From Halorientalis sp. LT38 (GTDB taxonomy: Archaea > Halobacteriota > Halobacteria > Halobacteriales > Haloarculaceae): 64,000 nt of DNA. Position numbers and translations under genes: made by a program. How positions within the stretch are numbered: position 1 is the stretch's first letter; the number at the start of each line of letters is the position of its first letter. The stretch is taken from contig NZ_JAYEZN010000001.1 of assembly GCF_037031225.1 (NCBI RefSeq), forward strand, positions 3,038,001 to 3,102,000, given 5' to 3'. The notes under the pieces are model-generated. The model was not told the DNA's origin, searched no databases, and was given only the letters and a program-made list of their open reading frames with translations. Shown here one piece after another: positions 1 to 64,000 of the stretch.

Positions 1-215
1 ACGACCCAGAAGGTCAGCGCACCGAGGATCGCGAACCAGAACAGCATGTCCTTCAAGAGTAGTGCGATGCTCCCGTAGGCGCCCGGATCCGTCGGCGGCG
101 GCCCGATCAACTGCCCCGACTCGAAGCTGGAGGTGGTGTACCAGCCGGCGAGCACCATCCAGGCCAGCCCCGCGGTCGTGAAGATCCCGAGGCCCTTGGC
201 GAATTCGTCAGCCAT
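1..215 (-). CDS. small membrane protein of the bc-complex operon, partial (DUF7314-like)
   Basis: This is the last visible gene of the bc operon. Its start codon is at 213-215 and it runs off the window edge, so only about 71 residues are seen (begins MADEFAKGLGIFTTAGLAW). There are two hydrophobic stretches, at about residues 8-24 and 52-71, so it is an integral membrane protein. Its start overlaps the end of the upstream gene by 8 bp, which suggests translational coupling. I recall a haloarchaeal family (DUF7314) at this position next to cytochrome b genes. That name is from memory, and no catalytic motif is visible. Its role is probably in assembly or as an accessory subunit of the complex. 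Confidence 0.75.
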   Translation of the reverse strand, partial: MADEFAKGLGIFTTAGLAWMVLAGWYTTSSFESGQLIGPPPTDPGAYGSIALLLKDMLFWFAILGALTFWV

Positions 216-591
216 TATCCGTGTGTTCGTCGGTGTCGTCTTTAGACTTTCCCATTCCCGCCGCCTGGAACCGCGTCGAGAACGCGTACGCCGCCGCTCC
301 GACGAGGATCAGACCGATGGCGAGCAGTGCGGCGACCGGCCGGATCTCCGACAGCGAGGCCGTCGCTCGGTTGGTCGCCGAGTCCAGCAACACGAACCCC
401 CCGACCACCGTAATGATGGCGAACAGCGTCGTAAAGACCGTGACCGCCTTGTACACCCGCATCGGCACCTCGACGCCGCGGGCGTCGTCGGACTCGTCGG
501 CAGAACTGCCGTCGCTCGCCGGGTCGTCGCCGGCCTCGTCGCTGGCGTCGTCGTCGGGCGAAACTGACCGGTCGCGGTCGTCTGGTGTCAT
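208..591 (-). CDS. two-TM membrane protein of the bc-complex operon (DUF7315-like)
   Basis: A 127-residue protein with a very acidic N-terminus (about 40 residues rich in Asp and Ser) and two membrane segments at about residues 50-70 and 85-105. No cofactor-binding motif is visible. It lies 46 bp after the cytochrome b C-terminal gene and overlaps the next gene by 8 bp, so it is almost certainly part of the same transcript. Haloarchaeal bc operons usually carry such small membrane proteins of unknown function; I recall DUF7315 for this one. An accessory subunit role is inferred from position only. Confidence 0.75.
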   Translation of the reverse strand: MTPDDRDRSVSPDDDASDEAGDDPASDGSSADESDDARGVEVPMRVYKAVTVFTTLFAIITVVGGFVLLDSATNRATASLSEIRPVAALLAIGLILVGAAAYAFSTRFQAAGMGKSKDDTDEHTDNG

Positions 592-637
592 TGGGACGGG
601 AAACAGAAGCGGGCGTTCGAGACGGCCGTCGCGCCGG

Positions 638-1450
638 TCACTTCGGCGGTCGCAGCCGGTAGTAGCGACGGTTGAGGGTGAACATGTACCCCTCGCGCAT
701 CGACTTGAGGATCGCGTAGCTGATGAACCCTGCCACGAACGGCAGGAGGAACGTCAGGTCGAACAGCAGGTGCGAGTCCATCGGTGCCAGGTTCTTCACC
801 GACAGCGTGGCGATGGTGAACGCGAAGACGACGCCGAACACGCCGACCGACGCCCAGAAGGGCTGTTCGACCGGGCGCCGGGCGGCCCCCTTGTTCAGGA
901 AGGGGACGATGGTGATCGCGCCGACGACGACCAGGTTCGCCAGGACGCCGTACGTGCGGTCCGCCATCAGCTTCTGGCCCCCCAGAAGCGCCAGCTCGGG
1001 GTTGAGCGGGCCGAGTTTGAGCAGGCCGAACGACCAGTAGAGATACCAGTCGGGCAGGATGACCGCGGGCGTACTCGAGGAGTCCGCCGGCGGCAGCATC
1101 TCCGGGGGCAGCGTCGCCGAGAGGAACACGATCATGCCGACGAAGAAACTCGTCAGCGCGAGGTTCCGGATCATCTCGTGGGGCCAGGCCGGGAAGCCCA
1201 GCACGTCACGTTCGACGTAACTCGACTCCTGGCGCAGGTCCTGGTCCTCGCGGCGCGCCCGCTCGAAGTACTCGTAGGTCAGCCGGGAGAGCCCCTGCGT
1301 GCGCTCTTTGCGCTCGCTCCACGTGGGGGTCTCGTCGTCCGGCGGGACGATTCCCGTTCCGCCGTCAGACCGTAGGTCTGACGAGGTCCCGCTCTCTTCG
1401 TTCACGGGACCGCCGTCCGTTTCCGTCTCCGGAGTGTCGTTGTCGCTCAT
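638..1450 (-). CDS. petD: cytochrome b, C-terminal part (subunit IV-like) of a bc-type complex
   Basis: A 270-residue membrane protein matching the C-terminal half of cytochrome b (subunit IV of b6f complexes). After an acidic N-terminal tail of about 75 residues come GFPAWPHEMIRN and a quinol-site motif read as PDWY (in PDWYLYWSFGLLK), where most bc1/b6f proteins have PEWY. Four hydrophobic segments follow. It would form the Qo site with the heme-bearing N-terminal half encoded 4 bp upstream. The split of cytochrome b into two genes resembles b6f rather than mitochondrial bc1. The symbol petD is by analogy. Confidence 0.9.
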   Translation of the reverse strand: MSDNDTPETETDGGPVNEESGTSSDLRSDGGTGIVPPDDETPTWSERKERTQGLSRLTYEYFERARREDQDLRQESSYVERDVLGFPAWPHEMIRNLALTSFFVGMIVFLSATLPPEMLPPADSSSTPAVILPDWYLYWSFGLLKLGPLNPELALLGGQKLMADRTYGVLANLVVVGAITIVPFLNKGAARRPVEQPFWASVGVFGVVFAFTIATLSVKNLAPMDSHLLFDLTFLLPFVAGFISYAILKSMREGYMFTLNRRYYRLRPPK

Positions 1451-1454
1451 TGTA

Positions 1455-2258
1455 TTAGTGTGGTTCCGCGATGCCCTGCATCCAGACGATGCCGATGTGG
1501 ACGGCGATCAGCGCCGTCACGATGAACGGCAGGAAGAACACGTGCAGGATGTACATCCGTTGCAACGTGGCCTGCGTCAGCGTGAAGCCGCCGAACAACA
1601 GCTGCGCCGTCCACTCACCGGCCAGCGGGATCGACAGCGCCATCTCGACGCCGATCTGGCCCGCCCAGTAGCTCAGCTGGTTCCAGGGGAGCAGGTAGCC
1701 GCTGTACCCGAAGACCATCGTCAGCGAGATCAGCACGATGCCGATGATCCAGTTGAGCTCGCGGGGCTCCTTGTACGCGCCCGTGAAGTACACCCGCAGC
1801 ATGTGCAGGAACACCGCCGCGGTCATCACCTGGGCGCTCCAGCGGTGGATCGACCGGAGCATGTACCCGAAGTTCAGCTCCGTCATGATGCTCGTCACCG
1901 ACTGGTAGGCGACCGTCGGGTCTCCCGTCGCGCCTGCGGCCGCGGGGGCGTAGTAGAACCCAAGCAGGGCGCCCGACACCGCCGCGACCAGATACGCGAG
2001 CGTCGAGAACGACCCGAGCGCGTACAGCGGATACCAGTACCAGAACTTGTTGTCGAGCCCGTACTGCTCGGTGTGGCTCTTGGGCATCTGCATGTTGACC
2101 TTGTAGTAGAGGTCCTCGAGCAGCTCCAGGTAGTCGACCAGCCGGAGCCGCTTGTCGAGCCACATCAACAGCGTCAGGTACTGCTCTTCGAGCGCCGTGA
2201 GCTCGCGCTCTTCCATCCAGCCTTTGTGATCGTGTTCGTCTTTTTTCTCGAGACTCAT
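1455..2258 (-). CDS. petB: cytochrome b, N-terminal heme-binding part of a bc-type complex
   Basis: A 267-residue membrane protein with the four heme-ligand histidines expected of cytochrome b: H138 (RSIHRW), H152 (FLHMLRV), H239 (YILHVFF) and H254 (AVHIG). The spacings of 14 and 15 residues fit two stacked b hemes across the membrane. The PWNQ motif after helix C is also present. A longer than usual N-terminus (about 75 residues) precedes the first membrane helix. It is the central electron-bifurcating subunit, oxidising quinol and recycling electrons to the Qi site. The gene follows the Rieske gene by 2 bp. The symbol petB is used by analogy with b6f complexes. Confidence 0.93.
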   Translation of the reverse strand: MSLEKKDEHDHKGWMEERELTALEEQYLTLLMWLDKRLRLVDYLELLEDLYYKVNMQMPKSHTEQYGLDNKFWYWYPLYALGSFSTLAYLVAAVSGALLGFYYAPAAAGATGDPTVAYQSVTSIMTELNFGYMLRSIHRWSAQVMTAAVFLHMLRVYFTGAYKEPRELNWIIGIVLISLTMVFGYSGYLLPWNQLSYWAGQIGVEMALSIPLAGEWTAQLLFGGFTLTQATLQRMYILHVFFLPFIVTALIAVHIGIVWMQGIAEPH

Positions 2259-2260
2259 CG

Positions 2261-3136
2261 TTATTCACCCGGGCGCGGAAGCGCCACGAACGACTTGCTG
2301 ACGGGACTGAACGGGTCGTAGACGGACTGGTGACACTGGCAGTAGACCGCGTTCTCCGCGTTGAACTTCGCGCTGCCCTCGTAGGTCTTGAATCCGGGCA
2401 CGCAGCAAAAGTGCGTGCACTTGTTCAGCCAGGCCATGAAGTCCTGCTCGGTGGCGGCCCCGATGAAGTCCTGCACTTCGCCCGGGAGGTCGCTGTACCG
2501 CCCTTCACCGTTGGCCATCTTCGAGACCTCGGGACTGCGCATCACCTGGACGGGGATGGTCTGCACGTCGCCCTCGGAACGCCATTTGGCCTTCGCGGGC
2601 TTGCCCAGCCCGCTCTGGCCGATGCCGTTGCCCCACTCCTGGTAGTCCGCGAAGTCCTCGACGAACAGCTTCTCGTCGCCCTCCTTGTTCTCGGACTGCC
2701 AGGTGAGTTCGGAGCCCGACACGGAGCGGAAGAAGTTGTCCTGATCGGCCTCGGGGGCCAGCCCTTCCGCGGTCTGGATCCCGCAGTACTGGAACCAGGC
2801 CGCCGAGTACGTCGTCCCGCCGATGTTCGTCTCGGCGATGGTGACCTCCCGACCCTGGACGGTCTCGGTCTTCACCTCGGGCCAGCGGCCCATCAGGGCC
2901 CCTTCGTCGTCGATGGTCAGGGGAACCAGCGGCATCCCACGGGGGGCCGGACCGTCAGTGTTCTCGATACCGATGAACTGCGTGATACCACCGCCGACGC
3001 CCGACGGTGAAGTCGCCGTGTCCAGGGCGACCGCTCCGCCGACGCCGACGCTGGACAGCGCAGCACTGCCGACGACGCCTTTCACGAAGCGTCGCCGGCC
3101 CGTCTCGCTCGGATATTTGTCTTCGTCAAGTGGCAT
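2261..3136 (-). CDS. Rieske 2Fe-2S protein of the bc-type complex
   Basis: A 291-residue Rieske protein. The cluster-binding boxes are CTHFCC (C240, H242, C245) and CQCHQS (C266, C268, H269), giving the two Cys and two His ligands plus the disulfide pair. The N-terminus carries a twin-arginine signal (TGRRRFVKG) followed by a hydrophobic Ala/Gly/Val stretch, so it is exported folded and anchored by that helix. It would take one electron from quinol and pass it to the external carrier, here most likely the halocyanin encoded two genes upstream. It is closely packed between the DUF7318-like gene and cytochrome b. Confidence 0.93.
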   Translation of the reverse strand: MPLDEDKYPSETGRRRFVKGVVGSAALSSVGVGGAVALDTATSPSGVGGGITQFIGIENTDGPAPRGMPLVPLTIDDEGALMGRWPEVKTETVQGREVTIAETNIGGTTYSAAWFQYCGIQTAEGLAPEADQDNFFRSVSGSELTWQSENKEGDEKLFVEDFADYQEWGNGIGQSGLGKPAKAKWRSEGDVQTIPVQVMRSPEVSKMANGEGRYSDLPGEVQDFIGAATEQDFMAWLNKCTHFCCVPGFKTYEGSAKFNAENAVYCQCHQSVYDPFSPVSKSFVALPRPGE

Positions 3137-3138
3137 TG

Positions 3139-3528
3139 TTATCGCTTGTAGTAGGGATAGACCGCCCGTTTGAACCCTTCCCAGGGACTCTGCTCCGAGA
3201 ACGACTGCCCGTCGACCTGATCCTCACGGACGTAGAGGTCCTCCCACTTGCGACGGCGCTTCTTGACGATCATCACGTCGGGGAGGAACTCCTTGCGGTA
3301 CAACATGAGGATGAAGGCCAGGTCGATGAAGATGACCGCGAGGATACCCCCGAGGTACATGTTCCCGAGTTCCGACAGGCCCCAGCCCGAGATCAGGCCG
3401 TAGGTGAACAGACCCACGAAGATCACTTCGACGACCGTCAACAGGACGATCGCCAGCGCGGCCGCCGTGCTCTCACGCGGGGGCTCGTAGCGGTGGATGT
3501 CACCGTAACTGCTGCCTTCCGAGGACAT
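3139..3528 (-). CDS. two-TM membrane protein of the bc-complex operon (DUF7318-like)
   Basis: A 129-residue protein with two membrane helices at about residues 22-45 and 56-76 and a basic, aromatic C-terminal tail (KKRRRKWEDLY, ending YPYYKR). No redox motif is seen. Its start overlaps the stop of the halocyanin gene by one base, and the Rieske gene follows by 2 bp, so it is cotranscribed. I recall the haloarchaeal family DUF7318 for this position. It may be a structural subunit, or a platform docking the halocyanin or Rieske head, but that is inference from gene order only. Confidence 0.8.
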   Translation of the reverse strand: MSSEGSSYGDIHRYEPPRESTAAALAIVLLTVVEVIFVGLFTYGLISGWGLSELGNMYLGGILAVIFIDLAFILMLYRKEFLPDVMIVKKRRRKWEDLYVREDQVDGQSFSEQSPWEGFKRAVYPYYKR

Positions 3529-4178
3529 CAGTCGTTCCCTCCTTTGGCGTTCGGCGATTCACCGTACTTCAGCAGGAAGAAGGTGAACACGAGCGACACG
3601 ATGACCATCAGGATGGTCGCCAGTCCGACGTAGTGGGCCTGGAACGGGACGCCCATCTCGTGGGGGTCCACCTCGCCGCCGCCGGCCTCGACCTGCACGG
3701 TCGGGTAATCGTCGCCGACGACGATGGCACCCTTCATGCCGGAGCTCTCGTGGGGAACACAGTGATAGTTGAAGACCCCGCTCTCCTCGAAGGTGTACTC
3801 GAACGTGATGCCGGCGCCGCTCTCCGCGGAGCCCGAACTGAACACCTCGTCGTTGCTGTTGACGTTGTGGGCGCCGCCTTCGCCCGTCCACTCCCAGACG
3901 ACGGTCGTTCCGGTGTCGACGTGGACCGCCGGCGGGCTGAAACCGAAGCCCTGGCTCCCGGTCCCGACCTCGACGGTCACCTCGCTGTTGCCCGTCTGGT
4001 CGGCCGGTTGGCCGCCCTCGTATCCGTTCGCGTCGTCCAGATAACCGCCGAAGTCCGGCCGGGTGCCGCCGCCACCGCCATCTTCGGAGGACGCGGCGGC
4101 GGTGCCTGCGCCAGCAGACACGGCGGCGGTCGTACCGGCAGCCCCGCCGGCCGTCCGGATAAAGTCCCGCCTGTTCAT
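3528..4178 (-). CDS. membrane-anchored halocyanin (blue copper protein), first gene of the bc operon
   Basis: A 216-residue type 1 copper protein. A Tat signal (NRRDFIRTAGG) is followed by a Gly/Asp linker and a plastocyanin-like domain with copper ligands H104 (GAHNV), C140, H143 and M148 (YHCVPHESSGM). A C-terminal membrane helix lies at about 183-203. No cytochrome c1 is encoded here, so this anchored halocyanin is the likely electron acceptor of the complex. The start at 4178 is chosen over the in-frame ATG at 4217 because a TATA element (4203-4212) lies about 27 bp upstream of 4178, which would place the farther ATG on the promoter. The transcript is probably leaderless. Confidence 0.9.
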   Translation of the reverse strand: MNRRDFIRTAGGAAGTTAAVSAGAGTAAASSEDGGGGGTRPDFGGYLDDANGYEGGQPADQTGNSEVTVEVGTGSQGFGFSPPAVHVDTGTTVVWEWTGEGGAHNVNSNDEVFSSGSAESGAGITFEYTFEESGVFNYHCVPHESSGMKGAIVVGDDYPTVQVEAGGGEVDPHEMGVPFQAHYVGLATILMVIVSLVFTFFLLKYGESPNAKGGND

Positions 4179-4202
4179 ATACACCACAGACTCAGAACTG
4201 GC

Positions 4203-4212
4203 TTTGTATAAA
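4203..4212 (-). promoter_or_regulatory. TATA box of the bc operon
   Basis: On the minus strand this reads TTTATACAAA. Its centre is about 27-30 bp before the halocyanin start codon at 4178, the distance expected for an archaeal TATA box driving a leaderless transcript. It supports the choice of the internal start codon. Confidence 0.6.
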
Positions 4213-4248
4213 CCCACCGAATACGGGCCCGTGCGTGCGGTTGAACAG

Positions 4249-5139
4249 TCAGGACACCGGGTCGGATTCCCGGTTCTCTTCGCCCCGTTCGTCGGTCCTC
4301 GAGAGCGATCCCAGCCCCGCCGCAGACTCCCCCGGAAGCCGGTCCGAATCGGTCACCCACTCCTCGTCCTCGACGGGGAGGAAGTCCGGCCGCTCTCCCT
4401 CCTCCATCCCGATCGCGCGGAGTCGGTTGCGGTACTCCTCGGCCCGGAACCGATCCGAGAGCCGCGCGTTCGCGACGGTGAAAAACAGGACGAGGCCGAT
4501 GGTCACGAACGCGAGGCCGGCGATGATCGCGACGATGTTCAGGCCCGCGACCACCCAGGCCCCGAGCAGTCCGATGCCGGCGAGGATCTGCATCCCGCCG
4601 ACGATCTGGAGCATCAGGTTCCCGAGTTCGCCGCTCCCCTCCGGGACGTCCGTCGGCCGGGGCAACACGTCGCCCTCGGGCATCTCCGGGACGTCGTACT
4701 CCTCCATCGAACACAGCGCGACGACCGGTTTGACGTCCCTGAGGACGGTACCGAACCCCTCGACGCTGCCGTCCGGCTCGACCATGGCGTACCCCTCGTC
4801 CGAGTACGCGACGACCCGTCCGTCCCTGAGTCGCTCTACCCGCGCGAACACGTCCCGGACCACTACCCTATTTTTCAGATCGGACTCGACCCTGTCGAGC
4901 AGTTCCTGACCGGTGATCCAGGTGTCCGGATCGAACGCGACCTCCCATTCGTCTCCGCTCATCTCGGCCATCTGGTCTGGGCCGAAGTTATCGAAGTCGT
5001 ACCGTTCCTCGACCTCCTGTCGGAGCTGTTCGGTCGATACCGTCTCGGCGTCCGCGGGCGCCTCGTCCGCCGGCGCGTCCGTTTCCTCGTCGGCCGGGTC
5101 GTCCACGTCGCCGGAAGACGTCGACTCTGGGTCGGCCAT
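4249..5139 (-). CDS. two-TM membrane protein next to the bc operon (DUF7319-like)
   Basis: A 296-residue protein starting MADPESTSSG. The first 50 residues are acidic and disordered. A soluble region of about 140 residues follows, then two adjacent membrane helices at about 200-245, then a charged C-terminal tail. An in-frame upstream ATG at 5202 exists, but the codons in between encode a basic, non-halophilic sequence, so 5139 is preferred. It lies 70 bp upstream of the halocyanin gene on the same strand. I recall DUF7319 beside haloarchaeal bc operons. The function is unknown. Confidence 0.75.
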   Translation of the reverse strand: MADPESTSSGDVDDPADEETDAPADEAPADAETVSTEQLRQEVEERYDFDNFGPDQMAEMSGDEWEVAFDPDTWITGQELLDRVESDLKNRVVVRDVFARVERLRDGRVVAYSDEGYAMVEPDGSVEGFGTVLRDVKPVVALCSMEEYDVPEMPEGDVLPRPTDVPEGSGELGNLMLQIVGGMQILAGIGLLGAWVVAGLNIVAIIAGLAFVTIGLVLFFTVANARLSDRFRAEEYRNRLRAIGMEEGERPDFLPVEDEEWVTDSDRLPGESAAGLGSLSRTDERGEENRESDPVS

Positions 5140-5233
5140 TTGCTCGGGATACGGGTGGCGACCGTATACGCTTTCCGACCCGCGTGCCACGGGTTTCGGC
5201 ACGTTTTACCGACCGCCTTCCCTACGGCCGGCA

Positions 5234-5719
5234 ATGATCGCCCTGTCGGAGATGCAGCTGGCGACGATCGTGGCCGTCGCGGTCACCTGCAGTTTCCCCT
5301 GCTTTCTGTACGGGGCCTGGATCATGATCGACGCCGAGCAGGTCACCTGGGGCGTGTTGACCTACCACCTCAAGTTCATCGGGACCGGGCTGGCGCTGAC
5401 GACCGTTCCCATGCTCCTCTGGATGTTCCCGCGCCTGTTCGCCCAGCTGGGCGGCGCCGCCGCGCTGCACGCCTTCCTCGGCCTGCAGGCCTACGCCATG
5501 CTCGCCTTCGGCTTTACGGGTATCGTCCGGATCTTCCGGGCGAAGTGGGAACACGACCTCTACCACGACTACGACGAGGACGTCCTGCTCGACGAGATCG
5601 GGTCCGAGCGGATGCAGTTCTGGCGGCGACGGCTCCGCATCGGCGTCTTCGGCTACACGTTCTTCTGGATCCTCGCCTACGTCGTCGGCATGGCGCGATA
5701 CGTCATCAAGTACTTCTGA
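5234..5719 (+). CDS. four-TM membrane protein beside the bc cluster (DUF7321-like)
   Basis: A 161-residue membrane protein starting MIALSEMQLATIV, with four hydrophobic segments at about residues 8-28, 40-62, 72-92 and 132-155, and an acidic/basic loop (KWEHDLYHDYDEDVLLDEIG) between helices 3 and 4. It is divergent from the bc-operon genes with 94 bp between, so the two may share a control region. I recall a haloarchaeal family (DUF7321) near these operons. No motif tells its function. The longer in-frame reading upstream is an antisense shadow of the neighbouring gene. Confidence 0.75.
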   Translation: MIALSEMQLATIVAVAVTCSFPCFLYGAWIMIDAEQVTWGVLTYHLKFIGTGLALTTVPMLLWMFPRLFAQLGGAAALHAFLGLQAYAMLAFGFTGIVRIFRAKWEHDLYHDYDEDVLLDEIGSERMQFWRRRLRIGVFGYTFFWILAYVVGMARYVIKYF

Positions 5720-6027
5720 AAGAATGGACAGGGGAGAGAGGGTGATGCCACGGAGAGAGATGGCAGGCGATATCGTCCGACAGCGGGTGCGATGGGACTG
5801 CGAAGCGGGCGACCGTTCGGGGGGGTGCTGGCAACTGTCGACCGCCCGCGAGACGGCAGATGTGGGTGGGTAGGGGGAGAGTATCACGTCGAAGACGACG
5901 TGTCGTCGCGTGGCGACTGGCCGACGCGGGTCACACTGCACGACTGCTCCTCACTGACGCCGTCCGTTGCCCGAGAGAGCGGCGTCCCGGCGTCGCGTCG
6001 GCCTCGACTCGTCTCCGTAGGGTCTAC

Positions 6028-6061
6028 CTATCGACCCTACGATTCAGTAGGGGCTCGATAG
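6028..6061. repeat. inverted repeat with 13-bp arms
   Basis: CTATCGACCCTAC at 6028-6040 pairs with GTAGGG-gc-TCGATAG at 6047-6061. The loop is GATTCA and there is a two-base bulge. A T-run (6073-6078) follows shortly after, so it may act as a terminator for forward transcription from the 5234-5719 gene, or be part of a small RNA. Confidence 0.55.
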
Positions 6062-6256
6062 ACGTATAACCGTTTTTTCGGGGTGCTACGGGTTGGGAGC
6101 CACCTCTTCGAGTCTCGATACCGCTTGCTGAATCTTGGTTGCGGACTCGTCGCGCGTCGGTGGAGCGTTCGTCGCGGGTTCGACGCCTTGGCATCGCCCG
6201 CGACGCCGGGGCGTAGGCAGTGCTAAACTCGGGAGCGCCTCGTCGACGTGTGTATC

Positions 6257-6306
6257 GGTAGCTACCGCCAGACGGCGACTTCTGGCCGTGAGCGGCGGTA
6301 AGTACC
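6257..6306. repeat. nested inverted repeat downstream of endonuclease III
   Basis: Outer arms GGTAGCTACCGCC (6257-6269) and GGCGGTAAGTACC (6294-6306) differ at two positions. An inner hairpin GCCAGA/TCTGGC sits between them. The element lies 8 bp past the stop codon of endonuclease III on the reverse strand, so it may be a 3' processing or termination element. Confidence 0.5.
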
Positions 6307-6313
6307 GCCTAGC

Positions 6314-6997
6314 CTACCACGACTCGCCGCTGGCGAGGTCGACGTCGCCGTCCAGTTTCGAGGACGGGCAGATGTCTTCGAGCACGCAGTCGTCGCAGTC
6401 GGGGTTCCGCGCGGTGCAGGTCGCCCGGCCGTGGCTGATCAGCAGGTGGGTGTACTGCTGCCACTCCGACTCGGGGACCAGCGGCATGAGGTCCTGCTCG
6501 ATCGCCTCGGGCCGTTCCTCCTCGGTGATGCCCAGCCGACGGGAGAGCCGCTGGACGTGCGTGTCGACGACGATCCCCTCGACTACCTCGTGGCCGTGCT
6601 GGAGGACGACGTTCGCCGTCTTCCGGCCGACCCCCTGCAGGTCGGTCAGTTCCGACATCGTGTCGGGCACCTCCCCGTCGTGTTCCTCGACGATGGTCCG
6701 GCAGGCGCTCGTGATGTAGCCGGCCTTGTTGTTGTAGTAGGTGATCGAGTTCAGGTCCTCGGCGAGTTCCGCTTCGTCGACCTCGGCGTAGTCCTCGGGC
6801 GACTGGTACTTCTCGAAGAGGTGCTCGGTCTCCGTGTTGACCCGTTCGTCCGTGCACTGAGCCGAGAGGATGACCGCGATCAGCAGTTCGAGGCGGTTCG
6901 AGAAGTTCAGTGAGATGGTCGAGTCGGGGTACTCCTCGTGGAGTCGGTCGACGACCTCCGCGGTCTGTTCCTCGCGCGAGGAAAGCGGCGTGCCCAT
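6314..6997 (-). CDS. nth: endonuclease III (DNA glycosylase/AP lyase)
   Basis: A 227-residue base-excision repair enzyme that removes oxidised pyrimidines and cuts the abasic site. The helix-hairpin-helix LQGVGRKTANVVL carries catalytic K126, and VVDTHVQRL carries D145. The [4Fe-4S] cluster motif near the C-terminus has cysteines 194, 201, 204 and 210, with the classic C-x6-C-x2-C-x5-C spacing. Length is typical of bacterial and archaeal Nth. The start at 6997 (MGTPLSSREE) is chosen because the reading frame upstream is only an antisense shadow of the acyl-CoA dehydrogenase gene. Confidence 0.95.
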   Translation of the reverse strand: MGTPLSSREEQTAEVVDRLHEEYPDSTISLNFSNRLELLIAVILSAQCTDERVNTETEHLFEKYQSPEDYAEVDEAELAEDLNSITYYNNKAGYITSACRTIVEEHDGEVPDTMSELTDLQGVGRKTANVVLQHGHEVVEGIVVDTHVQRLSRRLGITEEERPEAIEQDLMPLVPESEWQQYTHLLISHGRATCTARNPDCDDCVLEDICPSSKLDGDVDLASGESW

Positions 6998-7077
6998 ACC
7001 TGCCCGAGTGACTCCGGGGAACTTTGCGTTTCCGTCTCGATATGATGGGCGAACAGGTGACACGCGGCGACGAACTC

Positions 7078-7114
7078 GCGGAGCGCTGTGTCGCACTCCC
7101 GCAGGGCGCTCCGC
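7078..7114. repeat. perfect 9-bp inverted repeat between nth and the acyl-CoA dehydrogenase gene
   Basis: GCGGAGCGC (7078-7086) and GCGCTCCGC (7106-7114) are separated by 19 bp. The element lies in the 197-bp gap between two reverse-strand genes, about 80 bp past the acyl-CoA dehydrogenase stop codon. It is a possible 3' end signal of that gene. Confidence 0.5.
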
Positions 7115-7194
7115 GGCGACGATCAGATCACGGGCCGGGGTGGTCCCGTCCCGGTAGATAAGGGTTCGCCGCGTGGACGGTCGAGGTCCGGTAC

Positions 7195-8337
7195 CTAGAG
7201 CCCCAGTTCGTCGCCGAGGATCGCGTGCTGGATCTCGCTGGTGCCCTCGCCGATCTCCATGAGTTTCGCGTCGCGGTAGAACCGCTGGGGGGCGAAGTCC
7301 TCGGTGTAGCCGTAGCCGCCCAGCACCTGGACGGCGTCCTCGGCCACTTCGCGGGCGATCTCGCTGGCGTCGAGTTTCGCCAGCGAGGAGAGACGCGTCG
7401 CGTCCCCGCCCGCGTCGTAGGTCGTCGCGGCCTTGTGGGTCAACAGGCGCGCGCGTTCGACCTTGCGGTCCATCGAAACCAGTTTGTCTCGGATCGCGTC
7501 GAACTCGCAGATGGGCTGGCCGAACTGCTCGCGCTCTTTCGCGTACTCCCTGGCGGCATCGAAGGCGCCCTGGGCCAGACCGACAGACAGCGCGGCGATG
7601 GAGATGCGCCCGCCGTCGAGGGTCTTCATGGTCTGGGTCCAGCCCTCGCCCTCGCCGCCCAGGAGGCGGTCCTCGAGGATCCGACAGTCCTCGAACCGGA
7701 TCTCGCAGGTCGGGGAGGCGTTCAGCCCCATCTTGTCCCAGACGTTCGAGACCTCGAACCCGTCGTCGGCCTCCGGATCGACGACGAACGTCGAGATGCC
7801 GTCGTACCCCGCCGACGGGTCGGTGACGGCCTTGACGAGGATCGAGTCGGCCACGCTGGCGTTGGTGATGAACTGCTTGGTGCCGTTCAGGACGTAGCCG
7901 TCGCCGTCCGCCTCGGCCGTCGTCGACATGTTGCTGGCGTCGCTCCCGGACTCGGGTTCGGTCAGCGCCCAGGCGCCGATTCCATCGCCCTCGGCGAGCG
8001 GGCGGAGCCACCGTTCCTTCTGTTCCTCGCTGCCGAAGGCCTCGATCGGTTTGGACCCGAGGGAGGTGTGGGCGACGAAGGAGAGGCCGATGCTGCCCGA
8101 GACGCGGCCGAGTTCCTCGGCGACCAGGGCGTACATGAGGTAGTCGCCCCCGAGACCGCCGTACTCCTCGGCGACGGGGACGCCCATCACGTCCAGGTCC
8201 GCGAGGTCGGCGAAGATCTCGGCGGGGAAGCGGTGCTCGTCCTCGACGTCCTGCGCGATCGGCTCGATCTCCTGGTCGCAGAACTCGCGGACCGTCTCCC
8301 GGATCATCCGGTGTTCCGCTGGGAGCTCGAAGTCCAT
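7195..8337 (-). CDS. acyl-CoA dehydrogenase
   Basis: A 380-residue FAD-dependent acyl-CoA dehydrogenase, full family length, catalysing alpha-beta desaturation of an acyl-CoA in fatty acid or branched-chain amino acid breakdown. The central flavin-contacting motifs are recognisable (GAWALTEPESGSDASNM, then FITNASVADS). The C-terminal active-site region reads GEGTSEIQHAIL, with E364 at the catalytic base position. The start at 8337 (MDFELPAEHRM) is typical of the family; the upstream in-frame ATG at 8460 would add a basic non-homologous extension. Substrate chain length cannot be told from the sequence. Confidence 0.93.
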   Translation of the reverse strand: MDFELPAEHRMIRETVREFCDQEIEPIAQDVEDEHRFPAEIFADLADLDVMGVPVAEEYGGLGGDYLMYALVAEELGRVSGSIGLSFVAHTSLGSKPIEAFGSEEQKERWLRPLAEGDGIGAWALTEPESGSDASNMSTTAEADGDGYVLNGTKQFITNASVADSILVKAVTDPSAGYDGISTFVVDPEADDGFEVSNVWDKMGLNASPTCEIRFEDCRILEDRLLGGEGEGWTQTMKTLDGGRISIAALSVGLAQGAFDAAREYAKEREQFGQPICEFDAIRDKLVSMDRKVERARLLTHKAATTYDAGGDATRLSSLAKLDASEIAREVAEDAVQVLGGYGYTEDFAPQRFYRDAKLMEIGEGTSEIQHAILGDELGL

Positions 8338-8453
8338 GCCACTGCATGGCGGGGCCGCGACAAAAGCTCTCGGCCCCGACACCGGTCCCACGCGCCGTCC
8401 CGGGCGCCCGTCGGGCCGAAAGGCTATACTCGTGGCGAGTTTCCCTCTACGGG

Positions 8454-9251
8454 ATGGCAATCCGCCGACTGCTCCGTGGGCAACTCTCCGACGAGGCGGT
8501 CGAGTCCGTGGTCGAGGCGGTCGCGGAGCGGTACGACCTGCCGGCCGACCGGGTCACCTTCCTCGAGGCCGACAACTGGCTGTCGACCCCGCTGGTCGTC
8601 GACGAACAGTTCTTCGTGAAGGTCGTCACCGAGCGGCACACGCTCCTACACGGGCTCCTGACGGCGGGACGCAACCTCGGCGCCTTCTCCAGTGGGTCCG
8701 AGGGGTTCTTCGAGCACTTCGACTCCCCGGTGGAGATGGCCGAGCACGAACTGGCCGCGACCGAGCGGATGCGTGACCTCGGCCTCTCCGCGCCGGAGCC
8801 GATCGAGGCGTTCGAGGTCGACGGCTTCGGGGTCCTCGTCCTCGAGTACCTGCCAGACTTCCAGAGTCTGGACCAGCTCGACCCCGAGACGGTCGGGACC
8901 CACGCGCCGGCGCTGTTCGCGGCGCTCGCGACGATGCACGAGAACGGGCTGGTCCACGGCGACCTCCGCGCGGAGAACGTCCTGGTCGCGAACGACGAGC
9001 TGTACTTCATCGACGCGACGAACGTGCGCGGGGACGGACTCGCGGACGGGCGCGCCTACGACCTCGCCTGTGCGCTCGGGGCGCTGGCGCCACACGTCGG
9101 GGCGCGGGCGGCGGTCGAGGCGGCACTGACCGCCTACTCCGCCGAGGAGTTGCTGGAAGCCAGAGACTTCCTCGACTTCGTCAACATCCGGCCGGACCAC
9201 AGCTTCGACGCCGCGGCCGTAAAAGGGGAGATCGAGAAGGAGGCGACCTGA
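8454..9251 (+). CDS. RIO/Bud32-like protein kinase domain protein
   Basis: A 265-residue protein with a minimal protein-kinase fold. K56 lies in FFVKVV, there is a helix-C Glu near E99, the catalytic loop is VHGDLRAENVLV (D170, N175), and the metal-binding Asp is in FIDATN (D187). The short HGD-x4-N form and the absence of an activation segment fit RIO/Bud32/AarF-type small-molecule or atypical kinases. The target is unknown. It is divergent from the acyl-CoA dehydrogenase, with 116 bp between. The start is the ATG at 8454 (MAIRRLLRGQ); the earlier in-frame start would overlap the opposite gene's promoter. Confidence 0.8.
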   Translation: MAIRRLLRGQLSDEAVESVVEAVAERYDLPADRVTFLEADNWLSTPLVVDEQFFVKVVTERHTLLHGLLTAGRNLGAFSSGSEGFFEHFDSPVEMAEHELAATERMRDLGLSAPEPIEAFEVDGFGVLVLEYLPDFQSLDQLDPETVGTHAPALFAALATMHENGLVHGDLRAENVLVANDELYFIDATNVRGDGLADGRAYDLACALGALAPHVGARAAVEAALTAYSAEELLEARDFLDFVNIRPDHSFDAAAVKGEIEKEAT

Positions 9252-9345
9252 CGGGTCATCGAAACCGTTTCGTCCAGTTCGACGGGCTTTCGAGACGGTA
9301 AGCGGCGAATAGCAAACACCCTGGAATTAGAACCGCCCGCTGCCG

Positions 9346-9705
9346 ATGACCCGAATTACACGCCGACGACTACTCGGTGCGACAGCTATGGCAGTCGCCG
9401 CGACCGCGGGGTGTGCCGGTCCCGAGGACGGCGGGAACGAGACGAGCCCCGGCGGCGCCGGTGCCGGAGAACCGGGCGGGACGCCCACAGACGGGGGCAT
9501 GGACACACCTGCGGGTGGGGGCATGGAGTCCCCCGACGAGGGGATGGAGACACCGACAGACGGCGGCATGGAGACGCCGACAGACGGCGGCATGGAGACG
9601 CCGACAGAGGAGGGGATGATGACGCCGACAGAAGAGACTCCTGCCGGCGGCGGGATGGGTACCCCAGGCAACGAGACGACCACCGACGGCGGCATGGGGA
9701 ACTAG
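9346..9705 (+). CDS. Tat-exported lipoprotein made of Gly/Met/Thr/Pro repeats
   Basis: A 119-residue protein with a twin-arginine signal (TRRRLLGATAMAVAATAGC) ending in a lipobox Cys at residue 23, as in haloarchaeal lipoproteins. The rest is low complexity: repeats of about 8-9 residues based on GGMETPTD, with many Met and Gly and no predicted fold. It is exported and membrane-anchored. Met-rich repeats can bind Cu(I) in other proteins, but nothing here proves that. It stands alone between the kinase and a decayed aldehyde dehydrogenase gene. I do not recognise the family. Confidence 0.75.
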   Translation: MTRITRRRLLGATAMAVAATAGCAGPEDGGNETSPGGAGAGEPGGTPTDGGMDTPAGGGMESPDEGMETPTDGGMETPTDGGMETPTEEGMMTPTEETPAGGGMGTPGNETTTDGGMGN

Positions 9706-9807
9706 ACCACGACCACCGACGACGGCCTCCCCTGATCTCGGACCCGCCGGACGGACCACCAGGGGATGGGTGTTTATCCCTGCCGACGCAATTCTTTCCG
9801 GGTAATT

Positions 9808-10153
9808 ATGAGCCAGCGAGCCACGGGTCCGGCGGGCCACTACGTGGACGGCGAGTGGATCGGCGACGGCGAGACATTCGAGAGCGAGGACCCGGCGACG
9901 GGCGAGTCCCTCGGGGAGTTCCGACGCGGCGCTCCGGCCGACGTAGAACGGGCAGTCAGCGCCGCCGAGGCGGCGTTCCCCGCGTGGAGCGATCGTTCCT
10001 ACATCGACCGCGCGGTGCACCTCTGGGAGGTGTTCCACCAGTTCCGGGAACGTCACGACGAACTGGGCGAGATCGTCACTCGCGAGTGCGGCACGGAGAG
10101 CAGCGAAGGGCGAGCCGACGTGACCGAGGCCTGGCACAGGGGCTCTCGGCGGA
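9808..10153 (+). pseudogene. truncated aldehyde dehydrogenase (N-terminal fragment only)
   Basis: From the ATG at 9808 the frame encodes the start of an NAD(P)-dependent aldehyde dehydrogenase: HYVDGEWIGDGETFES, then DPATGESLGEF, a block matching ALDH residues of about 30-90 (ERAVSAAEAAFPAWSDRS), and EIVTRECGTESSEGRADV. The likeness stops at about codon 115 (near 10153). After that the frame becomes Arg/Ser-rich and is not ALDH-like. The Cys/Glu catalytic domains of a normal ALDH of about 500 residues are absent from the following sequence. It is most simply a deletion remnant. Confidence 0.75.
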
Positions 10154-10384
10154 CGTCAGGACTGACCAGGAGTAGTTCGAAGTCGACGCCGGCCGGCCGG
10201 CGTCCCGGCCGGGTCGACCGTGCCGACGGGACGAGCCGGCGGTCGCCTGTCGACGCCGCCGGACGGACCGAGCCGCGGTGGCCGAGCAGCGAGGCGGGCG
10301 CGTTTTTGTGTGCCGGTCAGACGTGAAAAGCGCCGTCCCGGCACGGTTTCGTACGGCACCCTCGGGGATAAATATTCGGCTCTC
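10154..10384. other. non-coding remnant region after the ALDH fragment
   Basis: The 231 bp after the ALDH likeness ends hold no supportable gene on either strand. A CCGGCCGGCCGG tract lies at 10191-10202. The region probably represents debris of the deleted dehydrogenase gene. Confidence 0.4.
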
Positions 10385-11200
10385 TCACCCGTGTCGCCGA
10401 TCCGAAAGCGCCGGGAACTCCGCCCGGACCGCGTCGACCTTCCCGGGGTCGAGGTCGGCGGTCACCAGCGCCGGGTCGTCGTCGGAACTCGCCAGGACCG
10501 TGCCCCAGGGATCGTAGACGGTCGAGCGCCCGAGCAGGCTCGCGTCCTCGAACGCCCCGCTCCCGTTGATCGTCGCCACGTACGTCAGGTTCTCGACGGC
10601 GCGTGCGCGGGGCAGCAGTTCCCAGTGCTCGACGCGGGGGTAGGGCCACGCGCTCGGAACCAGGACGAGCGTCGCACCGTCGTCCACGAGGTCGCGGTAC
10701 AGTTCCGGAAACCGGAGGTCGTAGCAGGTCGTGATCCCGACCGAGAACCCCTCGAAGTCGACGACTGGCACTCGACCGCCTGGTACCAGCAGGTCGCTCT
10801 CGGCGGATTCGTAGCCGAACAGGTGGTGTTTCCGGTAGACCGCGCGGCGCTCTCCGTCCCGGTCGAAGAAGACGGCGGTGTTGGCCAGTCCCTCCGGACT
10901 CGGGACGGACAGGTCGGTCTGGGCGGCCGTGGCTTCGAGGTCCTCGACGATTGTCCCGGCGAGGACGCCGACGCCGTGCTCCCGTGCCGCTGCCGCGAGG
11001 CGCTGGTGTGTCTCGCCCCCCACCGGTTCGGCCTCGCGGGCGTAGAGGTCGAACGAGAAGAAGCCGACGGTGAAGAGTTCGGGGAGGGCGACGAGGTCGG
11101 CGCCCGCGTCGGCGGCCCGTTCGACGGCCGCGACGGCGCGGTCGACGTTGTCGGTGACCTCGCCGGCTTCGATCTCGAGCTGGGCCAGCGCGACCCTCAC
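10385..11200 (-). CDS. carbon-nitrogen hydrolase (nitrilase superfamily)
   Basis: A 271-residue nitrilase-superfamily enzyme hydrolysing a C-N bond such as an omega-amide or carbamoyl group. The catalytic triad is readable: E41 (PELF), K124 (YRKHHLFG) and C159 (TTCYDLRFPEL). Length is typical. The start is a GTG at 11200, whose last two bases overlap the TGA stop of the upstream SRPBCC gene, so the two are translationally coupled; the longer ATG reading is an antisense/out-of-frame extension. The exact substrate is not visible; an omega-amidase-like role is possible. Confidence 0.9.
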   Translation of the reverse strand: MRVALAQLEIEAGEVTDNVDRAVAAVERAADAGADLVALPELFTVGFFSFDLYAREAEPVGGETHQRLAAAAREHGVGVLAGTIVEDLEATAAQTDLSVPSPEGLANTAVFFDRDGERRAVYRKHHLFGYESAESDLLVPGGRVPVVDFEGFSVGITTCYDLRFPELYRDLVDDGATLVLVPSAWPYPRVEHWELLPRARAVENLTYVATINGSGAFEDASLLGRSTVYDPWGTVLASSDDDPALVTADLDPGKVDAVRAEFPALSDRRHG

Positions 11201-11625
11201 GCTTCGAGCCCCAGGTCCTCGCGGATGGCCGCCTCGATGTTCTTCAGTTGCTGGTCCATGTTGCGCTTGAAGAAGCGCTCGACGCCGGGGAGCTTCCCGT
11301 CGACGGTGAAGCGGTTGATCACTCTGGTGCCCCCGTCGAACTCCTCGAGGCGGTGCTCGCCGACGACGCGCATCACCTTCGAGCGGCCGACGAACTCGAC
11401 GTACTCGGGCGGCTCGAAGGAGATCTCCTCGGTCTCGACGGCGATCCGCTTGTTCACGACCGGGATGGGCAACTCGACGTACCACGTCGCGGTGCGCTCA
11501 CCGGTCTTCTCGAAGTCGTCGACGACGCTGATCGGACGGGCCCGCTTCTCCGGGTCGGCGATGAACGACCACACGGCTTCCCGTTCGGCAGGCAACTCGA
11601 ACGTTCGCTCGACCCGGACGGTCAT
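11197..11625 (-). CDS. SRPBCC (START-like) family protein
   Basis: A 142-residue protein with the SRPBCC hydrophobic-ligand-binding fold: it opens with MTVRVERTFELPAEREAVW (beta strand then helix), a central string of beta strands, and a long C-terminal helix (ERFFKRNMDQQLKNIEAAI). Members include CoxG-like, polyketide cyclase-like and lipid-binding proteins. Its stop overlaps the GTG start of the nitrilase-family gene, which suggests a functional link. No catalytic residues can be assigned. Confidence 0.85.
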   Translation of the reverse strand: MTVRVERTFELPAEREAVWSFIADPEKRARPISVVDDFEKTGERTATWYVELPIPVVNKRIAVETEEISFEPPEYVEFVGRSKVMRVVGEHRLEEFDGGTRVINRFTVDGKLPGVERFFKRNMDQQLKNIEAAIREDLGLEA

Positions 11626-11674
11626 ACACCGGCTTCGGGCTGCCAGTCAAAAAAGGGGTCGACTTCCTCGGCGC

Positions 11675-11899
11675 TCAACTTCGGGTGACGCGCCAGGTCG
11701 TCGAGCGGGCGCGGCCCCACTTCTCGATGTCGACGTCGTCGGACTTCTCGGCCAGCCGCGGGAGGCGCGCGCCGACCTGCTTGGCCGAGAGGCCGATGCT
11801 CTCGGCGATATTTCGGGCCCGGACGTAGGCTTCGTCCCCACCGACCTGGTCGCGGAGGTGCTCCAGGATACGCTGTTCCTCTTCGCTGAAATCGGCCAT
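11675..11899 (-). CDS. small winged-helix-like protein (DUF7123-like)
   Basis: A 74-residue protein starting MADFSEEEQRILEHLRDQV, with a helix-turn-helix-like core (YVRARNIAESIGLSAKQVGARLPRL) and a C-terminal beta wing (WGRARSTTWRV). The pattern fits a compact winged-helix DNA-binding domain that reads a whole-protein fold with no other domain. I recall the haloarchaeal family DUF7123. It lies 49 bp upstream of the SRPBCC gene and may be cotranscribed with it. Targets are unknown. Confidence 0.8.
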   Translation of the reverse strand: MADFSEEEQRILEHLRDQVGGDEAYVRARNIAESIGLSAKQVGARLPRLAEKSDDVDIEKWGRARSTTWRVTRS

Positions 11900-11952
11900 A
11901 CACTGAATACGCCGTCGAGACCTTTAAGCTCTCGTTTTGCCGAAACGGTCGC

Positions 11953-12138
11953 CTACCAGAAGACGTGGATCGCGGCGATCGAGAGCGACCCGAAGACGAT
12001 CGCCAGGGCGAAGCCCCACCCGGCCAGCAGCTGCTGGGCCGCCGCGACGTACATCACCACGGCGCCGAGGACGCCGAGCGCGCCGAAGAGCAGTCCGAGG
12101 CCGATCGCCTTGTCCGACTCCAGTCCGGTTGCTGTCAT
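11953..12138 (-). CDS. small two-TM membrane protein (DUF7525-like)
   Basis: A 61-residue protein, almost all membrane: helices at about residues 9-31 and 36-58, with a short polar N-terminus (MTATGLESDKA). The start at 12138 is preferred to the in-frame ATG at 12156 because the latter adds a short MGEPRP extension and falls closer to the divergent gene. I recall a haloarchaeal family DUF7525 that looks like this. It could be any small membrane component; there are no functional residues to read. Confidence 0.65.
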   Translation of the reverse strand: MTATGLESDKAIGLGLLFGALGVLGAVVMYVAAAQQLLAGWGFALAIVFGSLSIAAIHVFW

Positions 12139-12252
12139 TGGTCGTGGTTCCCCCACCGCGCACTTAGTTCGTTCGAAGCCCGCGAACCCGCGAGCGCACC
12201 ACCAGACGCCGGGCCAGAAGACATATCCGATCCCTGGTACTGCAGTCCGCTG

Positions 12253-13494
12253 ATGAACACCGAACGGGTTCGTGGGGCGCTACTGGGGAGCAAGACGCGC
12301 GTCGCCGGCACGGTCACCGGCGGACTGGCCCTCGCGGTCGCGGCCGCCTTTCTGCTCGGTGTGATCGGCGCGCCCGGCGTCGCCGCCGTCGAGAATCGTT
12401 TCGCCGGCGTGAACGACGAGACGACGACCGTCGAGACGGACATGGTCGTCTCCAACCCCAACCCCGTCGGGGTCTCGCTGGGGGACACGTCGGTCAACTA
12501 CACCGTCTTCATGAACGACGTGGCGATGGCCAGCGGGGACAAGGAGGGGCTCACAGTTGGAACGGGCAACTCCACGCTGGAGTTCAGCACGCAGATGCGT
12601 AACGACCGGATCCCGCCGTGGTGGCACTCCCACGTGGAAAACGGCGAGCGGACGGAGGTGCGGATCGACGCCCGCGTCCGGTCGGGGCTGCTCGGTGGCC
12701 GCGAGATCCGGGTGCCCCAGCGCCGGACCATCGAGACGAACATGATCGGCCAGTTCAACTCCACGGAGACGCGGCCGATCGAGGCCGGTCGGTCCTTCCC
12801 CTCGGATCCGATCCTGATCGTCAACGAGACCAGTGGTGTCTGGGACCGGGAAGACCTGACCCGCGAGCGGACGCCCATTCGCCTCACCTTCGACACGTAC
12901 AACCCCAAGGAGTGGCCCTACGCGATCTCGGAGATCGGGTACACGATCACGATGAACGGCGTCCAGGTCGGCGAGGGCAGCAGCGAGGACGTCGCGACGA
13001 TCCTGCCCAGGAGCAGCCAGACCCTCGAGACCACCGTCGCCATCCGGAACCAGAACCTCGACGAGTGGTGGGTCACCCATCTGGAAAACGATCAGGTCAC
13101 CGACCTGGAGATCGAGTTCTACGCGGTCGTCGATCCGAGCGAGGAGGCCGGCGGCGTCTCCGGCGGCCTGGGCAGCACGCTCGAACAGACCGGCGAGTTC
13201 CGCGTTCCGCTCGAACCGCTGGACTACCGGACGACGATCGAGACGGACATCTTCGGCACCAAGAACGCGACCGCGGACGGTGAGGGGTCCGCTGGGGACG
13301 CGCAGGACGACGACGGGAACGGGACGGCAGACGAGGACACCACTGGGACGACTGAGGACGGTACCGCAGAGACGACCGCGGACGACAGTGCCGGGACGAC
13401 CGAGGACGATACCACGGCGACGACCGACGACGGGACCACCCCGACCGCGACCACGACCGAGGAGAGCGACGGCGGTGGCGGCCTCCTCGGTTGA
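12253..13494 (+). CDS. secreted membrane-anchored protein with two LEA type 2 (WHy) domains
   Basis: A 413-residue protein. An N-terminal hydrophobic helix (residues 17-38) anchors or exports it. Two related domains follow (about 45-180 and 185-330). Each starts with a TTVETDMVVSNPNPV-like or IRLTFDTYNPKEWP-like strand typical of WHy/LEA14 folds, and each contains a W-W-x-x-H-x-E/N-N motif (PPWWHSHVENG, DEWWVTHLEND). The last 75 residues are a Thr/Asp/Gly-rich tail, suitable for O-glycosylation or wall spanning. LEA2 proteins are linked to desiccation or stress tolerance, which is known of the family, not shown here. Confidence 0.8.
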   Translation: MNTERVRGALLGSKTRVAGTVTGGLALAVAAAFLLGVIGAPGVAAVENRFAGVNDETTTVETDMVVSNPNPVGVSLGDTSVNYTVFMNDVAMASGDKEGLTVGTGNSTLEFSTQMRNDRIPPWWHSHVENGERTEVRIDARVRSGLLGGREIRVPQRRTIETNMIGQFNSTETRPIEAGRSFPSDPILIVNETSGVWDREDLTRERTPIRLTFDTYNPKEWPYAISEIGYTITMNGVQVGEGSSEDVATILPRSSQTLETTVAIRNQNLDEWWVTHLENDQVTDLEIEFYAVVDPSEEAGGVSGGLGSTLEQTGEFRVPLEPLDYRTTIETDIFGTKNATADGEGSAGDAQDDDGNGTADEDTTGTTEDGTAETTADDSAGTTEDDTTATTDDGTTPTATTTEESDGGGGLLG

Positions 13495-13566
13495 CTTAAA
13501 GGCCCCTGTCAACCCGTCACCAGCGCTTTAGTATCCCGTCTGGAAGGTGTGGCCACATGACACGGA

Positions 13567-14049
13567 GTGCTGACGCTCCTGGTCGCGTTCTTCGAGGGTA
13601 ACGAGGATCGCGGCACCGGGGTGGGTGTCACGGCAGTGGGGGATCGGATCCGGGTGGACGTCGGGGGAGAGACCGTCGCGTTGACCCGCGAACAGGCGAC
13701 CGAACTCAGGGGGGCGATCGACGACGCGCTGACCGAGCGGCGGGAGTTCCTGCACACCGCAGGGGAGTACCGCGACGACGGCGCGTACGTGGTCTCGCGC
13801 CGGAGTGCCGACTCGGCCGGCAACAGCAAGGTGTTCGACAGCTTCGATCAGGTGCGCCGGCTCTACGAGCGGCTTCCGAGCGAGTTCACGGCCGACGCGG
13901 TCAGTCGGACGGGCATCACCGGTTCGCGCCGGCACATGCTCGTGCGCCACTACGCGGAACATCCGGCCTTCGACTGCGCCATCGCGCGCAGGAGTCCGCT
14001 GACGGTCAGCAAACGGACCGGCGACGGCGACGAAGCGACCGCGGACTGA
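13567..14049 (+). CDS. hypothetical haloarchaeal protein
   Basis: A 160-residue protein read from a GTG start (no ATG in frame fits). Residues 20-60 (GVTAVGDRIRVDVGGETVALTREQATELRGAIDDALTERREF) look like a small beta-strand plus helix domain. The C-terminal half (SFDQVRRLYERLPSEFTADAV, then GSRRHMLVRHYAEHPAFDC) is a compact alpha-helical domain. The composition is acidic as expected. I recall a DUF7528-like family but am not sure. It lies 72 bp after the WHy protein gene and converges with the PhoU-family gene. Confidence 0.6.
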   Translation: MLTLLVAFFEGNEDRGTGVGVTAVGDRIRVDVGGETVALTREQATELRGAIDDALTERREFLHTAGEYRDDGAYVVSRRSADSAGNSKVFDSFDQVRRLYERLPSEFTADAVSRTGITGSRRHMLVRHYAEHPAFDCAIARRSPLTVSKRTGDGDEATAD

Positions 14050-14092
14050 GAATCAAGACCGCGCTCTCTCGGTCCCGACCGGCGCTATCGCC

Positions 14093-15127
14093 TCACTGGA
14101 TCTCGGTGTGGACCGACTCCTCGTTGAGCGCCAGGTTCGTCGCGATCTCGGCGTTCCGGACGGCGTACTGGGCGGTCTGCTGGAGACTGACCAGCACTTC
14201 CCGCACCCGGAGCAGCTCTTCGTTGTCCATCTCCGGCAGGTCGCTCAGGATCTCCTGTTCCCGGTTGCCGATCTCGGCGTACAGTTCGCGGACGGCGATG
14301 GCCTTGTCGTAGTCGCGCTCGACGGCGGCGGCGACGGCCATCTCGGTGATCTCGTTGACCTGGTCGGTGAACTCCCGGATGCGCCGCATAGTCGAGGACT
14401 CGACGTTGAGGGTGTGGCCCTCCGTCTCGAGGACGATCTCGGCGATGTCCTCGGCGTTGTCGGCGGTCAGTTCGAGGTTCTTCGCGATCGACCGGTAGCC
14501 GATCAGGGGGAAGCCGGTGTCCAGACCCACCGCTCGCGCGAGGTTGGGGTTCTGGTAGGCCGTGAAGATCAGGCGCAGGAGCAGGACGAAGATCTTGTTG
14601 GCCTGGCGTTCCCGGTTGAGCGCCCGCTGGGCGAGGTCGGGGTTGCCGTGGGCCAGCGCCTTGACGGCCTCGTTCCGCATCGTCGAGCCGGTCGATTCGA
14701 GTCGCTCCAGGAGGTTGTCCAGCGTGAAGTCCTCCGGGTCGACCGAACATCGGATGGCGATGCGCTCGGGGGTCTCCTCGATGACGCCCAGGCCCATCAA
14801 CTGTGTCTCGGCGTTGTAGACGGCGTTTATGTGCTCGCTCTTGAGGGTACCGTCCTCGCCGGCCTCGACGTGGATGATCCGGCGGCCGAGGACGTACTGG
14901 GCGACGATGGCCCGTTCGACCGAGGCCGCGTCGAGGTCCTCGGTGTAGATGATCGCCTCGGACTCTTCGGTCTGGACGGACTCGGGCATCACGGTGAGCG
15001 TTCCCTTGCCGCCGATGCGCAGGGAGACCTCGTCGCCCTTCTCGACGTCGTGTTCGGACGCCCACTCGGCGGGCAACGTCATCGCGAGGGTGGACGGACC
15101 GAGCCGCTGAACTTTCCGCGTTTCCAT
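14093..15127 (-). CDS. AbrB-PhoU family phosphate-uptake regulator
   Basis: A 344-residue protein. Residues 1-50 form an AbrB/SpoVT-like swapped-hairpin DNA-binding domain (METRKVQRLGPSTLAMTLPAEW). The rest has two PhoU-like helical repeats (about 120-220 and 230-340) with typical acidic metal-contacting helices. Such fusions occur in haloarchaea and are thought to control phosphate transport. No pst or phosphatase gene is adjacent in this window. Upstream, 15128-15230 is AT-rich for this genome and holds the likely promoter. Confidence 0.85.
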   Translation of the reverse strand: METRKVQRLGPSTLAMTLPAEWASEHDVEKGDEVSLRIGGKGTLTVMPESVQTEESEAIIYTEDLDAASVERAIVAQYVLGRRIIHVEAGEDGTLKSEHINAVYNAETQLMGLGVIEETPERIAIRCSVDPEDFTLDNLLERLESTGSTMRNEAVKALAHGNPDLAQRALNRERQANKIFVLLLRLIFTAYQNPNLARAVGLDTGFPLIGYRSIAKNLELTADNAEDIAEIVLETEGHTLNVESSTMRRIREFTDQVNEITEMAVAAAVERDYDKAIAVRELYAEIGNREQEILSDLPEMDNEELLRVREVLVSLQQTAQYAVRNAEIATNLALNEESVHTEIQ

Positions 15128-15230
15128 ACGTCCTTCGTCACACTCCGGCGACCTTAATCTTGTCTATACACCACTTAATACGTCGCCGAATGTAATACCT
15201 CTTGAACGATCAGGCAGAAATACCGCGTTC

Positions 15231-16298
15231 CTAAACCACACGCATCAGCCGCCGCTCGTAACTGCCGACCCTGACCTGGAGCCAGCCCCGTAGCTCCTCG
15301 TCCAGTTCGGGATCGCCGGTATCGACCCGGAGCTGGCCGATGTCGTCCAGTTTGGGTTTCGAGGCGACCACCTCGATCTCACAGCGCCGGAGCACCGCCG
15401 GCGAGAGTTGCTGGTTCCCGCGGCCGAACACGAACCCCTGGCCGCCGATGGGCGAGACGACCACGACGTTCTCCTCGCCGAGCGCGTCGAGGATCTCGGA
15501 CTCGCTGCCGTCTTCGACCAGCAGTTCGCCGTCGCGCCAGACGTCCACGCCCAGGGGCGACCCCTCGAACCCGAGTTCGGACTTGATCGCCCCGACGGTG
15601 CTGCCCGGACCGAGGACGTAGGTAACGCCGTCGCGGACTTCGCGGGCGAATCCCGACGCCAGGCTCTCGACGGTGCCCCCGCCGAGTTGCTTGCTCGCCT
15701 GGCGCTGTTCCGCCGCCGGCACACTCACGACCGCGCGCAGTTCGGTGTGGACCTCGCCCTCGCGGTAGTCGTCCTCGTCGATGTCGTTGACCTCCGCGCG
15801 CTCCGTGTCCTCGAAGGTCGCGGCGATCTGCCCGGCGGCCCGCGGCGTCACCCCGAACACCGAGGAGTACACCTTGACTCCGGCCGGGACGCCCAGCATC
15901 GGCGTGTCGGCCTCCCGGACCTCGATCCGCTCGGCGACGTCCACGGCGGTCCCGTCGCCGCCGACGAAGAGGACCAGATCGACGTCGCGGTCGAGGAAGG
16001 CGTCGACGGCGGCCCGCGTGTCGGCGGCCGAGGTCTCCGTCCCCTCGGGTTCGCCCACGACGGTCGGCTCGAAGCCCGCCTCGCGTGCCTCGGCCGCGCC
16101 CATCGGATCGGTGTAGGTGAGGAGCTCGGTGTCGGGTGCGAGTTCGTGGATCCGGTCCAGGGCGGCGCGAGCGCGGCCGGGTGCGCGCGGCTCTGCGCCG
16201 CGGGCGCGCGCCTCGTCGACTTTCCCGTCCGTCCCCTTCAGTCCGACGCGTCCGCCCATCCCGGCGATGGGGTTGACGACGACCCCGATCGTTCCCAT
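15231..16298 (-). CDS. ATP-NAD kinase family protein (AcoX-like)
   Basis: A 355-residue protein of the NAD kinase/diacylglycerol kinase superfamily. It starts MGTIGVVVNPIAGMGGRVGLKG (nucleotide-binding loop), has the diagnostic LVLFVGGDGTAVDVA (GGDGT motif, about residues 108-124), then GVPAGVKVYSSVFG, and ends in a beta-rich domain. It likely binds NAD or ATP and may phosphorylate NAD or a related polyol. The shorter, canonical PpnK is a different protein, so the substrate here is uncertain. Confidence 0.85.
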   Translation of the reverse strand: MGTIGVVVNPIAGMGGRVGLKGTDGKVDEARARGAEPRAPGRARAALDRIHELAPDTELLTYTDPMGAAEAREAGFEPTVVGEPEGTETSAADTRAAVDAFLDRDVDLVLFVGGDGTAVDVAERIEVREADTPMLGVPAGVKVYSSVFGVTPRAAGQIAATFEDTERAEVNDIDEDDYREGEVHTELRAVVSVPAAEQRQASKQLGGGTVESLASGFAREVRDGVTYVLGPGSTVGAIKSELGFEGSPLGVDVWRDGELLVEDGSESEILDALGEENVVVVSPIGGQGFVFGRGNQQLSPAVLRRCEIEVVASKPKLDDIGQLRVDTGDPELDEELRGWLQVRVGSYERRLMRVV

Positions 16299-16410
16299 TG
16301 TGCTGGGCTACCCCCGGGAGGGTCAAAAGGGGTGCGGCGTGGGCCGCTCTCGCTTCCCGCTTCGCACCGGGTTCGGGATTCTTAAGACACCTCGGTCGGA
16401 ACGGCCGGGC

Positions 16411-16548
16411 ATGAACCTGCTACTCGCGGCCGCGCAGAACGCGTCGGAGCCGGCTGTGAACGAGGCGATCATCAACAGCGCCGGTGCCCTGGTGGGACTT
16501 GTGAGCCTGCTACTGGCCGCCGCGTGGGTCGCCTACCTCTACCGCTGA
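16411..16548 (+). CDS. 45-residue single-TM protein
   Basis: A tiny reading frame starting MNLLLAAAQNASEPAVNEAI, followed by one membrane helix (about residues 23-43) ending VAYLYR. Its TGA stop abuts, base to base, the reverse-strand stop of the CinA-like gene (sequence TGATCA at 16546-16551). Start and stop are both sharp and the sequence upstream (CGGGATTCTTAAGACAC) could carry a promoter about 30 bp before the ATG, which favours a real gene. I do not recognise the family. Confidence 0.55.
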   Translation: MNLLLAAAQNASEPAVNEAIINSAGALVGLVSLLLAAAWVAYLYR

Positions 16549-17244
16549 TCAGGCGGTCTCCGGCGATTCGACTCGCTCGCGCAGCCACTCGGCCGCCTCG
16601 CGGACCGTCCCCTCGTCGGTGTGCTGTAACTTGATCGTCACCGTATCGCCCGGGTAGCTCCCGACCTGGACGTCGAATCGCTCGCGGACGTCCCGGACGC
16701 GGTCGAGCAGGGCGCTTTCTGGCTCGTCCGCCTCGACGGTCGCGACGTGGCGGCGCTGCCCCGTGAACCGATCCGCGACGTCCTCGAACATCGCCTTCAT
16801 CTCCGCCGGGACGCCGGGCAGCACGTAGACGCCGTCGATCACGCAGCCGGGAGCCACGCCCTCGCGGTTCGGGAGCATCTCCGCGCCGGCGGGGATGTCC
16901 GCGGTCCCCTCGGTGAGGTCCTCGCGGGAGTAACCGCCGTGTTCTTCGAGCCACGCCAGCGCCTCCTCGCTCCGGGTCACGTCGCGGCCGAAGGCGGCGG
17001 CGACGCCGTCGATCGTCACGTCGTCGTGGGTGGGGCCGACCCCGCCGGTGACGATCACCGCGTCGTACTCGGCGCGGTACTCGTTGACCACGCGGGCGAT
17101 GTCGGCGATCCGGTCGGGCACGACCGTCACGCGCTCGACGGTCGCGCCGCGCTCGGCGAGGCGGCTGCCGAGCCAGGCGGCGTTCGTGTTGACCGTGTCA
17201 CCCGCGAGCAACTCGTCGCCCACGGTGACCAGCGCGACGCGCAT
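16549..17244 (-). CDS. CinA-like molybdopterin-binding (MoCF) domain protein
   Basis: A 231-residue protein of the CinA/MoeA-like nucleotide/molybdopterin-binding fold. It begins MRVALVTVGDELLAGDTVNTN, then YDAVIVTGGVGPTHDDVTID (the GGxGPTxDD motif) and PGVPAEMKAMFE. The C-terminal nicotinamide-nucleotide amidase domain of full CinA is absent. It may act in nucleotide pyrophosphohydrolysis or cofactor handling; the name 'competence/damage-inducible' is historical. The start at 17244 is the one that opens the conserved fold. Confidence 0.9.
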   Translation of the reverse strand: MRVALVTVGDELLAGDTVNTNAAWLGSRLAERGATVERVTVVPDRIADIARVVNEYRAEYDAVIVTGGVGPTHDDVTIDGVAAAFGRDVTRSEEALAWLEEHGGYSREDLTEGTADIPAGAEMLPNREGVAPGCVIDGVYVLPGVPAEMKAMFEDVADRFTGQRRHVATVEADEPESALLDRVRDVRERFDVQVGSYPGDTVTIKLQHTDEGTVREAAEWLRERVESPETA

Positions 17245-17323
17245 ACCCGCGATTTGCGACCCGCGAATAAAAGTCGTGCCGTCCCGGCTCGACCGCGTCG
17301 GTCCGCGGGCCCCACCTGCCCGC

Positions 17324-18091
17324 CTACCGCATCCCCGGCGGGGGCCCGTCGTCGCCCACGTCGTCCCCGGTGTCCACGTCGAGGCCGACCTCCTCGCGCC
17401 GGTCTTCGAGCGCCCGGATCTGCCGGAGGTAGTAGATCGCGCCGCCGCCACCCAGCAGGAGCGCGATCGCGAGCAGGCCGCCGAACAGCCAGAGGTCGCG
17501 GTCGAGGTACCACCGGACCGACAGCGACCGCGTCTCGACGTCGTCCCAGGCAATGGTGACCCGGCCGTCGGTCATGCGCGTCTCGTAGTCGCCGGGGCTG
17601 ACCTGTGCCAGGATCGGGACGTCGACGCGGGCCCGATCGGGCAGCGTCATCTCGTAGGTCCCCTTCACGAACGTCGGCATCGCGAAGCTCTTGCCGTTGT
17701 GCGGCGAGGCGAAGGCGATCTGACCGGTGACGTTCTCCTCGGCGACGGTGACGTTCGCGCGCCGGCGGGTCAGCTCGACGTCCTCGGCGGTGAGATTTCG
17801 GACGGTCCCGTTCGCGTACCGGAACTTCAGCCCCTCGATCTCCAGGGGGTGTTCGGTCCCCAGCGCGTCGCGCTGGTAGAGTTCGACGTGCTGCCGGTCC
17901 TCGACGCGGAGGACGACGGTGTAGCGCGTGTCGTTGACGTCGATCGAGGCGTTGGCGTCGCTCGACCAGTCGTAGGTGACGTTCTTCCCGAGCGACTCGG
18001 CGTCCGGTTCGCCGGGCCCCAGTACCGAACAGCCCGACAGCGCCACGAGGGCGACGAGCGCGACCAGTCCGAGGGCGCGGCGTCGCTTCAT
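17324..18091 (-). CDS. membrane-anchored lipoprotein-like protein (DUF5803)
   Basis: A 255-residue protein. The N-terminal signal ALVALVALSGCS has a lipobox Cys at residue 21, followed by an extracellular beta-rich domain (about 35-200) with several N-x-S/T sequons, then a membrane helix (about 205-225) and a short acidic, Pro-rich cytoplasmic tail. Its ATG overlaps the DUF2110 stop by 4 bp, and TFE alpha is just upstream, forming a tight three-gene cluster. I recall DUF5803 for this family. The function is unknown. Confidence 0.8.
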   Translation of the reverse strand: MKRRRALGLVALVALVALSGCSVLGPGEPDAESLGKNVTYDWSSDANASIDVNDTRYTVVLRVEDRQHVELYQRDALGTEHPLEIEGLKFRYANGTVRNLTAEDVELTRRRANVTVAEENVTGQIAFASPHNGKSFAMPTFVKGTYEMTLPDRARVDVPILAQVSPGDYETRMTDGRVTIAWDDVETRSLSVRWYLDRDLWLFGGLLAIALLLGGGGAIYYLRQIRALEDRREEVGLDVDTGDDVGDDGPPPGMR

Positions 18092-18753
18092 GGAACGACG
18101 GCGAGGATCTCGGAGGGCAGGTGCTTGCCGATGCTGGCGAGCAGGCCCGGCGGGTCGGTCCCCTCACGGCAGACGACCGACTGTTCGAGCAGGCCCAGTC
18201 GCTCGACGGTGACGATGTCCTGGGCGTGGCCGGCGCGGTTGACCGTGGCCCGCACTTCCGCGCGGGTCGCGCTGTTGACGTTGACCCGACCCGTGCCGCG
18301 GGTCCAGTCGTAGAGCCGGTCGATCTCCTCGTCGGCCAGGCGAGCCGGTTCGTCCCAGACGAACCGGAGGGGGAGGTGCTGGACCAGCCCGAAGCGCGTG
18401 CGGATCTGTTCCGGCGTCCCCTGCCCCAGTCCGATCTCGGCGGCAGGGATCCGGACCTCTCGTCCGGCGTCGAGGACGAATCCCTCGTCGTCCCACGATT
18501 CGAGGGTCCCGACGTACGTCTCACCGGCCTCGAACTCCTGGGTGATGGCGCCCCACTCCTCGCGGAGGAGGTTGCGGGCGACGACGGCGTCGTCGCCCTC
18601 GACGGTGACGGAGGGGAACTGGTCGTCGCGCAGGCCCACGTCGTAGGTCACGTCGAGGTCGCCGATCGCGTTCTCGATCAGCGAGCCCAGGCCGTCGAGG
18701 GCCCTGTCGCGGGCGTCGCCGCCGACGTAGCACTTGGTTGCGAGGACGACCAT
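18088..18753 (-). CDS. DUF2110 family protein
   Basis: A 221-residue soluble protein starting MVVLATKCYVGGDARDRALD. It has an N-terminal alpha/beta domain, a central small beta-barrel-like stretch (GETYVGTLESWDDEGFVLDAG), and a C-terminal helix-hairpin-like part (TRAEVRATVNRAGHAQDIVTVERLGLLEQ). The family is archaeal and nearly always beside TFE alpha. Here its ATG shares one base with the TFE stop. A role in transcription or RNA handling is suggested only by this conserved position. Confidence 0.85.
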   Translation of the reverse strand: MVVLATKCYVGGDARDRALDGLGSLIENAIGDLDVTYDVGLRDDQFPSVTVEGDDAVVARNLLREEWGAITQEFEAGETYVGTLESWDDEGFVLDAGREVRIPAAEIGLGQGTPEQIRTRFGLVQHLPLRFVWDEPARLADEEIDRLYDWTRGTGRVNVNSATRAEVRATVNRAGHAQDIVTVERLGLLEQSVVCREGTDPPGLLASIGKHLPSEILAVVP

Positions 18754-19286
18754 CAGGCCTCGGTCTCTTGGGCTTCGACGTTCAGTTCGTCACGGAGGGC
18801 GGCGATGCGCTCCTCCATCGCCTGGACCAGCGCCGTGTTCTCCATCGCGTCGACGGGCGAGCCACATTCGGGACACTCGAAGCCGAAGTCCATCGCCTCG
18901 CCAAACTCGAAGCGGATGCCGCAGACCTCACAGAGGTAGAACTCGTTGTCGTGCTCGTACTGCTCGCGCGATTCGAGCGCGTCGAGCAGCCGGTACATCT
19001 CCTCTTCGAGCTTCTCGGGGATCTTGTCGTACTGGAACGTCCAGAGGTAGGTCAGCCACCCCGAGTCCTCGTCGCGGAGTCGCCGGTACGTCGCCAGATC
19101 GTTCTCGTAGAGGATGAACAGCGCGCGGCGAACGTCGTTGAGCTCGAGTCCGAGCTCCTCGGCGAGTTCCTCGTCCGTCACCTCGCCGTCCGGCGGTGCG
19201 GCCGCGACGGGCATCCCCTTCGGGCCCACCAGTTCGTGGAGGTACTTCTGTATGACCGGGTCCTCCAGGAGTTCCTCAAAAGCCAT
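18753..19286 (-). CDS. tfe: transcription initiation factor TFE subunit alpha
   Basis: A 177-residue archaeal TFIIE-alpha homologue, which helps open promoter DNA with TBP, TFB and RNA polymerase. An N-terminal winged helix (residues about 5-80, with EELAEELGLELNDVRRALFIL) is followed by a helical linker and a zinc ribbon with cysteines 119, 122, 138 and 141 (CEVC, CPEC). An acidic C-terminal tail ends the protein. Length is normal. It heads the TFE-DUF2110-DUF5803 cluster. Confidence 0.95.
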   Translation of the reverse strand: MAFEELLEDPVIQKYLHELVGPKGMPVAAAPPDGEVTDEELAEELGLELNDVRRALFILYENDLATYRRLRDEDSGWLTYLWTFQYDKIPEKLEEEMYRLLDALESREQYEHDNEFYLCEVCGIRFEFGEAMDFGFECPECGSPVDAMENTALVQAMEERIAALRDELNVEAQETEA

Positions 19287-19354
19287 TGATGTACGTATCC
19301 GTGCCTGGATCGTTTAAAAGCACCGAACCGTGCGGACGAGCGTGCCCACCCGGC

Positions 19355-19903
19355 TCACTCCTCGTCTGCCGCCTCCATCCGCTTGCCGACCGCCTGCGGG
19401 ACGACGACCTTCTCCGCGTCTTCCCACTCCCGGTCGAGTTCCCGCCCCTCGAACAGTCGGTCGAGGAAGACGGCCAGCGAGGCGATCTCGGAGTGGGGCT
19501 GGTTGGTCACTGCCACGTTCCAGTCGGCCTTCTCGTAGACGTCGAAGGGGACCTTCTCCGCGCCGACGACGACCAACAGCGGGTCGCGGCCCTCGCGATG
19601 AGTCTCCCGGATCTCGGCCTCGACCTCCTGAACCTCCAGCCCGTACATCGTGAGGTGGACGATCGACCCCTCGAAATCCCGGAGGACGGGTCGCCAGGAG
19701 TCGACGGTCTCGGTCTCGAAGGGACCGCCGAACCGGTCTGTGATGTCGGCGACGGTGTCGGCCCGGCCGGCGGCGTCACCGGCGAGGATCACGCGGTCGG
19801 CCCCAAGCGCCCGCGCGGTCAGTCCGACGTGGGTCGTGATCCGCTCGTCCCGGCCCGGCCGGTGACCGAGTCTGAGCACCGCGACCTCGGGGTCTCCCTG
19901 CAT
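19355..19903 (-). CDS. trm56: tRNA (cytidine-56-2'-O)-methyltransferase
   Basis: A 182-residue SPOUT-fold methyltransferase, archaea-specific, that methylates the ribose of C56 in the T-loop of tRNAs using S-adenosylmethionine. Recognisable blocks are VLRLGHRPGRDERITTHVGL at the N-terminus, LVVVGAEKVPFDVYEKADWN (the knot region) and NQPHSEIASLAVFLDRL. Length is usual for aTrm56. It lies between the TFE cluster and the JAMM protein gene with short gaps on the same strand. Confidence 0.92.
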   Translation of the reverse strand: MQGDPEVAVLRLGHRPGRDERITTHVGLTARALGADRVILAGDAAGRADTVADITDRFGGPFETETVDSWRPVLRDFEGSIVHLTMYGLEVQEVEAEIRETHREGRDPLLVVVGAEKVPFDVYEKADWNVAVTNQPHSEIASLAVFLDRLFEGRELDREWEDAEKVVVPQAVGKRMEAADEE

Positions 19904-19927
19904 ACCCGCTCGAACGCCCCTGGCCGG

Positions 19928-20554
19928 TTAGGGGGTTTCGATACGTCGATCCGTGGTTTCGTTCGCGGCGCTACCGTTCGGAGCACCGCCAGCGACGCGG
20001 GTATCGAGTGCGTTGGTCATGCTGTCGGTCGTGAAGAAGGCGACGCCGTCGGCGTCGGTGTAGATCCCCATGACCTCGACCAGCGGGCTGAGACGGCCGA
20101 ACATGGCGATGTCGAGTTTGCTCAACTCGCTCGTGTTGTGGCCGGGGTGGCTGTGGACCACGCCGACCAGGTTCGCGCTGTCACCGGTGAGCAGTTGCCC
20201 GCCGGCTTCCGGCAGACAGGTGAAGGTCACGCGCTTCGCGTCCTGATCCAGCGGTCGGGCGTGGACCACTTCGTCGATCCGCACGTGGGTCTCGTTGGTC
20301 GACCCGAACAGACACCAGCCCTCCTCCCGGTCCTCGTCGTAGTGGCGCGCGAACTCTGCGCGCTCGCTCGCGTCGACGACGATGGTCCGGTCGTCGCCGT
20401 CGTAGGCCATCGCGCCCATCGACAGGCCGAGGCTGCCGACGTACCAGGCGATGCCCACGAGCAGGACGACCGAACACAGCGCGAAGGCGATGGTCAGTCG
20501 CGCGAGCGTCCGTTCGCTCGCACGCGACGTCAGCCAGTCGACGGACGAGGTCAT
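19928..20554 (-). CDS. membrane-anchored JAMM/MPN (Mov34-like) metalloprotease-like protein
   Basis: A 208-residue protein. One membrane helix (about residues 17-40) precedes a JAB1/MPN domain. The conserved Glu is in REEGWCLFG (E78), and the zinc motif reads VHSHPGHNTSELSKLD: H134, H136, S145, D148. The spacing is HxHx8Sx2D, one residue longer than the usual HxHx7Sx2D. Archaeal JAMM proteins remove ubiquitin-like SAMP modifiers or cut other isopeptide bonds; a membrane-anchored form would act near the envelope. The start at 20554 is the ATG that opens the conserved protein. Confidence 0.75.
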   Translation of the reverse strand: MTSSVDWLTSRASERTLARLTIAFALCSVVLLVGIAWYVGSLGLSMGAMAYDGDDRTIVVDASERAEFARHYDEDREEGWCLFGSTNETHVRIDEVVHARPLDQDAKRVTFTCLPEAGGQLLTGDSANLVGVVHSHPGHNTSELSKLDIAMFGRLSPLVEVMGIYTDADGVAFFTTDSMTNALDTRVAGGAPNGSAANETTDRRIETP

Positions 20555-20800
20555 CGCCTGCTCCGTGCCGGGCGTGAGGCGGTTCCTCGCCGCTGCGCGC
20601 CGGGTTCGTTCGTTCGCGTTCCAGCAATCATCGTCACACCTGCGACGTATGCCGTCTGCACGACCGGGTGTGATAACGGTGACTGCAATACGCGTTCCAG
20701 TCACCTGCGATCGATCGACCGATAGTATCGGATTACGTACCGGAAGCCGACGGGTTGCACCTTTCACAACGCACTTGAGCGACGGCGGTGGACGGCCACC

Positions 20801-21730
20801 ATGGACCTGACTGGGAAGTCCCTCCTCGTGACGGGTGGTGCGGGGTTCGTGGGCTCACACCTCTGTGACCGACTCGCGGCTGACAACGACGTGCGGGCGG
20901 TCGACGACCTCTCGAACGGCGACCGCTCGTGGGTGCCCGACGACGTCGAGTTCGTCGAGGGCGACCTGACCGACCCGGCGGTCGCCGCCGACGTCATCAC
21001 ACCCGATCTGGACGGTGTGTTCCACTTCGCGGCCGATCGTACAGTGGACACCGACGACCCGCGCGCGCAGTACGAACTCAACGGCGACCTGACGCTCACG
21101 GTCCTCGAACGGATGCGCGAGGTCGGCGTCGACAACGTCGCCTTCACCTCCTCCTCGACGGTGTACGGGGAAGCGCCCCGACCGACGCCGGAGGATTTCG
21201 CGCCGATGGAACCCATTTCGGCGTACGGCGCGAGCAAACTCTCCGAGGAGTCGCTCATCTCGGTCTACGCCAAGAGCTACGGGATCCAGGCGTGGGTCTA
21301 CCGCTTCGCCAACATCGTCGGCCCGCGCCTCCAGAAAGGAGCCGTGATCCCCGACTTCATCCACAAACTCCGGGAGACCCCCGAAACCCTGGAGATCCTC
21401 GGCGACGGCCGCCAGGAGAAGTCGTACATGCACGTCGATTCCTGCGTCGACGCGATGTGCCACGTCGTCGAACACGCCGACGACGACCTCAACGTCTACA
21501 ACCTCGGGACGCGGACCACGACGTCGGTGACCACCATCGCCGACATCGTCGCCGACGCGATGGACCTCGACCCCGAGTACGAGTTCACCGGCGGCGACCG
21601 CGGCTGGGTCGGTGACGTCCCGCGGATGCGCCTGTCCATCGAGAAACTGTCGGCGCTGGGCTGGGAACCGAGCCAGTCCAGCGACGACGCCGTCCGCCAG
21701 GCCGCCCGCGAACTCGTCCAGGAGCACTGA
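20801..21730 (+). CDS. NAD-dependent epimerase/dehydratase (UDP-glucose 4-epimerase-like)
   Basis: A 309-residue extended short-chain dehydrogenase. The Rossmann motif LLVTGGAGFVGSHLC (G12xxG15xxG18) binds NAD. The active site has S118, Y142 and K146 (SAYGASK), and the sugar-binding half contains RFANIVGPRL and KSYMHV. It probably interconverts nucleotide sugars for glycan synthesis. The 246-bp divergent gap from the JAMM gene holds promoters for both. The exact substrate is not readable. Confidence 0.9.
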   Translation: MDLTGKSLLVTGGAGFVGSHLCDRLAADNDVRAVDDLSNGDRSWVPDDVEFVEGDLTDPAVAADVITPDLDGVFHFAADRTVDTDDPRAQYELNGDLTLTVLERMREVGVDNVAFTSSSTVYGEAPRPTPEDFAPMEPISAYGASKLSEESLISVYAKSYGIQAWVYRFANIVGPRLQKGAVIPDFIHKLRETPETLEILGDGRQEKSYMHVDSCVDAMCHVVEHADDDLNVYNLGTRTTTSVTTIADIVADAMDLDPEYEFTGGDRGWVGDVPRMRLSIEKLSALGWEPSQSSDDAVRQAARELVQEH

Positions 21731-21808
21731 GTTGCGGTTCGAGCGCCCCCACCGTCCCCCGAACCCGCCAGCGGCAGCCATTTGGTCGCCGGGTTCGTAG
21801 CCGGCGGC

Positions 21809-22567
21809 GTGCAGATCGTCGGGTACGACACGGGTGCGGGCGACGACCGGGACGCTGCCTTGACTCTCGCGACCGAGGAGGGACTGGAGCGCCTCGACCT
21901 CGCACCGGGGACCGAGCTGGCCTACACCCTCGCGGACCGCCACTGCGCCGGGGCGATCAGCGACGGCGTCCACGAGTCCTGTGCGAACCCGACGGCGCCC
22001 TACTGCGACGACCACACCAGCCGCTGGGCCTGCGCTCGGTGCGTGGGGAACTGCGACCTCCCCCTGCCCTCGTGCCGGGAGGAACACGCCGTCTATCTGG
22101 CGGCCTTCGCGCCCGCGACGTTCAAGGTCGGCGTGACGCGGTCCTGGCGGCTGGAGACGCGACTCCGGGAGCAGGGGGCCGACCGTGCGGCGCACCTCCG
22201 GACTGTCGCCGACGGCCGGATCGCCCGACAGGTCGAGGCCGAGATCGCCCAGCGCGTCGGCGACCGGGTGCGCGTCCCGACCAAGATCAGGGGGCTCCAC
22301 CGTGAGGTGGACGAGTCGGCCTGGGAGACGTTGCTGGCCGACTACGATCCAAACGAGACGTTCGCCTTCGACTACGGGTTCGTGCTGGCCGACCGGCCGG
22401 TGGCGGACACGCTGGTGACCGGGACCGTCCGGGGCACGCAGGGACGCGTACTGGTGCTAGACAACGGCGGGACGGCCTTCGCCGTAGACCTGCGGGACCT
22501 CGTGGGCCACGAACTCGACGAGGGTGGAACCGACCGCCAGGTCCAGTCGAGTCTGGGTGCGTTCTGA
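21809..22567 (+). CDS. DUF2797 protein, Cys-rich with a GIY-YIG-like region
   Basis: A 252-residue protein. The N-terminal half holds a cysteine/histidine cluster (DRHCAGAI, ESCANPTAPYCDDH, WACARCVGNCDLPLPSC) suited to binding zinc. A segment at about residues 95-130 (VYLAAFAPATFKVGVTRSWR, then LREQGAD) resembles the core strands and Arg of GIY-YIG nucleases. The start is taken as the GTG at 21809 (VQIVGYD) because family members begin with a like sequence; a TTG at 21782 is the alternative. The function of DUF2797 is not known to me. Confidence 0.8.
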   Translation: MQIVGYDTGAGDDRDAALTLATEEGLERLDLAPGTELAYTLADRHCAGAISDGVHESCANPTAPYCDDHTSRWACARCVGNCDLPLPSCREEHAVYLAAFAPATFKVGVTRSWRLETRLREQGADRAAHLRTVADGRIARQVEAEIAQRVGDRVRVPTKIRGLHREVDESAWETLLADYDPNETFAFDYGFVLADRPVADTLVTGTVRGTQGRVLVLDNGGTAFAVDLRDLVGHELDEGGTDRQVQSSLGAF

Positions 22568-22642
22568 GCCGAATTAGCCCGATTCGTTCGCGCCGTTCGT
22601 GATATACACAAAACATTTACCGGCGACCGATAGGATTGAGGC

Positions 22643-23677
22643 ATGGAGCGCGAAACGGTCCTCGCCGGCGGGGCGGTCGTCGTCCTCGCCGTCGCAGCCC
22701 TCTTCGTCGTGATCGCACCGGGAGCACTGGCGGACGCAACGCCGGACCCGCCGCCCTCGGAACTCACGGTCAGAGAACAGACCATCGCGGCGGGCAACGT
22801 GACCGGCGGCACGGCGACGCTGACGATCGACAGCCGGCTCGAACACCGCGGCGGGCCCAGCGAGAACGTGACGGTGCTCGTCCGGGCCGTCGACAGGGAC
22901 ACCGACCTGGTGGCGGCAACGACCGACCGCGAGGTCGGCACGATCGAGGGCGACCGGGAGGTCCCGGTCGCCGCGAACGTGAGCGTCCCGCGCGACGGCG
23001 ACTACCGCATCCAGACGGTCGTCTACGCCGACGGCGAGCGGGTCGCGGGCGGCCGCAAGACCGTAAACGGCGTCGGGGGGCTCCAGCCCCACTACGCCAG
23101 GACGGGCGTGACGTTCCACCGCTTCGAGGGATTCTCGGAGGAGGAGATGCCCTCGATCCAGTTCTCCATCGCCGAGGCCGATGGGAGCGAGGCGACGCTG
23201 AACGTCACTGCCTATCTCACCAACACCGGTGACGGTGCGAACGACGGGCTGGACGTGACCTTCCTGGCCCGGCAGGCCGACTCGAACATCGTCGCCGACC
23301 GCAGGGTCCGCCGGGTCGGCGCGATCCGGCCCGGGCGGACGGCCACGCCGTCGACCCGCCTCTCGGTCCCCGACGACTACAACTACCGCCTGGTCGCCAT
23401 CGTCCAGCACGACGACGTCGTCGTCGGGACGGCCCAGGCGCCCGCGACGCTGAATCCGAATCGGACGGTGACCGTCGACCGAAACGAATCGAGCGACACC
23501 CTGGACACGGGCGACTTCGAGACCGAAGGGACCGAGGAACCCGACCGGGTGGACCTCGACGGGAGTGACGACGGCGACCGCCCGGGCACGAGCAGCGGGG
23601 ACGGCGCCGGCTTCGGGCCGGTCGTCGCCCTGATAGCAGTCCTCGCAACCGCAGCGATCGCACGGAGGTACCAATGA
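22643..23677 (+). CDS. secreted surface protein with a PGF-CTERM-like C-terminus (DUF7490-like)
   Basis: A 344-residue protein. The signal peptide (residues about 7-30) is followed by two beta-sandwich domains (about 35-150 and 150-270), each with repeated V-P-x-D-Y-x-Y/R-I/L strands. A Thr/Asp/Gly linker follows, and a C-terminal tripartite tail, GAGFGPVVALIAVLATAAIARR, that resembles a PGF-CTERM archaeosortase signal with P replaced by A. So it is likely processed and lipid-anchored by ArtA, or is a degenerate form. Its stop overlaps the start of the next gene by 4 bp. Confidence 0.75.
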   Translation: MERETVLAGGAVVVLAVAALFVVIAPGALADATPDPPPSELTVREQTIAAGNVTGGTATLTIDSRLEHRGGPSENVTVLVRAVDRDTDLVAATTDREVGTIEGDREVPVAANVSVPRDGDYRIQTVVYADGERVAGGRKTVNGVGGLQPHYARTGVTFHRFEGFSEEEMPSIQFSIAEADGSEATLNVTAYLTNTGDGANDGLDVTFLARQADSNIVADRRVRRVGAIRPGRTATPSTRLSVPDDYNYRLVAIVQHDDVVVGTAQAPATLNPNRTVTVDRNESSDTLDTGDFETEGTEEPDRVDLDGSDDGDRPGTSSGDGAGFGPVVALIAVLATAAIARRYQ

Positions 23678-23970
23678 CCGACGCCAACGCCACGGACGAC
23701 GAGAGACGGACCGCAAGCCAGTCGATCGACCCGACGGACGAGGAGTGGACCATCGCCGACCAGTTACAGTGGGGCGCCATGGTGATCCTGATCCTGGCGG
23801 CGCTGGTCGCGGCGGCGCAGTTCTACCTGAGCGCGACCCGGGCCATCGGGATCTGGGTCGAGGCCGGCTACGAGCCGCTGTTCATGGCCGCGTTCAACCT
23901 CGCGATCCTGCTGCTCGCGGTAGCGGGCGTCTCGACGCTGGCCCGGCGGCTCGGGCCGACGGCGGCCTGA
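23674..23970 (+). CDS. small two-TM membrane protein cotranscribed with the surface protein
   Basis: A 98-residue protein. About 30 acidic, polar residues (MTDANATDDERRTASQSIDP) lead into two membrane helices at about 33-52 and 66-88. The ATGA overlap with the upstream gene shows translational coupling. I have no family name that I trust. It may help anchor or assemble the DUF7490-like protein, judging by position alone. Confidence 0.7.
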   Translation: MTDANATDDERRTASQSIDPTDEEWTIADQLQWGAMVILILAALVAAAQFYLSATRAIGIWVEAGYEPLFMAAFNLAILLLAVAGVSTLARRLGPTAA

Positions 23971-24019
23971 TCGGGCCGACACGACAATCCTTTTCCCAGC
24001 CGCTCCCGAACCCGGAGGC

Positions 24020-24478
24020 ATGGCAGACGAGGATCCTACGGACGAGTCAGAGAGCGAGAGCGAAGCGGCAGAGAGCGAGGGGGAGGAAAAATCCTTCCGC
24101 GAGCGAGTCGAGGAGATCCGCCAGCAGCGCGCGGAAGAGGGCGAGGGCGAAGAGGGCGAGGGCATGAGCCGCGAGGAACGCCTCGAAGAGATGATGGGCG
24201 GCGGTGGCGGCCCCGGCGGCATGGGCGGCGGTGGCGGCAACCCCTTCGCGCAGATGATGGGCGGCATGATGGGCGGCGGTGGCGGCCCCGGCGGCATGGG
24301 CGGCGGTATGGGTCCGGGCGGCCCCGGCGGTATGGGCCCCGGCGGTCCCGGCGGCGAGGGTCGCGGCCAGGAAGGCAGCGACAACGAGGAGCTGACGCGC
24401 GAGGTCCGCAAGCTCCGTGACGAGGTCCACGACGTCCGGCGGACGCTCGACCGGATCGCCGACGCGCTCGAAGACTGA
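24020..24478 (+). CDS. Gly/Met-rich low-complexity protein with terminal coiled coils
   Basis: A 152-residue protein with three parts: an acidic Ser/Glu N-terminus followed by a charged helix (KSFRERVEEIRQQRAEE), a Gly/Met/Pro core at about 58-113 (repeats of GGGGGPGGMGGG and PGGPGGMG), and a C-terminal coiled coil (ELTREVRKLRDEVHDVRRTL). The core is likely disordered. The two coiled coils could drive oligomerisation. Methionine-glycine cores resemble chaperonin tails and phase-separating proteins, but that is only a resemblance. Codon use and composition of the ends support a real gene. Confidence 0.7.
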   Translation: MADEDPTDESESESEAAESEGEEKSFRERVEEIRQQRAEEGEGEEGEGMSREERLEEMMGGGGGPGGMGGGGGNPFAQMMGGMMGGGGGPGGMGGGMGPGGPGGMGPGGPGGEGRGQEGSDNEELTREVRKLRDEVHDVRRTLDRIADALED

Positions 24479-24520
24479 GGTCGCGGCTTCTTCCGTTTTT
24501 CCCACCGGCCAGCGACCGCC

Positions 24521-25600
24521 TCAGGCGCGCGGAATCGTGAGCCGGACCCGGCTCCCGTCCGGTCCGGTCTCGATGTCGAGTTCGCCGTCGGATCGCTCGA
24601 CCACCCAGTCGACCAGCCAGAGTCCGAGGCCGTTGCTGTGTTCCAGCGCCGACTCGTGGGGGAGGTCGCGCACCTCCAGTTCGTGGTCCGGGATGCCCGG
24701 GCCGTCGTCGCTGACGGCGACGCTGACACAGTCGTCGCCGGCCGTGACCGAGACGTCGACCGTCGGATCCGTCCCGTCGTTGTGGACGACGGCGTTCTCG
24801 ACGAGGTTCTCGACGGCGACGTCGAACATCGTGGCGACGGAGACCGGCGCTTCCGCGGGCGACTCGACGCTGATCGCGGCGTCGGGGTAGCGGTCGAACT
24901 GGTCGTCGGTCACCCGCTCGACCACGGCGACCGCGTCGAGGACGGTTCGATCGTCGGACCGCAGGACGGCCTCCATCTGTCGGGCCTGTTCGGCCAGTTC
25001 GACGATCCGATCGACGTGGTGGTGGATGACGGCGGCTTCCTCGGGGTCGGCGTTCTCGAGCAGTTCCGCTTGTCCCTCGAGCACGGTGGCGTGGTTCCGG
25101 AGGTCGTGGCGGAGGACGCGGTTGATGACGGACAGGCCGGCGGCGAGCTGTTCGCTCTCCTCGCGAGCCCGCTCCGTCCGCTGGCGTTCGAGCCGCCGCT
25201 CGGCGTCGTAGATGCCCAGGAGGCCGCCGTCGAGCAGGCCGCCGGCCGCCCAGCCGACGAAGAGTTCGATCCCGGTTCCGGCCGCGATCCCCTCGACGGC
25301 GTTCAGGTGGCCGTTCAGCGCGCCGCCGGCCCCGAGGGCGACCGCACCGAGGTAGGCCCACGCGGCGACCCGGGTGAGGTGCTGGGCTCGGTCCCGGTCG
25401 GACCGGACCCAGAGCCAGACCGCGATCAGGAGGATGACGACGGTGGCGGGCGCGAGCAGCCAGATCAATCGGGTCGTCTCGGACTGGGTGCTGGTCGCAA
25501 TCAGCACCGCGTTCGCGAGAAGCAGGAGGAGGGAGACGGCGACCAGCGACGCGACTCCGAGCGCGACCTGTCGGCGCCGTCCGGTCTCACCGCCCGTCAT
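24521..25600 (-). CDS. membrane sensor histidine kinase
   Basis: A 359-residue kinase. The N-terminal part has four or five membrane helices (about 10-130). A cytoplasmic helix (ERQRTERAREESEQL) leads to the phosphoacceptor box INRVLRHDLRNHATVL with H165. The ATP domain has an N box (ENLVENAVVHN), G1 (DDGPGIP) and G2 (GLGLWLV). No PAS or receiver domain is attached, and no response regulator is adjacent, so the partner is unknown. The start at 25600 (MTGGETG) follows the RBS-less haloarchaeal norm. Confidence 0.88.
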   Translation of the reverse strand: MTGGETGRRRQVALGVASLVAVSLLLLLANAVLIATSTQSETTRLIWLLAPATVVILLIAVWLWVRSDRDRAQHLTRVAAWAYLGAVALGAGGALNGHLNAVEGIAAGTGIELFVGWAAGGLLDGGLLGIYDAERRLERQRTERAREESEQLAAGLSVINRVLRHDLRNHATVLEGQAELLENADPEEAAVIHHHVDRIVELAEQARQMEAVLRSDDRTVLDAVAVVERVTDDQFDRYPDAAISVESPAEAPVSVATMFDVAVENLVENAVVHNDGTDPTVDVSVTAGDDCVSVAVSDDGPGIPDHELEVRDLPHESALEHSNGLGLWLVDWVVERSDGELDIETGPDGSRVRLTIPRA

Positions 25601-25678
25601 AGTTTCACGATACCCGCGACTCGTGGGGTCGAGACGTCCCATCCTTAAGAACCTGATACGCGTGACGAACCTCGAACT

Positions 25679-26785
25679 CTAGGCGAGCATCTCGTAGACC
25701 TCGCCCAGTTTCTCGACCGCGTGGTCGACGCTCATCGCGTCGCGGCGGTCGAGACAGTGCTCGCCGAGCGCGTCCCGTTCGTCGAGCGTTCGCTCGATTG
25801 CGGACCGGAACCGCTCGGCATCGCCCGGCGGTGCGCGGTAGCCGGTTTCGCCGGTGCGGACGGTGTCGGAGAGCGCGCCGGCGTCGACGGCGGCGACGGG
25901 CGTCCCGCAGGCGTTGGCCTCCAGCGCCACCAGACCCTGGGTCTCCACGGGACTGGGGAACGCGAACACGTCGAGCGCGCTGTAGAAGGCGGGGAGTTCT
26001 TCGCGGTCGAGGAACCCGAGGAATCGTGCGTCGACGTCCGCGTCGGCCGCGAGTCGCTCCAGTCGCTCCCGCGCGGGGCCGTCGCCGCCGAAGACGACCG
26101 TCACGTCCATGCCGTCGGTCGCCTCGACGATCAACTCGAGTTCCTTCTCGAAGCCGTGGCGGCCGGTGTACCCGACGAGGGGCTTCCCGGTGTCCAGATC
26201 GTACTTCGCCAGGAAGTCGGCGGTGTCGACCGGCTGGAACCGCTCGACGTCGACGCCGTTGGGCACGACCTCGATCGCGGTCCGGACGCCGATCTCGCGG
26301 AGGTGGTGCCGGGCGGGTTCGCTCGGCACGATCACCATCTCCGCGCGGTTCAGGTACCACTTCTCGTAGGCCCGGGCGGTCCGCTCGACCGGCGGGCGGA
26401 GCCACCCCTCGGCGATGTAGTCGGCGTACTCCGCGGCCGGGGTGTGGTAGGAGGCGACCAGGGGGACGCCGTGGCCCCGGGCGAACCGGAGCGCGCTCAG
26501 GCCGAGCAGGAACGGGGTGTGCGTGTGGACGAGGTCGGGGTCCGCCGCGCCGATGGCGTCCGGGACGCTCGGAACCGCGGCGTGGAACCCGTCGTAGAAA
26601 GGGAAGGCGACGCTGCGAACGGGGTGTTCGTCGGCCGACGGGTCGTAGCCGTCGGCGTCCGGGTAGGTGACGAGCATCCGGCCGCCGCGGGCCTCCCAGC
26701 GCTGGCGCCAGGTCTGGACCGTGTAGGTCACGCCGTTGACCGTCGGCAGATACGTATCGGTGAAGACCGCGACGGTCGGATCCAT
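25679..26785 (-). CDS. GT4 family glycosyltransferase
   Basis: A 368-residue GT-B retaining glycosyltransferase. The N-terminal domain begins VAVFTDTYLPTVNGVTYTV, typical of GT4 enzymes that make glycolipids or phosphatidylinositol mannosides. The C-terminal donor-binding domain has VVFGGDGPARERL and the E-x7-E-like motif PVETQGLVALEANACGTPV. It is probably involved in glycolipid or exopolysaccharide synthesis with the GT4 gene just upstream. The start at 26785 is the ATG that opens the conserved fold; an in-frame ATG at 26827 would overlap the upstream gene. Confidence 0.88.
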   Translation of the reverse strand: MDPTVAVFTDTYLPTVNGVTYTVQTWRQRWEARGGRMLVTYPDADGYDPSADEHPVRSVAFPFYDGFHAAVPSVPDAIGAADPDLVHTHTPFLLGLSALRFARGHGVPLVASYHTPAAEYADYIAEGWLRPPVERTARAYEKWYLNRAEMVIVPSEPARHHLREIGVRTAIEVVPNGVDVERFQPVDTADFLAKYDLDTGKPLVGYTGRHGFEKELELIVEATDGMDVTVVFGGDGPARERLERLAADADVDARFLGFLDREELPAFYSALDVFAFPSPVETQGLVALEANACGTPVAAVDAGALSDTVRTGETGYRAPPGDAERFRSAIERTLDERDALGEHCLDRRDAMSVDHAVEKLGEVYEMLA

Positions 26786-26810
26786 CGCCCGACCGTTCGA
26801 CGACCTGTCG

Positions 26811-27872
26811 TTAATACGTTGTGTCATCGACGAGATCCTGATAGATAGCCGTCAGTTCTTCGCCGACCCGCTCGAGCGAGTGTTCCGCGGCCGTCTCCCG
26901 GGCGTTCTCCCCGAGCCGCTCGCGCAGGTCGGGGTTCGCGGCCAGTCGATCCAGGGCCTCGCGGAACTCCGCCCGCGTCTCGCACTTCAGGCAGTCCTCG
27001 CCGTCGGTGTAGAACTCCTCGAAGACCGGGATGTCCCGCAGGACGACCGCCTTCCCGCAGGCCATCGCCTCCAGCACGGCGATGCCCTGATTTTCCGCCT
27101 TCGTGGGAAACAGGTAGACGTCGCCGGCGCCGAACGCGCCGCGCTTGTCGTCGACCCAGCCGGTGAAGGTCACGTTCTCGGGGGGATCGCTCGTCCACTC
27201 CCGGACGGTCGCGGAGGCCTGGGGTCCGGAGTCGTAGGGGCCGAACCACGCGAAGTCGTAGTCGGTCTCCTGGGCCAGCCGACAGAAGGTCGTCAGGCCC
27301 TTGCGCTCGAAGACGTTGCCGACCGCGAACACGACCATCCCCTCGAGGTCGAAGCGCTCGCGGAACGGCTCGCGCAGGTCCTCGAACCCCGCCAGCGAGT
27401 CGACGTCGACGCCGTTACTGATCGGTCGGATCGGGGCGTCGACGGGGTAGGACTCGATGGTCCGCTTCGTGTACTCGCTGGGGCAGAGCACGAGGTCGGC
27501 CTGCGAGTAGAACCACCGGAGGTAGCGGCGGAGCGGCTTCGCGAGGTAGGTCGACCCGCGGAAACTCTCGGCGAAGTCCTCGCTGGTGACGTGGGAGTGC
27601 AGCACCAGCGGGACGTCGTTGCGACGGGCGTACCGGGCGACTGCGACGGTCCCGGGGCCGATCATGTTGCAGTGGGCGAGGTCGAAGTCGGCGACGGGGC
27701 CGTCGCCGGTCAGGGCGCGCTCGACGCCGCGCACGGGGTCGCCGCCCGACCACGGTGAGGTGAGGACCTCCACGTCGGTCTCGGCGAGGGCGGCCCGTTG
27801 CTGGTCGACGGCGGTGCCGATGCCGCTCCGGTCGAGGTGAGCGGCCAGTTCCAGGTAGTTGAGCGCGCGCAC
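26811..27872 (-). CDS. GT4 family glycosyltransferase
   Basis: A 353-residue GT-B glycosyltransferase, paralogous in fold to its downstream neighbour. It begins MRALNYLELAAHLDRSGIGT, has PLVLHSHVTSEDF and YTKRTIESYP in the acceptor domain, and KAENQGIAVLEAMACGKAVV (E-x7-E) in the donor domain. The pair, 25 bp apart, looks like an operon that adds two sugars in sequence. Donor and acceptor are not readable from the sequence. The promoter is probably in the 131-bp gap toward the divergent Rnp4 gene. Confidence 0.88.
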   Translation of the reverse strand: MRALNYLELAAHLDRSGIGTAVDQQRAALAETDVEVLTSPWSGGDPVRGVERALTGDGPVADFDLAHCNMIGPGTVAVARYARRNDVPLVLHSHVTSEDFAESFRGSTYLAKPLRRYLRWFYSQADLVLCPSEYTKRTIESYPVDAPIRPISNGVDVDSLAGFEDLREPFRERFDLEGMVVFAVGNVFERKGLTTFCRLAQETDYDFAWFGPYDSGPQASATVREWTSDPPENVTFTGWVDDKRGAFGAGDVYLFPTKAENQGIAVLEAMACGKAVVLRDIPVFEEFYTDGEDCLKCETRAEFREALDRLAANPDLRERLGENARETAAEHSLERVGEELTAIYQDLVDDTTY

Positions 27873-27970
27873 GGTCGGGCCGACACGTGGCCGGAAAAAA
27901 ACCCTACCGAAAGGCTCGGCGGACGCGACGACTCGCGGGCGGCACCCCGACGCCGCCGACGCCGAGCGGA

Positions 27971-27980
27971 ACCTATACCG
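27971..27980 (+). promoter_or_regulatory. TATA element of the rnp4 gene
   Basis: ACCTATACCG has its centre about 29 bp upstream of the rnp4 ATG at 28004, so the transcript would be leaderless, as is common in haloarchaea. Confidence 0.5.
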
Positions 27981-28003
27981 GCCTCGCCCGATCAGTGTCA
28001 GTC

Positions 28004-28288
28004 ATGCCCGGCGAGGAACAGCTGGCCGCCGAGCGGGTCGACCGCCTGCAGGAACTGGCGAAGGCCGCGACGGCGGCGGGGGAGACCGAACGGGCTCGCG
28101 CGTACGTCCGCCGCGCCCGACGGGTGGCGGAGCGCAACCGGCTGTCGCTGCCCCACCGCTTCAAGCGCTTTACCTGCGACCGCTGTGACGCCTACCTCCG
28201 ACCCGGTGTGAACGCTCGGGTACGGACCCGCGACGGCCACGTCGTCGTCGCCTGCGACTGCGGTGCCCACGCGCGGTATCCGTACTGA
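28004..28288 (+). CDS. rnp4: RNase P protein component 4 (Rpr2/Rpp21)
   Basis: A 94-residue archaeal RNase P subunit that binds the specificity domain of the RNase P RNA and helps 5' processing of pre-tRNAs. An N-terminal helical pair (LAAERVDRLQELAKAA, then ARAYVRRARRVAERNRL) leads to a zinc ribbon with CDRCDAYLRPG and CDCG. The conserved KRFTCDRCDAYL block is diagnostic. The start at 28004 fits a leaderless transcript. It is followed by YhbY and MscS genes on the same strand. Confidence 0.93.
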   Translation: MPGEEQLAAERVDRLQELAKAATAAGETERARAYVRRARRVAERNRLSLPHRFKRFTCDRCDAYLRPGVNARVRTRDGHVVVACDCGAHARYPY

Positions 28289-28388
28289 CCCCGCGTCGGG
28301 GACCGCCCACCGGCCGCGAGTGCGGACGGCTGGCACACCGACCGTCGGGGAGAGGCTTTAAGAACGATTGCCCTCTAGCAGTGACGAC

Positions 28389-28637
28389 ATGACCGATCAG
28401 GAGAAACGCCGGCGGATGCACGACCTGGACGTTACGGTGTGGGTCGGGAAACACGGGATCGAGTCCGTCGTCGAGGAGCTGTCGGACCAGCTCGACGAGC
28501 GCGATCTGGTGAAAGTGAAGTTCCTCCGCGCGGCTCGCGGCGGGACCACGACCGAGGACCTCGCCGCGGACCTCGCAGAACAGGTGAGCGGTGACCTCGT
28601 CCGGACGCGGGGCCACACCGCGGTGATCGAGCGATGA
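28389..28637 (+). CDS. YhbY/CRM domain RNA-binding protein
   Basis: An 82-residue CRM-domain protein: DVTVWVGKHGIESVVEELSD and LVKVKFLR are its core blocks (the usual GxxG is read VGKHG). CRM proteins bind structured RNA and pre-ribosomal particles; archaeal forms often sit near RNase P genes. A TATA-like TTTAAG at 28357-28362 lies about 30 bp upstream of the ATG, so it has its own promoter. Its stop overlaps the MscS start by 4 bp. Confidence 0.9.
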   Translation: MTDQEKRRRMHDLDVTVWVGKHGIESVVEELSDQLDERDLVKVKFLRAARGGTTTEDLAADLAEQVSGDLVRTRGHTAVIER

Positions 28638-29524
28638 TCCCGCTGCAGGCCGCGAACACGTATCTCGCCGAGCGACTGGCCGAGTTCGGCGTCCCCGCGG
28701 CGGGGGCGGTCGGCTCGGCGGTCACCTTCCTGGTCGCCTTCGTCGCCCTCTATCTCCTCGGCCGGCTCTTCTTCGTCCCGGTCGTCGACCGGGTGCTCCG
28801 GCGCCGGGACCTCGACGAACACGCGCGCCGACCGCTCGTGAAGCTCACGCGGATCGTGACCGGCTTCACGGCAGTCGCGGTCGCCTTCACCTTCGCCGGG
28901 TTCGGGAACATCCTCACGGCCATCGCGACCATCGGCGCGGCGGCGACGCTGGCCATCGGGTTCGCGATGCAGGACGTGCTCTCGAACTTCGTCGCCGGCA
29001 TCTTCATCTACACGGACAAGCCGTTCCGCATCGGCGACTGGATCGAGTGGGACGGCTATTCGGGCGTCGTCGAGGACATCTCGATGCGCGTCACGCGCGT
29101 CCGCACGTTCGACAACGAACTGCTGACGGTCCCCAACTCCCAGCTAACCGGCGGCGTCATCAAGAACCCCGTCGCCAAGCAGCAACTGCGCCTGAAGTTC
29201 CTGTTCGGCATCGGCTACGACGACGACATCGACGAGGCCACCGAGATCATCGTCGAGGAGGCCGAGAAGCACGACGGCATCATGGACGATCCGGAACCGT
29301 CCGTCCGGCTGACGGAACTGGGCGATTCCTCGGTCGGCCTGCAGTCGCGCATCTGGATCGACAACCCCAGCCGATCTGACTTCGTGAAGATCCGCGGCGA
29401 GTACGTCGCCGCCGTCAAGGAGCGCTTCGACCAGGCGGACATCAACATCCCCTACCCGAACCGCACCATCGGCGGCGACCTGCAGATCCAGAACGTCGAG
29501 ATGGTCGAACCCGCCGACGACTGA
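28634..29524 (+). CDS. mscS: mechanosensitive ion channel, MscS family
   Basis: A 296-residue small-conductance mechanosensitive channel that releases osmolytes when the membrane is stretched. Membrane helices lie at about 20-45, 70-90 and 95-125; the pore-lining third helix is Ala/Gly rich (ILTAIATIGAAATLAIGFAM). The beta domain follows with DWIEWDGYSGVVEDISMRVT and the conserved VPNSQL motif. A C-terminal cytoplasmic cage domain ends the protein. It is translationally coupled to YhbY by ATGA. Confidence 0.92.
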   Translation: MIPLQAANTYLAERLAEFGVPAAGAVGSAVTFLVAFVALYLLGRLFFVPVVDRVLRRRDLDEHARRPLVKLTRIVTGFTAVAVAFTFAGFGNILTAIATIGAAATLAIGFAMQDVLSNFVAGIFIYTDKPFRIGDWIEWDGYSGVVEDISMRVTRVRTFDNELLTVPNSQLTGGVIKNPVAKQQLRLKFLFGIGYDDDIDEATEIIVEEAEKHDGIMDDPEPSVRLTELGDSSVGLQSRIWIDNPSRSDFVKIRGEYVAAVKERFDQADINIPYPNRTIGGDLQIQNVEMVEPADD

Positions 29525-29527
29525 CGT

Positions 29528-29737
29528 TCACCGGTTCCGATTTCTCCCGTTCGCCTCTTCGAGCCGTTCCAGCAGTCGATCGATCGCGAGGACGGCACCG
29601 CCCGTCAGGAGCATGAACGTCGGAACGGACACGAGCAGCACGATCCAGTGTGGGACTGGCTGTCGCGGTGCCGCCGGCGCGGCGTGCAGTGCGATCCACG
29701 TCGTCGGAACGGGTTGGACTGGCAGGATCCCGGTCAC
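29528..29737 (-). CDS. small single-TM protein downstream of DUF2243
   Basis: A 69-residue protein with one membrane helix (about residues 31-52) and a basic/acidic C-terminal tail (DRLLERLEEANGRNRNR). Its ATG overlaps the stop of the DUF2243 gene by 4 bp, so they are made together. No motif points to a function. The stop is 3 bp from the MscS stop on the other strand. Confidence 0.65.
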   Translation of the reverse strand: MTGILPVQPVPTTWIALHAAPAAPRQPVPHWIVLLVSVPTFMLLTGGAVLAIDRLLERLEEANGRNRNR

Positions 29738-30273
29738 GCCTCGTCACCCGGGTTCCCGTCCCGTGTGGCGGTTCCGGCCCTGTAGACGTAGTAGCCGGCG
29801 GCGACGAGCAGGAGGCTGACGGCGATCCAGTGGGGATTGTACGGGCCGCCCCACGAGAGCGGTTCGCCGCCGGCGGCCACCGGCCAGTGGAGGCCGAGCA
29901 CCGCGTGATCGACGACGGCGTCGAACAGGTCGAACGCACCGAGACCGACGAGCGCGGCCCCGGCGAGCGGACGGACGGCGAGCGGCGCTTCAGTCCGGCG
30001 TTCGGCCCGCCAGAGCAGGCCGGCACCGACGCCCGCGACGAACAGCATCGCGAGCGAGAAGAGACCGTCGGCGCGGACGTTCGTTCGGAGCCCCGCGACG
30101 GTGTCCATCGGGTAGATCCCGGAGACGAGGTGGTGCCACTGGAGGACGTGGTGGAGGACGAGCACGTCGATGAGGCCGCTGAACCCGACGCCGAACACGC
30201 CCGCCGCGAGGAGGGCCCGTCGGGTCACGACCCGCCGCTCCCGATCGGCGTCGCCGTCGGTCGGTCCGACCAT
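29734..30273 (-). CDS. DUF2243 family membrane protein
   Basis: A 179-residue protein with four membrane helices. The histidine-rich loop motif IDVLVLHHVLQWHHLVSG (about residues 39-56) and FDLFDAVVDHAVLGLHW are the family signature. Clustered His in membrane helices suggest metal or heme binding, but no activity is known to me. Family members are often near cytochrome oxidase assembly genes; no such gene is beside it here. It heads a two-gene unit. Confidence 0.82.
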   Translation of the reverse strand: MVGPTDGDADRERRVVTRRALLAAGVFGVGFSGLIDVLVLHHVLQWHHLVSGIYPMDTVAGLRTNVRADGLFSLAMLFVAGVGAGLLWRAERRTEAPLAVRPLAGAALVGLGAFDLFDAVVDHAVLGLHWPVAAGGEPLSWGGPYNPHWIAVSLLLVAAGYYVYRAGTATRDGNPGDEA

Positions 30274-30407
30274 CGCGTCCCCGTTTCCACCGCGACACTG
30301 AAAGCCGCAGTTGGTGCCACAGGTGAATTAGCCGGTCGCGGAGTGGTCGGCGGGTTGACCTGTCCGAAACACGATCCCGACCTCGACTCCAGTCTCTCCG
30401 GCCGATG

Positions 30408-30770
30408 TTACTGGTACTCGCTCACGCAGAACCCGTTCCCCTCTGGATCCTCCATGACCGTCCAGGTCGCGGTGTGGGTCTCGTAGGCTTCGGTCTTCGT
30501 CTCCCGCACGGCGGCGCCGAGGTCCCGAAGGCGCTCGACGGTCGCCTCTCGGTCGCCGGTCGAGAGGTCCAGGTGGATCGGCAGGTCCCGTTCGGTGCCC
30601 TTCGGCAGCTCCTTGAACAGCAGGCTCGGCCCTTCGCCGGGGCGGTCGACGATCGCCGGATCGAGCGTGGACGGCAGTTCACGGCGCTCGCCGCCGAGTG
30701 CCGCCGCCCAGAACTCGGCCAGTTCGTCCGGGTCGCGACAAGCGAAGGTAATAAATTCTAACTCTGGCAT
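30408..30770 (-). CDS. VOC (glyoxalase/bleomycin resistance) family protein
   Basis: A 120-residue vicinal-oxygen-chelate protein with two beta-alpha-beta-beta-beta modules: it begins MPELEFITFACRDPDELAEFW and ends MEDPEGNGFCVSEYQ. Potential metal or ligand positions are Asp/His in PIHLDL and the final Glu (CVSEY). It may be a small dioxygenase, isomerase or binding protein; the substrate cannot be told. Confidence 0.8.
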   Translation of the reverse strand: MPELEFITFACRDPDELAEFWAAALGGERRELPSTLDPAIVDRPGEGPSLLFKELPKGTERDLPIHLDLSTGDREATVERLRDLGAAVRETKTEAYETHTATWTVMEDPEGNGFCVSEYQ

Positions 30771-30877
30771 GCGTCACAGGAACTGGATGGCGGGAATGTG
30801 TCACTGGTGACGACGGAAAGTACTGCCACGGTCTATGGCAGGCTTGATTGCTGTTCTGCGGTCACTTTTGCCAGCAT

Positions 30878-31038
30878 CCGCGGCGCTTCGCGCCGCGGTT
30901 CAACGCGAGCGCCTCCGGCGCTCGCGCCTTTTTCGCCACCGGAAGACTCACTCCGTTCGTCTTCCGAGCACCCGTTCGCCTTCGGCTCACGGGAACCACG
31001 TTTTTCGAGGAGTGGTTGCGCGCCGCTGGCGCGCAACC
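30878..31038. repeat. array of hairpins on the 3' side of the SRP RNA gene
   Basis: Five inverted repeats follow one another: 30878-30898 (9-bp arms, loop TTC), 30904-30926 (10-bp arms, loop TCC), 30940-30966 (8-bp arms CGGAAGAC/GTCTTCCG), 30972-30992 (imperfect, loop TTC) and 31014-31038 (11-bp arms, loop GCT). All arms are perfect except the fourth. Short T-runs (30929-30933 and 31001-31005) separate some. Three-base loops are shared with hairpins found after tRNA-Arg. No gene lies between 30771 and 31067. Confidence 0.7.
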
Positions 31039-31046
31039 CGACGATG

Positions 31047-31052
31047 AAAAAG
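31047..31052 (-). terminator. T-run terminator of the SRP RNA
   Basis: On the reverse strand a run of T (CCTTTTTC) occurs about 16 bp beyond the predicted SRP RNA 3' end, fitting an archaeal oligo-T terminator. Confidence 0.5.
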
Positions 31053-31067
31053 GTGGGATGAATGGAA

Positions 31068-31376
31068 TGGACCTCGGGATTGCCCGGCGTTCGGACGCGG
31101 GTAATCCCGCGTGCCTCCTCCACCCCGCGACCCTACGAGCGACGGGTGTTCGGGGATTCGCTGCTCGCTTCCGCGCCTGACGGGGTGTCCCCGACTAACC
31201 GCACCGGATCGCCCCTGCAGGCGAGCCAGTGGGGACCGCCGCCCCCGCAGGACGAGGCTTCGACGTTGGCTTGCGGGGCCCGCGTCCGTCTGACTGGACG
31301 CCCCCGAGCTTCGGTCCCCGCTAAAGACCATATCGCGGGTGGAGAGCAGGGCCTAACTGCCCGACCTAGTCCAGCC
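31068..31376 (-). ncRNA. signal recognition particle RNA (7S RNA)
   Basis: The reverse strand reads as an archaeal SRP RNA of about 308 nt, the scaffold of the particle that targets nascent membrane and secreted proteins. Helix 8, the SRP54 site, is at 31161-31183 and reads GGCGCGGAAGCGAGCAGC, with the GGAA tetraloop and the AGCAG asymmetric loop. The 5' (GGCTGGAC near 31369-31376) and 3' (GTCCA near 31068-31072) ends can pair to close helix 1. The GGGCAGTTAGGCCC block near the 5' end fits the Alu domain. The ends are accurate to a few bases only. Confidence 0.9.
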
Positions 31377-31391
31377 TTACCTACCCCCGAC

Positions 31392-31412
31392 CTCCATAAG
31401 GGCCTTTCGGAT
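31392..31412 (-). promoter_or_regulatory. SRP RNA promoter (BRE and TATA-like element)
   Basis: Reverse strand: CGAAAGG then CCTTATGGAGG. The AT-rich core lies about 22-27 bp before the predicted RNA 5' end, and a purine-rich BRE-like CGAAA precedes it. Confidence 0.5.
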
Positions 31413-31461
31413 GCGTCCCCGTCGCCCGGTTTCGGCCGCGACCTGTCGACGCGACCGACGA

Positions 31462-31857
31462 TTACAGCAACCCGAGCGCGCGGGCGAACCATGCCGATCC
31501 GAGCGGCACCAGCGGGCTCACCGCAGCCACGACCCAGCGATGGAGGGTGTCGATCTCGACGACGTCGACGCGGACGGTCAGCGCCCAGGCGATGGCGACG
31601 GCGGCGATGGCGACGCCGAGTACGAGCGCGACGCCGGCGCTCAGCGCGGGGTCGGATCGGCCCTCCCGGCCCGCGGCCAGGGCGATGAGTGCCACGAGCG
31701 CGAACAGGCCGGCGACGAGGGGGTTGATCGCACCGGAACCGTAGTAGAGGGCGACGCCGCTCGCGTCCTCGAGGAGGAGATAGGGCGCGGCCAGGGCGAG
31801 GAGGACGGCGAGACAGCCGACGATCCCGACGAGCGGGGCGATCCGCAGGTCGTCCAT
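31462..31857 (-). CDS. four-TM membrane protein
   Basis: A 131-residue membrane protein starting MDDLRIAPLVGIVGCLAVLL, with four helices at about residues 6-26, 43-63, 72-95 and 107-128. The longer frame up to 32127 is an antisense shadow of the DUF5798 gene. I recall a DUF7548-like family but cannot confirm it. It is divergent from DUF5798 with 117 bp between, and its stop is about 85 bp from the SRP RNA 5' end. Confidence 0.7.
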   Translation of the reverse strand: MDDLRIAPLVGIVGCLAVLLALAAPYLLLEDASGVALYYGSGAINPLVAGLFALVALIALAAGREGRSDPALSAGVALVLGVAIAAVAIAWALTVRVDVVEIDTLHRWVVAAVSPLVPLGSAWFARALGLL

Positions 31858-31974
31858 ATCACCGTCTGGTCGGCGCCGCAACTTAACCGCGGCGTTGTCC
31901 GCCGCCCGGTCGGCCAGGTGGCCGCCGCCGAGAGCAGTCGAAACGGCCACAAGCGTGGACCCGGTACGACCACC

Positions 31975-32325
31975 ATGGTCGGACTCGGTGACACGAAAAA
32001 GAAGATCGAGAAGATGATTTCGGCGGCCGAAGACCTCTACGAGAAGATGAACCAGCTCCGGGCCCAGATCGAGGAGCTCCGGGAGACGGTCGAGCACACG
32101 AGCGAGACCGTCGACGCGATGGAACACGACATCGCCGAGCAGCAGGTCCTGCTCGAACGGCTCGCCGAGGAGCAGGGGATCGACGTCGACGAAGTGCTGG
32201 CCGCGGCGGCGATCGAGGACGCGACGCCCGGGGCCGCCGAGGACGGGGGGGCCGACGGCGCGACCGATACCGGCGCCGAGGCGACGGACGCCGCGGGCGG
32301 CAGCGCCGCAGAGCCCGAAGACTGA
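31975..32325 (+). CDS. DUF5798 coiled-coil protein
   Basis: A 116-residue acidic protein. Residues 5-75 are a long coiled coil (KKKIEKMISAAEDLYEKMNQ, then IEELRETVEHTSETVDAMEHD), and the last 40 are an Ala/Gly/Asp/Thr tail without structure. I recall DUF5798 for this haloarchaeal family. No enzyme motif is present, so a structural or oligomerising role is likely but unproven. Confidence 0.8.
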   Translation: MVGLGDTKKKIEKMISAAEDLYEKMNQLRAQIEELRETVEHTSETVDAMEHDIAEQQVLLERLAEEQGIDVDEVLAAAAIEDATPGAAEDGGADGATDTGAEATDAAGGSAAEPED

Positions 32326-32346
32326 ACGCGGTCGGGGGGTCTCGCC

Positions 32347-32757
32347 TCAGCCGAGGAGCCGCTGGTGTTCGACTTTCAGACAGCGGTCCTGGACGACGCG
32401 GAGGCCCGCCTCCTCGGCCCGGGCCGCCGCCTCGTCGTCGACGATGCCGAGCTGGGTCCAGACGACCTGCACGTCGTCGCGTTCCAGCGTCTCGTCGACG
32501 ATCCCGGCGACCTCCTCGCTCGGGCGGAACACGTCCACGACGTCGATCGCCTCGTCGACGTCGGCGAGGGAGTCGGCCGCGGGCCGGCCGAGGATCTCGT
32601 CCGCGTAGGGGTTCACCGGGACGATCTCGTAGCCGTGGCGCTGCATGTACGCCGGGATGTCGTGGGCGGCCTTCCCCTCGGTCGCCGAGCAGCCGACGAC
32701 GGCGATCGTCTCGAGGCCGAGGATCTCGCGGAGTTCCGCGTCTGTTTCGACTGGCAT
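32347..32757 (-). CDS. CoA-binding domain protein (YccU-like)
   Basis: A 136-residue single Rossmann-like CoA-binding domain: GLETIAVVGCSATEGKAAHDIPAYMQRHGYEIVPVNP (about residues 14-50) is the CoA-binding core, and VWTQLGIVDDEAAARAEEAGL and QDRCLKVEH complete the fold. Small stand-alone proteins of this type are widespread; their role is unclear. The 20-bp gap to the convergent DUF5798 gene shows compact packing. Confidence 0.88.
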   Translation of the reverse strand: MPVETDAELREILGLETIAVVGCSATEGKAAHDIPAYMQRHGYEIVPVNPYADEILGRPAADSLADVDEAIDVVDVFRPSEEVAGIVDETLERDDVQVVWTQLGIVDDEAAARAEEAGLRVVQDRCLKVEHQRLLG

Positions 32758-32848
32758 ACGAACAGCGAGGACGCCTGTGAGGAAAAGAGTGCTGGCGAGC
32801 CGGCTGCAACCGGCGTCGGCTCCGCGGTCGCCGTCGGTCGCCGGCCGT

Positions 32849-33484
32849 TCAGGGTTCGACCGTCTCGGTATCGACGCCGGGGAGCTGGAGAGTCACCGAG
32901 CGGTCCTCGTCGGTGCGGACGACGCCGTCGAACAGCTGGACGAGCGTGTTCATCGTCTCCTCGTCGTGGGCGGTCGAATCGATAACGTGGATGCCCACGG
33001 CCTCGGCGCTCTCGATGCGGCTGGTGAACACGTGCATGAACCGGAAGACGGTCTGCAGGTCCGAGTACATGAGCAGCGTCGACAGCGAGTCGACGAGCAC
33101 GCGGTTGCGTTTGCTCCCGCGCTCGCGGTAGAACTCCTCGACGAACTCGGAGAACTCGATCCCGATCCCGGTCATGTCCACCGGCGAGGAGGTGTACTTG
33201 ACGACGTCCGTGTCCGAGGCCGACTGGCCCTGGTGTCTGGTGACGCAGTCGACGACCCCGACGCGGGCCTCGTCCGGGTTCTCGAGGAGCGCGCGGAAGT
33301 CGGTCAGCACCCGCTCCGCGTTGTCCCGGGTGGTGACGACGATCGACCCGTCGCCGCGCTCGGACCCGGTTTTGAGCGCCTGCATCGCGACCTCGCGCTT
33401 GCCCGACAGCGGCGGCCCGGCCACGAGAATGTTCGTCCCGGGTTCCACTGTCGCGCCGCCGAACTCCGTCCCCAGATCGTACAT
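32849..33484 (-). CDS. RecA-superfamily ATPase (KaiC/GvpD-like)
   Basis: A 211-residue P-loop protein. Walker A reads LVAGPPLSGKREVAM (residues about 20-34), Walker B is NRVLVDSLSTLLMYSD, and a conserved Thr/Asp segment VVDCVTRHQGQSASD lies between. The domain is a single copy, shorter than KaiC. Haloarchaea have many such proteins linked to signalling or gas vesicle control; no gvp or taxis gene is near. A 129-bp gap to DGGGP synthase precedes it. Confidence 0.8.
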   Translation of the reverse strand: MYDLGTEFGGATVEPGTNILVAGPPLSGKREVAMQALKTGSERGDGSIVVTTRDNAERVLTDFRALLENPDEARVGVVDCVTRHQGQSASDTDVVKYTSSPVDMTGIGIEFSEFVEEFYRERGSKRNRVLVDSLSTLLMYSDLQTVFRFMHVFTSRIESAEAVGIHVIDSTAHDEETMNTLVQLFDGVVRTDEDRSVTLQLPGVDTETVEP

Positions 33485-33613
33485 GGAATTGCCTCGTTTC
33501 GAGCAACCGACTGCTGCCCCCTTGCAACGGCCGGTTCTTGCGTACCGTACAATCCTGCCGGCTCACATAAATGCTTTTGCGTCACGACGAGCGCCGACCG
33601 CCAGCCAGCGCCC

Positions 33614-34453
33614 TCAGACCAGCGCCGCGGCCCGCCCCACGACGAACGCCGCTGCGGCCAGAAACATCCCGTACTTGAGGTGGGACTGGCCGGCCGTCGG
33701 ATCCCCGAACCCCTCGTAGCCCGCGTAGAGCATCACCAGATCCGCCGGCACGACGGCCACGAGGTAGGCCACGCCGAAGGTGCCCAGGAGGTAGGGCACC
33801 GGACTGGCCAGCGCGGCGACGACCAGCAGCGCTGCCGCGAGGCCGAGCGACTGGCCCTCGCCGACCGCGATCGGGAGCGTGTTCAGCCCCTCCTCGCGAT
33901 CGCCCGCCACGTCCTCGACGTCCTTGATGATCTCGCGAGCGAGCGTCGACAGCGCGGCGAGCAGGAACAGGACCACGGTCGGCTCGATAGCCCCGACGGC
34001 CGCCCCGCCGAACAGGAACGTGCTCCCCCCGAGGTACGCCACCAGCGCGTTGCCGACGCCGGGGAGCCCCTTGAATAGCTCCGTGTAGGTGACCAGCGCG
34101 AGCAGGTTGAAGACGGCGATGGCGATGGCCGGAAGCGGCAAGAGCGCCAGCGTGAACGCGACCGCGGCGAGGAAGAGCCCGACGCTGAAGACGAGCGCGC
34201 CGCGGGGCGAGACAGCGCCCCGCGGGATCGGGCGGTCGGGCGCGTTGATCCGGTCGATCTCCCGGTCGAAGTAGTCGTTGATGGCGTTGCCGGCGCCGGT
34301 CGCGAACCCCGTCGCGACGACGGCGGCGACCACCTGTGGGGTCTGGAGCGACCAGCCGACGGCGACGAAGGCCCCGATGAACGTCAACACGCTTGCGGCG
34401 ACGGCGTTGATCGGCCGCGTTAGCTCGACGAGGCCGCGAACGCGCTCCATCAT
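33614..34453 (-). CDS. digeranylgeranylglyceryl phosphate synthase (UbiA family)
   Basis: A 279-residue prenyltransferase of the UbiA family that adds the second geranylgeranyl chain to geranylgeranylglyceryl phosphate in archaeal ether-lipid synthesis. The first Asp-rich motif is NAINDYFDREIDRINAPDRP (about residues 58-77) and the second is REIIKDVEDVAGDREEG. About eight membrane helices are present. Two adjacent ATG codons (34453 and 34450) open the protein; the farther upstream ATG at 34537 is not favoured because it falls next to the tRNA promoter. Confidence 0.9.
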   Translation of the reverse strand: MMERVRGLVELTRPINAVAASVLTFIGAFVAVGWSLQTPQVVAAVVATGFATGAGNAINDYFDREIDRINAPDRPIPRGAVSPRGALVFSVGLFLAAVAFTLALLPLPAIAIAVFNLLALVTYTELFKGLPGVGNALVAYLGGSTFLFGGAAVGAIEPTVVLFLLAALSTLAREIIKDVEDVAGDREEGLNTLPIAVGEGQSLGLAAALLVVAALASPVPYLLGTFGVAYLVAVVPADLVMLYAGYEGFGDPTAGQSHLKYGMFLAAAAFVVGRAAALV

Positions 34454-34522
34454 GTGGTGTCCTGCTGGGGAGCGAGTGATAAACAGTCCGATACCTCGCC
34501 GGGGCCGCTGCCAACCGAGTCG

Positions 34523-34529
34523 TTTAACA
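34523..34529 (+). promoter_or_regulatory. TATA-like box of tRNA-Arg
   Basis: TTTAACA, about 29 bp before the first base of the tRNA, in a GC-rich stretch. It fits a promoter of an archaeal stable RNA. Confidence 0.5.
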
Positions 34530-34555
34530 GGGCACACAGATAACCCGGTTACCGA

Positions 34556-34630
34556 GGGCGCTTAGCTCAGTCTGGACAGAGTACTTGGCTTCGGACCAAG
34601 CTGTCGCGGGTTCAAATCCTGCAGCGCCCA
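34556..34630 (+). tRNA. tRNA-Arg (anticodon UCG)
   Basis: A complete 75-nt cloverleaf: acceptor stem GGGCGCT/AGCGCCC, D-stem GCTC/GAGT, anticodon stem CTTGG/CCAAG around loop CTTCGGA (anticodon TCG, reading CGA), variable CTGTC, T-stem GCGGG/CCTGC around TTCAAAT, discriminator A. CCA is not encoded and no intron is seen. A second copy of its 3' tail lies about 190 bp downstream, described separately. Confidence 0.93.
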
Positions 34631-34822
34631 TGTTCTCGCCGCGAGCCATCACGGCGAGCGGCGAAACTGGCCGCGAAGGATTTGAACGAGGGGAGACGTG
34701 GTTCGAAAATCGCACGCTGCGATTTTCGTCATCACGAAAGAGCGCTTTGCGCTCTTTCGAACGACAGCGCCGAGCCTTGCGAGGCGACCGTCTCCACGTA
34801 GTTCACAATCCTGCAGCGCCCA
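34631..34822 (+). repeat. structured module after tRNA-Arg with inverted and direct copies of its T-arm
   Basis: No gene fits the gap 34631-34984. From left to right: a hairpin CTCGCCG/CGGCGAG (34634-34658); an inverted T-arm fragment AGGATTTGAAC (34677-34687; its reverse complement equals tRNA-Arg bases in GTTCAAATCCT); GGAGACG (34692-34698), which pairs with CGTCTCC (34789-34795); between them two perfect 11-bp hairpins with 3-nt loops (34704-34728 and 34735-34759); then a direct copy of the tRNA tail, GTTCACAATCC and CTGCAGCGCCCAT, at 34801-34822, 17 bases of it identical to the tRNA. Inverted and direct T-arm copies can pair, so the whole is one large folded element. Confidence 0.75.
34785..34820 (+). 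repeat. left copy of a 36-bp direct repeat (att-like)
   Basis: This 36-bp segment matches 37020-37055 at 30 of 36 positions, including an unbroken 14-bp run CGTAGTTCACAATC. Its right half is the second copy of the tRNA-Arg tail. The two copies bound a 2.2-kb segment with a K+ channel and a Na+/Ca2+ exchanger gene. Confidence 0.7.
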
Positions 34823-34984
34823 TACAACTGCGGTGCGATAATCGCCCGATAGCGCAGCGTTCATCGATCGAACGGGCACAGTTCGTTCGAATCCAGCGAG
34901 AGACGGATCGACCAGAGGTCCGATGCGCCACGAGCATCGCCGCCCGCCGACTGGAAAGACTTCCGAAGCGTGGAAAAGACTGCC

Positions 34985-35845
34985 TTACGTCCGGGAGTCG
35001 AGTTCCTGATAGATGACGTGGCCGCAGGCCTTGCAGTGCGACGCGTCCGGATCGTGATGTGACAGCCCGCAGTGTGGACAGGTGACGTTGACTTTCTCCT
35101 TGGACGCCCACTCCCTGACGAATTTACTCGCCTGCCGTGGGATGACGATGATCGCGGCCAGGATCGCGCCGACCGTCACCCACCGACCTGCCGTCGTGAC
35201 GGGGATGATATCGCCAAACCCCGTCGTCGAGAGCGTGATGACGGCGTAGTAGAAGGCGTCTCCGAACGTCGAGACGTCGGGATTCGACGCGGTTTCGACG
35301 CTGTAGAATACCGCGGCGGAGACGAACAGGAGGACCAGAATCGTCAACAGTAGCTTCGTGGCACGCAGCGTGTTGTCCGAGATCGTTCCGAAGAAAAACT
35401 CCGCATCGTCCGTAAAGCGGTAGAACCGCAGGACGCGGACGATCCGGATCGCACGCAGAAACCCGATCTGGAGCGCGCCGAGGGACACCGGAAGTGCGAA
35501 CACGAAGAGCGTCGGCAAGATCGCGAGCAGATCGACCATCGTGTACCCGTTGAAAAATTCCGAGATTCGATCGGGAGCGCCGTACAGTCGCAATACGTAT
35601 TCCACGGAGAAAATGAAGGCGATCCCGACCTCGAGACGCCAGAGCAGGGATCGGAACTCGGCGCCGATCGGGTACGTTTCGACGATGAAGATGCCGACGA
35701 ACACCAGATTGAGCCCCAGCAAGGCGACGTCGATGATCTTCCCGGGGATCGTCCTGTGATCCAGGAGGTAGAACTCGACTAACTCACGGCGGTTCCGTTC
35801 GTCCGAAACGGATGCGTCGCGGCCCATATCCCGCATTGGAGCCAC
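34985..35845 (-). CDS. voltage-gated-type potassium channel with C-terminal zinc ribbon
   Basis: A 286-residue six-helix channel. Helix S4 carries regularly spaced arginines (R131, R134, R137, R140, R143 in FLRAIRIVRVLRFYRF), as in voltage sensors. The selectivity filter is TLSTTGFGD (204-212), with TTGFGD where most channels have TVGYGD. The C-terminus has a zinc ribbon with C256, C259, C271 and C274 (CPHCG, CKACG), replacing the usual RCK domain. The start could also be the ATG at 35836 or 35827. It lies inside the repeat-bounded island and is divergent from the exchanger gene. Confidence 0.85.
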   Translation of the reverse strand: MAPMRDMGRDASVSDERNRRELVEFYLLDHRTIPGKIIDVALLGLNLVFVGIFIVETYPIGAEFRSLLWRLEVGIAFIFSVEYVLRLYGAPDRISEFFNGYTMVDLLAILPTLFVFALPVSLGALQIGFLRAIRIVRVLRFYRFTDDAEFFFGTISDNTLRATKLLLTILVLLFVSAAVFYSVETASNPDVSTFGDAFYYAVITLSTTGFGDIIPVTTAGRWVTVGAILAAIIVIPRQASKFVREWASKEKVNVTCPHCGLSHHDPDASHCKACGHVIYQELDSRT

Positions 35846-35992
35846 CCGGACATAACGAACGGGCCGTCACCACGCGGTGCGGTGAGGACTGTCGTCTATT
35901 CCAGAGGAGATTTTCGATGGACGCCCCCAGCCAGTCCACTGTCCTGCCACACTGAGGTACACTTTTCAGGGCGAGACGGCAATCGGTGAGCG

Positions 35993-37000
35993 ATGCCGGG
36001 CCTCCTCGTGTCCCTCGCCCTCGCCGTCGTCGCGACGCTGGTCATCTGGAAGGGCAGCGGATACTTCGAGCAGGCCGCGGAGCGGCTCAGCAAGTACTAC
36101 GGCTTGCCGGTCGCCGTCCACGGGGCCATCGTCGTGGCCGTCGGATCGAGTTTCCCGGAAATCAGTTCGATCGTCATCAGTACGGTCGTCCACGGCGACT
36201 TCTCCCTCGGGGTCGGCGCCATCGTCGGGAGCGCGATCTTCAACCTCCTCGTCATTCCGGCCCTCTCTGCCTTCTCGAGCGAGGACCTGGAAGCGACGCG
36301 GGACATCATCCACAAGGACGCGCAGTTCTACGTCATCAGCGTCCTCGTGCTATTCATCGTGTTCGCGCTCGGTGCGACGTACGTCCCGGGGGGCACGAAC
36401 AGCGCGGCGATCCTGACGCCGGCGCTGGTCGTCCTCCCGCTCGCAACCTACGGAATTTACGTCTTCCTCCATCAGCAGGACGCCAGCGATCACGTGGCCA
36501 AGGACGCTCCCGACGTCCGCCCGCTGAAAGAGTGGGGAACGCTCGCGGTGGCGCTGCTGGTCATCGCCGTCGGCGTCGAAGGGATCGTCCGCGCTGCCCT
36601 GTCGCTCGGCGATATTTTCGGGACACCGACCTTCCTGTGGGGCCTGACCGTGATCGCGGCCGGAACGAGCCTGCCCGACGCCTTCGTCAGCGTTCGGGCC
36701 GCCAAGAACGACGACAGCGTCACCAGTCTCACGAACGTCCTCGGGAGCAACACGTTCAATCTCCTGGTCGCCATCCCCGTCGGCGTCCTCCTGGCGGGCT
36801 CGGCGACCATCAACTTCCTCGTCGCCATCCCGACGATGGGATTCCTCGCGTTCGCGACGCTCGTCTTCATCGTCTTCACCCGGACCGACCTCGAAATCAC
36901 CGACCTCGAAGCGGCCGGGTTCGTCGGACTCTATGTGCTGTTTCTCCTCTGGATGACCCTCGAATCGATCGGCGTCATCGAGACTGTCAAGGGTATCTGA
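35993..37000 (+). CDS. sodium/calcium exchanger family antiporter
   Basis: A 335-residue cation antiporter of the CaCA family with about ten membrane helices. The two alpha repeats are visible: GSSFPEISSIVIS with GAIVGSAIFN (about residues 50-90) and GTSLPDAFVSV with NVLGSNTFN (about 225-255), with the ion-binding acidic and polar residues. It would exchange Na+ for Ca2+ or a similar cation. Together with the channel next to it, an ion-homeostasis pair is formed within the island. Confidence 0.9.
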   Translation: MPGLLVSLALAVVATLVIWKGSGYFEQAAERLSKYYGLPVAVHGAIVVAVGSSFPEISSIVISTVVHGDFSLGVGAIVGSAIFNLLVIPALSAFSSEDLEATRDIIHKDAQFYVISVLVLFIVFALGATYVPGGTNSAAILTPALVVLPLATYGIYVFLHQQDASDHVAKDAPDVRPLKEWGTLAVALLVIAVGVEGIVRAALSLGDIFGTPTFLWGLTVIAAGTSLPDAFVSVRAAKNDDSVTSLTNVLGSNTFNLLVAIPVGVLLAGSATINFLVAIPTMGFLAFATLVFIVFTRTDLEITDLEAAGFVGLYVLFLLWMTLESIGVIETVKGI

Positions 37001-37019
37001 TTGGGGCGAATCAACGGGC

Positions 37020-37055
37020 CGACCGCCTCCTCGTAGTTCACAATCTTGTAGGGTC
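37020..37055 (+). repeat. right copy of the 36-bp direct repeat (att-like)
   Basis: It matches 34785-34820 at 30 of 36 positions (differences at positions 7, 12, 27, 30, 33 and 35 of the repeat). It lies 20 bp past the exchanger stop and marks the right end of the two-gene segment. Confidence 0.7.
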
Positions 37056-37095
37056 ACATTCGTCGCCAGATTTCACCGCTCAATTCTCCAGTGAA

Positions 37096-37881
37096 TTACC
37101 GCCCTTCGAACTCCGGCTCCCGCCCCTCGATCCGAGCCTCGAACCCCTCGGTATAATCCTCGGTATCGGTCAGCGGCCCCGAAAGCGCCTGCTCGTATTC
37201 CAGCGACTCCTCCAGGGGCATATTCAGCGTGGCGTTCAGCACTTTCCGGGCTCGTTCCATGCCCAGCGGGGCGTTCTCGGCGAGCCGATCCGCCTGCGCC
37301 CGGGCGCGGTCGTCGACGTCTTCGGCGTCGCAGACCTCGTTCACCAGCCCGATCCGTTCGGCCTCTTCGGGCTCTATGAACTCCCCGGAGAGGACGAGTT
37401 CCTTGGCCTTCGCGAGGCCGACCAGCCGCGCCAGCCGCGTCGGTGCGCCGGCGCTGGGGAAGAGTCCCAGTTTCACCTCGATGACGCCGTACTGGGCGTC
37501 CTCGGAGATGATCCGGAAGTCCGCGGGCAGGGTCAACTCGAAGGCGCCCGCCGGGGCGGCGCGCTTGATGCCGGCGACGACTGGCACTCGGGCGTCGGCG
37601 ATGACCTCGGTGACGTCGCCGAGGCCGACTTCGAGTTCGCCGCCCTCCTCGGCGCGGCCGGCCATCATCTCCAGGTCCATCCCGGCGGAGAACACCGGGC
37701 CCTCGCCGAGCAGCGCGATCGCGCGGACGTCCTCGTCGGCGTCGACCTCCTCGAACGCCGTCCGGAGGTCGCCCAGGACGGCCTGGTTCATCGCGTTGCG
37801 TTTGTCCGGTCGGTTCAGGACGATATCGGCGCGGTGCCCGTCGATCTCCAGCGTGACGTGTCCAGTGCCAACTTCTCTCAT
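37096..37881 (-). CDS. enoyl-CoA hydratase/isomerase family protein
   Basis: A 261-residue crotonase-fold protein that binds a CoA thioester, probably in fatty acid or aromatic acid breakdown. The oxyanion-hole strand reads VRAIALLGEGPVFSAGMDLEMM and the second oxyanion Gly lies in AAPAGAFELTLPADFRIISED. The catalytic Glu of hydratases is not at the usual first site (P-A-G-A-F where E is often found), so the reaction may be isomerase- or hydrolase-like. It starts at MREVGTGHVTLEIDG. Length is normal. Confidence 0.87.
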   Translation of the reverse strand: MREVGTGHVTLEIDGHRADIVLNRPDKRNAMNQAVLGDLRTAFEEVDADEDVRAIALLGEGPVFSAGMDLEMMAGRAEEGGELEVGLGDVTEVIADARVPVVAGIKRAAPAGAFELTLPADFRIISEDAQYGVIEVKLGLFPSAGAPTRLARLVGLAKAKELVLSGEFIEPEEAERIGLVNEVCDAEDVDDRARAQADRLAENAPLGMERARKVLNATLNMPLEESLEYEQALSGPLTDTEDYTEGFEARIEGREPEFEGR

Positions 37882-38013
37882 GACACCGGAACGGCGGCCG
37901 CGCGGGCCTTAACTCTACGCGCTCTGGCACTCCGGGCTCGGAGGTCGGGCGTCACTGCTCGGAGGCGTCGATCGTCGCCAAAAAATGGTGTGCGGTCGGC
38001 CCGAACCGCTACC

Positions 38014-38048
38014 TGCGAACCGCGAATCGCGAACTGCGAACAGCGACC
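38014..38048. repeat. five 7-bp tandem units
   Basis: TGCGAAC, CGCGAAT, CGCGAAC, TGCGAAC, AGCGACC in a row, in the 203-bp gap between two genes. No coding value is seen. Confidence 0.5.
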
Positions 38049-38084
38049 CGCGGGGGCAGGGCGGTGGTCGTCGAGACCGATTCG

Positions 38085-39116
38085 TCAGGGCAGGCCGTTC
38101 AGGCCGATGTCGGCGCCCGCGTCGCCGCCATCGGTCTCGTTGTCGCCTGCCTCGTCGTCGACGTCGACGTCGGGATCGGTTTCGTCGTCGGCCGCGTCTT
38201 CCTCGTCCTCTTCGTCAGCCGCGTCTTCATCGTCGGCCGCCTCCGTCTCTACTTCGATGTCGTCGGTGTCGATTCCGTCGGTCTCGTTGGCGTCCGTGTC
38301 GTCGGTCGCGTTGTCGTCGGTGTCGTCGGTCTCGTCAGCCGCGTCGCCGTCGGGCTCGGGGACGATGTCGGGGCTCAGGTCCTCCGGACCGATGGGGTCG
38401 GTCTGCTGGAGGACCTGCAGGGTCTCGTTTTCGTCCTCGGCACCGATGGCGAGCAGCGAGGTCGCCTGTCCGCCCGTGAGGTCGGCGTCGACGGACTGGA
38501 TGATCTCACCGTCGGCGCCGCCGGCACGGATGTCGAAGGTGTAGTCGCCCTCGGGGATCGTCCTGTACATCGAGGAGTTACCGAAGCTCACCGACTCGAA
38601 GACCACGCCGTCGGTCTCGTTGAGCGTCACCGTCACGTCGGGAGCGCCGCGAACCAGGTGCGCCAGGCGGACGGAGGCGAGCTCTCCCGGCGGCTGCGTC
38701 GCGTTGTCGAGCAGGACGGCCGGCTCGATCTCTCCATCGCCCTCGTCGAACTGCCCGGCGGCCGCGACGGTGTAGTTCCCGCGCTCCTCTGCCTCGAACG
38801 TGGTCTCGAGGACCACGCCACCCGGGTCCTCGGCCGCGACCATCACGATGGTGTGATTGCCGGCTTCGACCTCCTGGTACTCGACTACCGAACCGGGTTC
38901 GACCTCCTGGAGGACTCGTTCACCGCCGATGTACACGTCCACCGCGGGCCCGTCCGCGACCCCGTGGACGAGTCGGATCTGTGCGCCGGGCTCGTCTTCG
39001 TCCTCGTCGTCTCCGTCCTCCTGTGCGATCGCTGGAGCGGCCACGACCAGGCCGCCAACGGCGACTAAGACCAGCGTAACGATCAGCAACGTCGTTCTGC
39101 TGTGTTTCGAAACCAT
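38085..39116 (-). CDS. secreted DUF4397 domain protein with acidic tail
   Basis: A 343-residue exported protein. The signal peptide (residues about 5-30) ends near AIAQEDG. The DUF4397 domain (about 45-230) contains IRLVHGVADGPAVDVYIGGERVL and ASVRLAHLVRGAPDVTVTL, the repeated R-x-x-H-x-x-x-x-x-P-x-V-D motif of the family. The last 100 residues are a long Asp/Glu/Thr/Ala tail. It is probably a surface or extracellular protein. The start at 39116 (MVSKHSRTT) is preferred to the ATG at 39134, which would place charged residues before the signal. Confidence 0.83.
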   Translation of the reverse strand: MVSKHSRTTLLIVTLVLVAVGGLVVAAPAIAQEDGDDEDEDEPGAQIRLVHGVADGPAVDVYIGGERVLQEVEPGSVVEYQEVEAGNHTIVMVAAEDPGGVVLETTFEAEERGNYTVAAAGQFDEGDGEIEPAVLLDNATQPPGELASVRLAHLVRGAPDVTVTLNETDGVVFESVSFGNSSMYRTIPEGDYTFDIRAGGADGEIIQSVDADLTGGQATSLLAIGAEDENETLQVLQQTDPIGPEDLSPDIVPEPDGDAADETDDTDDNATDDTDANETDGIDTDDIEVETEAADDEDAADEEDEEDAADDETDPDVDVDDEAGDNETDGGDAGADIGLNGLP

Positions 39117-39620
39117 GCAACACCGTTCCACCACGGACCAACCCTTGGTTATAGGGAAAGTAGCAGACGCGGCGACTGTTGCCCCTGCTCGTAAGTGCAG
39201 CTAGTCGTGACTGTCGAATCGCGGACACACGGTGTCGACCCCCGGGCAGCGAGCCGGCGGGTGTCCGAAATCCTGACGGACGCCGACGGTGCCAGTGGCC
39301 CCGAACGACCGCCAAAGCCGGCGCTGAAGGGATCCGCAGCAAGGCTGTAGCCGGTGGTATGACACGTCGTTGCATCGGGCTGGATACGGTTTTGTTCGGC
39401 TTTCTATCCGCGAATCGACACTCGATCGCGGGGGTTCGGCGGCGGTTCGACTCACGGGGCCTGACTGTCGCTTCCGACGAGAACTGGTCGCGGCGTAAGC
39501 CGGGCCCGGATAGTCGCCGAGCCCGTGCGGTCGGTGACTGCCGCGTGGCGCCGGCCGGTCGACGGTACGGGCTGGATTACAATCTCTGCGGGACTCCGAC
39601 GGGGGGATCGGACGAAGTGT
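39117..39620. other. gene-free region of 504 bp
   Basis: No frame on either strand has halophilic composition or known motifs. It lies between divergent genes and must contain the promoters of the DUF4397 gene (AT-rich bases near 39140-39160, CCAACCCTTGGTTATAGGG) and of the TauE gene. I see nothing else definite. Confidence 0.4.
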
Positions 39621-40637
39621 ATGTCGAACGGGTCTCTCTCAGACATCGACGTCGACTACGAGGAACCGGCCTACGAACAACCGGAGATCGACGCAGTCGC
39701 GCGCGAACTCGACGAGCGACCGCTCGCGGTCCGGGCCGCCATCGGTGCGCGGACGCGACGACGACTGCTCTGGCTCGGCCTCGGCTTCCTCGGCTCGCTC
39801 CTGGCGGGTCTTTTGGCCCTCGGCGTCCGGCCGAGCGATCCAGCGGCGATCGGTCGCGTCCTCGTCCCGACGGTGATCCTCGCCGCCGCCGTCTTCGAGA
39901 CGTTCGATTCGGCGTCCGGGATGGGGTTCGGAACGGCACTCTCCCCGCTGCTGTTCTCGCTGGGGTATTCCCCGCTGGAGGTCGTCCCCGCTCTGTTCAT
40001 CGCCGAGAGTACGACCGGCTTACTGGCCGGTGCGATGCACCACGAGTTCCGGAACGTCGAGTTCTCCGTTCGGCCCCCGCTCACGGAGGCGACCCGTGCG
40101 GTGGTCGTGTTGACGGCCGGCGGCGTCGTCGGCGTCGTCCTCTCGGTCGCGCTCGGGTATCTGGCCTTCAGTCTCCCGGCCGCGCTCGTCGAGGCCTACG
40201 TGGCAGTCCTGGTGATCTCGATGGGCGTGATCGGCCTCCTGCGCGAGTCCCTCCCCCGGTCGGACGTCTACCGGCCGCGACGGCTGGCGGGGTTCGCCCT
40301 GCTCGCCGGCGTCAACAAGGGGATCTCTGGCGGGGGCTTCGGCCCTGTCGTGACGCTCGGACAGATCTTCGCCGGCGTCTACGAGAAGACGGCGACCGCG
40401 ATCACCTCGCTGGCCGAGGGGCTGGTCTCGCTGGTCGGTATGGCCGTCTACCTGGCGCTGTTCGCGGCCGGCTTCCCGATCAGTTATCAGCTGCTCCCCT
40501 CCCTGCTCGTCGGATCGGTGATCGCCGCCGTCCTGGCTCCCTACATCGTCCGCGTTCTGCCCGGGCGAATCCTGGGCCCGCTCATCCCCGCGTACGCGTT
40601 CGCCATCGGCCTCGTCATGCTCTTGCAGTACCTCTGA
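39621..40637 (+). CDS. TauE/SafE-type sulfite exporter family permease
   Basis: A 338-residue membrane protein. A polar acidic N-terminus (about 40 residues) is followed by about eight membrane helices in two halves. The conserved TauE/SafE features include SAMGxG-like SASGMGFGTALSPLLF near residue 95 and GVNKGISGGGFGPVVTLGQ near 230. It probably exports a small sulfur-containing or organic anion. The start at 39621 (MSNGSLSDID) is supported by the acidic tail; the longer frame upstream is not. It has no operon partner. Confidence 0.85.
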   Translation: MSNGSLSDIDVDYEEPAYEQPEIDAVARELDERPLAVRAAIGARTRRRLLWLGLGFLGSLLAGLLALGVRPSDPAAIGRVLVPTVILAAAVFETFDSASGMGFGTALSPLLFSLGYSPLEVVPALFIAESTTGLLAGAMHHEFRNVEFSVRPPLTEATRAVVVLTAGGVVGVVLSVALGYLAFSLPAALVEAYVAVLVISMGVIGLLRESLPRSDVYRPRRLAGFALLAGVNKGISGGGFGPVVTLGQIFAGVYEKTATAITSLAEGLVSLVGMAVYLALFAAGFPISYQLLPSLLVGSVIAAVLAPYIVRVLPGRILGPLIPAYAFAIGLVMLLQYL

Positions 40638-40677
40638 GGGATCCGGGCGGCGTAAAAACCGGTAGGCCGGGTAAACC

Positions 40678-40700
40678 GACGGCGGCGCGAATACGCCGTC
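40678..40700. terminator. inverted repeat after the TauE gene
   Basis: GACGGCG (40678-40684) and CGCCGTC (40694-40700) can form a 7-bp stem with a 9-base loop; GTT follows. It sits 40 bp past the TauE stop and could end its transcript, though archaeal terminators usually depend on T-runs. Confidence 0.4.
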
Positions 40701-40908
40701 GTTAACCGAATTGTACTTACCGCGTACTAACGGTCGCTTGGCGCTAGGCTCGGCGAAACATGCGACTGGTCACCGGCCGCCGGCGCGGACTCTCGGTCCC
40801 CGAGCGGAGTCCGATCCGGCTCGGCCCGGGATTCCCCCGCCCTCCCAAGCGAACCGGTCCGACAGCGTCCGCCGGCCCCCTCCGATCCGCCGCGGGATCG
40901 CTCCCACG

Positions 40909-43900
40909 ATGAGACGGCGCGCGATCGTCCTGGCCGTCGCGGTCGCCGCGACGAGCGCCGGACTCGCAGTCGGCGTCCATGGCCCCGGAATCAGCGACGC
41001 CGACCCGACGGCCGGCGGTTTGCCAGAAGACTGCCCCGCCACCGACGCGACGACGGGGGATCCACACACCCAGTCGGACGAGTCGACCCCCTGCGAATCG
41101 ACCGAGGCTGGGGCGATCGACTCGGCCGACGCTGACGGGGACGACGCCGGGCACGGCGACGGCGCGACCGATGCAGACGGGGAGGACGGTGTGCAAACAC
41201 CCGCCGAAGGGCCGGACCAGACTCCCCCGACCGACGGCGACGAACCGCCGATCACCGGCGAACAGGGCGCGGAAGAACCAGCCGACGGAGCCGACGAACC
41301 GGCGGACGGAGCCGACGAACCGGTGGACGCGGGAGATGATCCGGCGGACGGAGCCGATGAAGCGGCTGCCGGCGGACAGGAGGAGGGGGCGCCGCCGGAT
41401 ACCGCCACGCAAGCGGAAGGAGCCCCAGCGCCCGCCGAACAGGATACCGAACCACCCGACGCACCCGACGATGGAGACCTGGCGGACGGGGATACGACGC
41501 CGGCAGACGGCGACGGAGTGTCGCCAGGAGACGGCGACGGAGCGCCAGCGGGCGGCGACGCTCCCGCACAGGGCGACGAACCGGATGGCGGGCCCGCTTC
41601 GCCCGCGGAGGAACCCGGTGCAGTGCCGACCGACGGCGCGGCGACTCCCGGAGACGGAACCGCTGGAACGCCTGGGGATGGGGCCGGCGGAACGGCCGGA
41701 GACGGAGCCGGTGGAACACCGGTCGATGGCGGTGGAACGCCCGGAGACGGCGTCGACGGAGTCCCGGGCAACCAGACCGGCCAGCAACCGTCGGTGGACG
41801 AGTCCGAGCCGGCCCCGACGCAGGCCGAACCCGTCGCCGGGGAGCCCGACCTGAACGCGTTCGCGCCGAACCGGACGGTCGAACCCGGTGAGAGCCGGCA
41901 ACTCGCCGTGAGCGTCGTCAACTCGGGGATCGTCGAGGACGGCGGCACGGGCACCGACCCCGACGCCGAGGACGCGGTGACGACCGCCCGAAACGTCCGG
42001 GCGACGCTCACCGAGGACGACGCGCCGGTTTCGGTCGAGTCCGGCACGGTCCCGCTCGGCGACCTCCGGAGCGGGGCGGTCAGCCGGGCCGACTTCGGGA
42101 TCGACGTCGACGAGGACGCCGACCCCGGCACCTACGATCTCGACGCCGAGATCGAGTACGAGTACACCGAGGAGATCGACGTGAACGAGAGCGACGCTGT
42201 CGAGGAATCGGACACCGTCCAGGTCGAACTCGTCGTCACCGAAACGGGCCGCTTCGCCGTCGAGTCGGTCGACGCGGGCCTGCAGGTCGGTGAGCAGGGC
42301 ACGGTCGAACTCGACCTCGAGAACCAGGGCGACGCGGACCTCACGGAGGCGACCGTCGAGATCCGATCGCGGACCCGCGGCCTGCTCGTCGACGGGAGCG
42401 GTGGCCAGCCGGGCGCCGATGCACCCGTGGCCTCCCGGTTCGTCGGCGAGTGGGGCGCCGGCGATGACGTCTCCGTCTCCTTCGCCGCGACGCCGACCAA
42501 CCGGTCGCGAACACAGGAGTACGCGCTCGAGGCCGTCGTCAGGTACGTCGACCCCGACGGCGACCAGCGGCGCTCGCGCCCCCTCTCCTTCGGCGTCACG
42601 CCCGACGAGGAGCAGGCCTTCTCGCTGGACGACCTCGGAGGCGATCTGGAAGTGGACGACGACGGAACCATCGAGGGCGAGATCACAAACGAAGGGCCGG
42701 GACCGGCCACCGACGCGGTGGTCCGGGTCGTCAGGGGCGGGGACGTGGCGACCGAGAGCGACGTGACCGCCGAACGCGGCCGGGAGACCGGGGACGGCGG
42801 GGGAGCCGATCGCGGCGGAAGATTCGACGAGACGGTGGTTGCCCAGCGCTCGTCGGCGTTCCTGGGCGACCTCGATTCCGGCGAGGACGCGGACTTCGAG
42901 CTTCCCGTCCGGGTGACCGAGGACGCCGAACCGGGCGAGCTGAGCGTCCGGCTGGTCGTCGAGTACCTGAACGCGGACGGCGATCCGCGGGCGAGTCGGG
43001 AGCTACGCGGGGCGGTCGAGATCGACGAGGAGGACGAGGCGTTCGCGCTGGAGGACGTCGACTCGGACCTCCAGGTCGGCGCGGACGGCACCGTCTCGCT
43101 CTCGCTGTCGAACGAGGCCGGCGACGACCTCACCGAGGCGCGGGTCTCCCTGACCTCCCGGAGCGACGCCCTCCGGATCGACGGCGGCACCAACGCCTCA
43201 CGATTCGTCGGTGAGTGGGACGACGGGGACGAGGAGACCGTCGAGTTCGATGCCACGGTCGCGAACGACTCGGCGGTCGCCGAGTACCCGCTGACGGTCC
43301 GGGTCGCCTACGTCGACGGGGACGGTGACGAGCAGCGGTCCGACCCGATCAGAACCGGCGTCTCGCCCGACGACGAGCAGACCTTCGAGTTCGGGAACCT
43401 GACCGCGTCCCTGCGCGTGGGTGACCAGGGCAGCGTCTCCGGCCAGGTGCTGAACGCGGGCCCGCGGAACGTCTCGAACGCCGCGCTGGTCGTCGACACG
43501 GGCGACGACGCGATCTCGGCCGAGCGGTCGACCGTCCCGCTCGGCGATCTCTCTGTCAACGACACGGCCGCGTTCGACTACCCGTTCGAGGTGAGCGACG
43601 ACGCCGAACCCGGACCCCGCCAGTTCCGCCTCGCGGTCGAGTACGAGACCGACGACGGTGATCGGCTCCGGAGTGACCGCCGAACAGTCCCGGTCGACGT
43701 CAGCGCCCGCCGCGACGGGTTCGCCGTCACCGACGTCGACGCGCCGGTCCAGGTCGAGGACTCGGGGACCGTCACGCTCTCGGTCCGGAACAGGCGGGGC
43801 CGGGCGGTGACCGACGCCCGCGTCGACCTCCGGTCCAACGCCGGCGTGCTCTCCGTCGACGGCGGCGAGAACGGGACCCGGTTCGTCGGCGAGTGGGGGC

Positions 43901-44817
43901 CGGGCGAGACCCGGACCGTCCAGTACGAACTGCGGGCCGAAAACGGGAGCGCGGCCCAGACCTACGCCGTCAGCGCCAGCGTCGCGTACGAGGACCGCGA
44001 CGGCGACGACCGCGAGAGCGACCCGATCCGTTTCGGGATCGAACCCCGTCCGGAACAGGCCTTCGCGCTCGAGAACGTCACCAGTCGGCTCAGGGTCGCC
44101 GAGGAGGGAACCGTCGAGGGACGACTGGTCAACGACGGGCCGGGCAACGCCACGGCGGCGCTCGTCCGGTTGGAGACCGACACGGAGACCACGAACCCCC
44201 AGGAGTCCGAATACGCGGTCGGGTCGCTGGAACCCGGGGCCTCGCGGTCGTTCTCGTTCCCGGTCGAGATCACCTCCGACGCCGAGCCCACGCCGCGGCT
44301 GTTCGAGTTCCGCGTCGAGTACGCCGACGCCGACGGGGATCGGACGCGGAGCGACCGGCTCACCGCCCGCGTCCCGGTCCGTCCCGAGCGCGACCGATTC
44401 GCCGTGCGGGCCGTCGACGCCTCGATCGTCCGGGGCGAAACCGAGGGGGTCGCGCTCGTCGTCCGCAACGTCCGCAACGAGACGCTCCGGAACGTCAACG
44501 CGAAGGTGTTCGTCGACGACCCGCTCGACACCGACGACGAGGCGTTCGTTCCCGTCCTCGAACCGAACGAGTCCGTCCGGCTCGCCTTCGACGTGAGCGC
44601 GGCCGGCGACGCGAGCACCGGTACCGTCCCGCTCAGGGCGGACTTCGAGTACGAACTCCCCGACGGCGACTCGGAACTGTCCGACACCTATCAGGTCGGC
44701 GTGAACGTCACGGACCCGCCCGACGACGGGCTCATCGACCGGCTCTGGCCGCTCGCGATCGTGACCGCTCTCTCCCTGTCTGGGGCCCTGGTCGGGCGCC
44801 GCTATTGGAGGGAGTGA
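40909..44817 (+). CDS. 1302-residue exported repeat protein (CARDB/COG1361-like), partner of an MMPL transporter
   Basis: A very large envelope protein. A signal helix (MRRRAIVLAVAVAATSAGL) is followed by a long disordered Asp/Gly/Ala/Pro/Glu linker (about residues 30-310). Then come eight beta-sandwich repeats of about 112-140 residues, starting near nt 41851, 42253, 42622, 43044, 43386, 43722, 44064 and 44401. Repeats 2, 4 and 6 contain RFVGEW; repeats 3, 5 and 7 contain an N-x-GP motif, so two types alternate. A C-terminal membrane helix (about 1277-1297) anchors it. The MMPL gene begins one base after its stop. It may shape or feed the transporter's external side. Confidence 0.85.
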   Translation: MRRRAIVLAVAVAATSAGLAVGVHGPGISDADPTAGGLPEDCPATDATTGDPHTQSDESTPCESTEAGAIDSADADGDDAGHGDGATDADGEDGVQTPAEGPDQTPPTDGDEPPITGEQGAEEPADGADEPADGADEPVDAGDDPADGADEAAAGGQEEGAPPDTATQAEGAPAPAEQDTEPPDAPDDGDLADGDTTPADGDGVSPGDGDGAPAGGDAPAQGDEPDGGPASPAEEPGAVPTDGAATPGDGTAGTPGDGAGGTAGDGAGGTPVDGGGTPGDGVDGVPGNQTGQQPSVDESEPAPTQAEPVAGEPDLNAFAPNRTVEPGESRQLAVSVVNSGIVEDGGTGTDPDAEDAVTTARNVRATLTEDDAPVSVESGTVPLGDLRSGAVSRADFGIDVDEDADPGTYDLDAEIEYEYTEEIDVNESDAVEESDTVQVELVVTETGRFAVESVDAGLQVGEQGTVELDLENQGDADLTEATVEIRSRTRGLLVDGSGGQPGADAPVASRFVGEWGAGDDVSVSFAATPTNRSRTQEYALEAVVRYVDPDGDQRRSRPLSFGVTPDEEQAFSLDDLGGDLEVDDDGTIEGEITNEGPGPATDAVVRVVRGGDVATESDVTAERGRETGDGGGADRGGRFDETVVAQRSSAFLGDLDSGEDADFELPVRVTEDAEPGELSVRLVVEYLNADGDPRASRELRGAVEIDEEDEAFALEDVDSDLQVGADGTVSLSLSNEAGDDLTEARVSLTSRSDALRIDGGTNASRFVGEWDDGDEETVEFDATVANDSAVAEYPLTVRVAYVDGDGDEQRSDPIRTGVSPDDEQTFEFGNLTASLRVGDQGSVSGQVLNAGPRNVSNAALVVDTGDDAISAERSTVPLGDLSVNDTAAFDYPFEVSDDAEPGPRQFRLAVEYETDDGDRLRSDRRTVPVDVSARRDGFAVTDVDAPVQVEDSGTVTLSVRNRRGRAVTDARVDLRSNAGVLSVDGGENGTRFVGEWGPGETRTVQYELRAENGSAAQTYAVSASVAYEDRDGDDRESDPIRFGIEPRPEQAFALENVTSRLRVAEEGTVEGRLVNDGPGNATAALVRLETDTETTNPQESEYAVGSLEPGASRSFSFPVEITSDAEPTPRLFEFRVEYADADGDRTRSDRLTARVPVRPERDRFAVRAVDASIVRGETEGVALVVRNVRNETLRNVNAKVFVDDPLDTDDEAFVPVLEPNESVRLAFDVSAAGDASTGTVPLRADFEYELPDGDSELSDTYQVGVNVTDPPDDGLIDRLWPLAIVTALSLSGALVGRRYWRE

Positions 44818-44818
44818 C

Positions 44819-47251
44819 GTGGACGCGACGGAGACCGCCGCCGACTGGATCGTCGACCGCCCGAAGACGGTCGTCCTCGCCTTCCTGCTTCTCACCGGGC
44901 TCTTCGCCGTCGGCCTCGGGACCATCTCGACGACCGCCGGCACCGAGCAGTTCACCGAGGGGACCCCCGCCCAGCGGGCCTTCGAGGACGTCACCCGCGA
45001 GTTCGGCACGCCCTTCGCCCCCGACAGCGGGACCACGCAGCTCATCCAGCGCGACCGGAACGTCCTCGCGAAGTCGCAACTGCTCGCCATGCTCCGGGCG
45101 ATGGCGGAACTGGCCGAGCGGCCGGGGCTCCGTGTCGAGTCCACGGAGAGCGCCGCCGGGAGGATCGCGACCGAACTCGACCCGGACGCGACGACGCCCG
45201 CGGCGCAACGCCGCGCGGTCGAACGAGCGACCGGGGAAGAGATCGACACCGCCGTCGCCAAACTGGCCGACGAACCGGGCTTTCGCGATCAGTTGAGCGA
45301 CGACTTCAACCCGACGGCTGCGCGGTCCTCGGCGACCGTCGGCGTCGTCACCCACAGCATCCCCGCCGGGGCGGCGGAGACGGGCGGTGGCGGCGAGCAA
45401 GAGGGGCCGTTCACGGCGATTCAGTTGCGGGCGAGCGCGATCGTCGCCGGCGTCGACGACGGGATCAGCGTCTTCGGCCAGGGGATCGTCGCCGCGGAGT
45501 TCTCCACCGTCATCGCCGACTCGCTGCTCATCGTCGTCCCCGCCGCGGCCCTGCTGATCTTCGTCTTCCTGCTTTTCTCCTACCGGGACCCGGTCGATCT
45601 GCTGCTCGGCGTCCTCTCGCTGGTCCTCGTGTTGATCTGGACCTTCGGGTTCGTCGGCCTCGTCGGAATCCCCTTCACGCAGTTCCTGATCGCCGTGCCG
45701 CCCCTGCTTCTGGCCGTGGGTATCGACTTCGGCATCCACACCATCAACCGCTACCGCGAGGAGCGCGTCACCGGCGCCACCATCGACGCGGCGATCCGCC
45801 GGGCGCTCGGCCAGTTGCTCGTCGCCTTCTTCATCGTCACGGGGACGACGGTCATCGGCTTCGCCGCCAACCTGACCAGCACGCTCGCCCCGATCCGGCA
45901 GTTCGGGATCGTCGCCGCCGTCGGCATCGCCGTCACCTTCCTCGTGTTCGGCTTCTTCCTCCCGGCCGCGAAAGTCGCCGGCGACCGGTTCCGCGACGCC
46001 CGCGACCTCCCCGCGTTCGGCCAGCAACCCCTCGGCCGCGAGGGGTCGCGACTCGCCAGGGCCCTCACGAGCGGGGTCGCGGTCGCCCGGCGCACCCCCG
46101 TCCTCTTCCTCTTGCTCGTCCTGGCGATTTCGGGCGGCTCGGCGGTTTACGCGACCGGCGTCGACACGTCCTTCTCCGAAGAGGACTTCCTGCCCCCGGC
46201 GGAGACGCCGGCCACCCTCGAGCGCCTGCCCGAACCGTTCGCACCGGGGGAATATACCGTCACTCGCGATATCGAATTCCTCGAGGACAACTTCGAGGCC
46301 AGCCAGGGTGACACGGTGACGATCTACATCGAGGGGGAACTGACGCGGGATTCGACCCTGCAGTCGTTCCAGCGGGCCCGTGAACGCCCGCCCGGGTCGT
46401 TCGTCTCGACGAACCGGCGCGCCGAGACGACCAGCATCGTGACCGTGATCCGCGACTACGCCAACGAGTCCGCCGAGTTCCGGGCGCTCGTCGACCGCAA
46501 CGACGTCGACGCCGACGGCGTCCCGGAGGACGACCTGGAACAGGTGTACGACGCACTCCTCGCCTCGCCCCAGCGCGACCGCGCGTTGCAGTACCTGACG
46601 GAGAACCGTCGGGCCGCCCGCGTCGAGTACGAGACGGAGGCCACGGCGTCCCAGGAGGCGGTCACGACCGACGCACGCGAGGTGGCCGACCGCTACCGGG
46701 CCGACGCCACCGCCACCGGGCAGGTGGTCGTCTTCCAGTCCATCTCCGCGCTGATCCTGGAGTCGGCGGTCACGAGCCTCGTCGCCGCGCTCGCGCTGGT
46801 CGCGGTCTTCCTCGTGATCGCCTACGCGGTCCTCGAGGACGCGCCCGTGCTCGGCCTGGTCAACCTCGTCCCGATCGCCGTCTCGGTCGCGCTGCTGGCC
46901 GGTACCCTCCGGCTACTGGGCCTCTCGTTCAACGCCTTCACCGCCACGATCCTCTCGATCACCATCGGCCTCGGCATCGACTACTCCGCGCACGTCGTCC
47001 ACCGGTTCGCCGACGAGTACGAGGACGGCGACCCCTTCGCCGCGCTCGACCGCACGGTGGCCGGCACCGGCGGCGCGCTCACCGGCAGCATGCTCACCAC
47101 CACCACCGGCGTCGGCGTCCTCGTGTTCGCGCTCACGCCCGTCCTCGGCCAGTTCGGGTTGCTGACCGCACTCAGCATCCTCTACTCCTACGTCGCCGCC
47201 CTGGCGGTCACGCCATCGGCCGTGGTCCTGTGGGCACGCTACGTGGACTGA
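44819..47251 (+). CDS. MMPL/RND family transporter
   Basis: An 810-residue RND-superfamily protein with about twelve membrane helices and two large external loops (about 60-210 and 475-630). The MMPL signature motifs are in helices 4 and 10: GIDFGIHTINRYREE (about residue 303) and GIDYSAHVVHRFADE (about 722), with the Asp and His/Tyr proton-relay residues. The start is a GTG at 44819 (VDATETAADW), one base past the upstream stop, showing an operon with the giant repeat protein. Likely cargo is a lipid or hydrophobic compound, as in other MMPL proteins, but this is inference. Confidence 0.9.
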   Translation: MDATETAADWIVDRPKTVVLAFLLLTGLFAVGLGTISTTAGTEQFTEGTPAQRAFEDVTREFGTPFAPDSGTTQLIQRDRNVLAKSQLLAMLRAMAELAERPGLRVESTESAAGRIATELDPDATTPAAQRRAVERATGEEIDTAVAKLADEPGFRDQLSDDFNPTAARSSATVGVVTHSIPAGAAETGGGGEQEGPFTAIQLRASAIVAGVDDGISVFGQGIVAAEFSTVIADSLLIVVPAAALLIFVFLLFSYRDPVDLLLGVLSLVLVLIWTFGFVGLVGIPFTQFLIAVPPLLLAVGIDFGIHTINRYREERVTGATIDAAIRRALGQLLVAFFIVTGTTVIGFAANLTSTLAPIRQFGIVAAVGIAVTFLVFGFFLPAAKVAGDRFRDARDLPAFGQQPLGREGSRLARALTSGVAVARRTPVLFLLLVLAISGGSAVYATGVDTSFSEEDFLPPAETPATLERLPEPFAPGEYTVTRDIEFLEDNFEASQGDTVTIYIEGELTRDSTLQSFQRARERPPGSFVSTNRRAETTSIVTVIRDYANESAEFRALVDRNDVDADGVPEDDLEQVYDALLASPQRDRALQYLTENRRAARVEYETEATASQEAVTTDAREVADRYRADATATGQVVVFQSISALILESAVTSLVAALALVAVFLVIAYAVLEDAPVLGLVNLVPIAVSVALLAGTLRLLGLSFNAFTATILSITIGLGIDYSAHVVHRFADEYEDGDPFAALDRTVAGTGGALTGSMLTTTTGVGVLVFALTPVLGQFGLLTALSILYSYVAALAVTPSAVVLWARYVD

Positions 47252-47418
47252 GCGCCCCCGAGGCAGTCCGCGACCGCTTCGCAACCACGTCGGTACCAGG
47301 GCGCTGCGACGGGAAACCAGCCCGGAAATATCCATTTCCGGTCCGACGGTGTACTATTGGTCCCTACAGCGGTGGTCCGCTCGGGGGGAGGACCGCTCGC
47401 GGACCGTGGGGAGATCTC

Positions 47419-48099
47419 ATGAACTCGGACGACACAGACGACCGCGACAGTACCGTGGACGCCTCGGAACGGAACAACGGGACCGACCGGGTTCGGACCG
47501 ACGAGTCGTCGGCCGAGCGCTCCGAGCGCTCGCTCGCCAGCAACCGGACCACCGTCATCGTCGCCGGGGCGCTCCTCGCCGCGCTCGGGATCCTGGCCAT
47601 CCTCGCACCCCAGTTGACGGGGATCACCCTGTCGCTCGTGCTCGGGGCGCTACTCGTGATCAGCTCGCTCGCCCACGTCGCCGCGGCGTTCTCGGCCAAG
47701 GGGTGGCACGGGTCCGTCTTCGGCGTCGTCCTGGCCGCCCTCTACGGCGTCGCCGGGATCGCGTTGCTCGCCAACCCGGTCCTCGGCCTGGCCGCGCTGA
47801 CCCTGCTACTGGGCGTCTACTTCCTCGCCGACGGCCTCGTCCAGCTGGTGATGGGCCTGCGGGTCAGGACCAACGACAACTGGGGCTGGCTCCTGATCTC
47901 GGGGGTCGTCTCCGTCTTTCTCTCCTCGCTGATCCTGCTCGGCTTCCCCTCCTCGGCCGCCTGGGCGGTGGGCCTGCTGTTCGGCGTCAATCTGCTCACC
48001 TCCGGCGTCGCGCTGGCGATGCTCGGGACCGCCGCCAGGGCCGGCCGGGAGACCGGGGCGGGCCAGCGCGTCGGCGAGTCGCGCACCGGCTCCTCCTGA
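47419..48099 (+). CDS. HdeD/DUF308 family membrane protein
   Basis: A 226-residue protein. About 40 polar N-terminal residues precede six membrane helices (about 45-65, 70-90, 98-118, 122-142, 152-172 and 176-198) in the HdeD pattern (GALLAALGILAILAPQLTGI). HdeD proteins are linked to acid or stress tolerance in bacteria; in archaea the role is not known. The start at 47419 is 167 bp after the MMPL stop, so it is probably a separate transcript. Confidence 0.82.
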   Translation: MNSDDTDDRDSTVDASERNNGTDRVRTDESSAERSERSLASNRTTVIVAGALLAALGILAILAPQLTGITLSLVLGALLVISSLAHVAAAFSAKGWHGSVFGVVLAALYGVAGIALLANPVLGLAALTLLLGVYFLADGLVQLVMGLRVRTNDNWGWLLISGVVSVFLSSLILLGFPSSAAWAVGLLFGVNLLTSGVALAMLGTAARAGRETGAGQRVGESRTGSS

Positions 48100-48136
48100 C
48101 CCACTCCGTCGCGATCTGCCGACGGCGCCGCCTCCC

Positions 48137-49015
48137 TCACCGCACGTCAGAACTCGACGCGCGGGAGAGCAGGTAGACGGCCACCGCGCCGAAACAGAGA
48201 TCCAGGGCCGCGAGCACGGCCACCGCGGGGACGACCGTGTCCAGCGCGCCGCCGAAGGCCGTCGTCTCGATCACGACCATCACGTCGGCGTCGAGCACGA
48301 TCGCCCGCGCGGCGTCGACGCCGTAGGTGACGGGGTTGAGCCGCGCGAAGGTCTGGATCCAGCCCGGGAGGACCGCCAGGGGGAGGAAGGCACTCGACAG
48401 GAAGAGCAGCGGGAACTGCAACAGGTTCGCGCCGATGATCGTCGACTCCTGATCACGGGTGAGCACCGCCAGCGCGTTCGAGAAGGAGACGAACCACAGC
48501 GAGAAGAGCATCCCGACGGCGACGACGCCGAGCCCGCCGACGACGCCGGTCGCGATCTCCGCGCCGAGGGCGACGCCGAGGACGAGGATGATCGAGATCT
48601 GGACGGCGATGCGGAACAGTTCGGCGGCGGTCTTCCCGAGGAACACCGCCGTCCGGTTCATCGGCGAGACGAGCACCTTCTCGAACATGCCGTTCTCGAT
48701 GTCGTTGACGAGGCCGATGCCGGAGGTGACCGCGGCGGCCAGCGCCACCTGGATGGCGATGGCCGGCACGAGGAAGGTCTCGTAGCCCACGCCCGGCGCG
48801 CCACGGGAGACGGCTTCGCCGGCGACGGTGCCGAACACCTCCGTGAACAGGACGAGGAAGATGATCGGCTGGACGAGCGAGACGACGAGCACGAACGGGT
48901 TCCGGACGGCCTTCAGGTTCCAGCGCTTGAAGTTGACCCAGACGTCCCCCGCGAAGGAGTTGGCCGACCGGTCCACGGGCCGCGATGTGGTCACGTCGGC
49001 GTCGGGCGAACTCAT
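48137..49015 (-). CDS. ABC-2 type exporter permease
   Basis: A 292-residue permease of the DrrB/ABC-2 family, with six membrane helices and a conserved segment SRGAPGVGYETFLVPAIAIQV and ENGMFEKVLVSPMNRTAVFLGKT. It works with the ATPase encoded just upstream, whose stop it overlaps by 4 bp. The pair would export a lipid, drug or polysaccharide precursor. The substrate is not readable. Confidence 0.92.
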   Translation of the reverse strand: MSSPDADVTTSRPVDRSANSFAGDVWVNFKRWNLKAVRNPFVLVVSLVQPIIFLVLFTEVFGTVAGEAVSRGAPGVGYETFLVPAIAIQVALAAAVTSGIGLVNDIENGMFEKVLVSPMNRTAVFLGKTAAELFRIAVQISIILVLGVALGAEIATGVVGGLGVVAVGMLFSLWFVSFSNALAVLTRDQESTIIGANLLQFPLLFLSSAFLPLAVLPGWIQTFARLNPVTYGVDAARAIVLDADVMVVIETTAFGGALDTVVPAVAVLAALDLCFGAVAVYLLSRASSSDVR

Positions 49016-50094
49016 CGGTCACCCGCCTCCGTCGACGCGTCGGCGCCCGTCGGCGTGGCGCTCGCCTGCCCGTCGGACCCGCCGTCCCCGCCGCTATCGA
49101 CCCGATCGCCGGTGATCGCGAGGAAGACGTCGTCGAGCGTGGGCGCGCGCACGTTGAACCCGGTCACCGTCAGCCCCTCGTCGCGCAGCCTCACGAGGAG
49201 GTCGGTCCCGTGCTGGCGCGCAGTCCCGGCCGTGACGGAGATGCCCTCGTCGGTCGTCTCGACCGTGGCGGCGTCGAAGCCCTCGAACGACCGGGCGACG
49301 GCGGCGGCGCGTTCACGGGCGGACGGTCCGCCGTCGACGTCGACGTCGAGCACGTCGCCGCCGACGCGGCGCTTGAGGTCCGCCGGCGACCCGTCGGCGA
49401 CGATCTCGCCGTCGTTGATGACCGCCAGCCGGTCGCAGAGCTGGTCGGCCTCCTCGAGGTACTGGGTCGTGAGGAAGATGGTCGTCCCCCGATCGTTGAT
49501 GGCCCGGAAGTACTCCCAGAGCCGGTTGCGGGCGCTGGGGTCGAGGCCGGTCGTCGGCTCGTCCAGGAAGACCAGCGGCGGTTCGTGGACCAGGGCCGTC
49601 GCCGCGTCGAGGCGCTTTTTCATCCCGCCGGAGAACTCGTCGGCGCGCTTGTCGGCTTCCGGGACCAGGTCGACCAGGTCGAGCAGCTCGTCGATTCGTT
49701 CGCCTCGCTCGCCGCGGGGGACGCCGTAGGCCTCGCAGGCGAAGGCGACGTTCTCCCGGGCGGTGAGCTCCGGGTCGATGCTCGTCTCCTGTGCCATGTA
49801 CCCGATCGACTCCCGGATCTTTCGGGACTCGGACCGCACGTCGAAGCCGTTGACCCGCACGTCGCCACCGGTCGGGGACAGCAGCGTGGCGAACACCTTG
49901 ATCGCGGTGGTCTTGCCGGCGCCGTTCGGGCCGAGGAAGCCGAAGAACTCCCCGGAGGGGACCGACAGCGACACGTCCGCGACCGCGACGGTCCCGTCCC
50001 CGTAGACCAGCCTGAGTCCATCGGCGTCGATGGCGAGCTCCCGTTCGGAGTCGCTCCCCCGCCCCGCCGCTCCATCACCCGCCGAGTTGACCAT
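49012..50094 (-). CDS. ABC transporter ATP-binding protein (DrrA-like)
   Basis: A 360-residue ATPase. Walker A reads GPNGAGKTTAI, the Q-loop follows (MAQETSIDPE), the signature is FSGGMKKRLDAA, Walker B is PLVFLDEPTTGLDP, and the H-loop lies in IFLTTQYLEEA. A C-terminal domain of about 100 residues resembles that of DrrA exporters. The start at 50094 (MVNSAGDG) leaves a short acidic N-terminus; a farther ATG at 50136 adds a basic stretch. It is in an operon with the permease. Confidence 0.93.
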   Translation of the reverse strand: MVNSAGDGAAGRGSDSERELAIDADGLRLVYGDGTVAVADVSLSVPSGEFFGFLGPNGAGKTTAIKVFATLLSPTGGDVRVNGFDVRSESRKIRESIGYMAQETSIDPELTARENVAFACEAYGVPRGERGERIDELLDLVDLVPEADKRADEFSGGMKKRLDAATALVHEPPLVFLDEPTTGLDPSARNRLWEYFRAINDRGTTIFLTTQYLEEADQLCDRLAVINDGEIVADGSPADLKRRVGGDVLDVDVDGGPSARERAAAVARSFEGFDAATVETTDEGISVTAGTARQHGTDLLVRLRDEGLTVTGFNVRAPTLDDVFLAITGDRVDSGGDGGSDGQASATPTGADASTEAGDR

Positions 50095-50190
50095 GTGACC
50101 CGTTTCGGTCCCGCGTATAAATTCTCGGCGTCGCATCGGTCGGTCCTTCGGCCTGCCGCGACACGGTGTGGCGAACTCCGGGGAACACTT

Positions 50191-50610
50191 ATGTTAGTTT
50201 GGAGAGGAGTCGACGGCGTGAAACCACCGAGAGCCGTCGCCGCGAGCGCGGCCTTCGCGCTCTGTGCGGGCGTCGCCGTCTGGCCGCCCGTCGACTCGCT
50301 GCTGTACTGGCAGTGGCTGCCCGGGGCGGCCGCGCTCGGGGATCTGGTCGTCGCCCCCGTCTCCATCCTGGCGCTCTGCCTGGGGATCGGCTTCGGTGCG
50401 GTGACAGGGGTCGAACCCCGCTACTTCTTCGTCGGTGGCCTGACCGCCTACCTTTTGGGCAACGCCGTGCTCGCGCTCGCGGTGGCTCCCGACAGCCCGG
50501 TCCACCTCCTGCTGTACGCGTATCTGCTCTCGGTGCTGACGGCCGGGGTCACCATCGGTGCAGTCGCGTGGGACCCGGATCTCGGACGCTACCGTGCGAT
50601 GGGGCGGTGA
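50191..50610 (+). CDS. four-TM membrane protein
   Basis: A 139-residue membrane protein with helices at about residues 16-36, 49-74, 80-102 and 107-128. The start is taken as the ATG at 50191 (MLVWRGVDGVKPPRAVA); a GTG at 50218 is a possible alternative and would begin VKPPRAVAASAAF. The gene is divergent from the ABC ATPase. I do not recognise the family. Confidence 0.65.
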   Translation: MLVWRGVDGVKPPRAVAASAAFALCAGVAVWPPVDSLLYWQWLPGAAALGDLVVAPVSILALCLGIGFGAVTGVEPRYFFVGGLTAYLLGNAVLALAVAPDSPVHLLLYAYLLSVLTAGVTIGAVAWDPDLGRYRAMGR

Positions 50611-50611
50611 G

Positions 50612-50788
50612 TCACGCTTCTTCTTCGTCGTCCACGACGTGGTGCGGGCCGAGCGGGCCGTGTTCGGGACAGGCGCCGACGATCGGCGTCGCGTTCAGAC
50701 AGCAGGCCCGTCGACCGGTGGCGATCAGGCCGGTCGTCACCTCGGCCCCGCAGCGCCGACAGTGAGGCGTCGTTTCGCCCACGCTCAC
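50612..50788 (-). CDS. small Cys/His zinc-ribbon-like protein coupled to the iron-ADH-like gene
   Basis: A 58-residue protein starting at a GTG whose bases overlap the TGA stop of the upstream gene. It carries a Cys/His set: HCRRCGAEV, RRACCLNAT, and GACPEHGPLGPHHV, enough for one or two zinc sites. The C-terminus is acidic (VVDDEEEA). It may be a small regulator or a metal carrier for the linked gene, inferred from coupling only. The next in-frame GTG (50782) is an alternative start. Confidence 0.6.
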   Translation of the reverse strand: MSVGETTPHCRRCGAEVTTGLIATGRRACCLNATPIVGACPEHGPLGPHHVVDDEEEA

Positions 50789-51996
50789 CAGGCCTCGCGG
50801 AGGACGCCCTCGATCTCCTCGACCGTCGGGTCCAGTTCGTTCGGCACGTAGGCCATGAGGCCGTCGTCCATCACGTACGCCGCCACGTTGGGGAGGTCCG
50901 ACTGGGCGATGCCGTCCAGTTCGCGGAGCGTCGACGGCAGTCCGAGGTCGTCGCGGATCTCGGCCACCCGATCGACGACGGCCTCGGCCAGTTCCGCGTC
51001 GCTCTTCCCCTCGGTGTCGACGCCGAGGCCGTCGGCCAGCAGACGACGCCGGCCGTCGACCCGCTCGAAGAGGTAGGAGAGCGCGTGCGGCGCGACGACG
51101 GCGTGGGCGACCCCCTGCTGGATCGGGTAGCCGGCGGTCAGGCCGTGGCCGAAGGCGTGGATCAGCGAGAGCGTCATCCCGTCGGGGCGGGAGGCGCCGT
51201 ACTGGGCGAGGACGATCCCCGGCACGACCGTCTCCAGCGCCGCCTCGGTGTCGGCGCGGAGGTCGGGGAGGCCGTCGGCGAGCAGTTCGAGCGCGCGCTT
51301 GCCCGTCGCGTCCGTGACGGCCGTCCGCGTGTTCGCGTACATGGCCTCGACGGCCTTGTCGAACCCGTTCATGGCCGACCCGGCGAGCACGTTCGTGGGC
51401 GTCGTCGCGAACAGTGCGGGGTCGTACAGCAGTGCGGCCGGCATCAGCGGCTGGCCGAACAGGCCGCCGCCGACCGGTTCGTCGACCAGCCCGGAGGCGG
51501 GCGTGGCGGTGATGCCGGCGGCGATGGAGAGGTCCGCGCCGGCCAGCGTCGTCGGGACCGCCACGATCGGTGGCACGTCCTCGGGGACGGCGATCGAGCC
51601 CGTCTCGGCGAGTTCCGCGGCGAGTGCTTCGGCGGACTCCTCGCGTCCGGCGAGCACCGCGATGGCTTTGGCCACGTCGAGGCTGCTCCCGCCGCCGAGG
51701 CTCACGAGGACGTCCGCGCCGACGTCGCGCATCGCCTCCAGTCCGGCGACGGCCGCGCCGAGGCGCTTGTCGGGCGTCGTGCCGGCGAACGTGCCGGCGT
51801 GGTACTTCCCGAGGCCGTCCTCGACGGGGTCGACGACCGCGGGCGTGTCGCCGACGGTCTTCCCGCAGACGACGAGCGCCCGGTCGGCGCCGATCCCCGA
51901 CAGTTCCTCGCTCAGTGCGTCCACGCAGCCCTGCCCGTATCGGATCGGGCCGTGCTCGTACGCGAACCGGAATCCCGCGTCGACAGTCTCGTCCAT
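50785..51996 (-). CDS. iron-containing alcohol dehydrogenase fold protein with altered metal ligands
   Basis: A 403-residue member of the Fe-ADH superfamily, with the NAD-binding SLGGGSSLDVAK motif (about residues 99-110) and IVAVPTTLAGADL. In the metal region, the usual VDALTHAIE block reads MNGFDKAVE, so by my alignment the Asp ligand is Asn and the next His is Lys. In the second block, SLIHAFGHGLTAGYPIQQG keeps the first His (IHA) and the catalytic GH, but the PHG His is Gln. Three of four ligands are thus changed. It may use another mechanism, as metal-independent maleylacetate reductases do. Confidence 0.85.
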   Translation of the reverse strand: MDETVDAGFRFAYEHGPIRYGQGCVDALSEELSGIGADRALVVCGKTVGDTPAVVDPVEDGLGKYHAGTFAGTTPDKRLGAAVAGLEAMRDVGADVLVSLGGGSSLDVAKAIAVLAGREESAEALAAELAETGSIAVPEDVPPIVAVPTTLAGADLSIAAGITATPASGLVDEPVGGGLFGQPLMPAALLYDPALFATTPTNVLAGSAMNGFDKAVEAMYANTRTAVTDATGKRALELLADGLPDLRADTEAALETVVPGIVLAQYGASRPDGMTLSLIHAFGHGLTAGYPIQQGVAHAVVAPHALSYLFERVDGRRRLLADGLGVDTEGKSDAELAEAVVDRVAEIRDDLGLPSTLRELDGIAQSDLPNVAAYVMDDGLMAYVPNELDPTVEEIEGVLREAW

Positions 51997-52053
51997 ACCC
52001 GGCGTAGCGGCGCCGCTGCAATAGGTGTGGTCCCGCCGGCCGTGTCGCGACGC

Positions 52054-53160
52054 TCACTCCTCTTCGTCGTCGCCGATCGCGCCCCACTCGAGGGAGGTCG
52101 CGACCGCCTCGCGATCTTGCTCCTCGAGGCCGGCGCTGAGGATGAACGGGCCCGCGGCGACGGTCCGCAGGGTGACGGTCGTCGCGCGGAGGACGTACGC
52201 CGTCAGGACGATGTACGGCGCGAGGGCGACGGTGTAGGCGACGGCGACGAACACGAGCAACGGCGAGAGCGTCAACAGGGTCACGTCGGGAACCAGTTCG
52301 GTGTCGAGCGACAGGATGACGTACGAGATGACGACGATCGAGGGCAGCGAGACGTAGAGGAGGCGGCTCGACAGCCGCGCGAGCTCCTGTTTGTAGTAGA
52401 TCGACTTGAAGTACTCGCGGCCGGTCGCGAGGAACTTCAGCGTCTGGACGAGGTCGTCGATCACCGCCCGCTGTTCGTCGGTCAGTTCGTCGCCGTAGGT
52501 CTGGTCGACGATACGCAGGGCCCGCAACTGTTCGGAGTGGTCGTATCGCAGACCGACCAGGAGGACGCCGAAGGTGCCGCTCCGGGTATCGGCGAGCGTG
52601 GCTCGGGCCTGCCCGACCTGCACGAGGACGTCGGTGACGAACGGCTCGATGTCGGCCTGGAAGTCGGCGTCGCCCTCCTCGGTGGCGAGTTCCTGCAGTC
52701 GCTGGGTTCGCGTGTAGATGACGTGCAGGATGACGCGCAGGAACTCGGCGGGACGCGCCGGCGTGACGTCCTCGGCGACCAGGTCCCCGAGCCGCTGGCG
52801 GTAGTCGATGGAGGCGTCCAGGCGCCGTTGCTGGGTCTCGATGTCGGTGATCTCCTCGGAGAGCACGACGGAGTTGATCGAGACGACGACCGAGACGAGC
52901 AGGATGGTGCCGCTGAGAAGCGTGTTGAACAGGTCCTGGGTCGTGTTCGTCTCCGTGAGCAGACTGTGGACGTCGAAGGGGCGCAACAGCGAGAGGCCGA
53001 GCAGGGTGCCCAACACCAGCAGGAGGAGCGCCGCCGTGACGACCATCCGCCTGCCCGTCAGCAGGAACCAGCGGGTGAGCTGCCCCTCGTCGGTCTGGTG
53101 GCTGGCGATCACTCGCCGGTCGATTCGCCCAGGTCGATCATCGTCTCCGTTGTCACCCAT
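52054..53160 (-). CDS. membrane protein of unknown function with long cytoplasmic domain
   Basis: A 368-residue protein. Helices at about 35-60, 80-100, 265-290 and 298-325 frame a soluble, mostly helical region of about 160 residues (110-265) with IETQQRRLDASIDYRQRLGD and SIYYKQELARLSSRLLY. The layout (two helices, large loop, two helices) recalls bestrophin-like anion channels and the SHOCT-less DUF2254-type proteins, but no signature is certain. The composition is typical of the host. It stands alone on its strand. Confidence 0.7.
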   Translation of the reverse strand: MGDNGDDDRPGRIDRRVIASHQTDEGQLTRWFLLTGRRMVVTAALLLLVLGTLLGLSLLRPFDVHSLLTETNTTQDLFNTLLSGTILLVSVVVSINSVVLSEEITDIETQQRRLDASIDYRQRLGDLVAEDVTPARPAEFLRVILHVIYTRTQRLQELATEEGDADFQADIEPFVTDVLVQVGQARATLADTRSGTFGVLLVGLRYDHSEQLRALRIVDQTYGDELTDEQRAVIDDLVQTLKFLATGREYFKSIYYKQELARLSSRLLYVSLPSIVVISYVILSLDTELVPDVTLLTLSPLLVFVAVAYTVALAPYIVLTAYVLRATTVTLRTVAAGPFILSAGLEEQDREAVATSLEWGAIGDDEEE

Positions 53161-53343
53161 TGGGCGGTCCTCTCGGCCGGCCGTCTCGGTCGCCGACGCC
53201 GGTGCGGGAACCCCGAGCTAGAGGCCCGAGAAGCTTAGTTAGAGAGGGGTTGTTACTGCTTCGGGCGTCGTTCGGGGGGCGACCGCCGACGCCTGCTCGG
53301 CGGGCCGAGGGTAATCCGGGCTTATCGCGGCCGTCCCATCCGC

Positions 53344-53988
53344 TCAGACGAGGGCTGCGACCATTCCGGAGAGCGCTTCGAGTTCGTCCTCGTTGACGCC
53401 GTGCCCCATCCCTTCGTAGATGCGTGTGGTGACGTCGCCGTCGAGCGCGTCGAGGACTTCGGCCGTCTCGTGGACGCGCTCCTCGGGGATGTGCGGGTCG
53501 ACGTCGCTACAGCCGAGGAAGACTGGCATGCCTGCGAGGTCGCCCTCGACGTCGAGGTACGCCGCCTCGTCGACTGTGTCGCCGATGAGGCCGCCCGAGA
53601 GGACGGCCAGCCCGCCGTAGCGGCGGGGGTTGCGCGCGACGTACTCGCTGGCGAGACAGCCGCCCTGGGAGAACCCGACCAGGAGGATCTTCTCGGCCGG
53701 GATCCCGGCGTCGATCGCCGTCTCCACCGCGTCGCCCACCGCCCGGAGCCCGGAACTGCGACCCGGTTCGTTGCGCTCGACTGGCTCTAAGAAGGAGTTC
53801 GGGTACCAGGTGCTGCGGGCGGCCTGGGGAGCCAGCAGTGCGACGCCGTCGCGGTGGACCTCCCGGCCCATGCCGAGGATGCTGCGCGCGCTCGCCCCGC
53901 GGCCGTGGACGAGGACGACGGCCGCATCGGCCGCGTCGAGGTCGGTGCCGTCCGTGACCAGCGGCTGGTCCTGGTGCGGGCCCGTCAT
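53344..53988 (-). CDS. alpha/beta hydrolase (carboxylesterase/phospholipase-like)
   Basis: A 214-residue serine hydrolase. VVLVHGRGASARSI is the oxyanion-hole loop, GFSQGGCLASEY carries the nucleophilic Ser (about residue 117), DVDPHIP the Asp and MGHGVNEDEL the His. Length and motifs fit the YpfH/EstB carboxylesterase family. Its ATG overlaps the stop of the dioxygenase gene by 4 bp, as in MhqO-MhqD pairs of bacteria, in which both respond to quinones. Confidence 0.92.
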   Translation of the reverse strand: MTGPHQDQPLVTDGTDLDAADAAVVLVHGRGASARSILGMGREVHRDGVALLAPQAARSTWYPNSFLEPVERNEPGRSSGLRAVGDAVETAIDAGIPAEKILLVGFSQGGCLASEYVARNPRRYGGLAVLSGGLIGDTVDEAAYLDVEGDLAGMPVFLGCSDVDPHIPEERVHETAEVLDALDGDVTTRIYEGMGHGVNEDELEALSGMVAALV

Positions 53989-54935
53989 CGTTCGGCCTCC
54001 GAGACGGGACTCGCGTCGATCCCGGGCAACTGCGATTCGATCACGTCGCGGTCCGATTCGAGCCACGGCGGGAGTTGCAGGTCGCTGCCCAGTTCGGCGA
54101 CCGACTCGTCGCGGGTGAAGCCCGGTTCGTCCGTCGCGATCTCGAACAGGACGCCACCGGCCTCGCGGAAGTAGACCGACTCGAAGTACTGCCGGTCCTT
54201 CCGCGCGGTGACGCGCTGGCCGGCGTCGAGGAGCGAGTCGCGCCACTCGCCCTGCGTCTCCGCGTCGGGGGCGCGGACGGCGACGTGGTGGACGGTCCCG
54301 GCGCCCTGCTGACCGCGTTTGGCGTCAGGACGGTCGAGTACGTCGACGACCGTCGCGCGGTCCCCGCCGGACTCGTAGCGGGTCCGTTCGCCCGCCGTCG
54401 CGGTGCGTTCGTATCCCAGCGTCTCCAGGAGATCGCCGGTGGCCTCGGGCTCCATCGAGTCGAGCGACACGCCGTGGAACCCGCGGATCGCGTATGCCTC
54501 GGGGATCGGCCCGTCGGTCCAGGGTTCGACGTCGCTCTCGGCGGTGACGAGTTCGAGCGGCTGGCCGTCGGGATCTCGGACGGGCAGGACGGTCTCGCCG
54601 AACCGCTCTCGCGGGTCGTCGACCGCCAGTCCCTCGTCGTCGAGGCGGTCGCGCCAGAACTCGATCGAGCCCTCGGGGACGACGAAAGCAGTGGCGCTGG
54701 CCTGGCCGCGACCGACGCGGCCGGGTCGGCCTTCGCCGAAGGGGAAGAAGGTGAGGATCGTTCCGGGGGTACCGACCTCGTCGCCGAAGTAGAGATGGTA
54801 GGTCCCCGGGTCGTCGAAGTTGACGGTGCGCTTCACGAGACGCAGGCCGAGCACGTCGGTGTAGCAGTCGACGGTCGCCTGGGGATCGCTCGAGATGGCC
54901 GTGACGTGGTGGATTCCGGGTGTCTGAATCTGCAT
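53985..54935 (-). CDS. mhqO: ring-cleaving dioxygenase, MhqO-like VOC protein
   Basis: A 316-residue protein of two VOC modules. PGIHHVTAISSDPQATVDCY opens the first; the second begins AYAIRGFHGVSLDSMEPEA and contains GAGTVHHVAVRAPD and GGVLFEIATD. His and Glu in HHVTA, HHVAV and FEIA are the likely Fe(II) ligands. Homologues detoxify hydroquinones. The symbol is by resemblance. The start at 54935 (MQIQTPGIHHV) is favoured over the ATG at 54953. It is translationally coupled to the downstream hydrolase. Confidence 0.9.
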   Translation of the reverse strand: MQIQTPGIHHVTAISSDPQATVDCYTDVLGLRLVKRTVNFDDPGTYHLYFGDEVGTPGTILTFFPFGEGRPGRVGRGQASATAFVVPEGSIEFWRDRLDDEGLAVDDPRERFGETVLPVRDPDGQPLELVTAESDVEPWTDGPIPEAYAIRGFHGVSLDSMEPEATGDLLETLGYERTATAGERTRYESGGDRATVVDVLDRPDAKRGQQGAGTVHHVAVRAPDAETQGEWRDSLLDAGQRVTARKDRQYFESVYFREAGGVLFEIATDEPGFTRDESVAELGSDLQLPPWLESDRDVIESQLPGIDASPVSEAER

Positions 54936-55064
54936 GCGGGTGTTGAGAATCACTAGGGCACCCGGACGTATAGGCGCTCTCTGGCCGTGGTGATATCAGG
55001 TGACGTCGGTGTTACCGGGGGCGGCGGGAGCTTTTTGCCGGCCACTCTCCAACGTCGGGCCGGA

Positions 55065-56357
55065 ATGTTACTGGCGGGAACGGTCGTCGCCGACGCGGAG
55101 ACCGTCGTCGAGGACGGGGCTGTCGTGATCGCGGACGACCGCATCGCGGCCGTCGGTCCCGAGACCGAACTCCGCGAGCGCTACCCCGACCACGAGCGAC
55201 GCGAGTACGACCTGCTCGCGCCCGGACTCGTCGGCGGCCACGTCCACTCCGTCCAGTCGCTCGGCCGGGGCATCGCCGACGACACGTCCCTGCTCGAGTG
55301 GCTCACCGACCACGTCCTGCCCATGGAGGCCGCGCTCGACGCCGAGGGGATGGCCCTCGCCGCCGAACTGGGCTACCTCGAGTGCATCGAGTCGGGGACG
55401 ACGACGGTGATCGATCACCTGTCGGTCCACCACGCCGACGCGGCGTTCGGGGCGGCCGCCGACCTCGGTATCCGCGCCCGGATGGGGAAGGTGCTGATGG
55501 ACCGGGATGCCCCGCCGGGACTGGCCGAATCGGCCGACGAAGCGCTCGCCGAGAGCGAGCGACTGATCGAGCGGTACCACGACGCCTGCGACGGCCGGAT
55601 CCGCTACGCCGTCACACCCCGGTTCGCGATCAGTTGCACCGAGGAGTGCCTCCGGGGCGCGCGAGCTCTCGTCGATTCCCACGAGGGCGTCCGGCTACAC
55701 ACGCACGCCAGCGAGAACCGCGAGGAGATCGAGCGGATCGAGGCCGAGACCGGCATGCGAAACGTCGAGTGGCTCCACGAGGTGGGGCTGACGGGTGAGG
55801 ACGTGGTGCTCGCCCACTGCGTCTGGACCGACGAGCGCGAGCGCGAGATACTCGCCGAGACCGGGACCTGTGTGACGCACTGCCCGTCCGCGAACATGAA
55901 ACTCGCCTCCGGGGTCGCCCCGGTCGCGGACTACCTCGACCGCGGGATCACCGTCGCGCTGGGCAACGACGGGCCGCCCTGCAACAACACGCTCGACCCG
56001 TTCACGGAGATGCGTCAGGCCAGCCTCCTGGGGAAGGTCGACGCCCTCGACCCGACGACGCTGCCCGCTTCGACCGTGTTCGAGATGGCGACCGCGAACG
56101 GTGCGGCCGCCGCCGGGTTCGACCGCCTCGGCGAGTTGCGGGAGGGGTGGCGGGCCGACGTGATCGGGTTGCGGACCGATCGGATGCGCGCGACGCCGAT
56201 CCACGACGTCCACTCGCACCTGGTCTACGCCGCGCACGGCGACGACGTGGCGTTCGCGATGGTCGACGGGGAGGTGCTGTACGAGGACGGCGAGCACGTC
56301 GGCGTCGACGCGGCGGCGGTCAGGCGGCGGGCCCGCGAGTACGACTGGCGGGACTGA
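55065..56357 (+). CDS. amidohydrolase (5'-deoxyadenosine/S-adenosylhomocysteine deaminase-like)
   Basis: A 430-residue metal-dependent amidohydrolase of the MtaD/DadD/SAH-deaminase type. Metal and catalytic residues are seen in GGHVHSVQSLGRG (first His pair), LHTHASEN, VLAHCVWTD, and ALGNDGPPCNNTLD (Asp). Typical GLVxxHVHxxxxL is slightly altered to GLVGGHVHSVQ. It would deaminate an adenosine- or methylthioadenosine-like compound in methionine salvage. The start at 55065 (MLLAGTVVADAETVV) is standard; an upstream in-frame reading is not supported. Confidence 0.87.
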   Translation: MLLAGTVVADAETVVEDGAVVIADDRIAAVGPETELRERYPDHERREYDLLAPGLVGGHVHSVQSLGRGIADDTSLLEWLTDHVLPMEAALDAEGMALAAELGYLECIESGTTTVIDHLSVHHADAAFGAAADLGIRARMGKVLMDRDAPPGLAESADEALAESERLIERYHDACDGRIRYAVTPRFAISCTEECLRGARALVDSHEGVRLHTHASENREEIERIEAETGMRNVEWLHEVGLTGEDVVLAHCVWTDEREREILAETGTCVTHCPSANMKLASGVAPVADYLDRGITVALGNDGPPCNNTLDPFTEMRQASLLGKVDALDPTTLPASTVFEMATANGAAAAGFDRLGELREGWRADVIGLRTDRMRATPIHDVHSHLVYAAHGDDVAFAMVDGEVLYEDGEHVGVDAAAVRRRAREYDWRD

Positions 56358-56423
56358 GAAGCCGGCTCCGATCGAGGGTTACCGCAGGGTTCATACCGCT
56401 CTGCGACCAATTACCACGCGTCT

Positions 56424-56526
56424 GGAAGGGTGGCTCAGTGGTAGAGCACCGACGGCTGGCAATGCCAGAACGCTGGCCTCGGGTACCCGCTAAGGGCTTC
56501 GCGTGGTTCGAATCCCGCCCCTTCCG
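56424..56526 (+). tRNA. tRNA-like gene with altered centre (anticodon not assigned)
   Basis: Bases at both ends make a tRNA: acceptor stem GGAAGGG/CCCTTCC is perfect, D-arm GCTC-AGTGGTA-GAGC is perfect, T-loop TTCGAAT is canonical, and discriminator G follows. But the centre is 103-73 = about 30 nt too long, no clean anticodon arm is found, and the T-stem 5' strand (GCG-T-GG) pairs with CCCGC only if one T is bulged. The middle contains palindromes (CTGGC-AAT-GCCAG and CGGGTACCCG). It could be an intron-containing or decayed tRNA. A TATA-like TTCATACC lies about 30 bp upstream. Confidence 0.5.
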
Positions 56527-56831
56527 TAGAGCGGTTCGTCCGACGAGGCGACGTGTCGCCGAGTCACTACCGAACCGCTCGAGGATGCCGGGATTCGAGC
56601 AGACGAGTCGCAGCGCGCGGAGCGAACGGAGTGAGCGAGCACGAACGTCTCGGCGTGTTCGAATCCCGCCCCTTCTGCCGACCGGACTTTCTTCGCGAGG
56701 CGTCGTGGCGCCGAACAGATCGGCCGCGATTGCCAAGGCGAAGAGAGTCGAAGGCACACCTGCACCAGCGGACGGCGGACGGGCAAGAACCGCTTTTCGG
56801 GTGCTCGTGGACGAACGGATGGGATCGAACA
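56527..56831. repeat. structured module after the tRNA-like gene with inverted and direct T-arm copies
   Basis: No gene fits this 305-bp gap. It holds a perfect 10-bp outer hairpin GAGCGGTTCG/CGAACCGCTC (56529-56580) enclosing GGCGAC-GT-GTCGCC; an inverted T-arm fragment CGGGATTCGA (56589-56598); AGACG (56601-56605), which pairs with CGTCT (56646-56650); and a direct copy of the tRNA-like tail, GTTCGAATCCCGCCCCTTC (56657-56675), identical over 19 bases to 56506-56524. The order is inverted T-arm, stem, direct T-arm, as in the tRNA-Arg module. The rest (56676-56831) shows nothing definite. Confidence 0.7.
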
Positions 56832-57659
56832 GTGTTCTATCACGACGACCGACTCCAGTACGAGGTCGAGGTCGAGGAACCGGATCCGGTGTTCGGAAAA
56901 CTGCTGCAGGAAGCCATCGGCGGCGTCGAGGGGGAGATGCGCGTCGCGCTACAGTACCTGTTCCAGGCGTGGTCGGTGCCGGACGAGTACGAGCAGTATC
57001 GCGAGGTGTTGCTCGACACCGCAGCGGAGGAACTGGGCCACATCGAGATCCTGGCGACGGCGGTCAAGAAGAACCTCCGGGACGCGCCGGCGTCGCTCGA
57101 CGAGGACGTGGAGACGCTGGCGCACATGCAACCGCGACAGCTCCTGAGCGGGGGGATGAATCCGATCGCCGGCGACGCCAACGGCGTGCCGTTCAGCGGC
57201 TCCTGGGTCGTCGCCAGCGGGAACCTCGCGTCGGACATGTACGCGAACATCATGGCCGAGTCGACGGGGCGGCTGCTGGCGACGCGGCTCTATCACGCCA
57301 CCGACGACCCCGGCATGAAAGACATGCTGGCGTATCTCGTGGCCCGTGACACCATGCACCAGAACCAGTGGATCTCGCTGCTGAAGACCCTGGGTGACCC
57401 CGAGGAGGTGTTCGACGTCCACCCGATTCCGGACAGCTTCCCCGACGAGATTGAGAACCAGGAGTTCAACTACGCGTTCATGTCGACGAACGTGGAGCCA
57501 CAGGAGAACCCCGACCAGGCGTGGACGAGCGGCGAGTCGATCGACGGGGAGGGCGAGTACTCCTACCTCAACGAGCGCGACATCGATGCACCGCCGATGA
57601 GCGTCGGCAAACCGAGCGCCGAGGTGTTCAACGACCCCGCACCCCGGGACGAGGACTGA
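56832..57659 (+). CDS. manganese catalase
   Basis: A 275-residue non-heme catalase of the ferritin-like fold that disproportionates hydrogen peroxide at a di-manganese site. It starts at a GTG at 56832 (VFYHDDRLQYEV), matching the family's N-terminus. Likely ligands: E35 in GGVEGEMRVALQYLFQ, E67 and H70 in EELGHIEI, Glu in MAESTGRLLATRLY and His in ARDTMHQNQW. The acidic C-terminal tail (about 60 residues) is typical. The longer in-frame ATG at 56553 would read through the repeat region and is rejected. Confidence 0.92.
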   Translation: MFYHDDRLQYEVEVEEPDPVFGKLLQEAIGGVEGEMRVALQYLFQAWSVPDEYEQYREVLLDTAAEELGHIEILATAVKKNLRDAPASLDEDVETLAHMQPRQLLSGGMNPIAGDANGVPFSGSWVVASGNLASDMYANIMAESTGRLLATRLYHATDDPGMKDMLAYLVARDTMHQNQWISLLKTLGDPEEVFDVHPIPDSFPDEIENQEFNYAFMSTNVEPQENPDQAWTSGESIDGEGEYSYLNERDIDAPPMSVGKPSAEVFNDPAPRDED

Positions 57660-57807
57660 GCGGGACCTCGCCCGTCCGGTTCCGCACACCGGACTCGGAG
57701 AAGGGGATGGCTGCTGACCGCGGGTAACCGGCGGAGGGGACGGAAGGTGTCGCCTACGGGAGCGAACGGCCGGTAGGGCTTAGTGGGAGCCAGCGGCAGG
57801 GTCGCAC

Positions 57808-58989
57808 ATGCAGGCTGTGATTCTCGCTGCCGGAGAGGGGACGCGGATGCGTCCGCTGACGGAGTCGTTGCCGAAACCGATGCTGCCGGTCGCGGACCGG
57901 CCGCTCGCGGCCCACACCGTCGACGCCGCGGTCGCCGCCGGCGTCGACGAACTGATCTTCGTGGTGGGCTACGAGCAAGCGGTCGTCCGGGACCACTTCG
58001 GCGACAGCTACCGCGGGGTCCCCGTCTCCTACGCCGTCCAGGAGGAACAACTGGGAACGGCCCACGCCGTGCAGGCCGCCGAGGACCACCTCGACGGGGA
58101 GTTCGCGGTCCTGAACGGCGACGACCTCTACGACCCGGCGGCGCTCTCGGACCTGTTCTCCGGCGGCCCGGCCGTCGGCACCTACGAGGTCTCGGATCCG
58201 ACGCCCTACGGCGTGTTCGCCGTCGAGGACGGCACCGTCACCGGCATCGTCGAGAAGCCGGCCGACCCGCCCTCGAACCTGATCAACGTCGGCGCGTACG
58301 TCTTCCCCGCCGAGGCGCGGGCGTGGCTGGACGTGCCGATGAGCGAGCGGGGCGAACACGAGATCACCGACGTGCTGGAGCGGGTTGTCGACGAGTTCGC
58401 GGTCCGGACGGTCGGCGTCGACCGCTGGCTGGGCGTCGGCCGGCCGTGGGAACTGCTCGAGGCCAACGAGTGGAAGCTCGACGAACTCGACCCCGCCGTC
58501 CGCGGCGACGTGAGCGACGACGCCGAACTCCGCGGTCCCGTCGTCGTCGAGGCAGGGGCAACGGTCGAACCCGGCGTCGTGATCGAAGGTCCCGCGCTGA
58601 TCCGCAGCGGCGCGGACGTTGGCCCCAACGCGTACGTCCGGGGTGCGACCTTGCTCGGCGAGGACGTCCACGTGGGCAACGGCGTCGAGATCAAAAACAG
58701 CGTCCTGATGCGCGGCACGAACGTCCCCCACCTCTCCTACGTCGGCGACAGCGTGCTCGGCCGGGACGTGAACTTCGGCGCGGGGACGCAGGTCGCGAAC
58801 CTCCGGCACGACGATCGACCCGTGGAGTTCACGGTCAAGGGCGAGCGCGTCTCGACCGGGCGCCGGAAGTTCGGCGTCGTGGCCGGCGACGGCGCGAAGA
58901 CCGGGATCAATTCCAGTGTGTACCCCGGCGTAAAGCTCTCGGCCGGCGCGACGACGAAGCCCGGCGAAGCGGTCGACCGCGATCGCTGA
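57808..58989 (+). CDS. bifunctional sugar-1-phosphate nucleotidylyltransferase/acyltransferase
   Basis: A 393-residue protein. The N-terminal nucleotidyltransferase starts MQAVILAAGEGTRMRPLTES and has LPKPMLPVADRP and LNGDDLYD (metal-binding Asp). The C-terminal part (about 240-385) is a left-handed beta-helix of hexapeptide repeats (AGATVEPGVVIEGPALIRSGA), and ends with KTGINSSVYPGVKLSAGATT. It makes a UDP- or dTDP-sugar; the pattern fits GlmU-like or glucose-1-phosphate thymidylyltransferase forms. The exact sugar is not assigned. Confidence 0.9.
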   Translation: MQAVILAAGEGTRMRPLTESLPKPMLPVADRPLAAHTVDAAVAAGVDELIFVVGYEQAVVRDHFGDSYRGVPVSYAVQEEQLGTAHAVQAAEDHLDGEFAVLNGDDLYDPAALSDLFSGGPAVGTYEVSDPTPYGVFAVEDGTVTGIVEKPADPPSNLINVGAYVFPAEARAWLDVPMSERGEHEITDVLERVVDEFAVRTVGVDRWLGVGRPWELLEANEWKLDELDPAVRGDVSDDAELRGPVVVEAGATVEPGVVIEGPALIRSGADVGPNAYVRGATLLGEDVHVGNGVEIKNSVLMRGTNVPHLSYVGDSVLGRDVNFGAGTQVANLRHDDRPVEFTVKGERVSTGRRKFGVVAGDGAKTGINSSVYPGVKLSAGATTKPGEAVDRDR

Positions 58990-58998
58990 ACTCGAGTC

Positions 58999-59103
58999 TC
59001 AGGGCAGGACGCCGAACATCAGTGCCCCGGCGAACCCCGCGAGGGCGAGGCCGACGATCCAGACGACCAGGCGTTTCGCGTTGGCGACGACGGACGAGGA
59101 CAT
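58999..59103 (-). CDS. 34-residue single-TM protein
   Basis: A tiny reading frame (MSSSVVANAKRLVVWIVGLA) with one membrane helix and a sharp stop 9 bp from the nucleotidyltransferase stop. The start at 59103 is chosen since the farther ATG reads through a basic stretch. Similar small hydrophobic proteins occur in haloarchaea, but I cannot name this one. Confidence 0.5.
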   Translation of the reverse strand: MSSSVVANAKRLVVWIVGLALAGFAGALMFGVLP

Positions 59104-59222
59104 GCGCGACGGTTCGGGGCCGCGGCCCTTAATTTCACGGCGTTCGGCGGCGGACCACCGTTCACGGTAGCGCCCGCCGTTGCAGGAACTATTTGGGGTA
59201 TGCCAATGTGGGACACTCACGG

Positions 59223-60074
59223 ATGCTCGACACACCCGATCTGAGCGGACAGACCGCATTTATCACCGGCACGACACGGGGCATCGGTAAGGCCCTGGCC
59301 CTGGAACTCGCAGCGGCAGGCTGTAACATCGTCTCGACGGGCAAGACCGTGGACGACTCCGATTCGGATCTCGAGGGGACGATCCACAAGACCGCCGAGG
59401 AGTGCGCCGAGAAGGGCGTCGACACCCACGCCGTCCAGCTGGACGTCCGCGACGAGGACGCCGTCGAGGCGGCCGTCGAGGAGGCCATCGACGAGATGGG
59501 CGAGATCAACATCGTCATCAACAACGCCAGCGCGATCCAGATGGCCAACGTGGAGTCGATGCCGGCGAACCGCTACGACCTGATGAACGAGGTCAACGTG
59601 CGTGGCACGTACCTCGTCTCGCGAGCGTTCATCGACCACCTGAAGGGCGTCGAGGAGGACGCCTGGATCCTGACGAACGCGCCGCCGGTGAAGGTGGACC
59701 GGTCGCCGGGCAAGGCCGCCTACTCGTGGTCGAAGATGGGGATGTCCTTCATCACGCTCTCGCTGGCCCGGGAACTCGGCAGCGAGGACATCGGCTGTAA
59801 CTCCTTCTGGCCCGTCACGGCCATCGACACCCGGGCGACCCGCTACTTCGGGATGGGCACCGAGGACGACTGGCGCACCCCGCAGATCGTCGCCGACACC
59901 GTCCTCGAGATCCTCTCGCGCGACCCCGCCGAATTCACCGGCGAGGCGGTCTACGACGAGGACCTGCTCCGTGAGGCCGGCGTCACCGACTTCTCCGGGT
60001 ACAACCTGACCGAGGGTGACCCGGCACCGCTGTCGGCGCAGATGTTCGATCCCGACTACGAACGGTCGGCCTGA
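59223..60074 (+). CDS. short-chain dehydrogenase/reductase (HSDL2-like)
   Basis: A 283-residue SDR. The cofactor motif is ITGTTRGIGKALALELA (Thr-Gly-x3-Gly-Ile-Gly) and the active site has Y167 and K171 (AAYSWSK). By my alignment to the HSDL2-type motif NISPP, the catalytic Ser is Ala here (TNAPP). It may be catalytically altered or have a different active-site arrangement. The C-terminal tail binds an unknown substrate (YFGMGTEDDWR). The start at 59223 (MLDTPDLSG) is favoured over the ATG at 59193. Confidence 0.87.
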   Translation: MLDTPDLSGQTAFITGTTRGIGKALALELAAAGCNIVSTGKTVDDSDSDLEGTIHKTAEECAEKGVDTHAVQLDVRDEDAVEAAVEEAIDEMGEINIVINNASAIQMANVESMPANRYDLMNEVNVRGTYLVSRAFIDHLKGVEEDAWILTNAPPVKVDRSPGKAAYSWSKMGMSFITLSLARELGSEDIGCNSFWPVTAIDTRATRYFGMGTEDDWRTPQIVADTVLEILSRDPAEFTGEAVYDEDLLREAGVTDFSGYNLTEGDPAPLSAQMFDPDYERSA

Positions 60075-60178
60075 GACGTCGCGACGGTGGCAGTCGGCCG
60101 ACGCTGACGGGGGCGGACGGGGACGCTCACCGGCCGCGATATGTGGGATTAAGTACGTCGGTTGCACAGGTACACGCA

Positions 60179-60364
60179 ATGGTCGATCCGACATCGGACA
60201 TCGGCGACGACGTATCGGCGGACGACGCGCCCGTCTGTGAGACGTGTGGGGAGGCCGTCGTGGACGAACCGAACCACCGGGTGATCACCTGGATCGAGGA
60301 CGATGGGGTGCAGTCGGCGCACTTCTGCGACGATCGGTGTCGACAGGACTGGGACGGCGAGTAA
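60179..60364 (+). CDS. small zinc-finger protein (DUF7576-like)
   Basis: A 61-residue protein starting MVDPTSDIGDDVSADDAPV with a treble-clef or MYM-like motif: CETCGEAVVDEPNHRV, then HFCDDRCRQDW. Four Cys suffice for one zinc. I recall a haloarchaeal family (DUF7576) of this size. A TATA-like element near 60148-60157 (GGATTAAGTACG) lies about 27 bp before the ATG at 60179, which supports that start over the ATG at 60143. Confidence 0.75.
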   Translation: MVDPTSDIGDDVSADDAPVCETCGEAVVDEPNHRVITWIEDDGVQSAHFCDDRCRQDWDGE

Positions 60365-60454
60365 CGGACTTCTCTCTCTCTGGGGGTGGCTCGGCCCGAC
60401 GCTTTTCGCCGGCGGGACGCTCGCAAAAACAGTGCTCGACGACGCGAACGCGGA

Positions 60455-60889
60455 TTACTCGAATTCGCCGTCCGGAACGTCCGTTTCGGGCTGACTGGCC
60501 ATCTCCAGTCGGTGGTGGGGGAGGAAGTGGGCGAGGTCGGTCGTGGTGACGATGCCGACCGGTTTGCCGTCCTCCGTGACGGGCAACTTCTTCACGCCGT
60601 TGTTGCCCATCCGGTCGCCCGCGTTCTCCACGGTGTCGTCGGGGCGGATGGTGACCACGGGCTCGGACATCAACTGGCCGACGGTGGTCGCAGCGGGATC
60701 TTTCCCCTGCCCGATCGACTTGACGACGTCGTACTCCGTGATGATCCCCTGGATGGGATCCTCACCGATGACGAGCGACCCGACCCCCTCCTCCGCGAAG
60801 ACGCGCGCTACCTCCTCGACGGTCTCGTCTTCCGTGACCGTCTCGACCGGCGCGCTCATGATCTCGCTGACTGGCGTTTCGTCTGCCAT
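60455..60889 (-). CDS. CBS-domain pair protein
   Basis: A 144-residue protein of two CBS domains: ETPVSEIMSAPVETVTEDET starts the first and TTVGQLMSEPVVTIRPDDTV the second, each ending with G-I-I/V-T-x-x-D-x-x (GIITEYDVVK, GIVTTTDLAH). Such Bateman modules bind AMP, ATP or SAM and act as energy sensors or regulators. The start at 60889 (MADETPV) is the better one; the ATG at 60910 adds a short hydrophobic segment. No partner gene is adjacent. Confidence 0.9.
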   Translation of the reverse strand: MADETPVSEIMSAPVETVTEDETVEEVARVFAEEGVGSLVIGEDPIQGIITEYDVVKSIGQGKDPAATTVGQLMSEPVVTIRPDDTVENAGDRMGNNGVKKLPVTEDGKPVGIVTTTDLAHFLPHHRLEMASQPETDVPDGEFE

Positions 60890-61009
60890 ACTGTACGTGA
60901 ACGGAGACACGCCGAACGCTTAAACGTAGCCCTCGGTGCCGGGTTGAGAGACGGCGCCGACCCGGTTAGAGCCGGCACAGCTGGCGACCGCTCGCCGGCA
61001 CCACGGCTC

Positions 61010-61573
61010 TCACCGGTTCAGGCGCTCGCGCATCTCCTCCATCCGCTCCCGGAGCTGCTCGAAGCCCTCGAAGGGCGTGCCGTCGGTTTGCTCCTGCAGT
61101 TTCTTCAGCTGGGCTTCGGTCTGTTCGAGGTAGGAGAGCGTCTGCTCTTCGAGGTCCTCGTGGGCCGACCGGAGCTGGTCGATCTGCTGGTCGACCGACT
61201 CGACGTAGGACTCGGTGGCCGCCTCGGCGTTCTCGAGGCCGGATTCGGTCACCTCGATGGCCTGTTCGCTGGCCTGATCTGTCGCCTCCTCGGCGGCGTC
61301 GAACTGCTCGTCGACGGCCTCGCGGACCTGATCGAAGTTCGCCTCGCCCTCGGGCACCATGCCCTCGATGGCGTCCAGGCTGTTGTGGATGGCCTGCCGG
61401 GTCATCTCGGAGCTGCGCTCCGAGGCCTCGGCGGTCCCCTCGACGCCGCTCAGCATCGCCTCGTTGAGCCGGCCCTGGAACTCGACGGCCTGCTCCATGG
61501 CCTGCTGACTCCGTTCGAGTGCCTGTCGCTGCAGTTCGAAGGCCTGACTGATCGGATTGTCCTCGTTTGCCAT
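61010..61573 (-). CDS. phasin-like coiled-coil protein
   Basis: A 187-residue, almost wholly helical protein. It starts MANEDNPISQAFELQRQALERSQQAM and continues with Gln/Ala/Glu heptads to the end (EEQTLSYLEQTEAQLKKLQEQ). The opening F-E-L-Q-R-Q-A motif is shared with the protein encoded upstream, so they are paralogues. Phasins on polyhydroxyalkanoate granules have this look, but no phaC or phaE gene is in the window, so the name is only a guess. Confidence 0.6.
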   Translation of the reverse strand: MANEDNPISQAFELQRQALERSQQAMEQAVEFQGRLNEAMLSGVEGTAEASERSSEMTRQAIHNSLDAIEGMVPEGEANFDQVREAVDEQFDAAEEATDQASEQAIEVTESGLENAEAATESYVESVDQQIDQLRSAHEDLEEQTLSYLEQTEAQLKKLQEQTDGTPFEGFEQLRERMEEMRERLNR

Positions 61574-61664
61574 GGCTGAAGGTTCTGCGCCCAGCCGTTT
61601 CAAGGTAGTGGGGCGACAGGTTCGGCGTCGCGCAGATCGACTCGAAAGAACGGGCCGGGCTGGC

Positions 61665-62255
61665 TCAGGAAAGCGGCCCGCCGTGGGACGCGAGCAGCGT
61701 GGCCTGCATCGAGCGCAACTCAGACTGGAGCGCCGCGAGCTGTGATCGGAACTCCTCGACCCGTTCTCCGTGCCCCACTGCTTCGTCCGACCGCTCGACG
61801 TACTCGCGCAGGCGGGCCTCGAGGGCTTCGTGTTTGTCGAGCAACGCGCTGATGCGCCTGTTGAGCGCGAGCAACACCGCACGCAGGCCACTCTCGTACC
61901 GATCGAACCCGGCCCTGGCGACGTCGACGAGTTCGTCGCCGACCGTCGCGTTCGCCGCCGCGACCGAATCGAGCGGGTGGTCGACGATCCGACCGGCCGG
62001 CCCCGAGTCGTCGTCGTCCGACGGTGACGTCCCGATAGCGTCGTCGAGCCACGCCGCACCGCTCCGGACGGCGTCCGCGAACAGTTCGACGGCCGCGCCC
62101 TCCGTCGCCACCGCGGCCTCGAGCCCTGCCGTCACCGCGTCGTCGACCCGCCGCTGGCAAACGAGTCCGTTCCAGACCGCCATCCGTCCCTCGCGGACGG
62201 CGTCCCGCTGGAGACCGAAGACCCGATCCATCGCGTCGGTCTCGTGATGTGCCAT
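61665..62255 (-). CDS. coiled-coil protein paralogous to the phasin-like gene
   Basis: A 196-residue helical protein. Near the N-terminus it has VFGLQRDAVREGRMAVWNGL, close in pattern to AFELQRQALERSQQAMEQAV of its neighbour. A middle Asp/Ser loop (SPSDDDDSGPAG) splits two helical halves; the second half is a coiled coil (LLDKHEALEARLREYVERSD). It lies 91 bp upstream of its paralogue on the same strand. The function is not known; granule coating or a pair-forming scaffold is possible. Confidence 0.65.
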   Translation of the reverse strand: MAHHETDAMDRVFGLQRDAVREGRMAVWNGLVCQRRVDDAVTAGLEAAVATEGAAVELFADAVRSGAAWLDDAIGTSPSDDDDSGPAGRIVDHPLDSVAAANATVGDELVDVARAGFDRYESGLRAVLLALNRRISALLDKHEALEARLREYVERSDEAVGHGERVEEFRSQLAALQSELRSMQATLLASHGGPLS

Positions 62256-62310
62256 ACCGTGGCACAGTGGTTCGACACGGATATACCCTCGTTTCGAAAC
62301 GGGGGGCGAG

Positions 62311-63438
62311 TCAGCCGTAGTGGGGTCCGTCGTGGTCGGTGCCGCCGAAGTCGGGGTCGTAGACGGCCTCGTCCTCGGTGCCGAGGACGTCCACCTCGGC
62401 GAGCAGCCCCTTCCGGGCGACCCGGGAGAGCGCGTGGTCGACGAGCTTGATCCGCTCGGGAACCGGCGTGTCCATCTCGCCGATCATACAGCTTCCCGGC
62501 GGGACCTTCATCGTCTGGATGTTCTTGTCGGCGTACGCGCTCAGGTCCTCGTCCTCGGGGAGGCCACCGTCACGGTAGGCCTCGCTCCAGACGTTCCCGA
62601 TGGGGTGGAAGTTGCTGGAGAGGTTCGGGCCCCCGTCGACGAGGAACACCCGGACGCGTTCGCCCTGCTGGACCTCGACGGGGCCGTAGCGGGCGGCCGC
62701 CCAGGCGTACTTCTCCCCGTTCAGGAGGACGTACGTGGGCTGCTCGGCGGCCATGGCCTCGAAGTCGAAGCCGTGGTGGCCCTCCTGGCCGGTGTCCTTG
62801 TCGGTGTACAGCTCGTGCTGGCCGAGGTACAGCTCCCGGTCGACCTCGGGGAGCCCCTGTTTCGGCTCGACCACGATCATCCCGAACATCCCGGCGCTGA
62901 TGTGGTAGTCGAGGTTCGGGACGGCGCAGTGGTAGATGAACGCGCCGGGGTAATTGGCCTGGAACCGCATCGAGTTCTCGCTACCCGGGGAGGCCGTCGT
63001 CGCCACCGCCCCGCCGCCGGTCCCGTAGACCGCGTGGAAGTCGACGTTGTGGGGCATGGCGTTCTCGGGCGCGTTCTCCATGGTGAACTCGACCGTGTCA
63101 CCCTGCCGGACCCGGATCATCGGTCCGGGGATCTGCCCGTCGAAGGTCATGTAGTCGAACGTGACCCCCGGCTCGATCTCCGCCGTGACCTCCTCGACTG
63201 TCAGCGTCACCTCGTGGGTCCGGGGGGACGACCAGTCGACGGGGTCCGGCAGGTCCGTCGGATCCGCGGCCACCCGGTCGGCGTCCGTCTCGGCGGGGCC
63301 GTCGGACTGCTGGGTCAGCGTGTTATTCTCCGTCTCGGTCACCGCCGGCGCCTCGTTCCCGGCACAGCCGGCGACGGTCGCCGCCGCGCCGCTGATCCCG
63401 AGCGCCTGCAGCCACTTTCGCCGCGTTGAATCGAACAT
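62311..63438 (-). CDS. nirK: copper-containing nitrite reductase
   Basis: A 375-residue periplasm-facing nitrite reductase that reduces nitrite to NO in denitrification. A Tat signal (TRRKWLQALG) with a Cys at about 25 (lipobox AGC) starts it. Two cupredoxin domains follow. Type 1 copper ligands are H130, C171, H179 and M184 (MPHNVDFH, HCAVPNLDYHISAGM); type 2 ligands are H135, H170 and H278 (NFHPIG), with the catalytic Asp at 133. The C-terminal part ends in an acidic segment. The family is trimeric. Confidence 0.95.
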   Translation of the reverse strand: MFDSTRRKWLQALGISGAAATVAGCAGNEAPAVTETENNTLTQQSDGPAETDADRVAADPTDLPDPVDWSSPRTHEVTLTVEEVTAEIEPGVTFDYMTFDGQIPGPMIRVRQGDTVEFTMENAPENAMPHNVDFHAVYGTGGGAVATTASPGSENSMRFQANYPGAFIYHCAVPNLDYHISAGMFGMIVVEPKQGLPEVDRELYLGQHELYTDKDTGQEGHHGFDFEAMAAEQPTYVLLNGEKYAWAAARYGPVEVQQGERVRVFLVDGGPNLSSNFHPIGNVWSEAYRDGGLPEDEDLSAYADKNIQTMKVPPGSCMIGEMDTPVPERIKLVDHALSRVARKGLLAEVDVLGTEDEAVYDPDFGGTDHDGPHYG

Positions 63439-63477
63439 TGGGAGTCACCTTACAGATGTGAGTAGCGGGTGACAGGG

Positions 63478-63490
63478 GATAAACAGGGAA
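63478..63490 (-). promoter_or_regulatory. TATA-like element before nirK
   Basis: Reverse strand CTGTTTATCCCC, about 40-50 bp upstream of the nirK ATG at 63438, is the only AT-rich core in this gap close to nirK. A short leader of about 15-20 nt would result. Confidence 0.4.
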
Positions 63491-63566
63491 CCGCGTTCTT
63501 GGCCCGTGAGAAGCTTTCTCGGGGCGTTAGAACATCGTCGAGGATCGCCGAACCGGTTCGGATACC

Positions 63567-63971
63567 TTATAAGCAAAACATGAACGGGTAGACCAGCGCG
63601 ACCCGATCACCGTCGGCCAGCCGGGTGTCGAGCCCGTCCAGCGACTCGTTGAAGCGACCGTTGACCATCACGCGAGCGTACGCGCGAGTCTGCTCACCTT
63701 CCGGGTTCGCGTTCCACTTCCCGGGGAGGTCCTCCTCGACCGGGGCCCAGCCACGAGTCGTCGCCTCGGCCTCCGTCTCGGCGATGAGCATGTCCGCGAC
63801 GTCGTACTCGTCGAAGAAGGCCGCGAGGAACTCCCGGAGGGTGTTCCCGGCGAAGGCGAACTCGAACCGCGGCTCGCCCACCGCCGTCCGGACGTGGCCG
63901 GTACACTTGACGGTCACCGTCGTCTCCGCGGCGTCGGCGTCCGGGCCCTGCTCGGTCGCTGTTCCTGGCAT
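63567..63971 (-). CDS. MoaD/ThiS-like protein beside nirK, without the usual Gly-Gly end
   Basis: A 134-residue protein with a beta-grasp core in the style of MoaD/ThiS: FEFAFAGNTLREFLAAFFDEYD, then YARVMVNGRFNESLDGLDTRLADGDRVALVYP. The N-terminus is longer than MoaD, and there is an insertion with GWAPVEEDLPGKWNANPEG. The C-terminus ends PFMFCL, not the Gly-Gly needed for thiocarboxylation. It lies 128 bp upstream of nirK on the same strand and may share its regulation. I read the start as the ATG at 63971 (MPGTATEQG). Confidence 0.75.
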   Translation of the reverse strand: MPGTATEQGPDADAAETTVTVKCTGHVRTAVGEPRFEFAFAGNTLREFLAAFFDEYDVADMLIAETEAEATTRGWAPVEEDLPGKWNANPEGEQTRAYARVMVNGRFNESLDGLDTRLADGDRVALVYPFMFCL

Positions 63972-64000
63972 GGAACGGGATAACGGCTCCCCCAACCAAA

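Follow-up and report, generated by a model that had tools for sequence, protein, structure and literature searches.

The folded segment that directly follows the tRNA-Arg(TCG) gene in the window (the whole 64,000-nucleotide stretch of the Halorientalis sp. LT38 genome that was analyzed) is, with a probability that we put at roughly 60%, one unit of a tRNA-linked repeat array, a haloarchaeal counterpart of the TLR/RtT units of Escherichia coli that spreads by recombination and is co-transcribed with the tRNA as a 3' trailer. Such units are folded, strand specific, and adapted to the tRNA that they follow, and close relatives differ in how many they have and in what order.

The unit behind tRNA-Arg(TCG)

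The host tRNA gene lies at positions 34556-34630 on the plus strand (ARAGORN; Rfam RF00005), and all parts of the unit are on the same strand. The first of them is a spacer hairpin, H1 (34637-34663, CGCCGC-GA-GCC-ATCAC-GGC-GA-GCGGCG), with a tandem-GA motif that occupies the same relative position in 44 of the 111 units compared below. An inverted copy of the T-arm follows at 34677-34687 (AGGATTTGAAC), seen in the sequence and recovered by the own-tail/T-arm search, and then comes the 5' strand of an inner stem (GGAGACG, 34692-34698), complementary to the 3' strand CGTCTCC at 34789-34795, which was placed from sequence and fold. Just ahead of this 3' strand stands the inner hairpin, H2 (34768-34786, CGCC-GA-GC-CTT-GC-GA-GGCG), whose tandem-GA motif recurs at the same position in 51 of the 111 units. 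The unit ends with a direct copy of tRNA positions 53-73 at 34801-34822 (GTTCACAATCCTGCAGCGCCCA); the tail match covers 34801-34823, and in it 17 bases in a row are identical to tRNA-Arg and one C is inserted in the T-loop. This copy scored 37 in the own-tail search, compared with 16 for the best match upstream of tRNA-Arg, and the segment as a whole folded at -98.5 kcal/mol, compared with a shuffle mean of -68.3 (z, -7.0). No Rfam family covered the window segment downstream of tRNA-Arg. Every coordinate given by a sequence-only reading, for the tRNA and the inverted copy of its T-arm, the two heptamers that pair, the triloop hairpins, and the copied tail, was confirmed, and its proposal of a tail-derived folded unit was borne out; such units recur behind many tRNAs in many haloarchaea. 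Elsewhere in the window, the minus strand carries an archaeal SRP RNA gene (31065-31376; RF01857, 197 bits).

The two perfect triloop hairpins (34704-34728 and 34735-34759, plus strand, joined by the linker TCATCA) had been read as part of the module, and here the comparison with relatives led to a different result. In the orthologous tRNA-Arg unit of the congener G003, GGAGACG joins CAGCGCC directly, so that the 66 extra bases at this junction in the window (34699-34764, plus strand) are matched by a precise empty site. The inserted element has the form GTGGTTCGA-hairpin-TCATCA-hairpin-TCGAACGAC, with conserved flanks and with variable stems that show compensatory changes. It stands at the same insertion point in a tRNA-Thr unit of the same genome and in a tRNA-Leu unit of G039, and it is dispersed in relatives, with many copies distant from tRNAs. 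Copies were located at L014, L016-L020, L022-L024, L056, and L057, sometimes inside other hairpin elements. The 66-bp hairpin pair is a separate, dispersed, BIME-like element and no part of the unit proper; it alone shows the dispersed short paired palindromes without a transposase that mark the BIME/PATE type. Haloarchaea are known to carry small palindromic elements, PATE and SMR, some of which insert within other palindromic elements (PMC3119063). Like these and like bacterial REP/BIME, the hairpin pair is short, palindromic, dispersed, and nested in a palindromic element, a likeness that holds by description and not sequence by sequence, with the stems of the pair varying and its flanks conserved.

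Occurrence in the genome, in the class, and beyond

To survey the genome (3.58 Mb), we searched 600 bp on either side of its 42 detected tRNA genes, with thresholds of a local score of at least 24 for an own-tail copy and at least 18 for an inverted T-arm. Direct own-tail copies were found downstream of 21 of the 42 genes and upstream of none, and inverted T-arm copies lay behind 19 genes and ahead of 1. Tandem pairs of copies occurred behind tRNA-Glu(CTC), tRNA-Ser(CGA), tRNA-Gly(GCC), and others. The layout of the tRNA-Arg unit, which the sequence-only reading had proposed to seek at other tRNA genes, was present a second time behind tRNA-Thr(TGT), with a hairpin region 82% identical to that of the tRNA-Arg unit and with an inverted and a direct T-arm of its own.

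Across the class, we used a palindrome signature (GATTYGAAC, 15 to 45 bases, GTTCRAATC) with a spacing that neighboring real tRNAs cannot attain. It was found in 182 of 242 Halobacteria genomes, representing 67 of 74 genera, while the reversed pattern, used as a control, was found in none of the 242; elsewhere in the same phylum, 2 of 236 genomes carried the signature. A tRNA was nearby on the proper side at 25 of the first 30 palindrome loci. A stricter unit pattern matched 57 places in 84,980 species genomes, all in records with haloarchaeal or halophilic-archaeal titles; 49 of these had a tRNA upstream on the same strand, and the other 8 mostly had an undetected or displaced tRNA tail. The units are thus widespread in haloarchaea, and the sequence-only reading, which had allowed that the segment might be unique to this genome, is strengthened on that point. 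Occupancy at a given tRNA is patchy, however: a unit was present within 700 bp of only 3 of 30 sampled tRNA-Arg(TCG) genes, which argues against the units being essential. A class-wide pattern written for the Arg(TCG) unit was over-strict and matched 3 of the 242 genomes.

The palindrome signature also matched 70 viral contigs. None of the high-GC or tRNA-bearing contigs inspected among them had the haloarchaeal layout; they proved to hold phage tRNA clusters or unrelated hairpins, and virus-borne units were rejected on this basis. As a separate observation, a long palindrome, GATTTGAACC...CCTCTGG...CCAGAGG...GGTTCAAATC, recurred in the viral contigs at L209, L218, L224, L237, L240, L251, and L257; it belongs to several GC-rich proviruses, is T-arm-like at both ends, and mostly has no tRNA nearby. 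A plasmid of Haloarcula halophila (NZ_CP119561.1, L259) carries a cluster of more than 20 tRNAs with one unit behind tRNA-Asn, close to genes for a TROVE-domain protein and a type B DNA polymerase. In Haloferax gibbonsii, one unit stands behind tRNA-Leu(TAA) (L274).

Common anatomy and strand specificity of the units

We compared 111 units from behind 77 tRNA genes, with a median length of 122 nucleotides. In order, their parts are a spacer hairpin (H1), the host T-arm in inverted form, the inner hairpin (H2), and, copied directly, the last 21 bases of the tRNA (positions 53-73). In 79 gap-free copies, identity to the host over these positions was 0.86 to 1.00, while it was 0.72 one base before them and about 0.3 to 0.6 just beyond, reaching chance level 1 to 2 bases outside; 58 of 113 direct copies were perfect. 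The inverted arm also follows the host: its mean score against its own tRNA was 21.4, compared with 17.1 ± 0.27 for permuted tRNAs (z, 16). The inverted match, which the sequence-only reading had conceded might be at chance level, therefore exceeds chance, and the contention that the module is more than a simple att duplication holds, with an inverted arm that is specific to its own tRNA.

In 83 of 110 units, the fold of the tRNA strand was more stable than that of the complement (83:27; mean difference, -3.5 kcal/mol; P = 3e-8), and there was no such bias in control flanks of unit-less tRNAs or in distal sequence. A tandem-GA hairpin motif (C-GA-RC-loop-GY-GA-G) was found in the sense orientation in 69 units and in the antisense orientation in 7, with about 5 expected from shuffles. 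It occupies two fixed places, H1 and H2, where the stems vary and show compensatory pair changes; covariation was counted around the GA motif because a joint alignment of all hairpin classes was poor. G-U pairs were slightly biased in the opposite direction (205 sense and 251 antisense), so that G-U was rejected as an RNA signature and the sense bias was attributed to the tandem G-A pairs. Both RNA and single-stranded DNA can form stable tandem G-A pairs and GNA loops, and the sense bias is therefore compatible with either. Runs of at least four T residues after the tRNA, as expected of terminators, were about equally frequent with and without units.

A strand-specific conserved structure with compensatory changes could mean that the units are purely regulatory RNA under strong selection and that arrays differ through ordinary tandem duplication and loss. 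The E. coli RtT/RttR units are annotated as RNA, and rrA, rrB, and rrF have been reported to be transcribed and processed (PMC8144298), as that explanation would have it. However, near-identical hairpins behind different tRNAs, each with adapted arms, require exchange between loci, and the patchy occupancy does not fit either; we regard regulation by itself as a quite improbable account.

Arrays and exchange of units between loci

The units occur in arrays of one to five, and their order and number vary between congeners. The arrays at tRNA-Ser(TGA) and tRNA-Gly(GCC) are orthologous in the congeners G044 and G059 and draw on the same unit types, but the two congeners differ in the order and number of these. 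At tRNA-Ser, one congener has two units and the other five, among them a block of two units that is duplicated. In G059, inner hairpins of close similarity (gaacccaggaaaccgagc...) stand behind tRNA-Ser, tRNA-Pro, and tRNA-Lys, with arms that match each unit's own tRNA. In total, 14 pairs of hairpins that follow different tRNA tails were at least 85% identical; their spacers were mostly dissimilar, and shuffled sets gave none. Units have thus been shuffled both within and between tRNA loci. One hairpin core, CAGCGCCGAGCnnnGCGAGGCGACCGTCT, was also seen away from tRNAs, at L058 (approximately 1288-1316) and L059 (approximately 1291-1319), and the non-tRNA copies of this core in G036 and G052 lie inside a longer multi-hairpin element that contains GGTGGCGCGTGCC.

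This modularity, with units reshuffled between arrays and T-arms adapted to each tRNA, is what integron-like cassettes would show if tRNA-anchored arrays were built from folded, single-stranded, attC-like sites by a tyrosine recombinase acting in trans and cutting at G-TTC of the T-loop. The imperfect palindromes with conserved one-strand asymmetries (an inserted C, unequal internal loops) point in the same direction. The genome encodes tyrosine recombinases, but none was tied to the arrays, and against such cassettes stands the lack of cargo genes in the units; furthermore, the E. coli TLRs have the same layout without a known recombinase, and homologous recombination could shuffle units too. 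An integron-like origin thus seems rather improbable to us.

Integrative elements at the same landing sites

Integrative elements with cores of about 13 to 17 bp stand between tRNA-Arg and the unit in G003, G025, and G038. A tail end and attachment arm of an integrative element is present in the window at 34812-34878 (plus strand), as identified by comparison with G071, G006, and G123; in these three genomes the arm sits directly on the tRNA-Arg tail, whereas in the window it sits on the tail copy of the unit. At 37014-37051 (plus strand), 2.2 kb from tRNA-Arg, lies what is left of a second unit, its right half in decayed form (GACCGCCTCCTCGTAGTTCACAATCTTGTAGGGTCACAT; 88% identity over 32 bases; E value of 3e-4 genome-wide). 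An ion-channel gene (34985-35845, minus strand) and a Na/Ca exchanger gene (35993-37000, plus strand) lie between the element arm and this decayed half, and the two may be cargo of the integrative element.

Other insertions were noted at tRNA genes. In the same genome (contig C1), a probable integrated element of about 21 kb with a tail-type core and an integrase gene is located at tRNA-Pro(TGG) (approximately 2184884-2206100), and another of 15.5 kb, also with a tail-type core and an integrase gene, is located at tRNA-Ala(GGC) (approximately 564200-579909), with a further tail copy 87 bp on (L102-L104 for both). On contig C1 of G025, two segments of about 1 kb are stacked at tRNA-Arg (L107 and L108), each with an end GAGCCAGCG or GGGCCAGCG that immediately precedes CCTGCAGCGCCCAT.

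The units could themselves be decayed attachment sites, that is, gene-less scars of tRNA-targeting elements with a T-loop tyrosine integrase, with the tail copies representing attR. The copied segment begins in the T-loop and ends with the discriminator, which suits T-loop integrases, real elements with tail-type cores accrete beside units at tRNA-Arg, tRNA-Pro, and tRNA-Ala of this genome or its relatives, and the element arm in the window sits on a unit's tail copy. However, the cores of the sampled elements are only about 13 to 17 bp, and at the five loci analyzed (tRNA-Arg in G003, G025, and G038, tRNA-Pro, and tRNA-Ala), the element ends had neither an inverted arm nor tandem-GA hairpins. 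Scars would also hardly be expected to have common two-hairpin cores, a strand-specific structure, and an inverted arm that tracks the tRNA, and we therefore consider this origin unlikely.

Accretion of the casposon or CRISPR kind would cast the tRNA as a leader, the tails as repeats, and the units as spacers, with a Cas1-type integrase adding units at tRNA 3' ends and a 21-bp target duplication. Casposons also target tRNA 3' ends. The tRNA specificity of the inverted arm speaks against this proposal, and of the 33 genomes searched for Cas1 (PF01867), that of LT38 and 22 more lacked it, although several of these have units. With PF01867 absent, a casposon or Cas1 origin is largely refuted for this genome, and in general we give it hardly any credence.

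Proposed mechanism and significance

For the preferred reading, a recombining, co-transcribed tRNA-linked array, we propose that recombination at their common T-arm and tail sequences adds, removes, and swaps units, and that the tRNA gene would be left intact at each event because its tail (53-73) is duplicated. Candidates for this step are homologous recombination and a tyrosine recombinase that targets tRNA genes and acts in trans. By analogy with RtT in E. coli, the units would be co-transcribed with the tRNA as 3' trailer RNA. In such a read-through transcript, the inverted arm could pair with the copied tail and fold this decoy away, and the hidden tail would then be no rival to the real one for the 5' strands of the acceptor and T-stems of the tRNA. 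An arm that sequesters the tail would explain both the match between arm and host tRNA and the retention of structure on the tRNA strand.

A TLR layout that accompanies roughly half of an archaeon's tRNA genes and extends throughout its class turns an enterobacterial oddity into a phenomenon of two domains. The rules that emerge are sharp and testable: a copy of positions 53-73, a host-specific arm, and tandem-GA hairpins on one strand. Additionally, hundreds of natural arrays permit comparisons that are beyond the reach of the 22 E. coli copies. The findings also bear on the upkeep of tRNA genes, since the extra tail may act as a decoy when the tRNA folds and is processed, and it serves integrative elements as a landing site. 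Two separate origins of the layout would imply a common mechanism at tRNA ends; a single origin would make it very old.

Comparison with known systems

In archaea, tyrosine-integrase attachment sites in tRNA genes likewise leave direct tail repeats at tRNA 3' ends (PMC8371274), but the integrase cores seen here are shorter than the tail copies of the units and are accompanied by neither the inverted arm nor the hairpins.

Integron attC sites are strand-specific imperfect hairpins between modular units and resemble the haloarchaeal units in this respect. The latter differ in that no integrase was tied to them, in having no cargo genes, and in having tails that are specific to the host tRNA. That haloarchaea possess a tRNA-anchored integron-like system, with a T-loop-reading recombinase and T-arm sites, of which the E. 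coli TLRs would be remnants, is an idea to which we assign little likelihood.

The closest counterparts are the TLRs of E. coli, on record since 1978, whose 22 copies are spread over ten loci (PMC8144298, citing Egan & Landy 1978 and Rudd 1999). What marks a TLR is that its 3' end is identical to that of the tRNA or rRNA upstream; no function could be named for TLRs when that study began, an early functional claim for the tyrT unit having been retracted, and it is the rRNA-linked TLRs whose transcription and processing were reported (PMC8144298). We found no description of TLR-type units in archaea in the open-access literature.

When the E. coli K-12 tyrV/T, proK, and arg units were analyzed in the same way, all had the tail copy. 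The copies in tyrV/T and proK ran from about A58 to CCA, and their inverted arms fit their own tRNAs (GGGGAAGGAT for Tyr and GAGGAT for Pro), while the arms of the arg units were partial. A CGAGCG..GCGAG tandem-GA hairpin was present in the tyrV/T and proK units, and in tyrV the motif occurred on the sense strand only. The 5S-linked TLR rrfB had a tail copy in the same test, but an inverted arm was not found. RtT RNA (Rfam RF00391)/RttR has the same unit layout as the haloarchaeal units. The RF00391 covariance model detected four RtT units at E. coli tyrT/V as a positive control but gave no match at 14 haloarchaeal loci at E values up to 5, and common descent with the E. coli TLRs is therefore unsupported. 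On the sequences compared, the haloarchaeal units would be described as the same kind as TLRs by layout and not as members of a homologous family.

The units of both groups lie behind tRNA genes, end with the 3' end of the host tRNA, number one to five per locus, and have cores common to different tRNAs. In these respects the haloarchaeal units have the traits by which TLRs are recognized, namely a position downstream of a tRNA, tail identity (21 bp versus approximately 18 to 19 bp), and shared cores. The groups differ in the span of the copy, which in E. coli runs from about A58 and includes the encoded CCA (18 to 19 bp) and in haloarchaea covers positions 53-73 without CCA (21 bp), and in their cores, with one type in the E. 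coli units examined and several in haloarchaea. Unlike E. coli TLRs, the haloarchaeal units are class-wide and, in the genome analyzed, accompany roughly half of all tRNA genes. Overall, the description that suits them best is that of TLR-type units in an archaeal and greatly expanded form.
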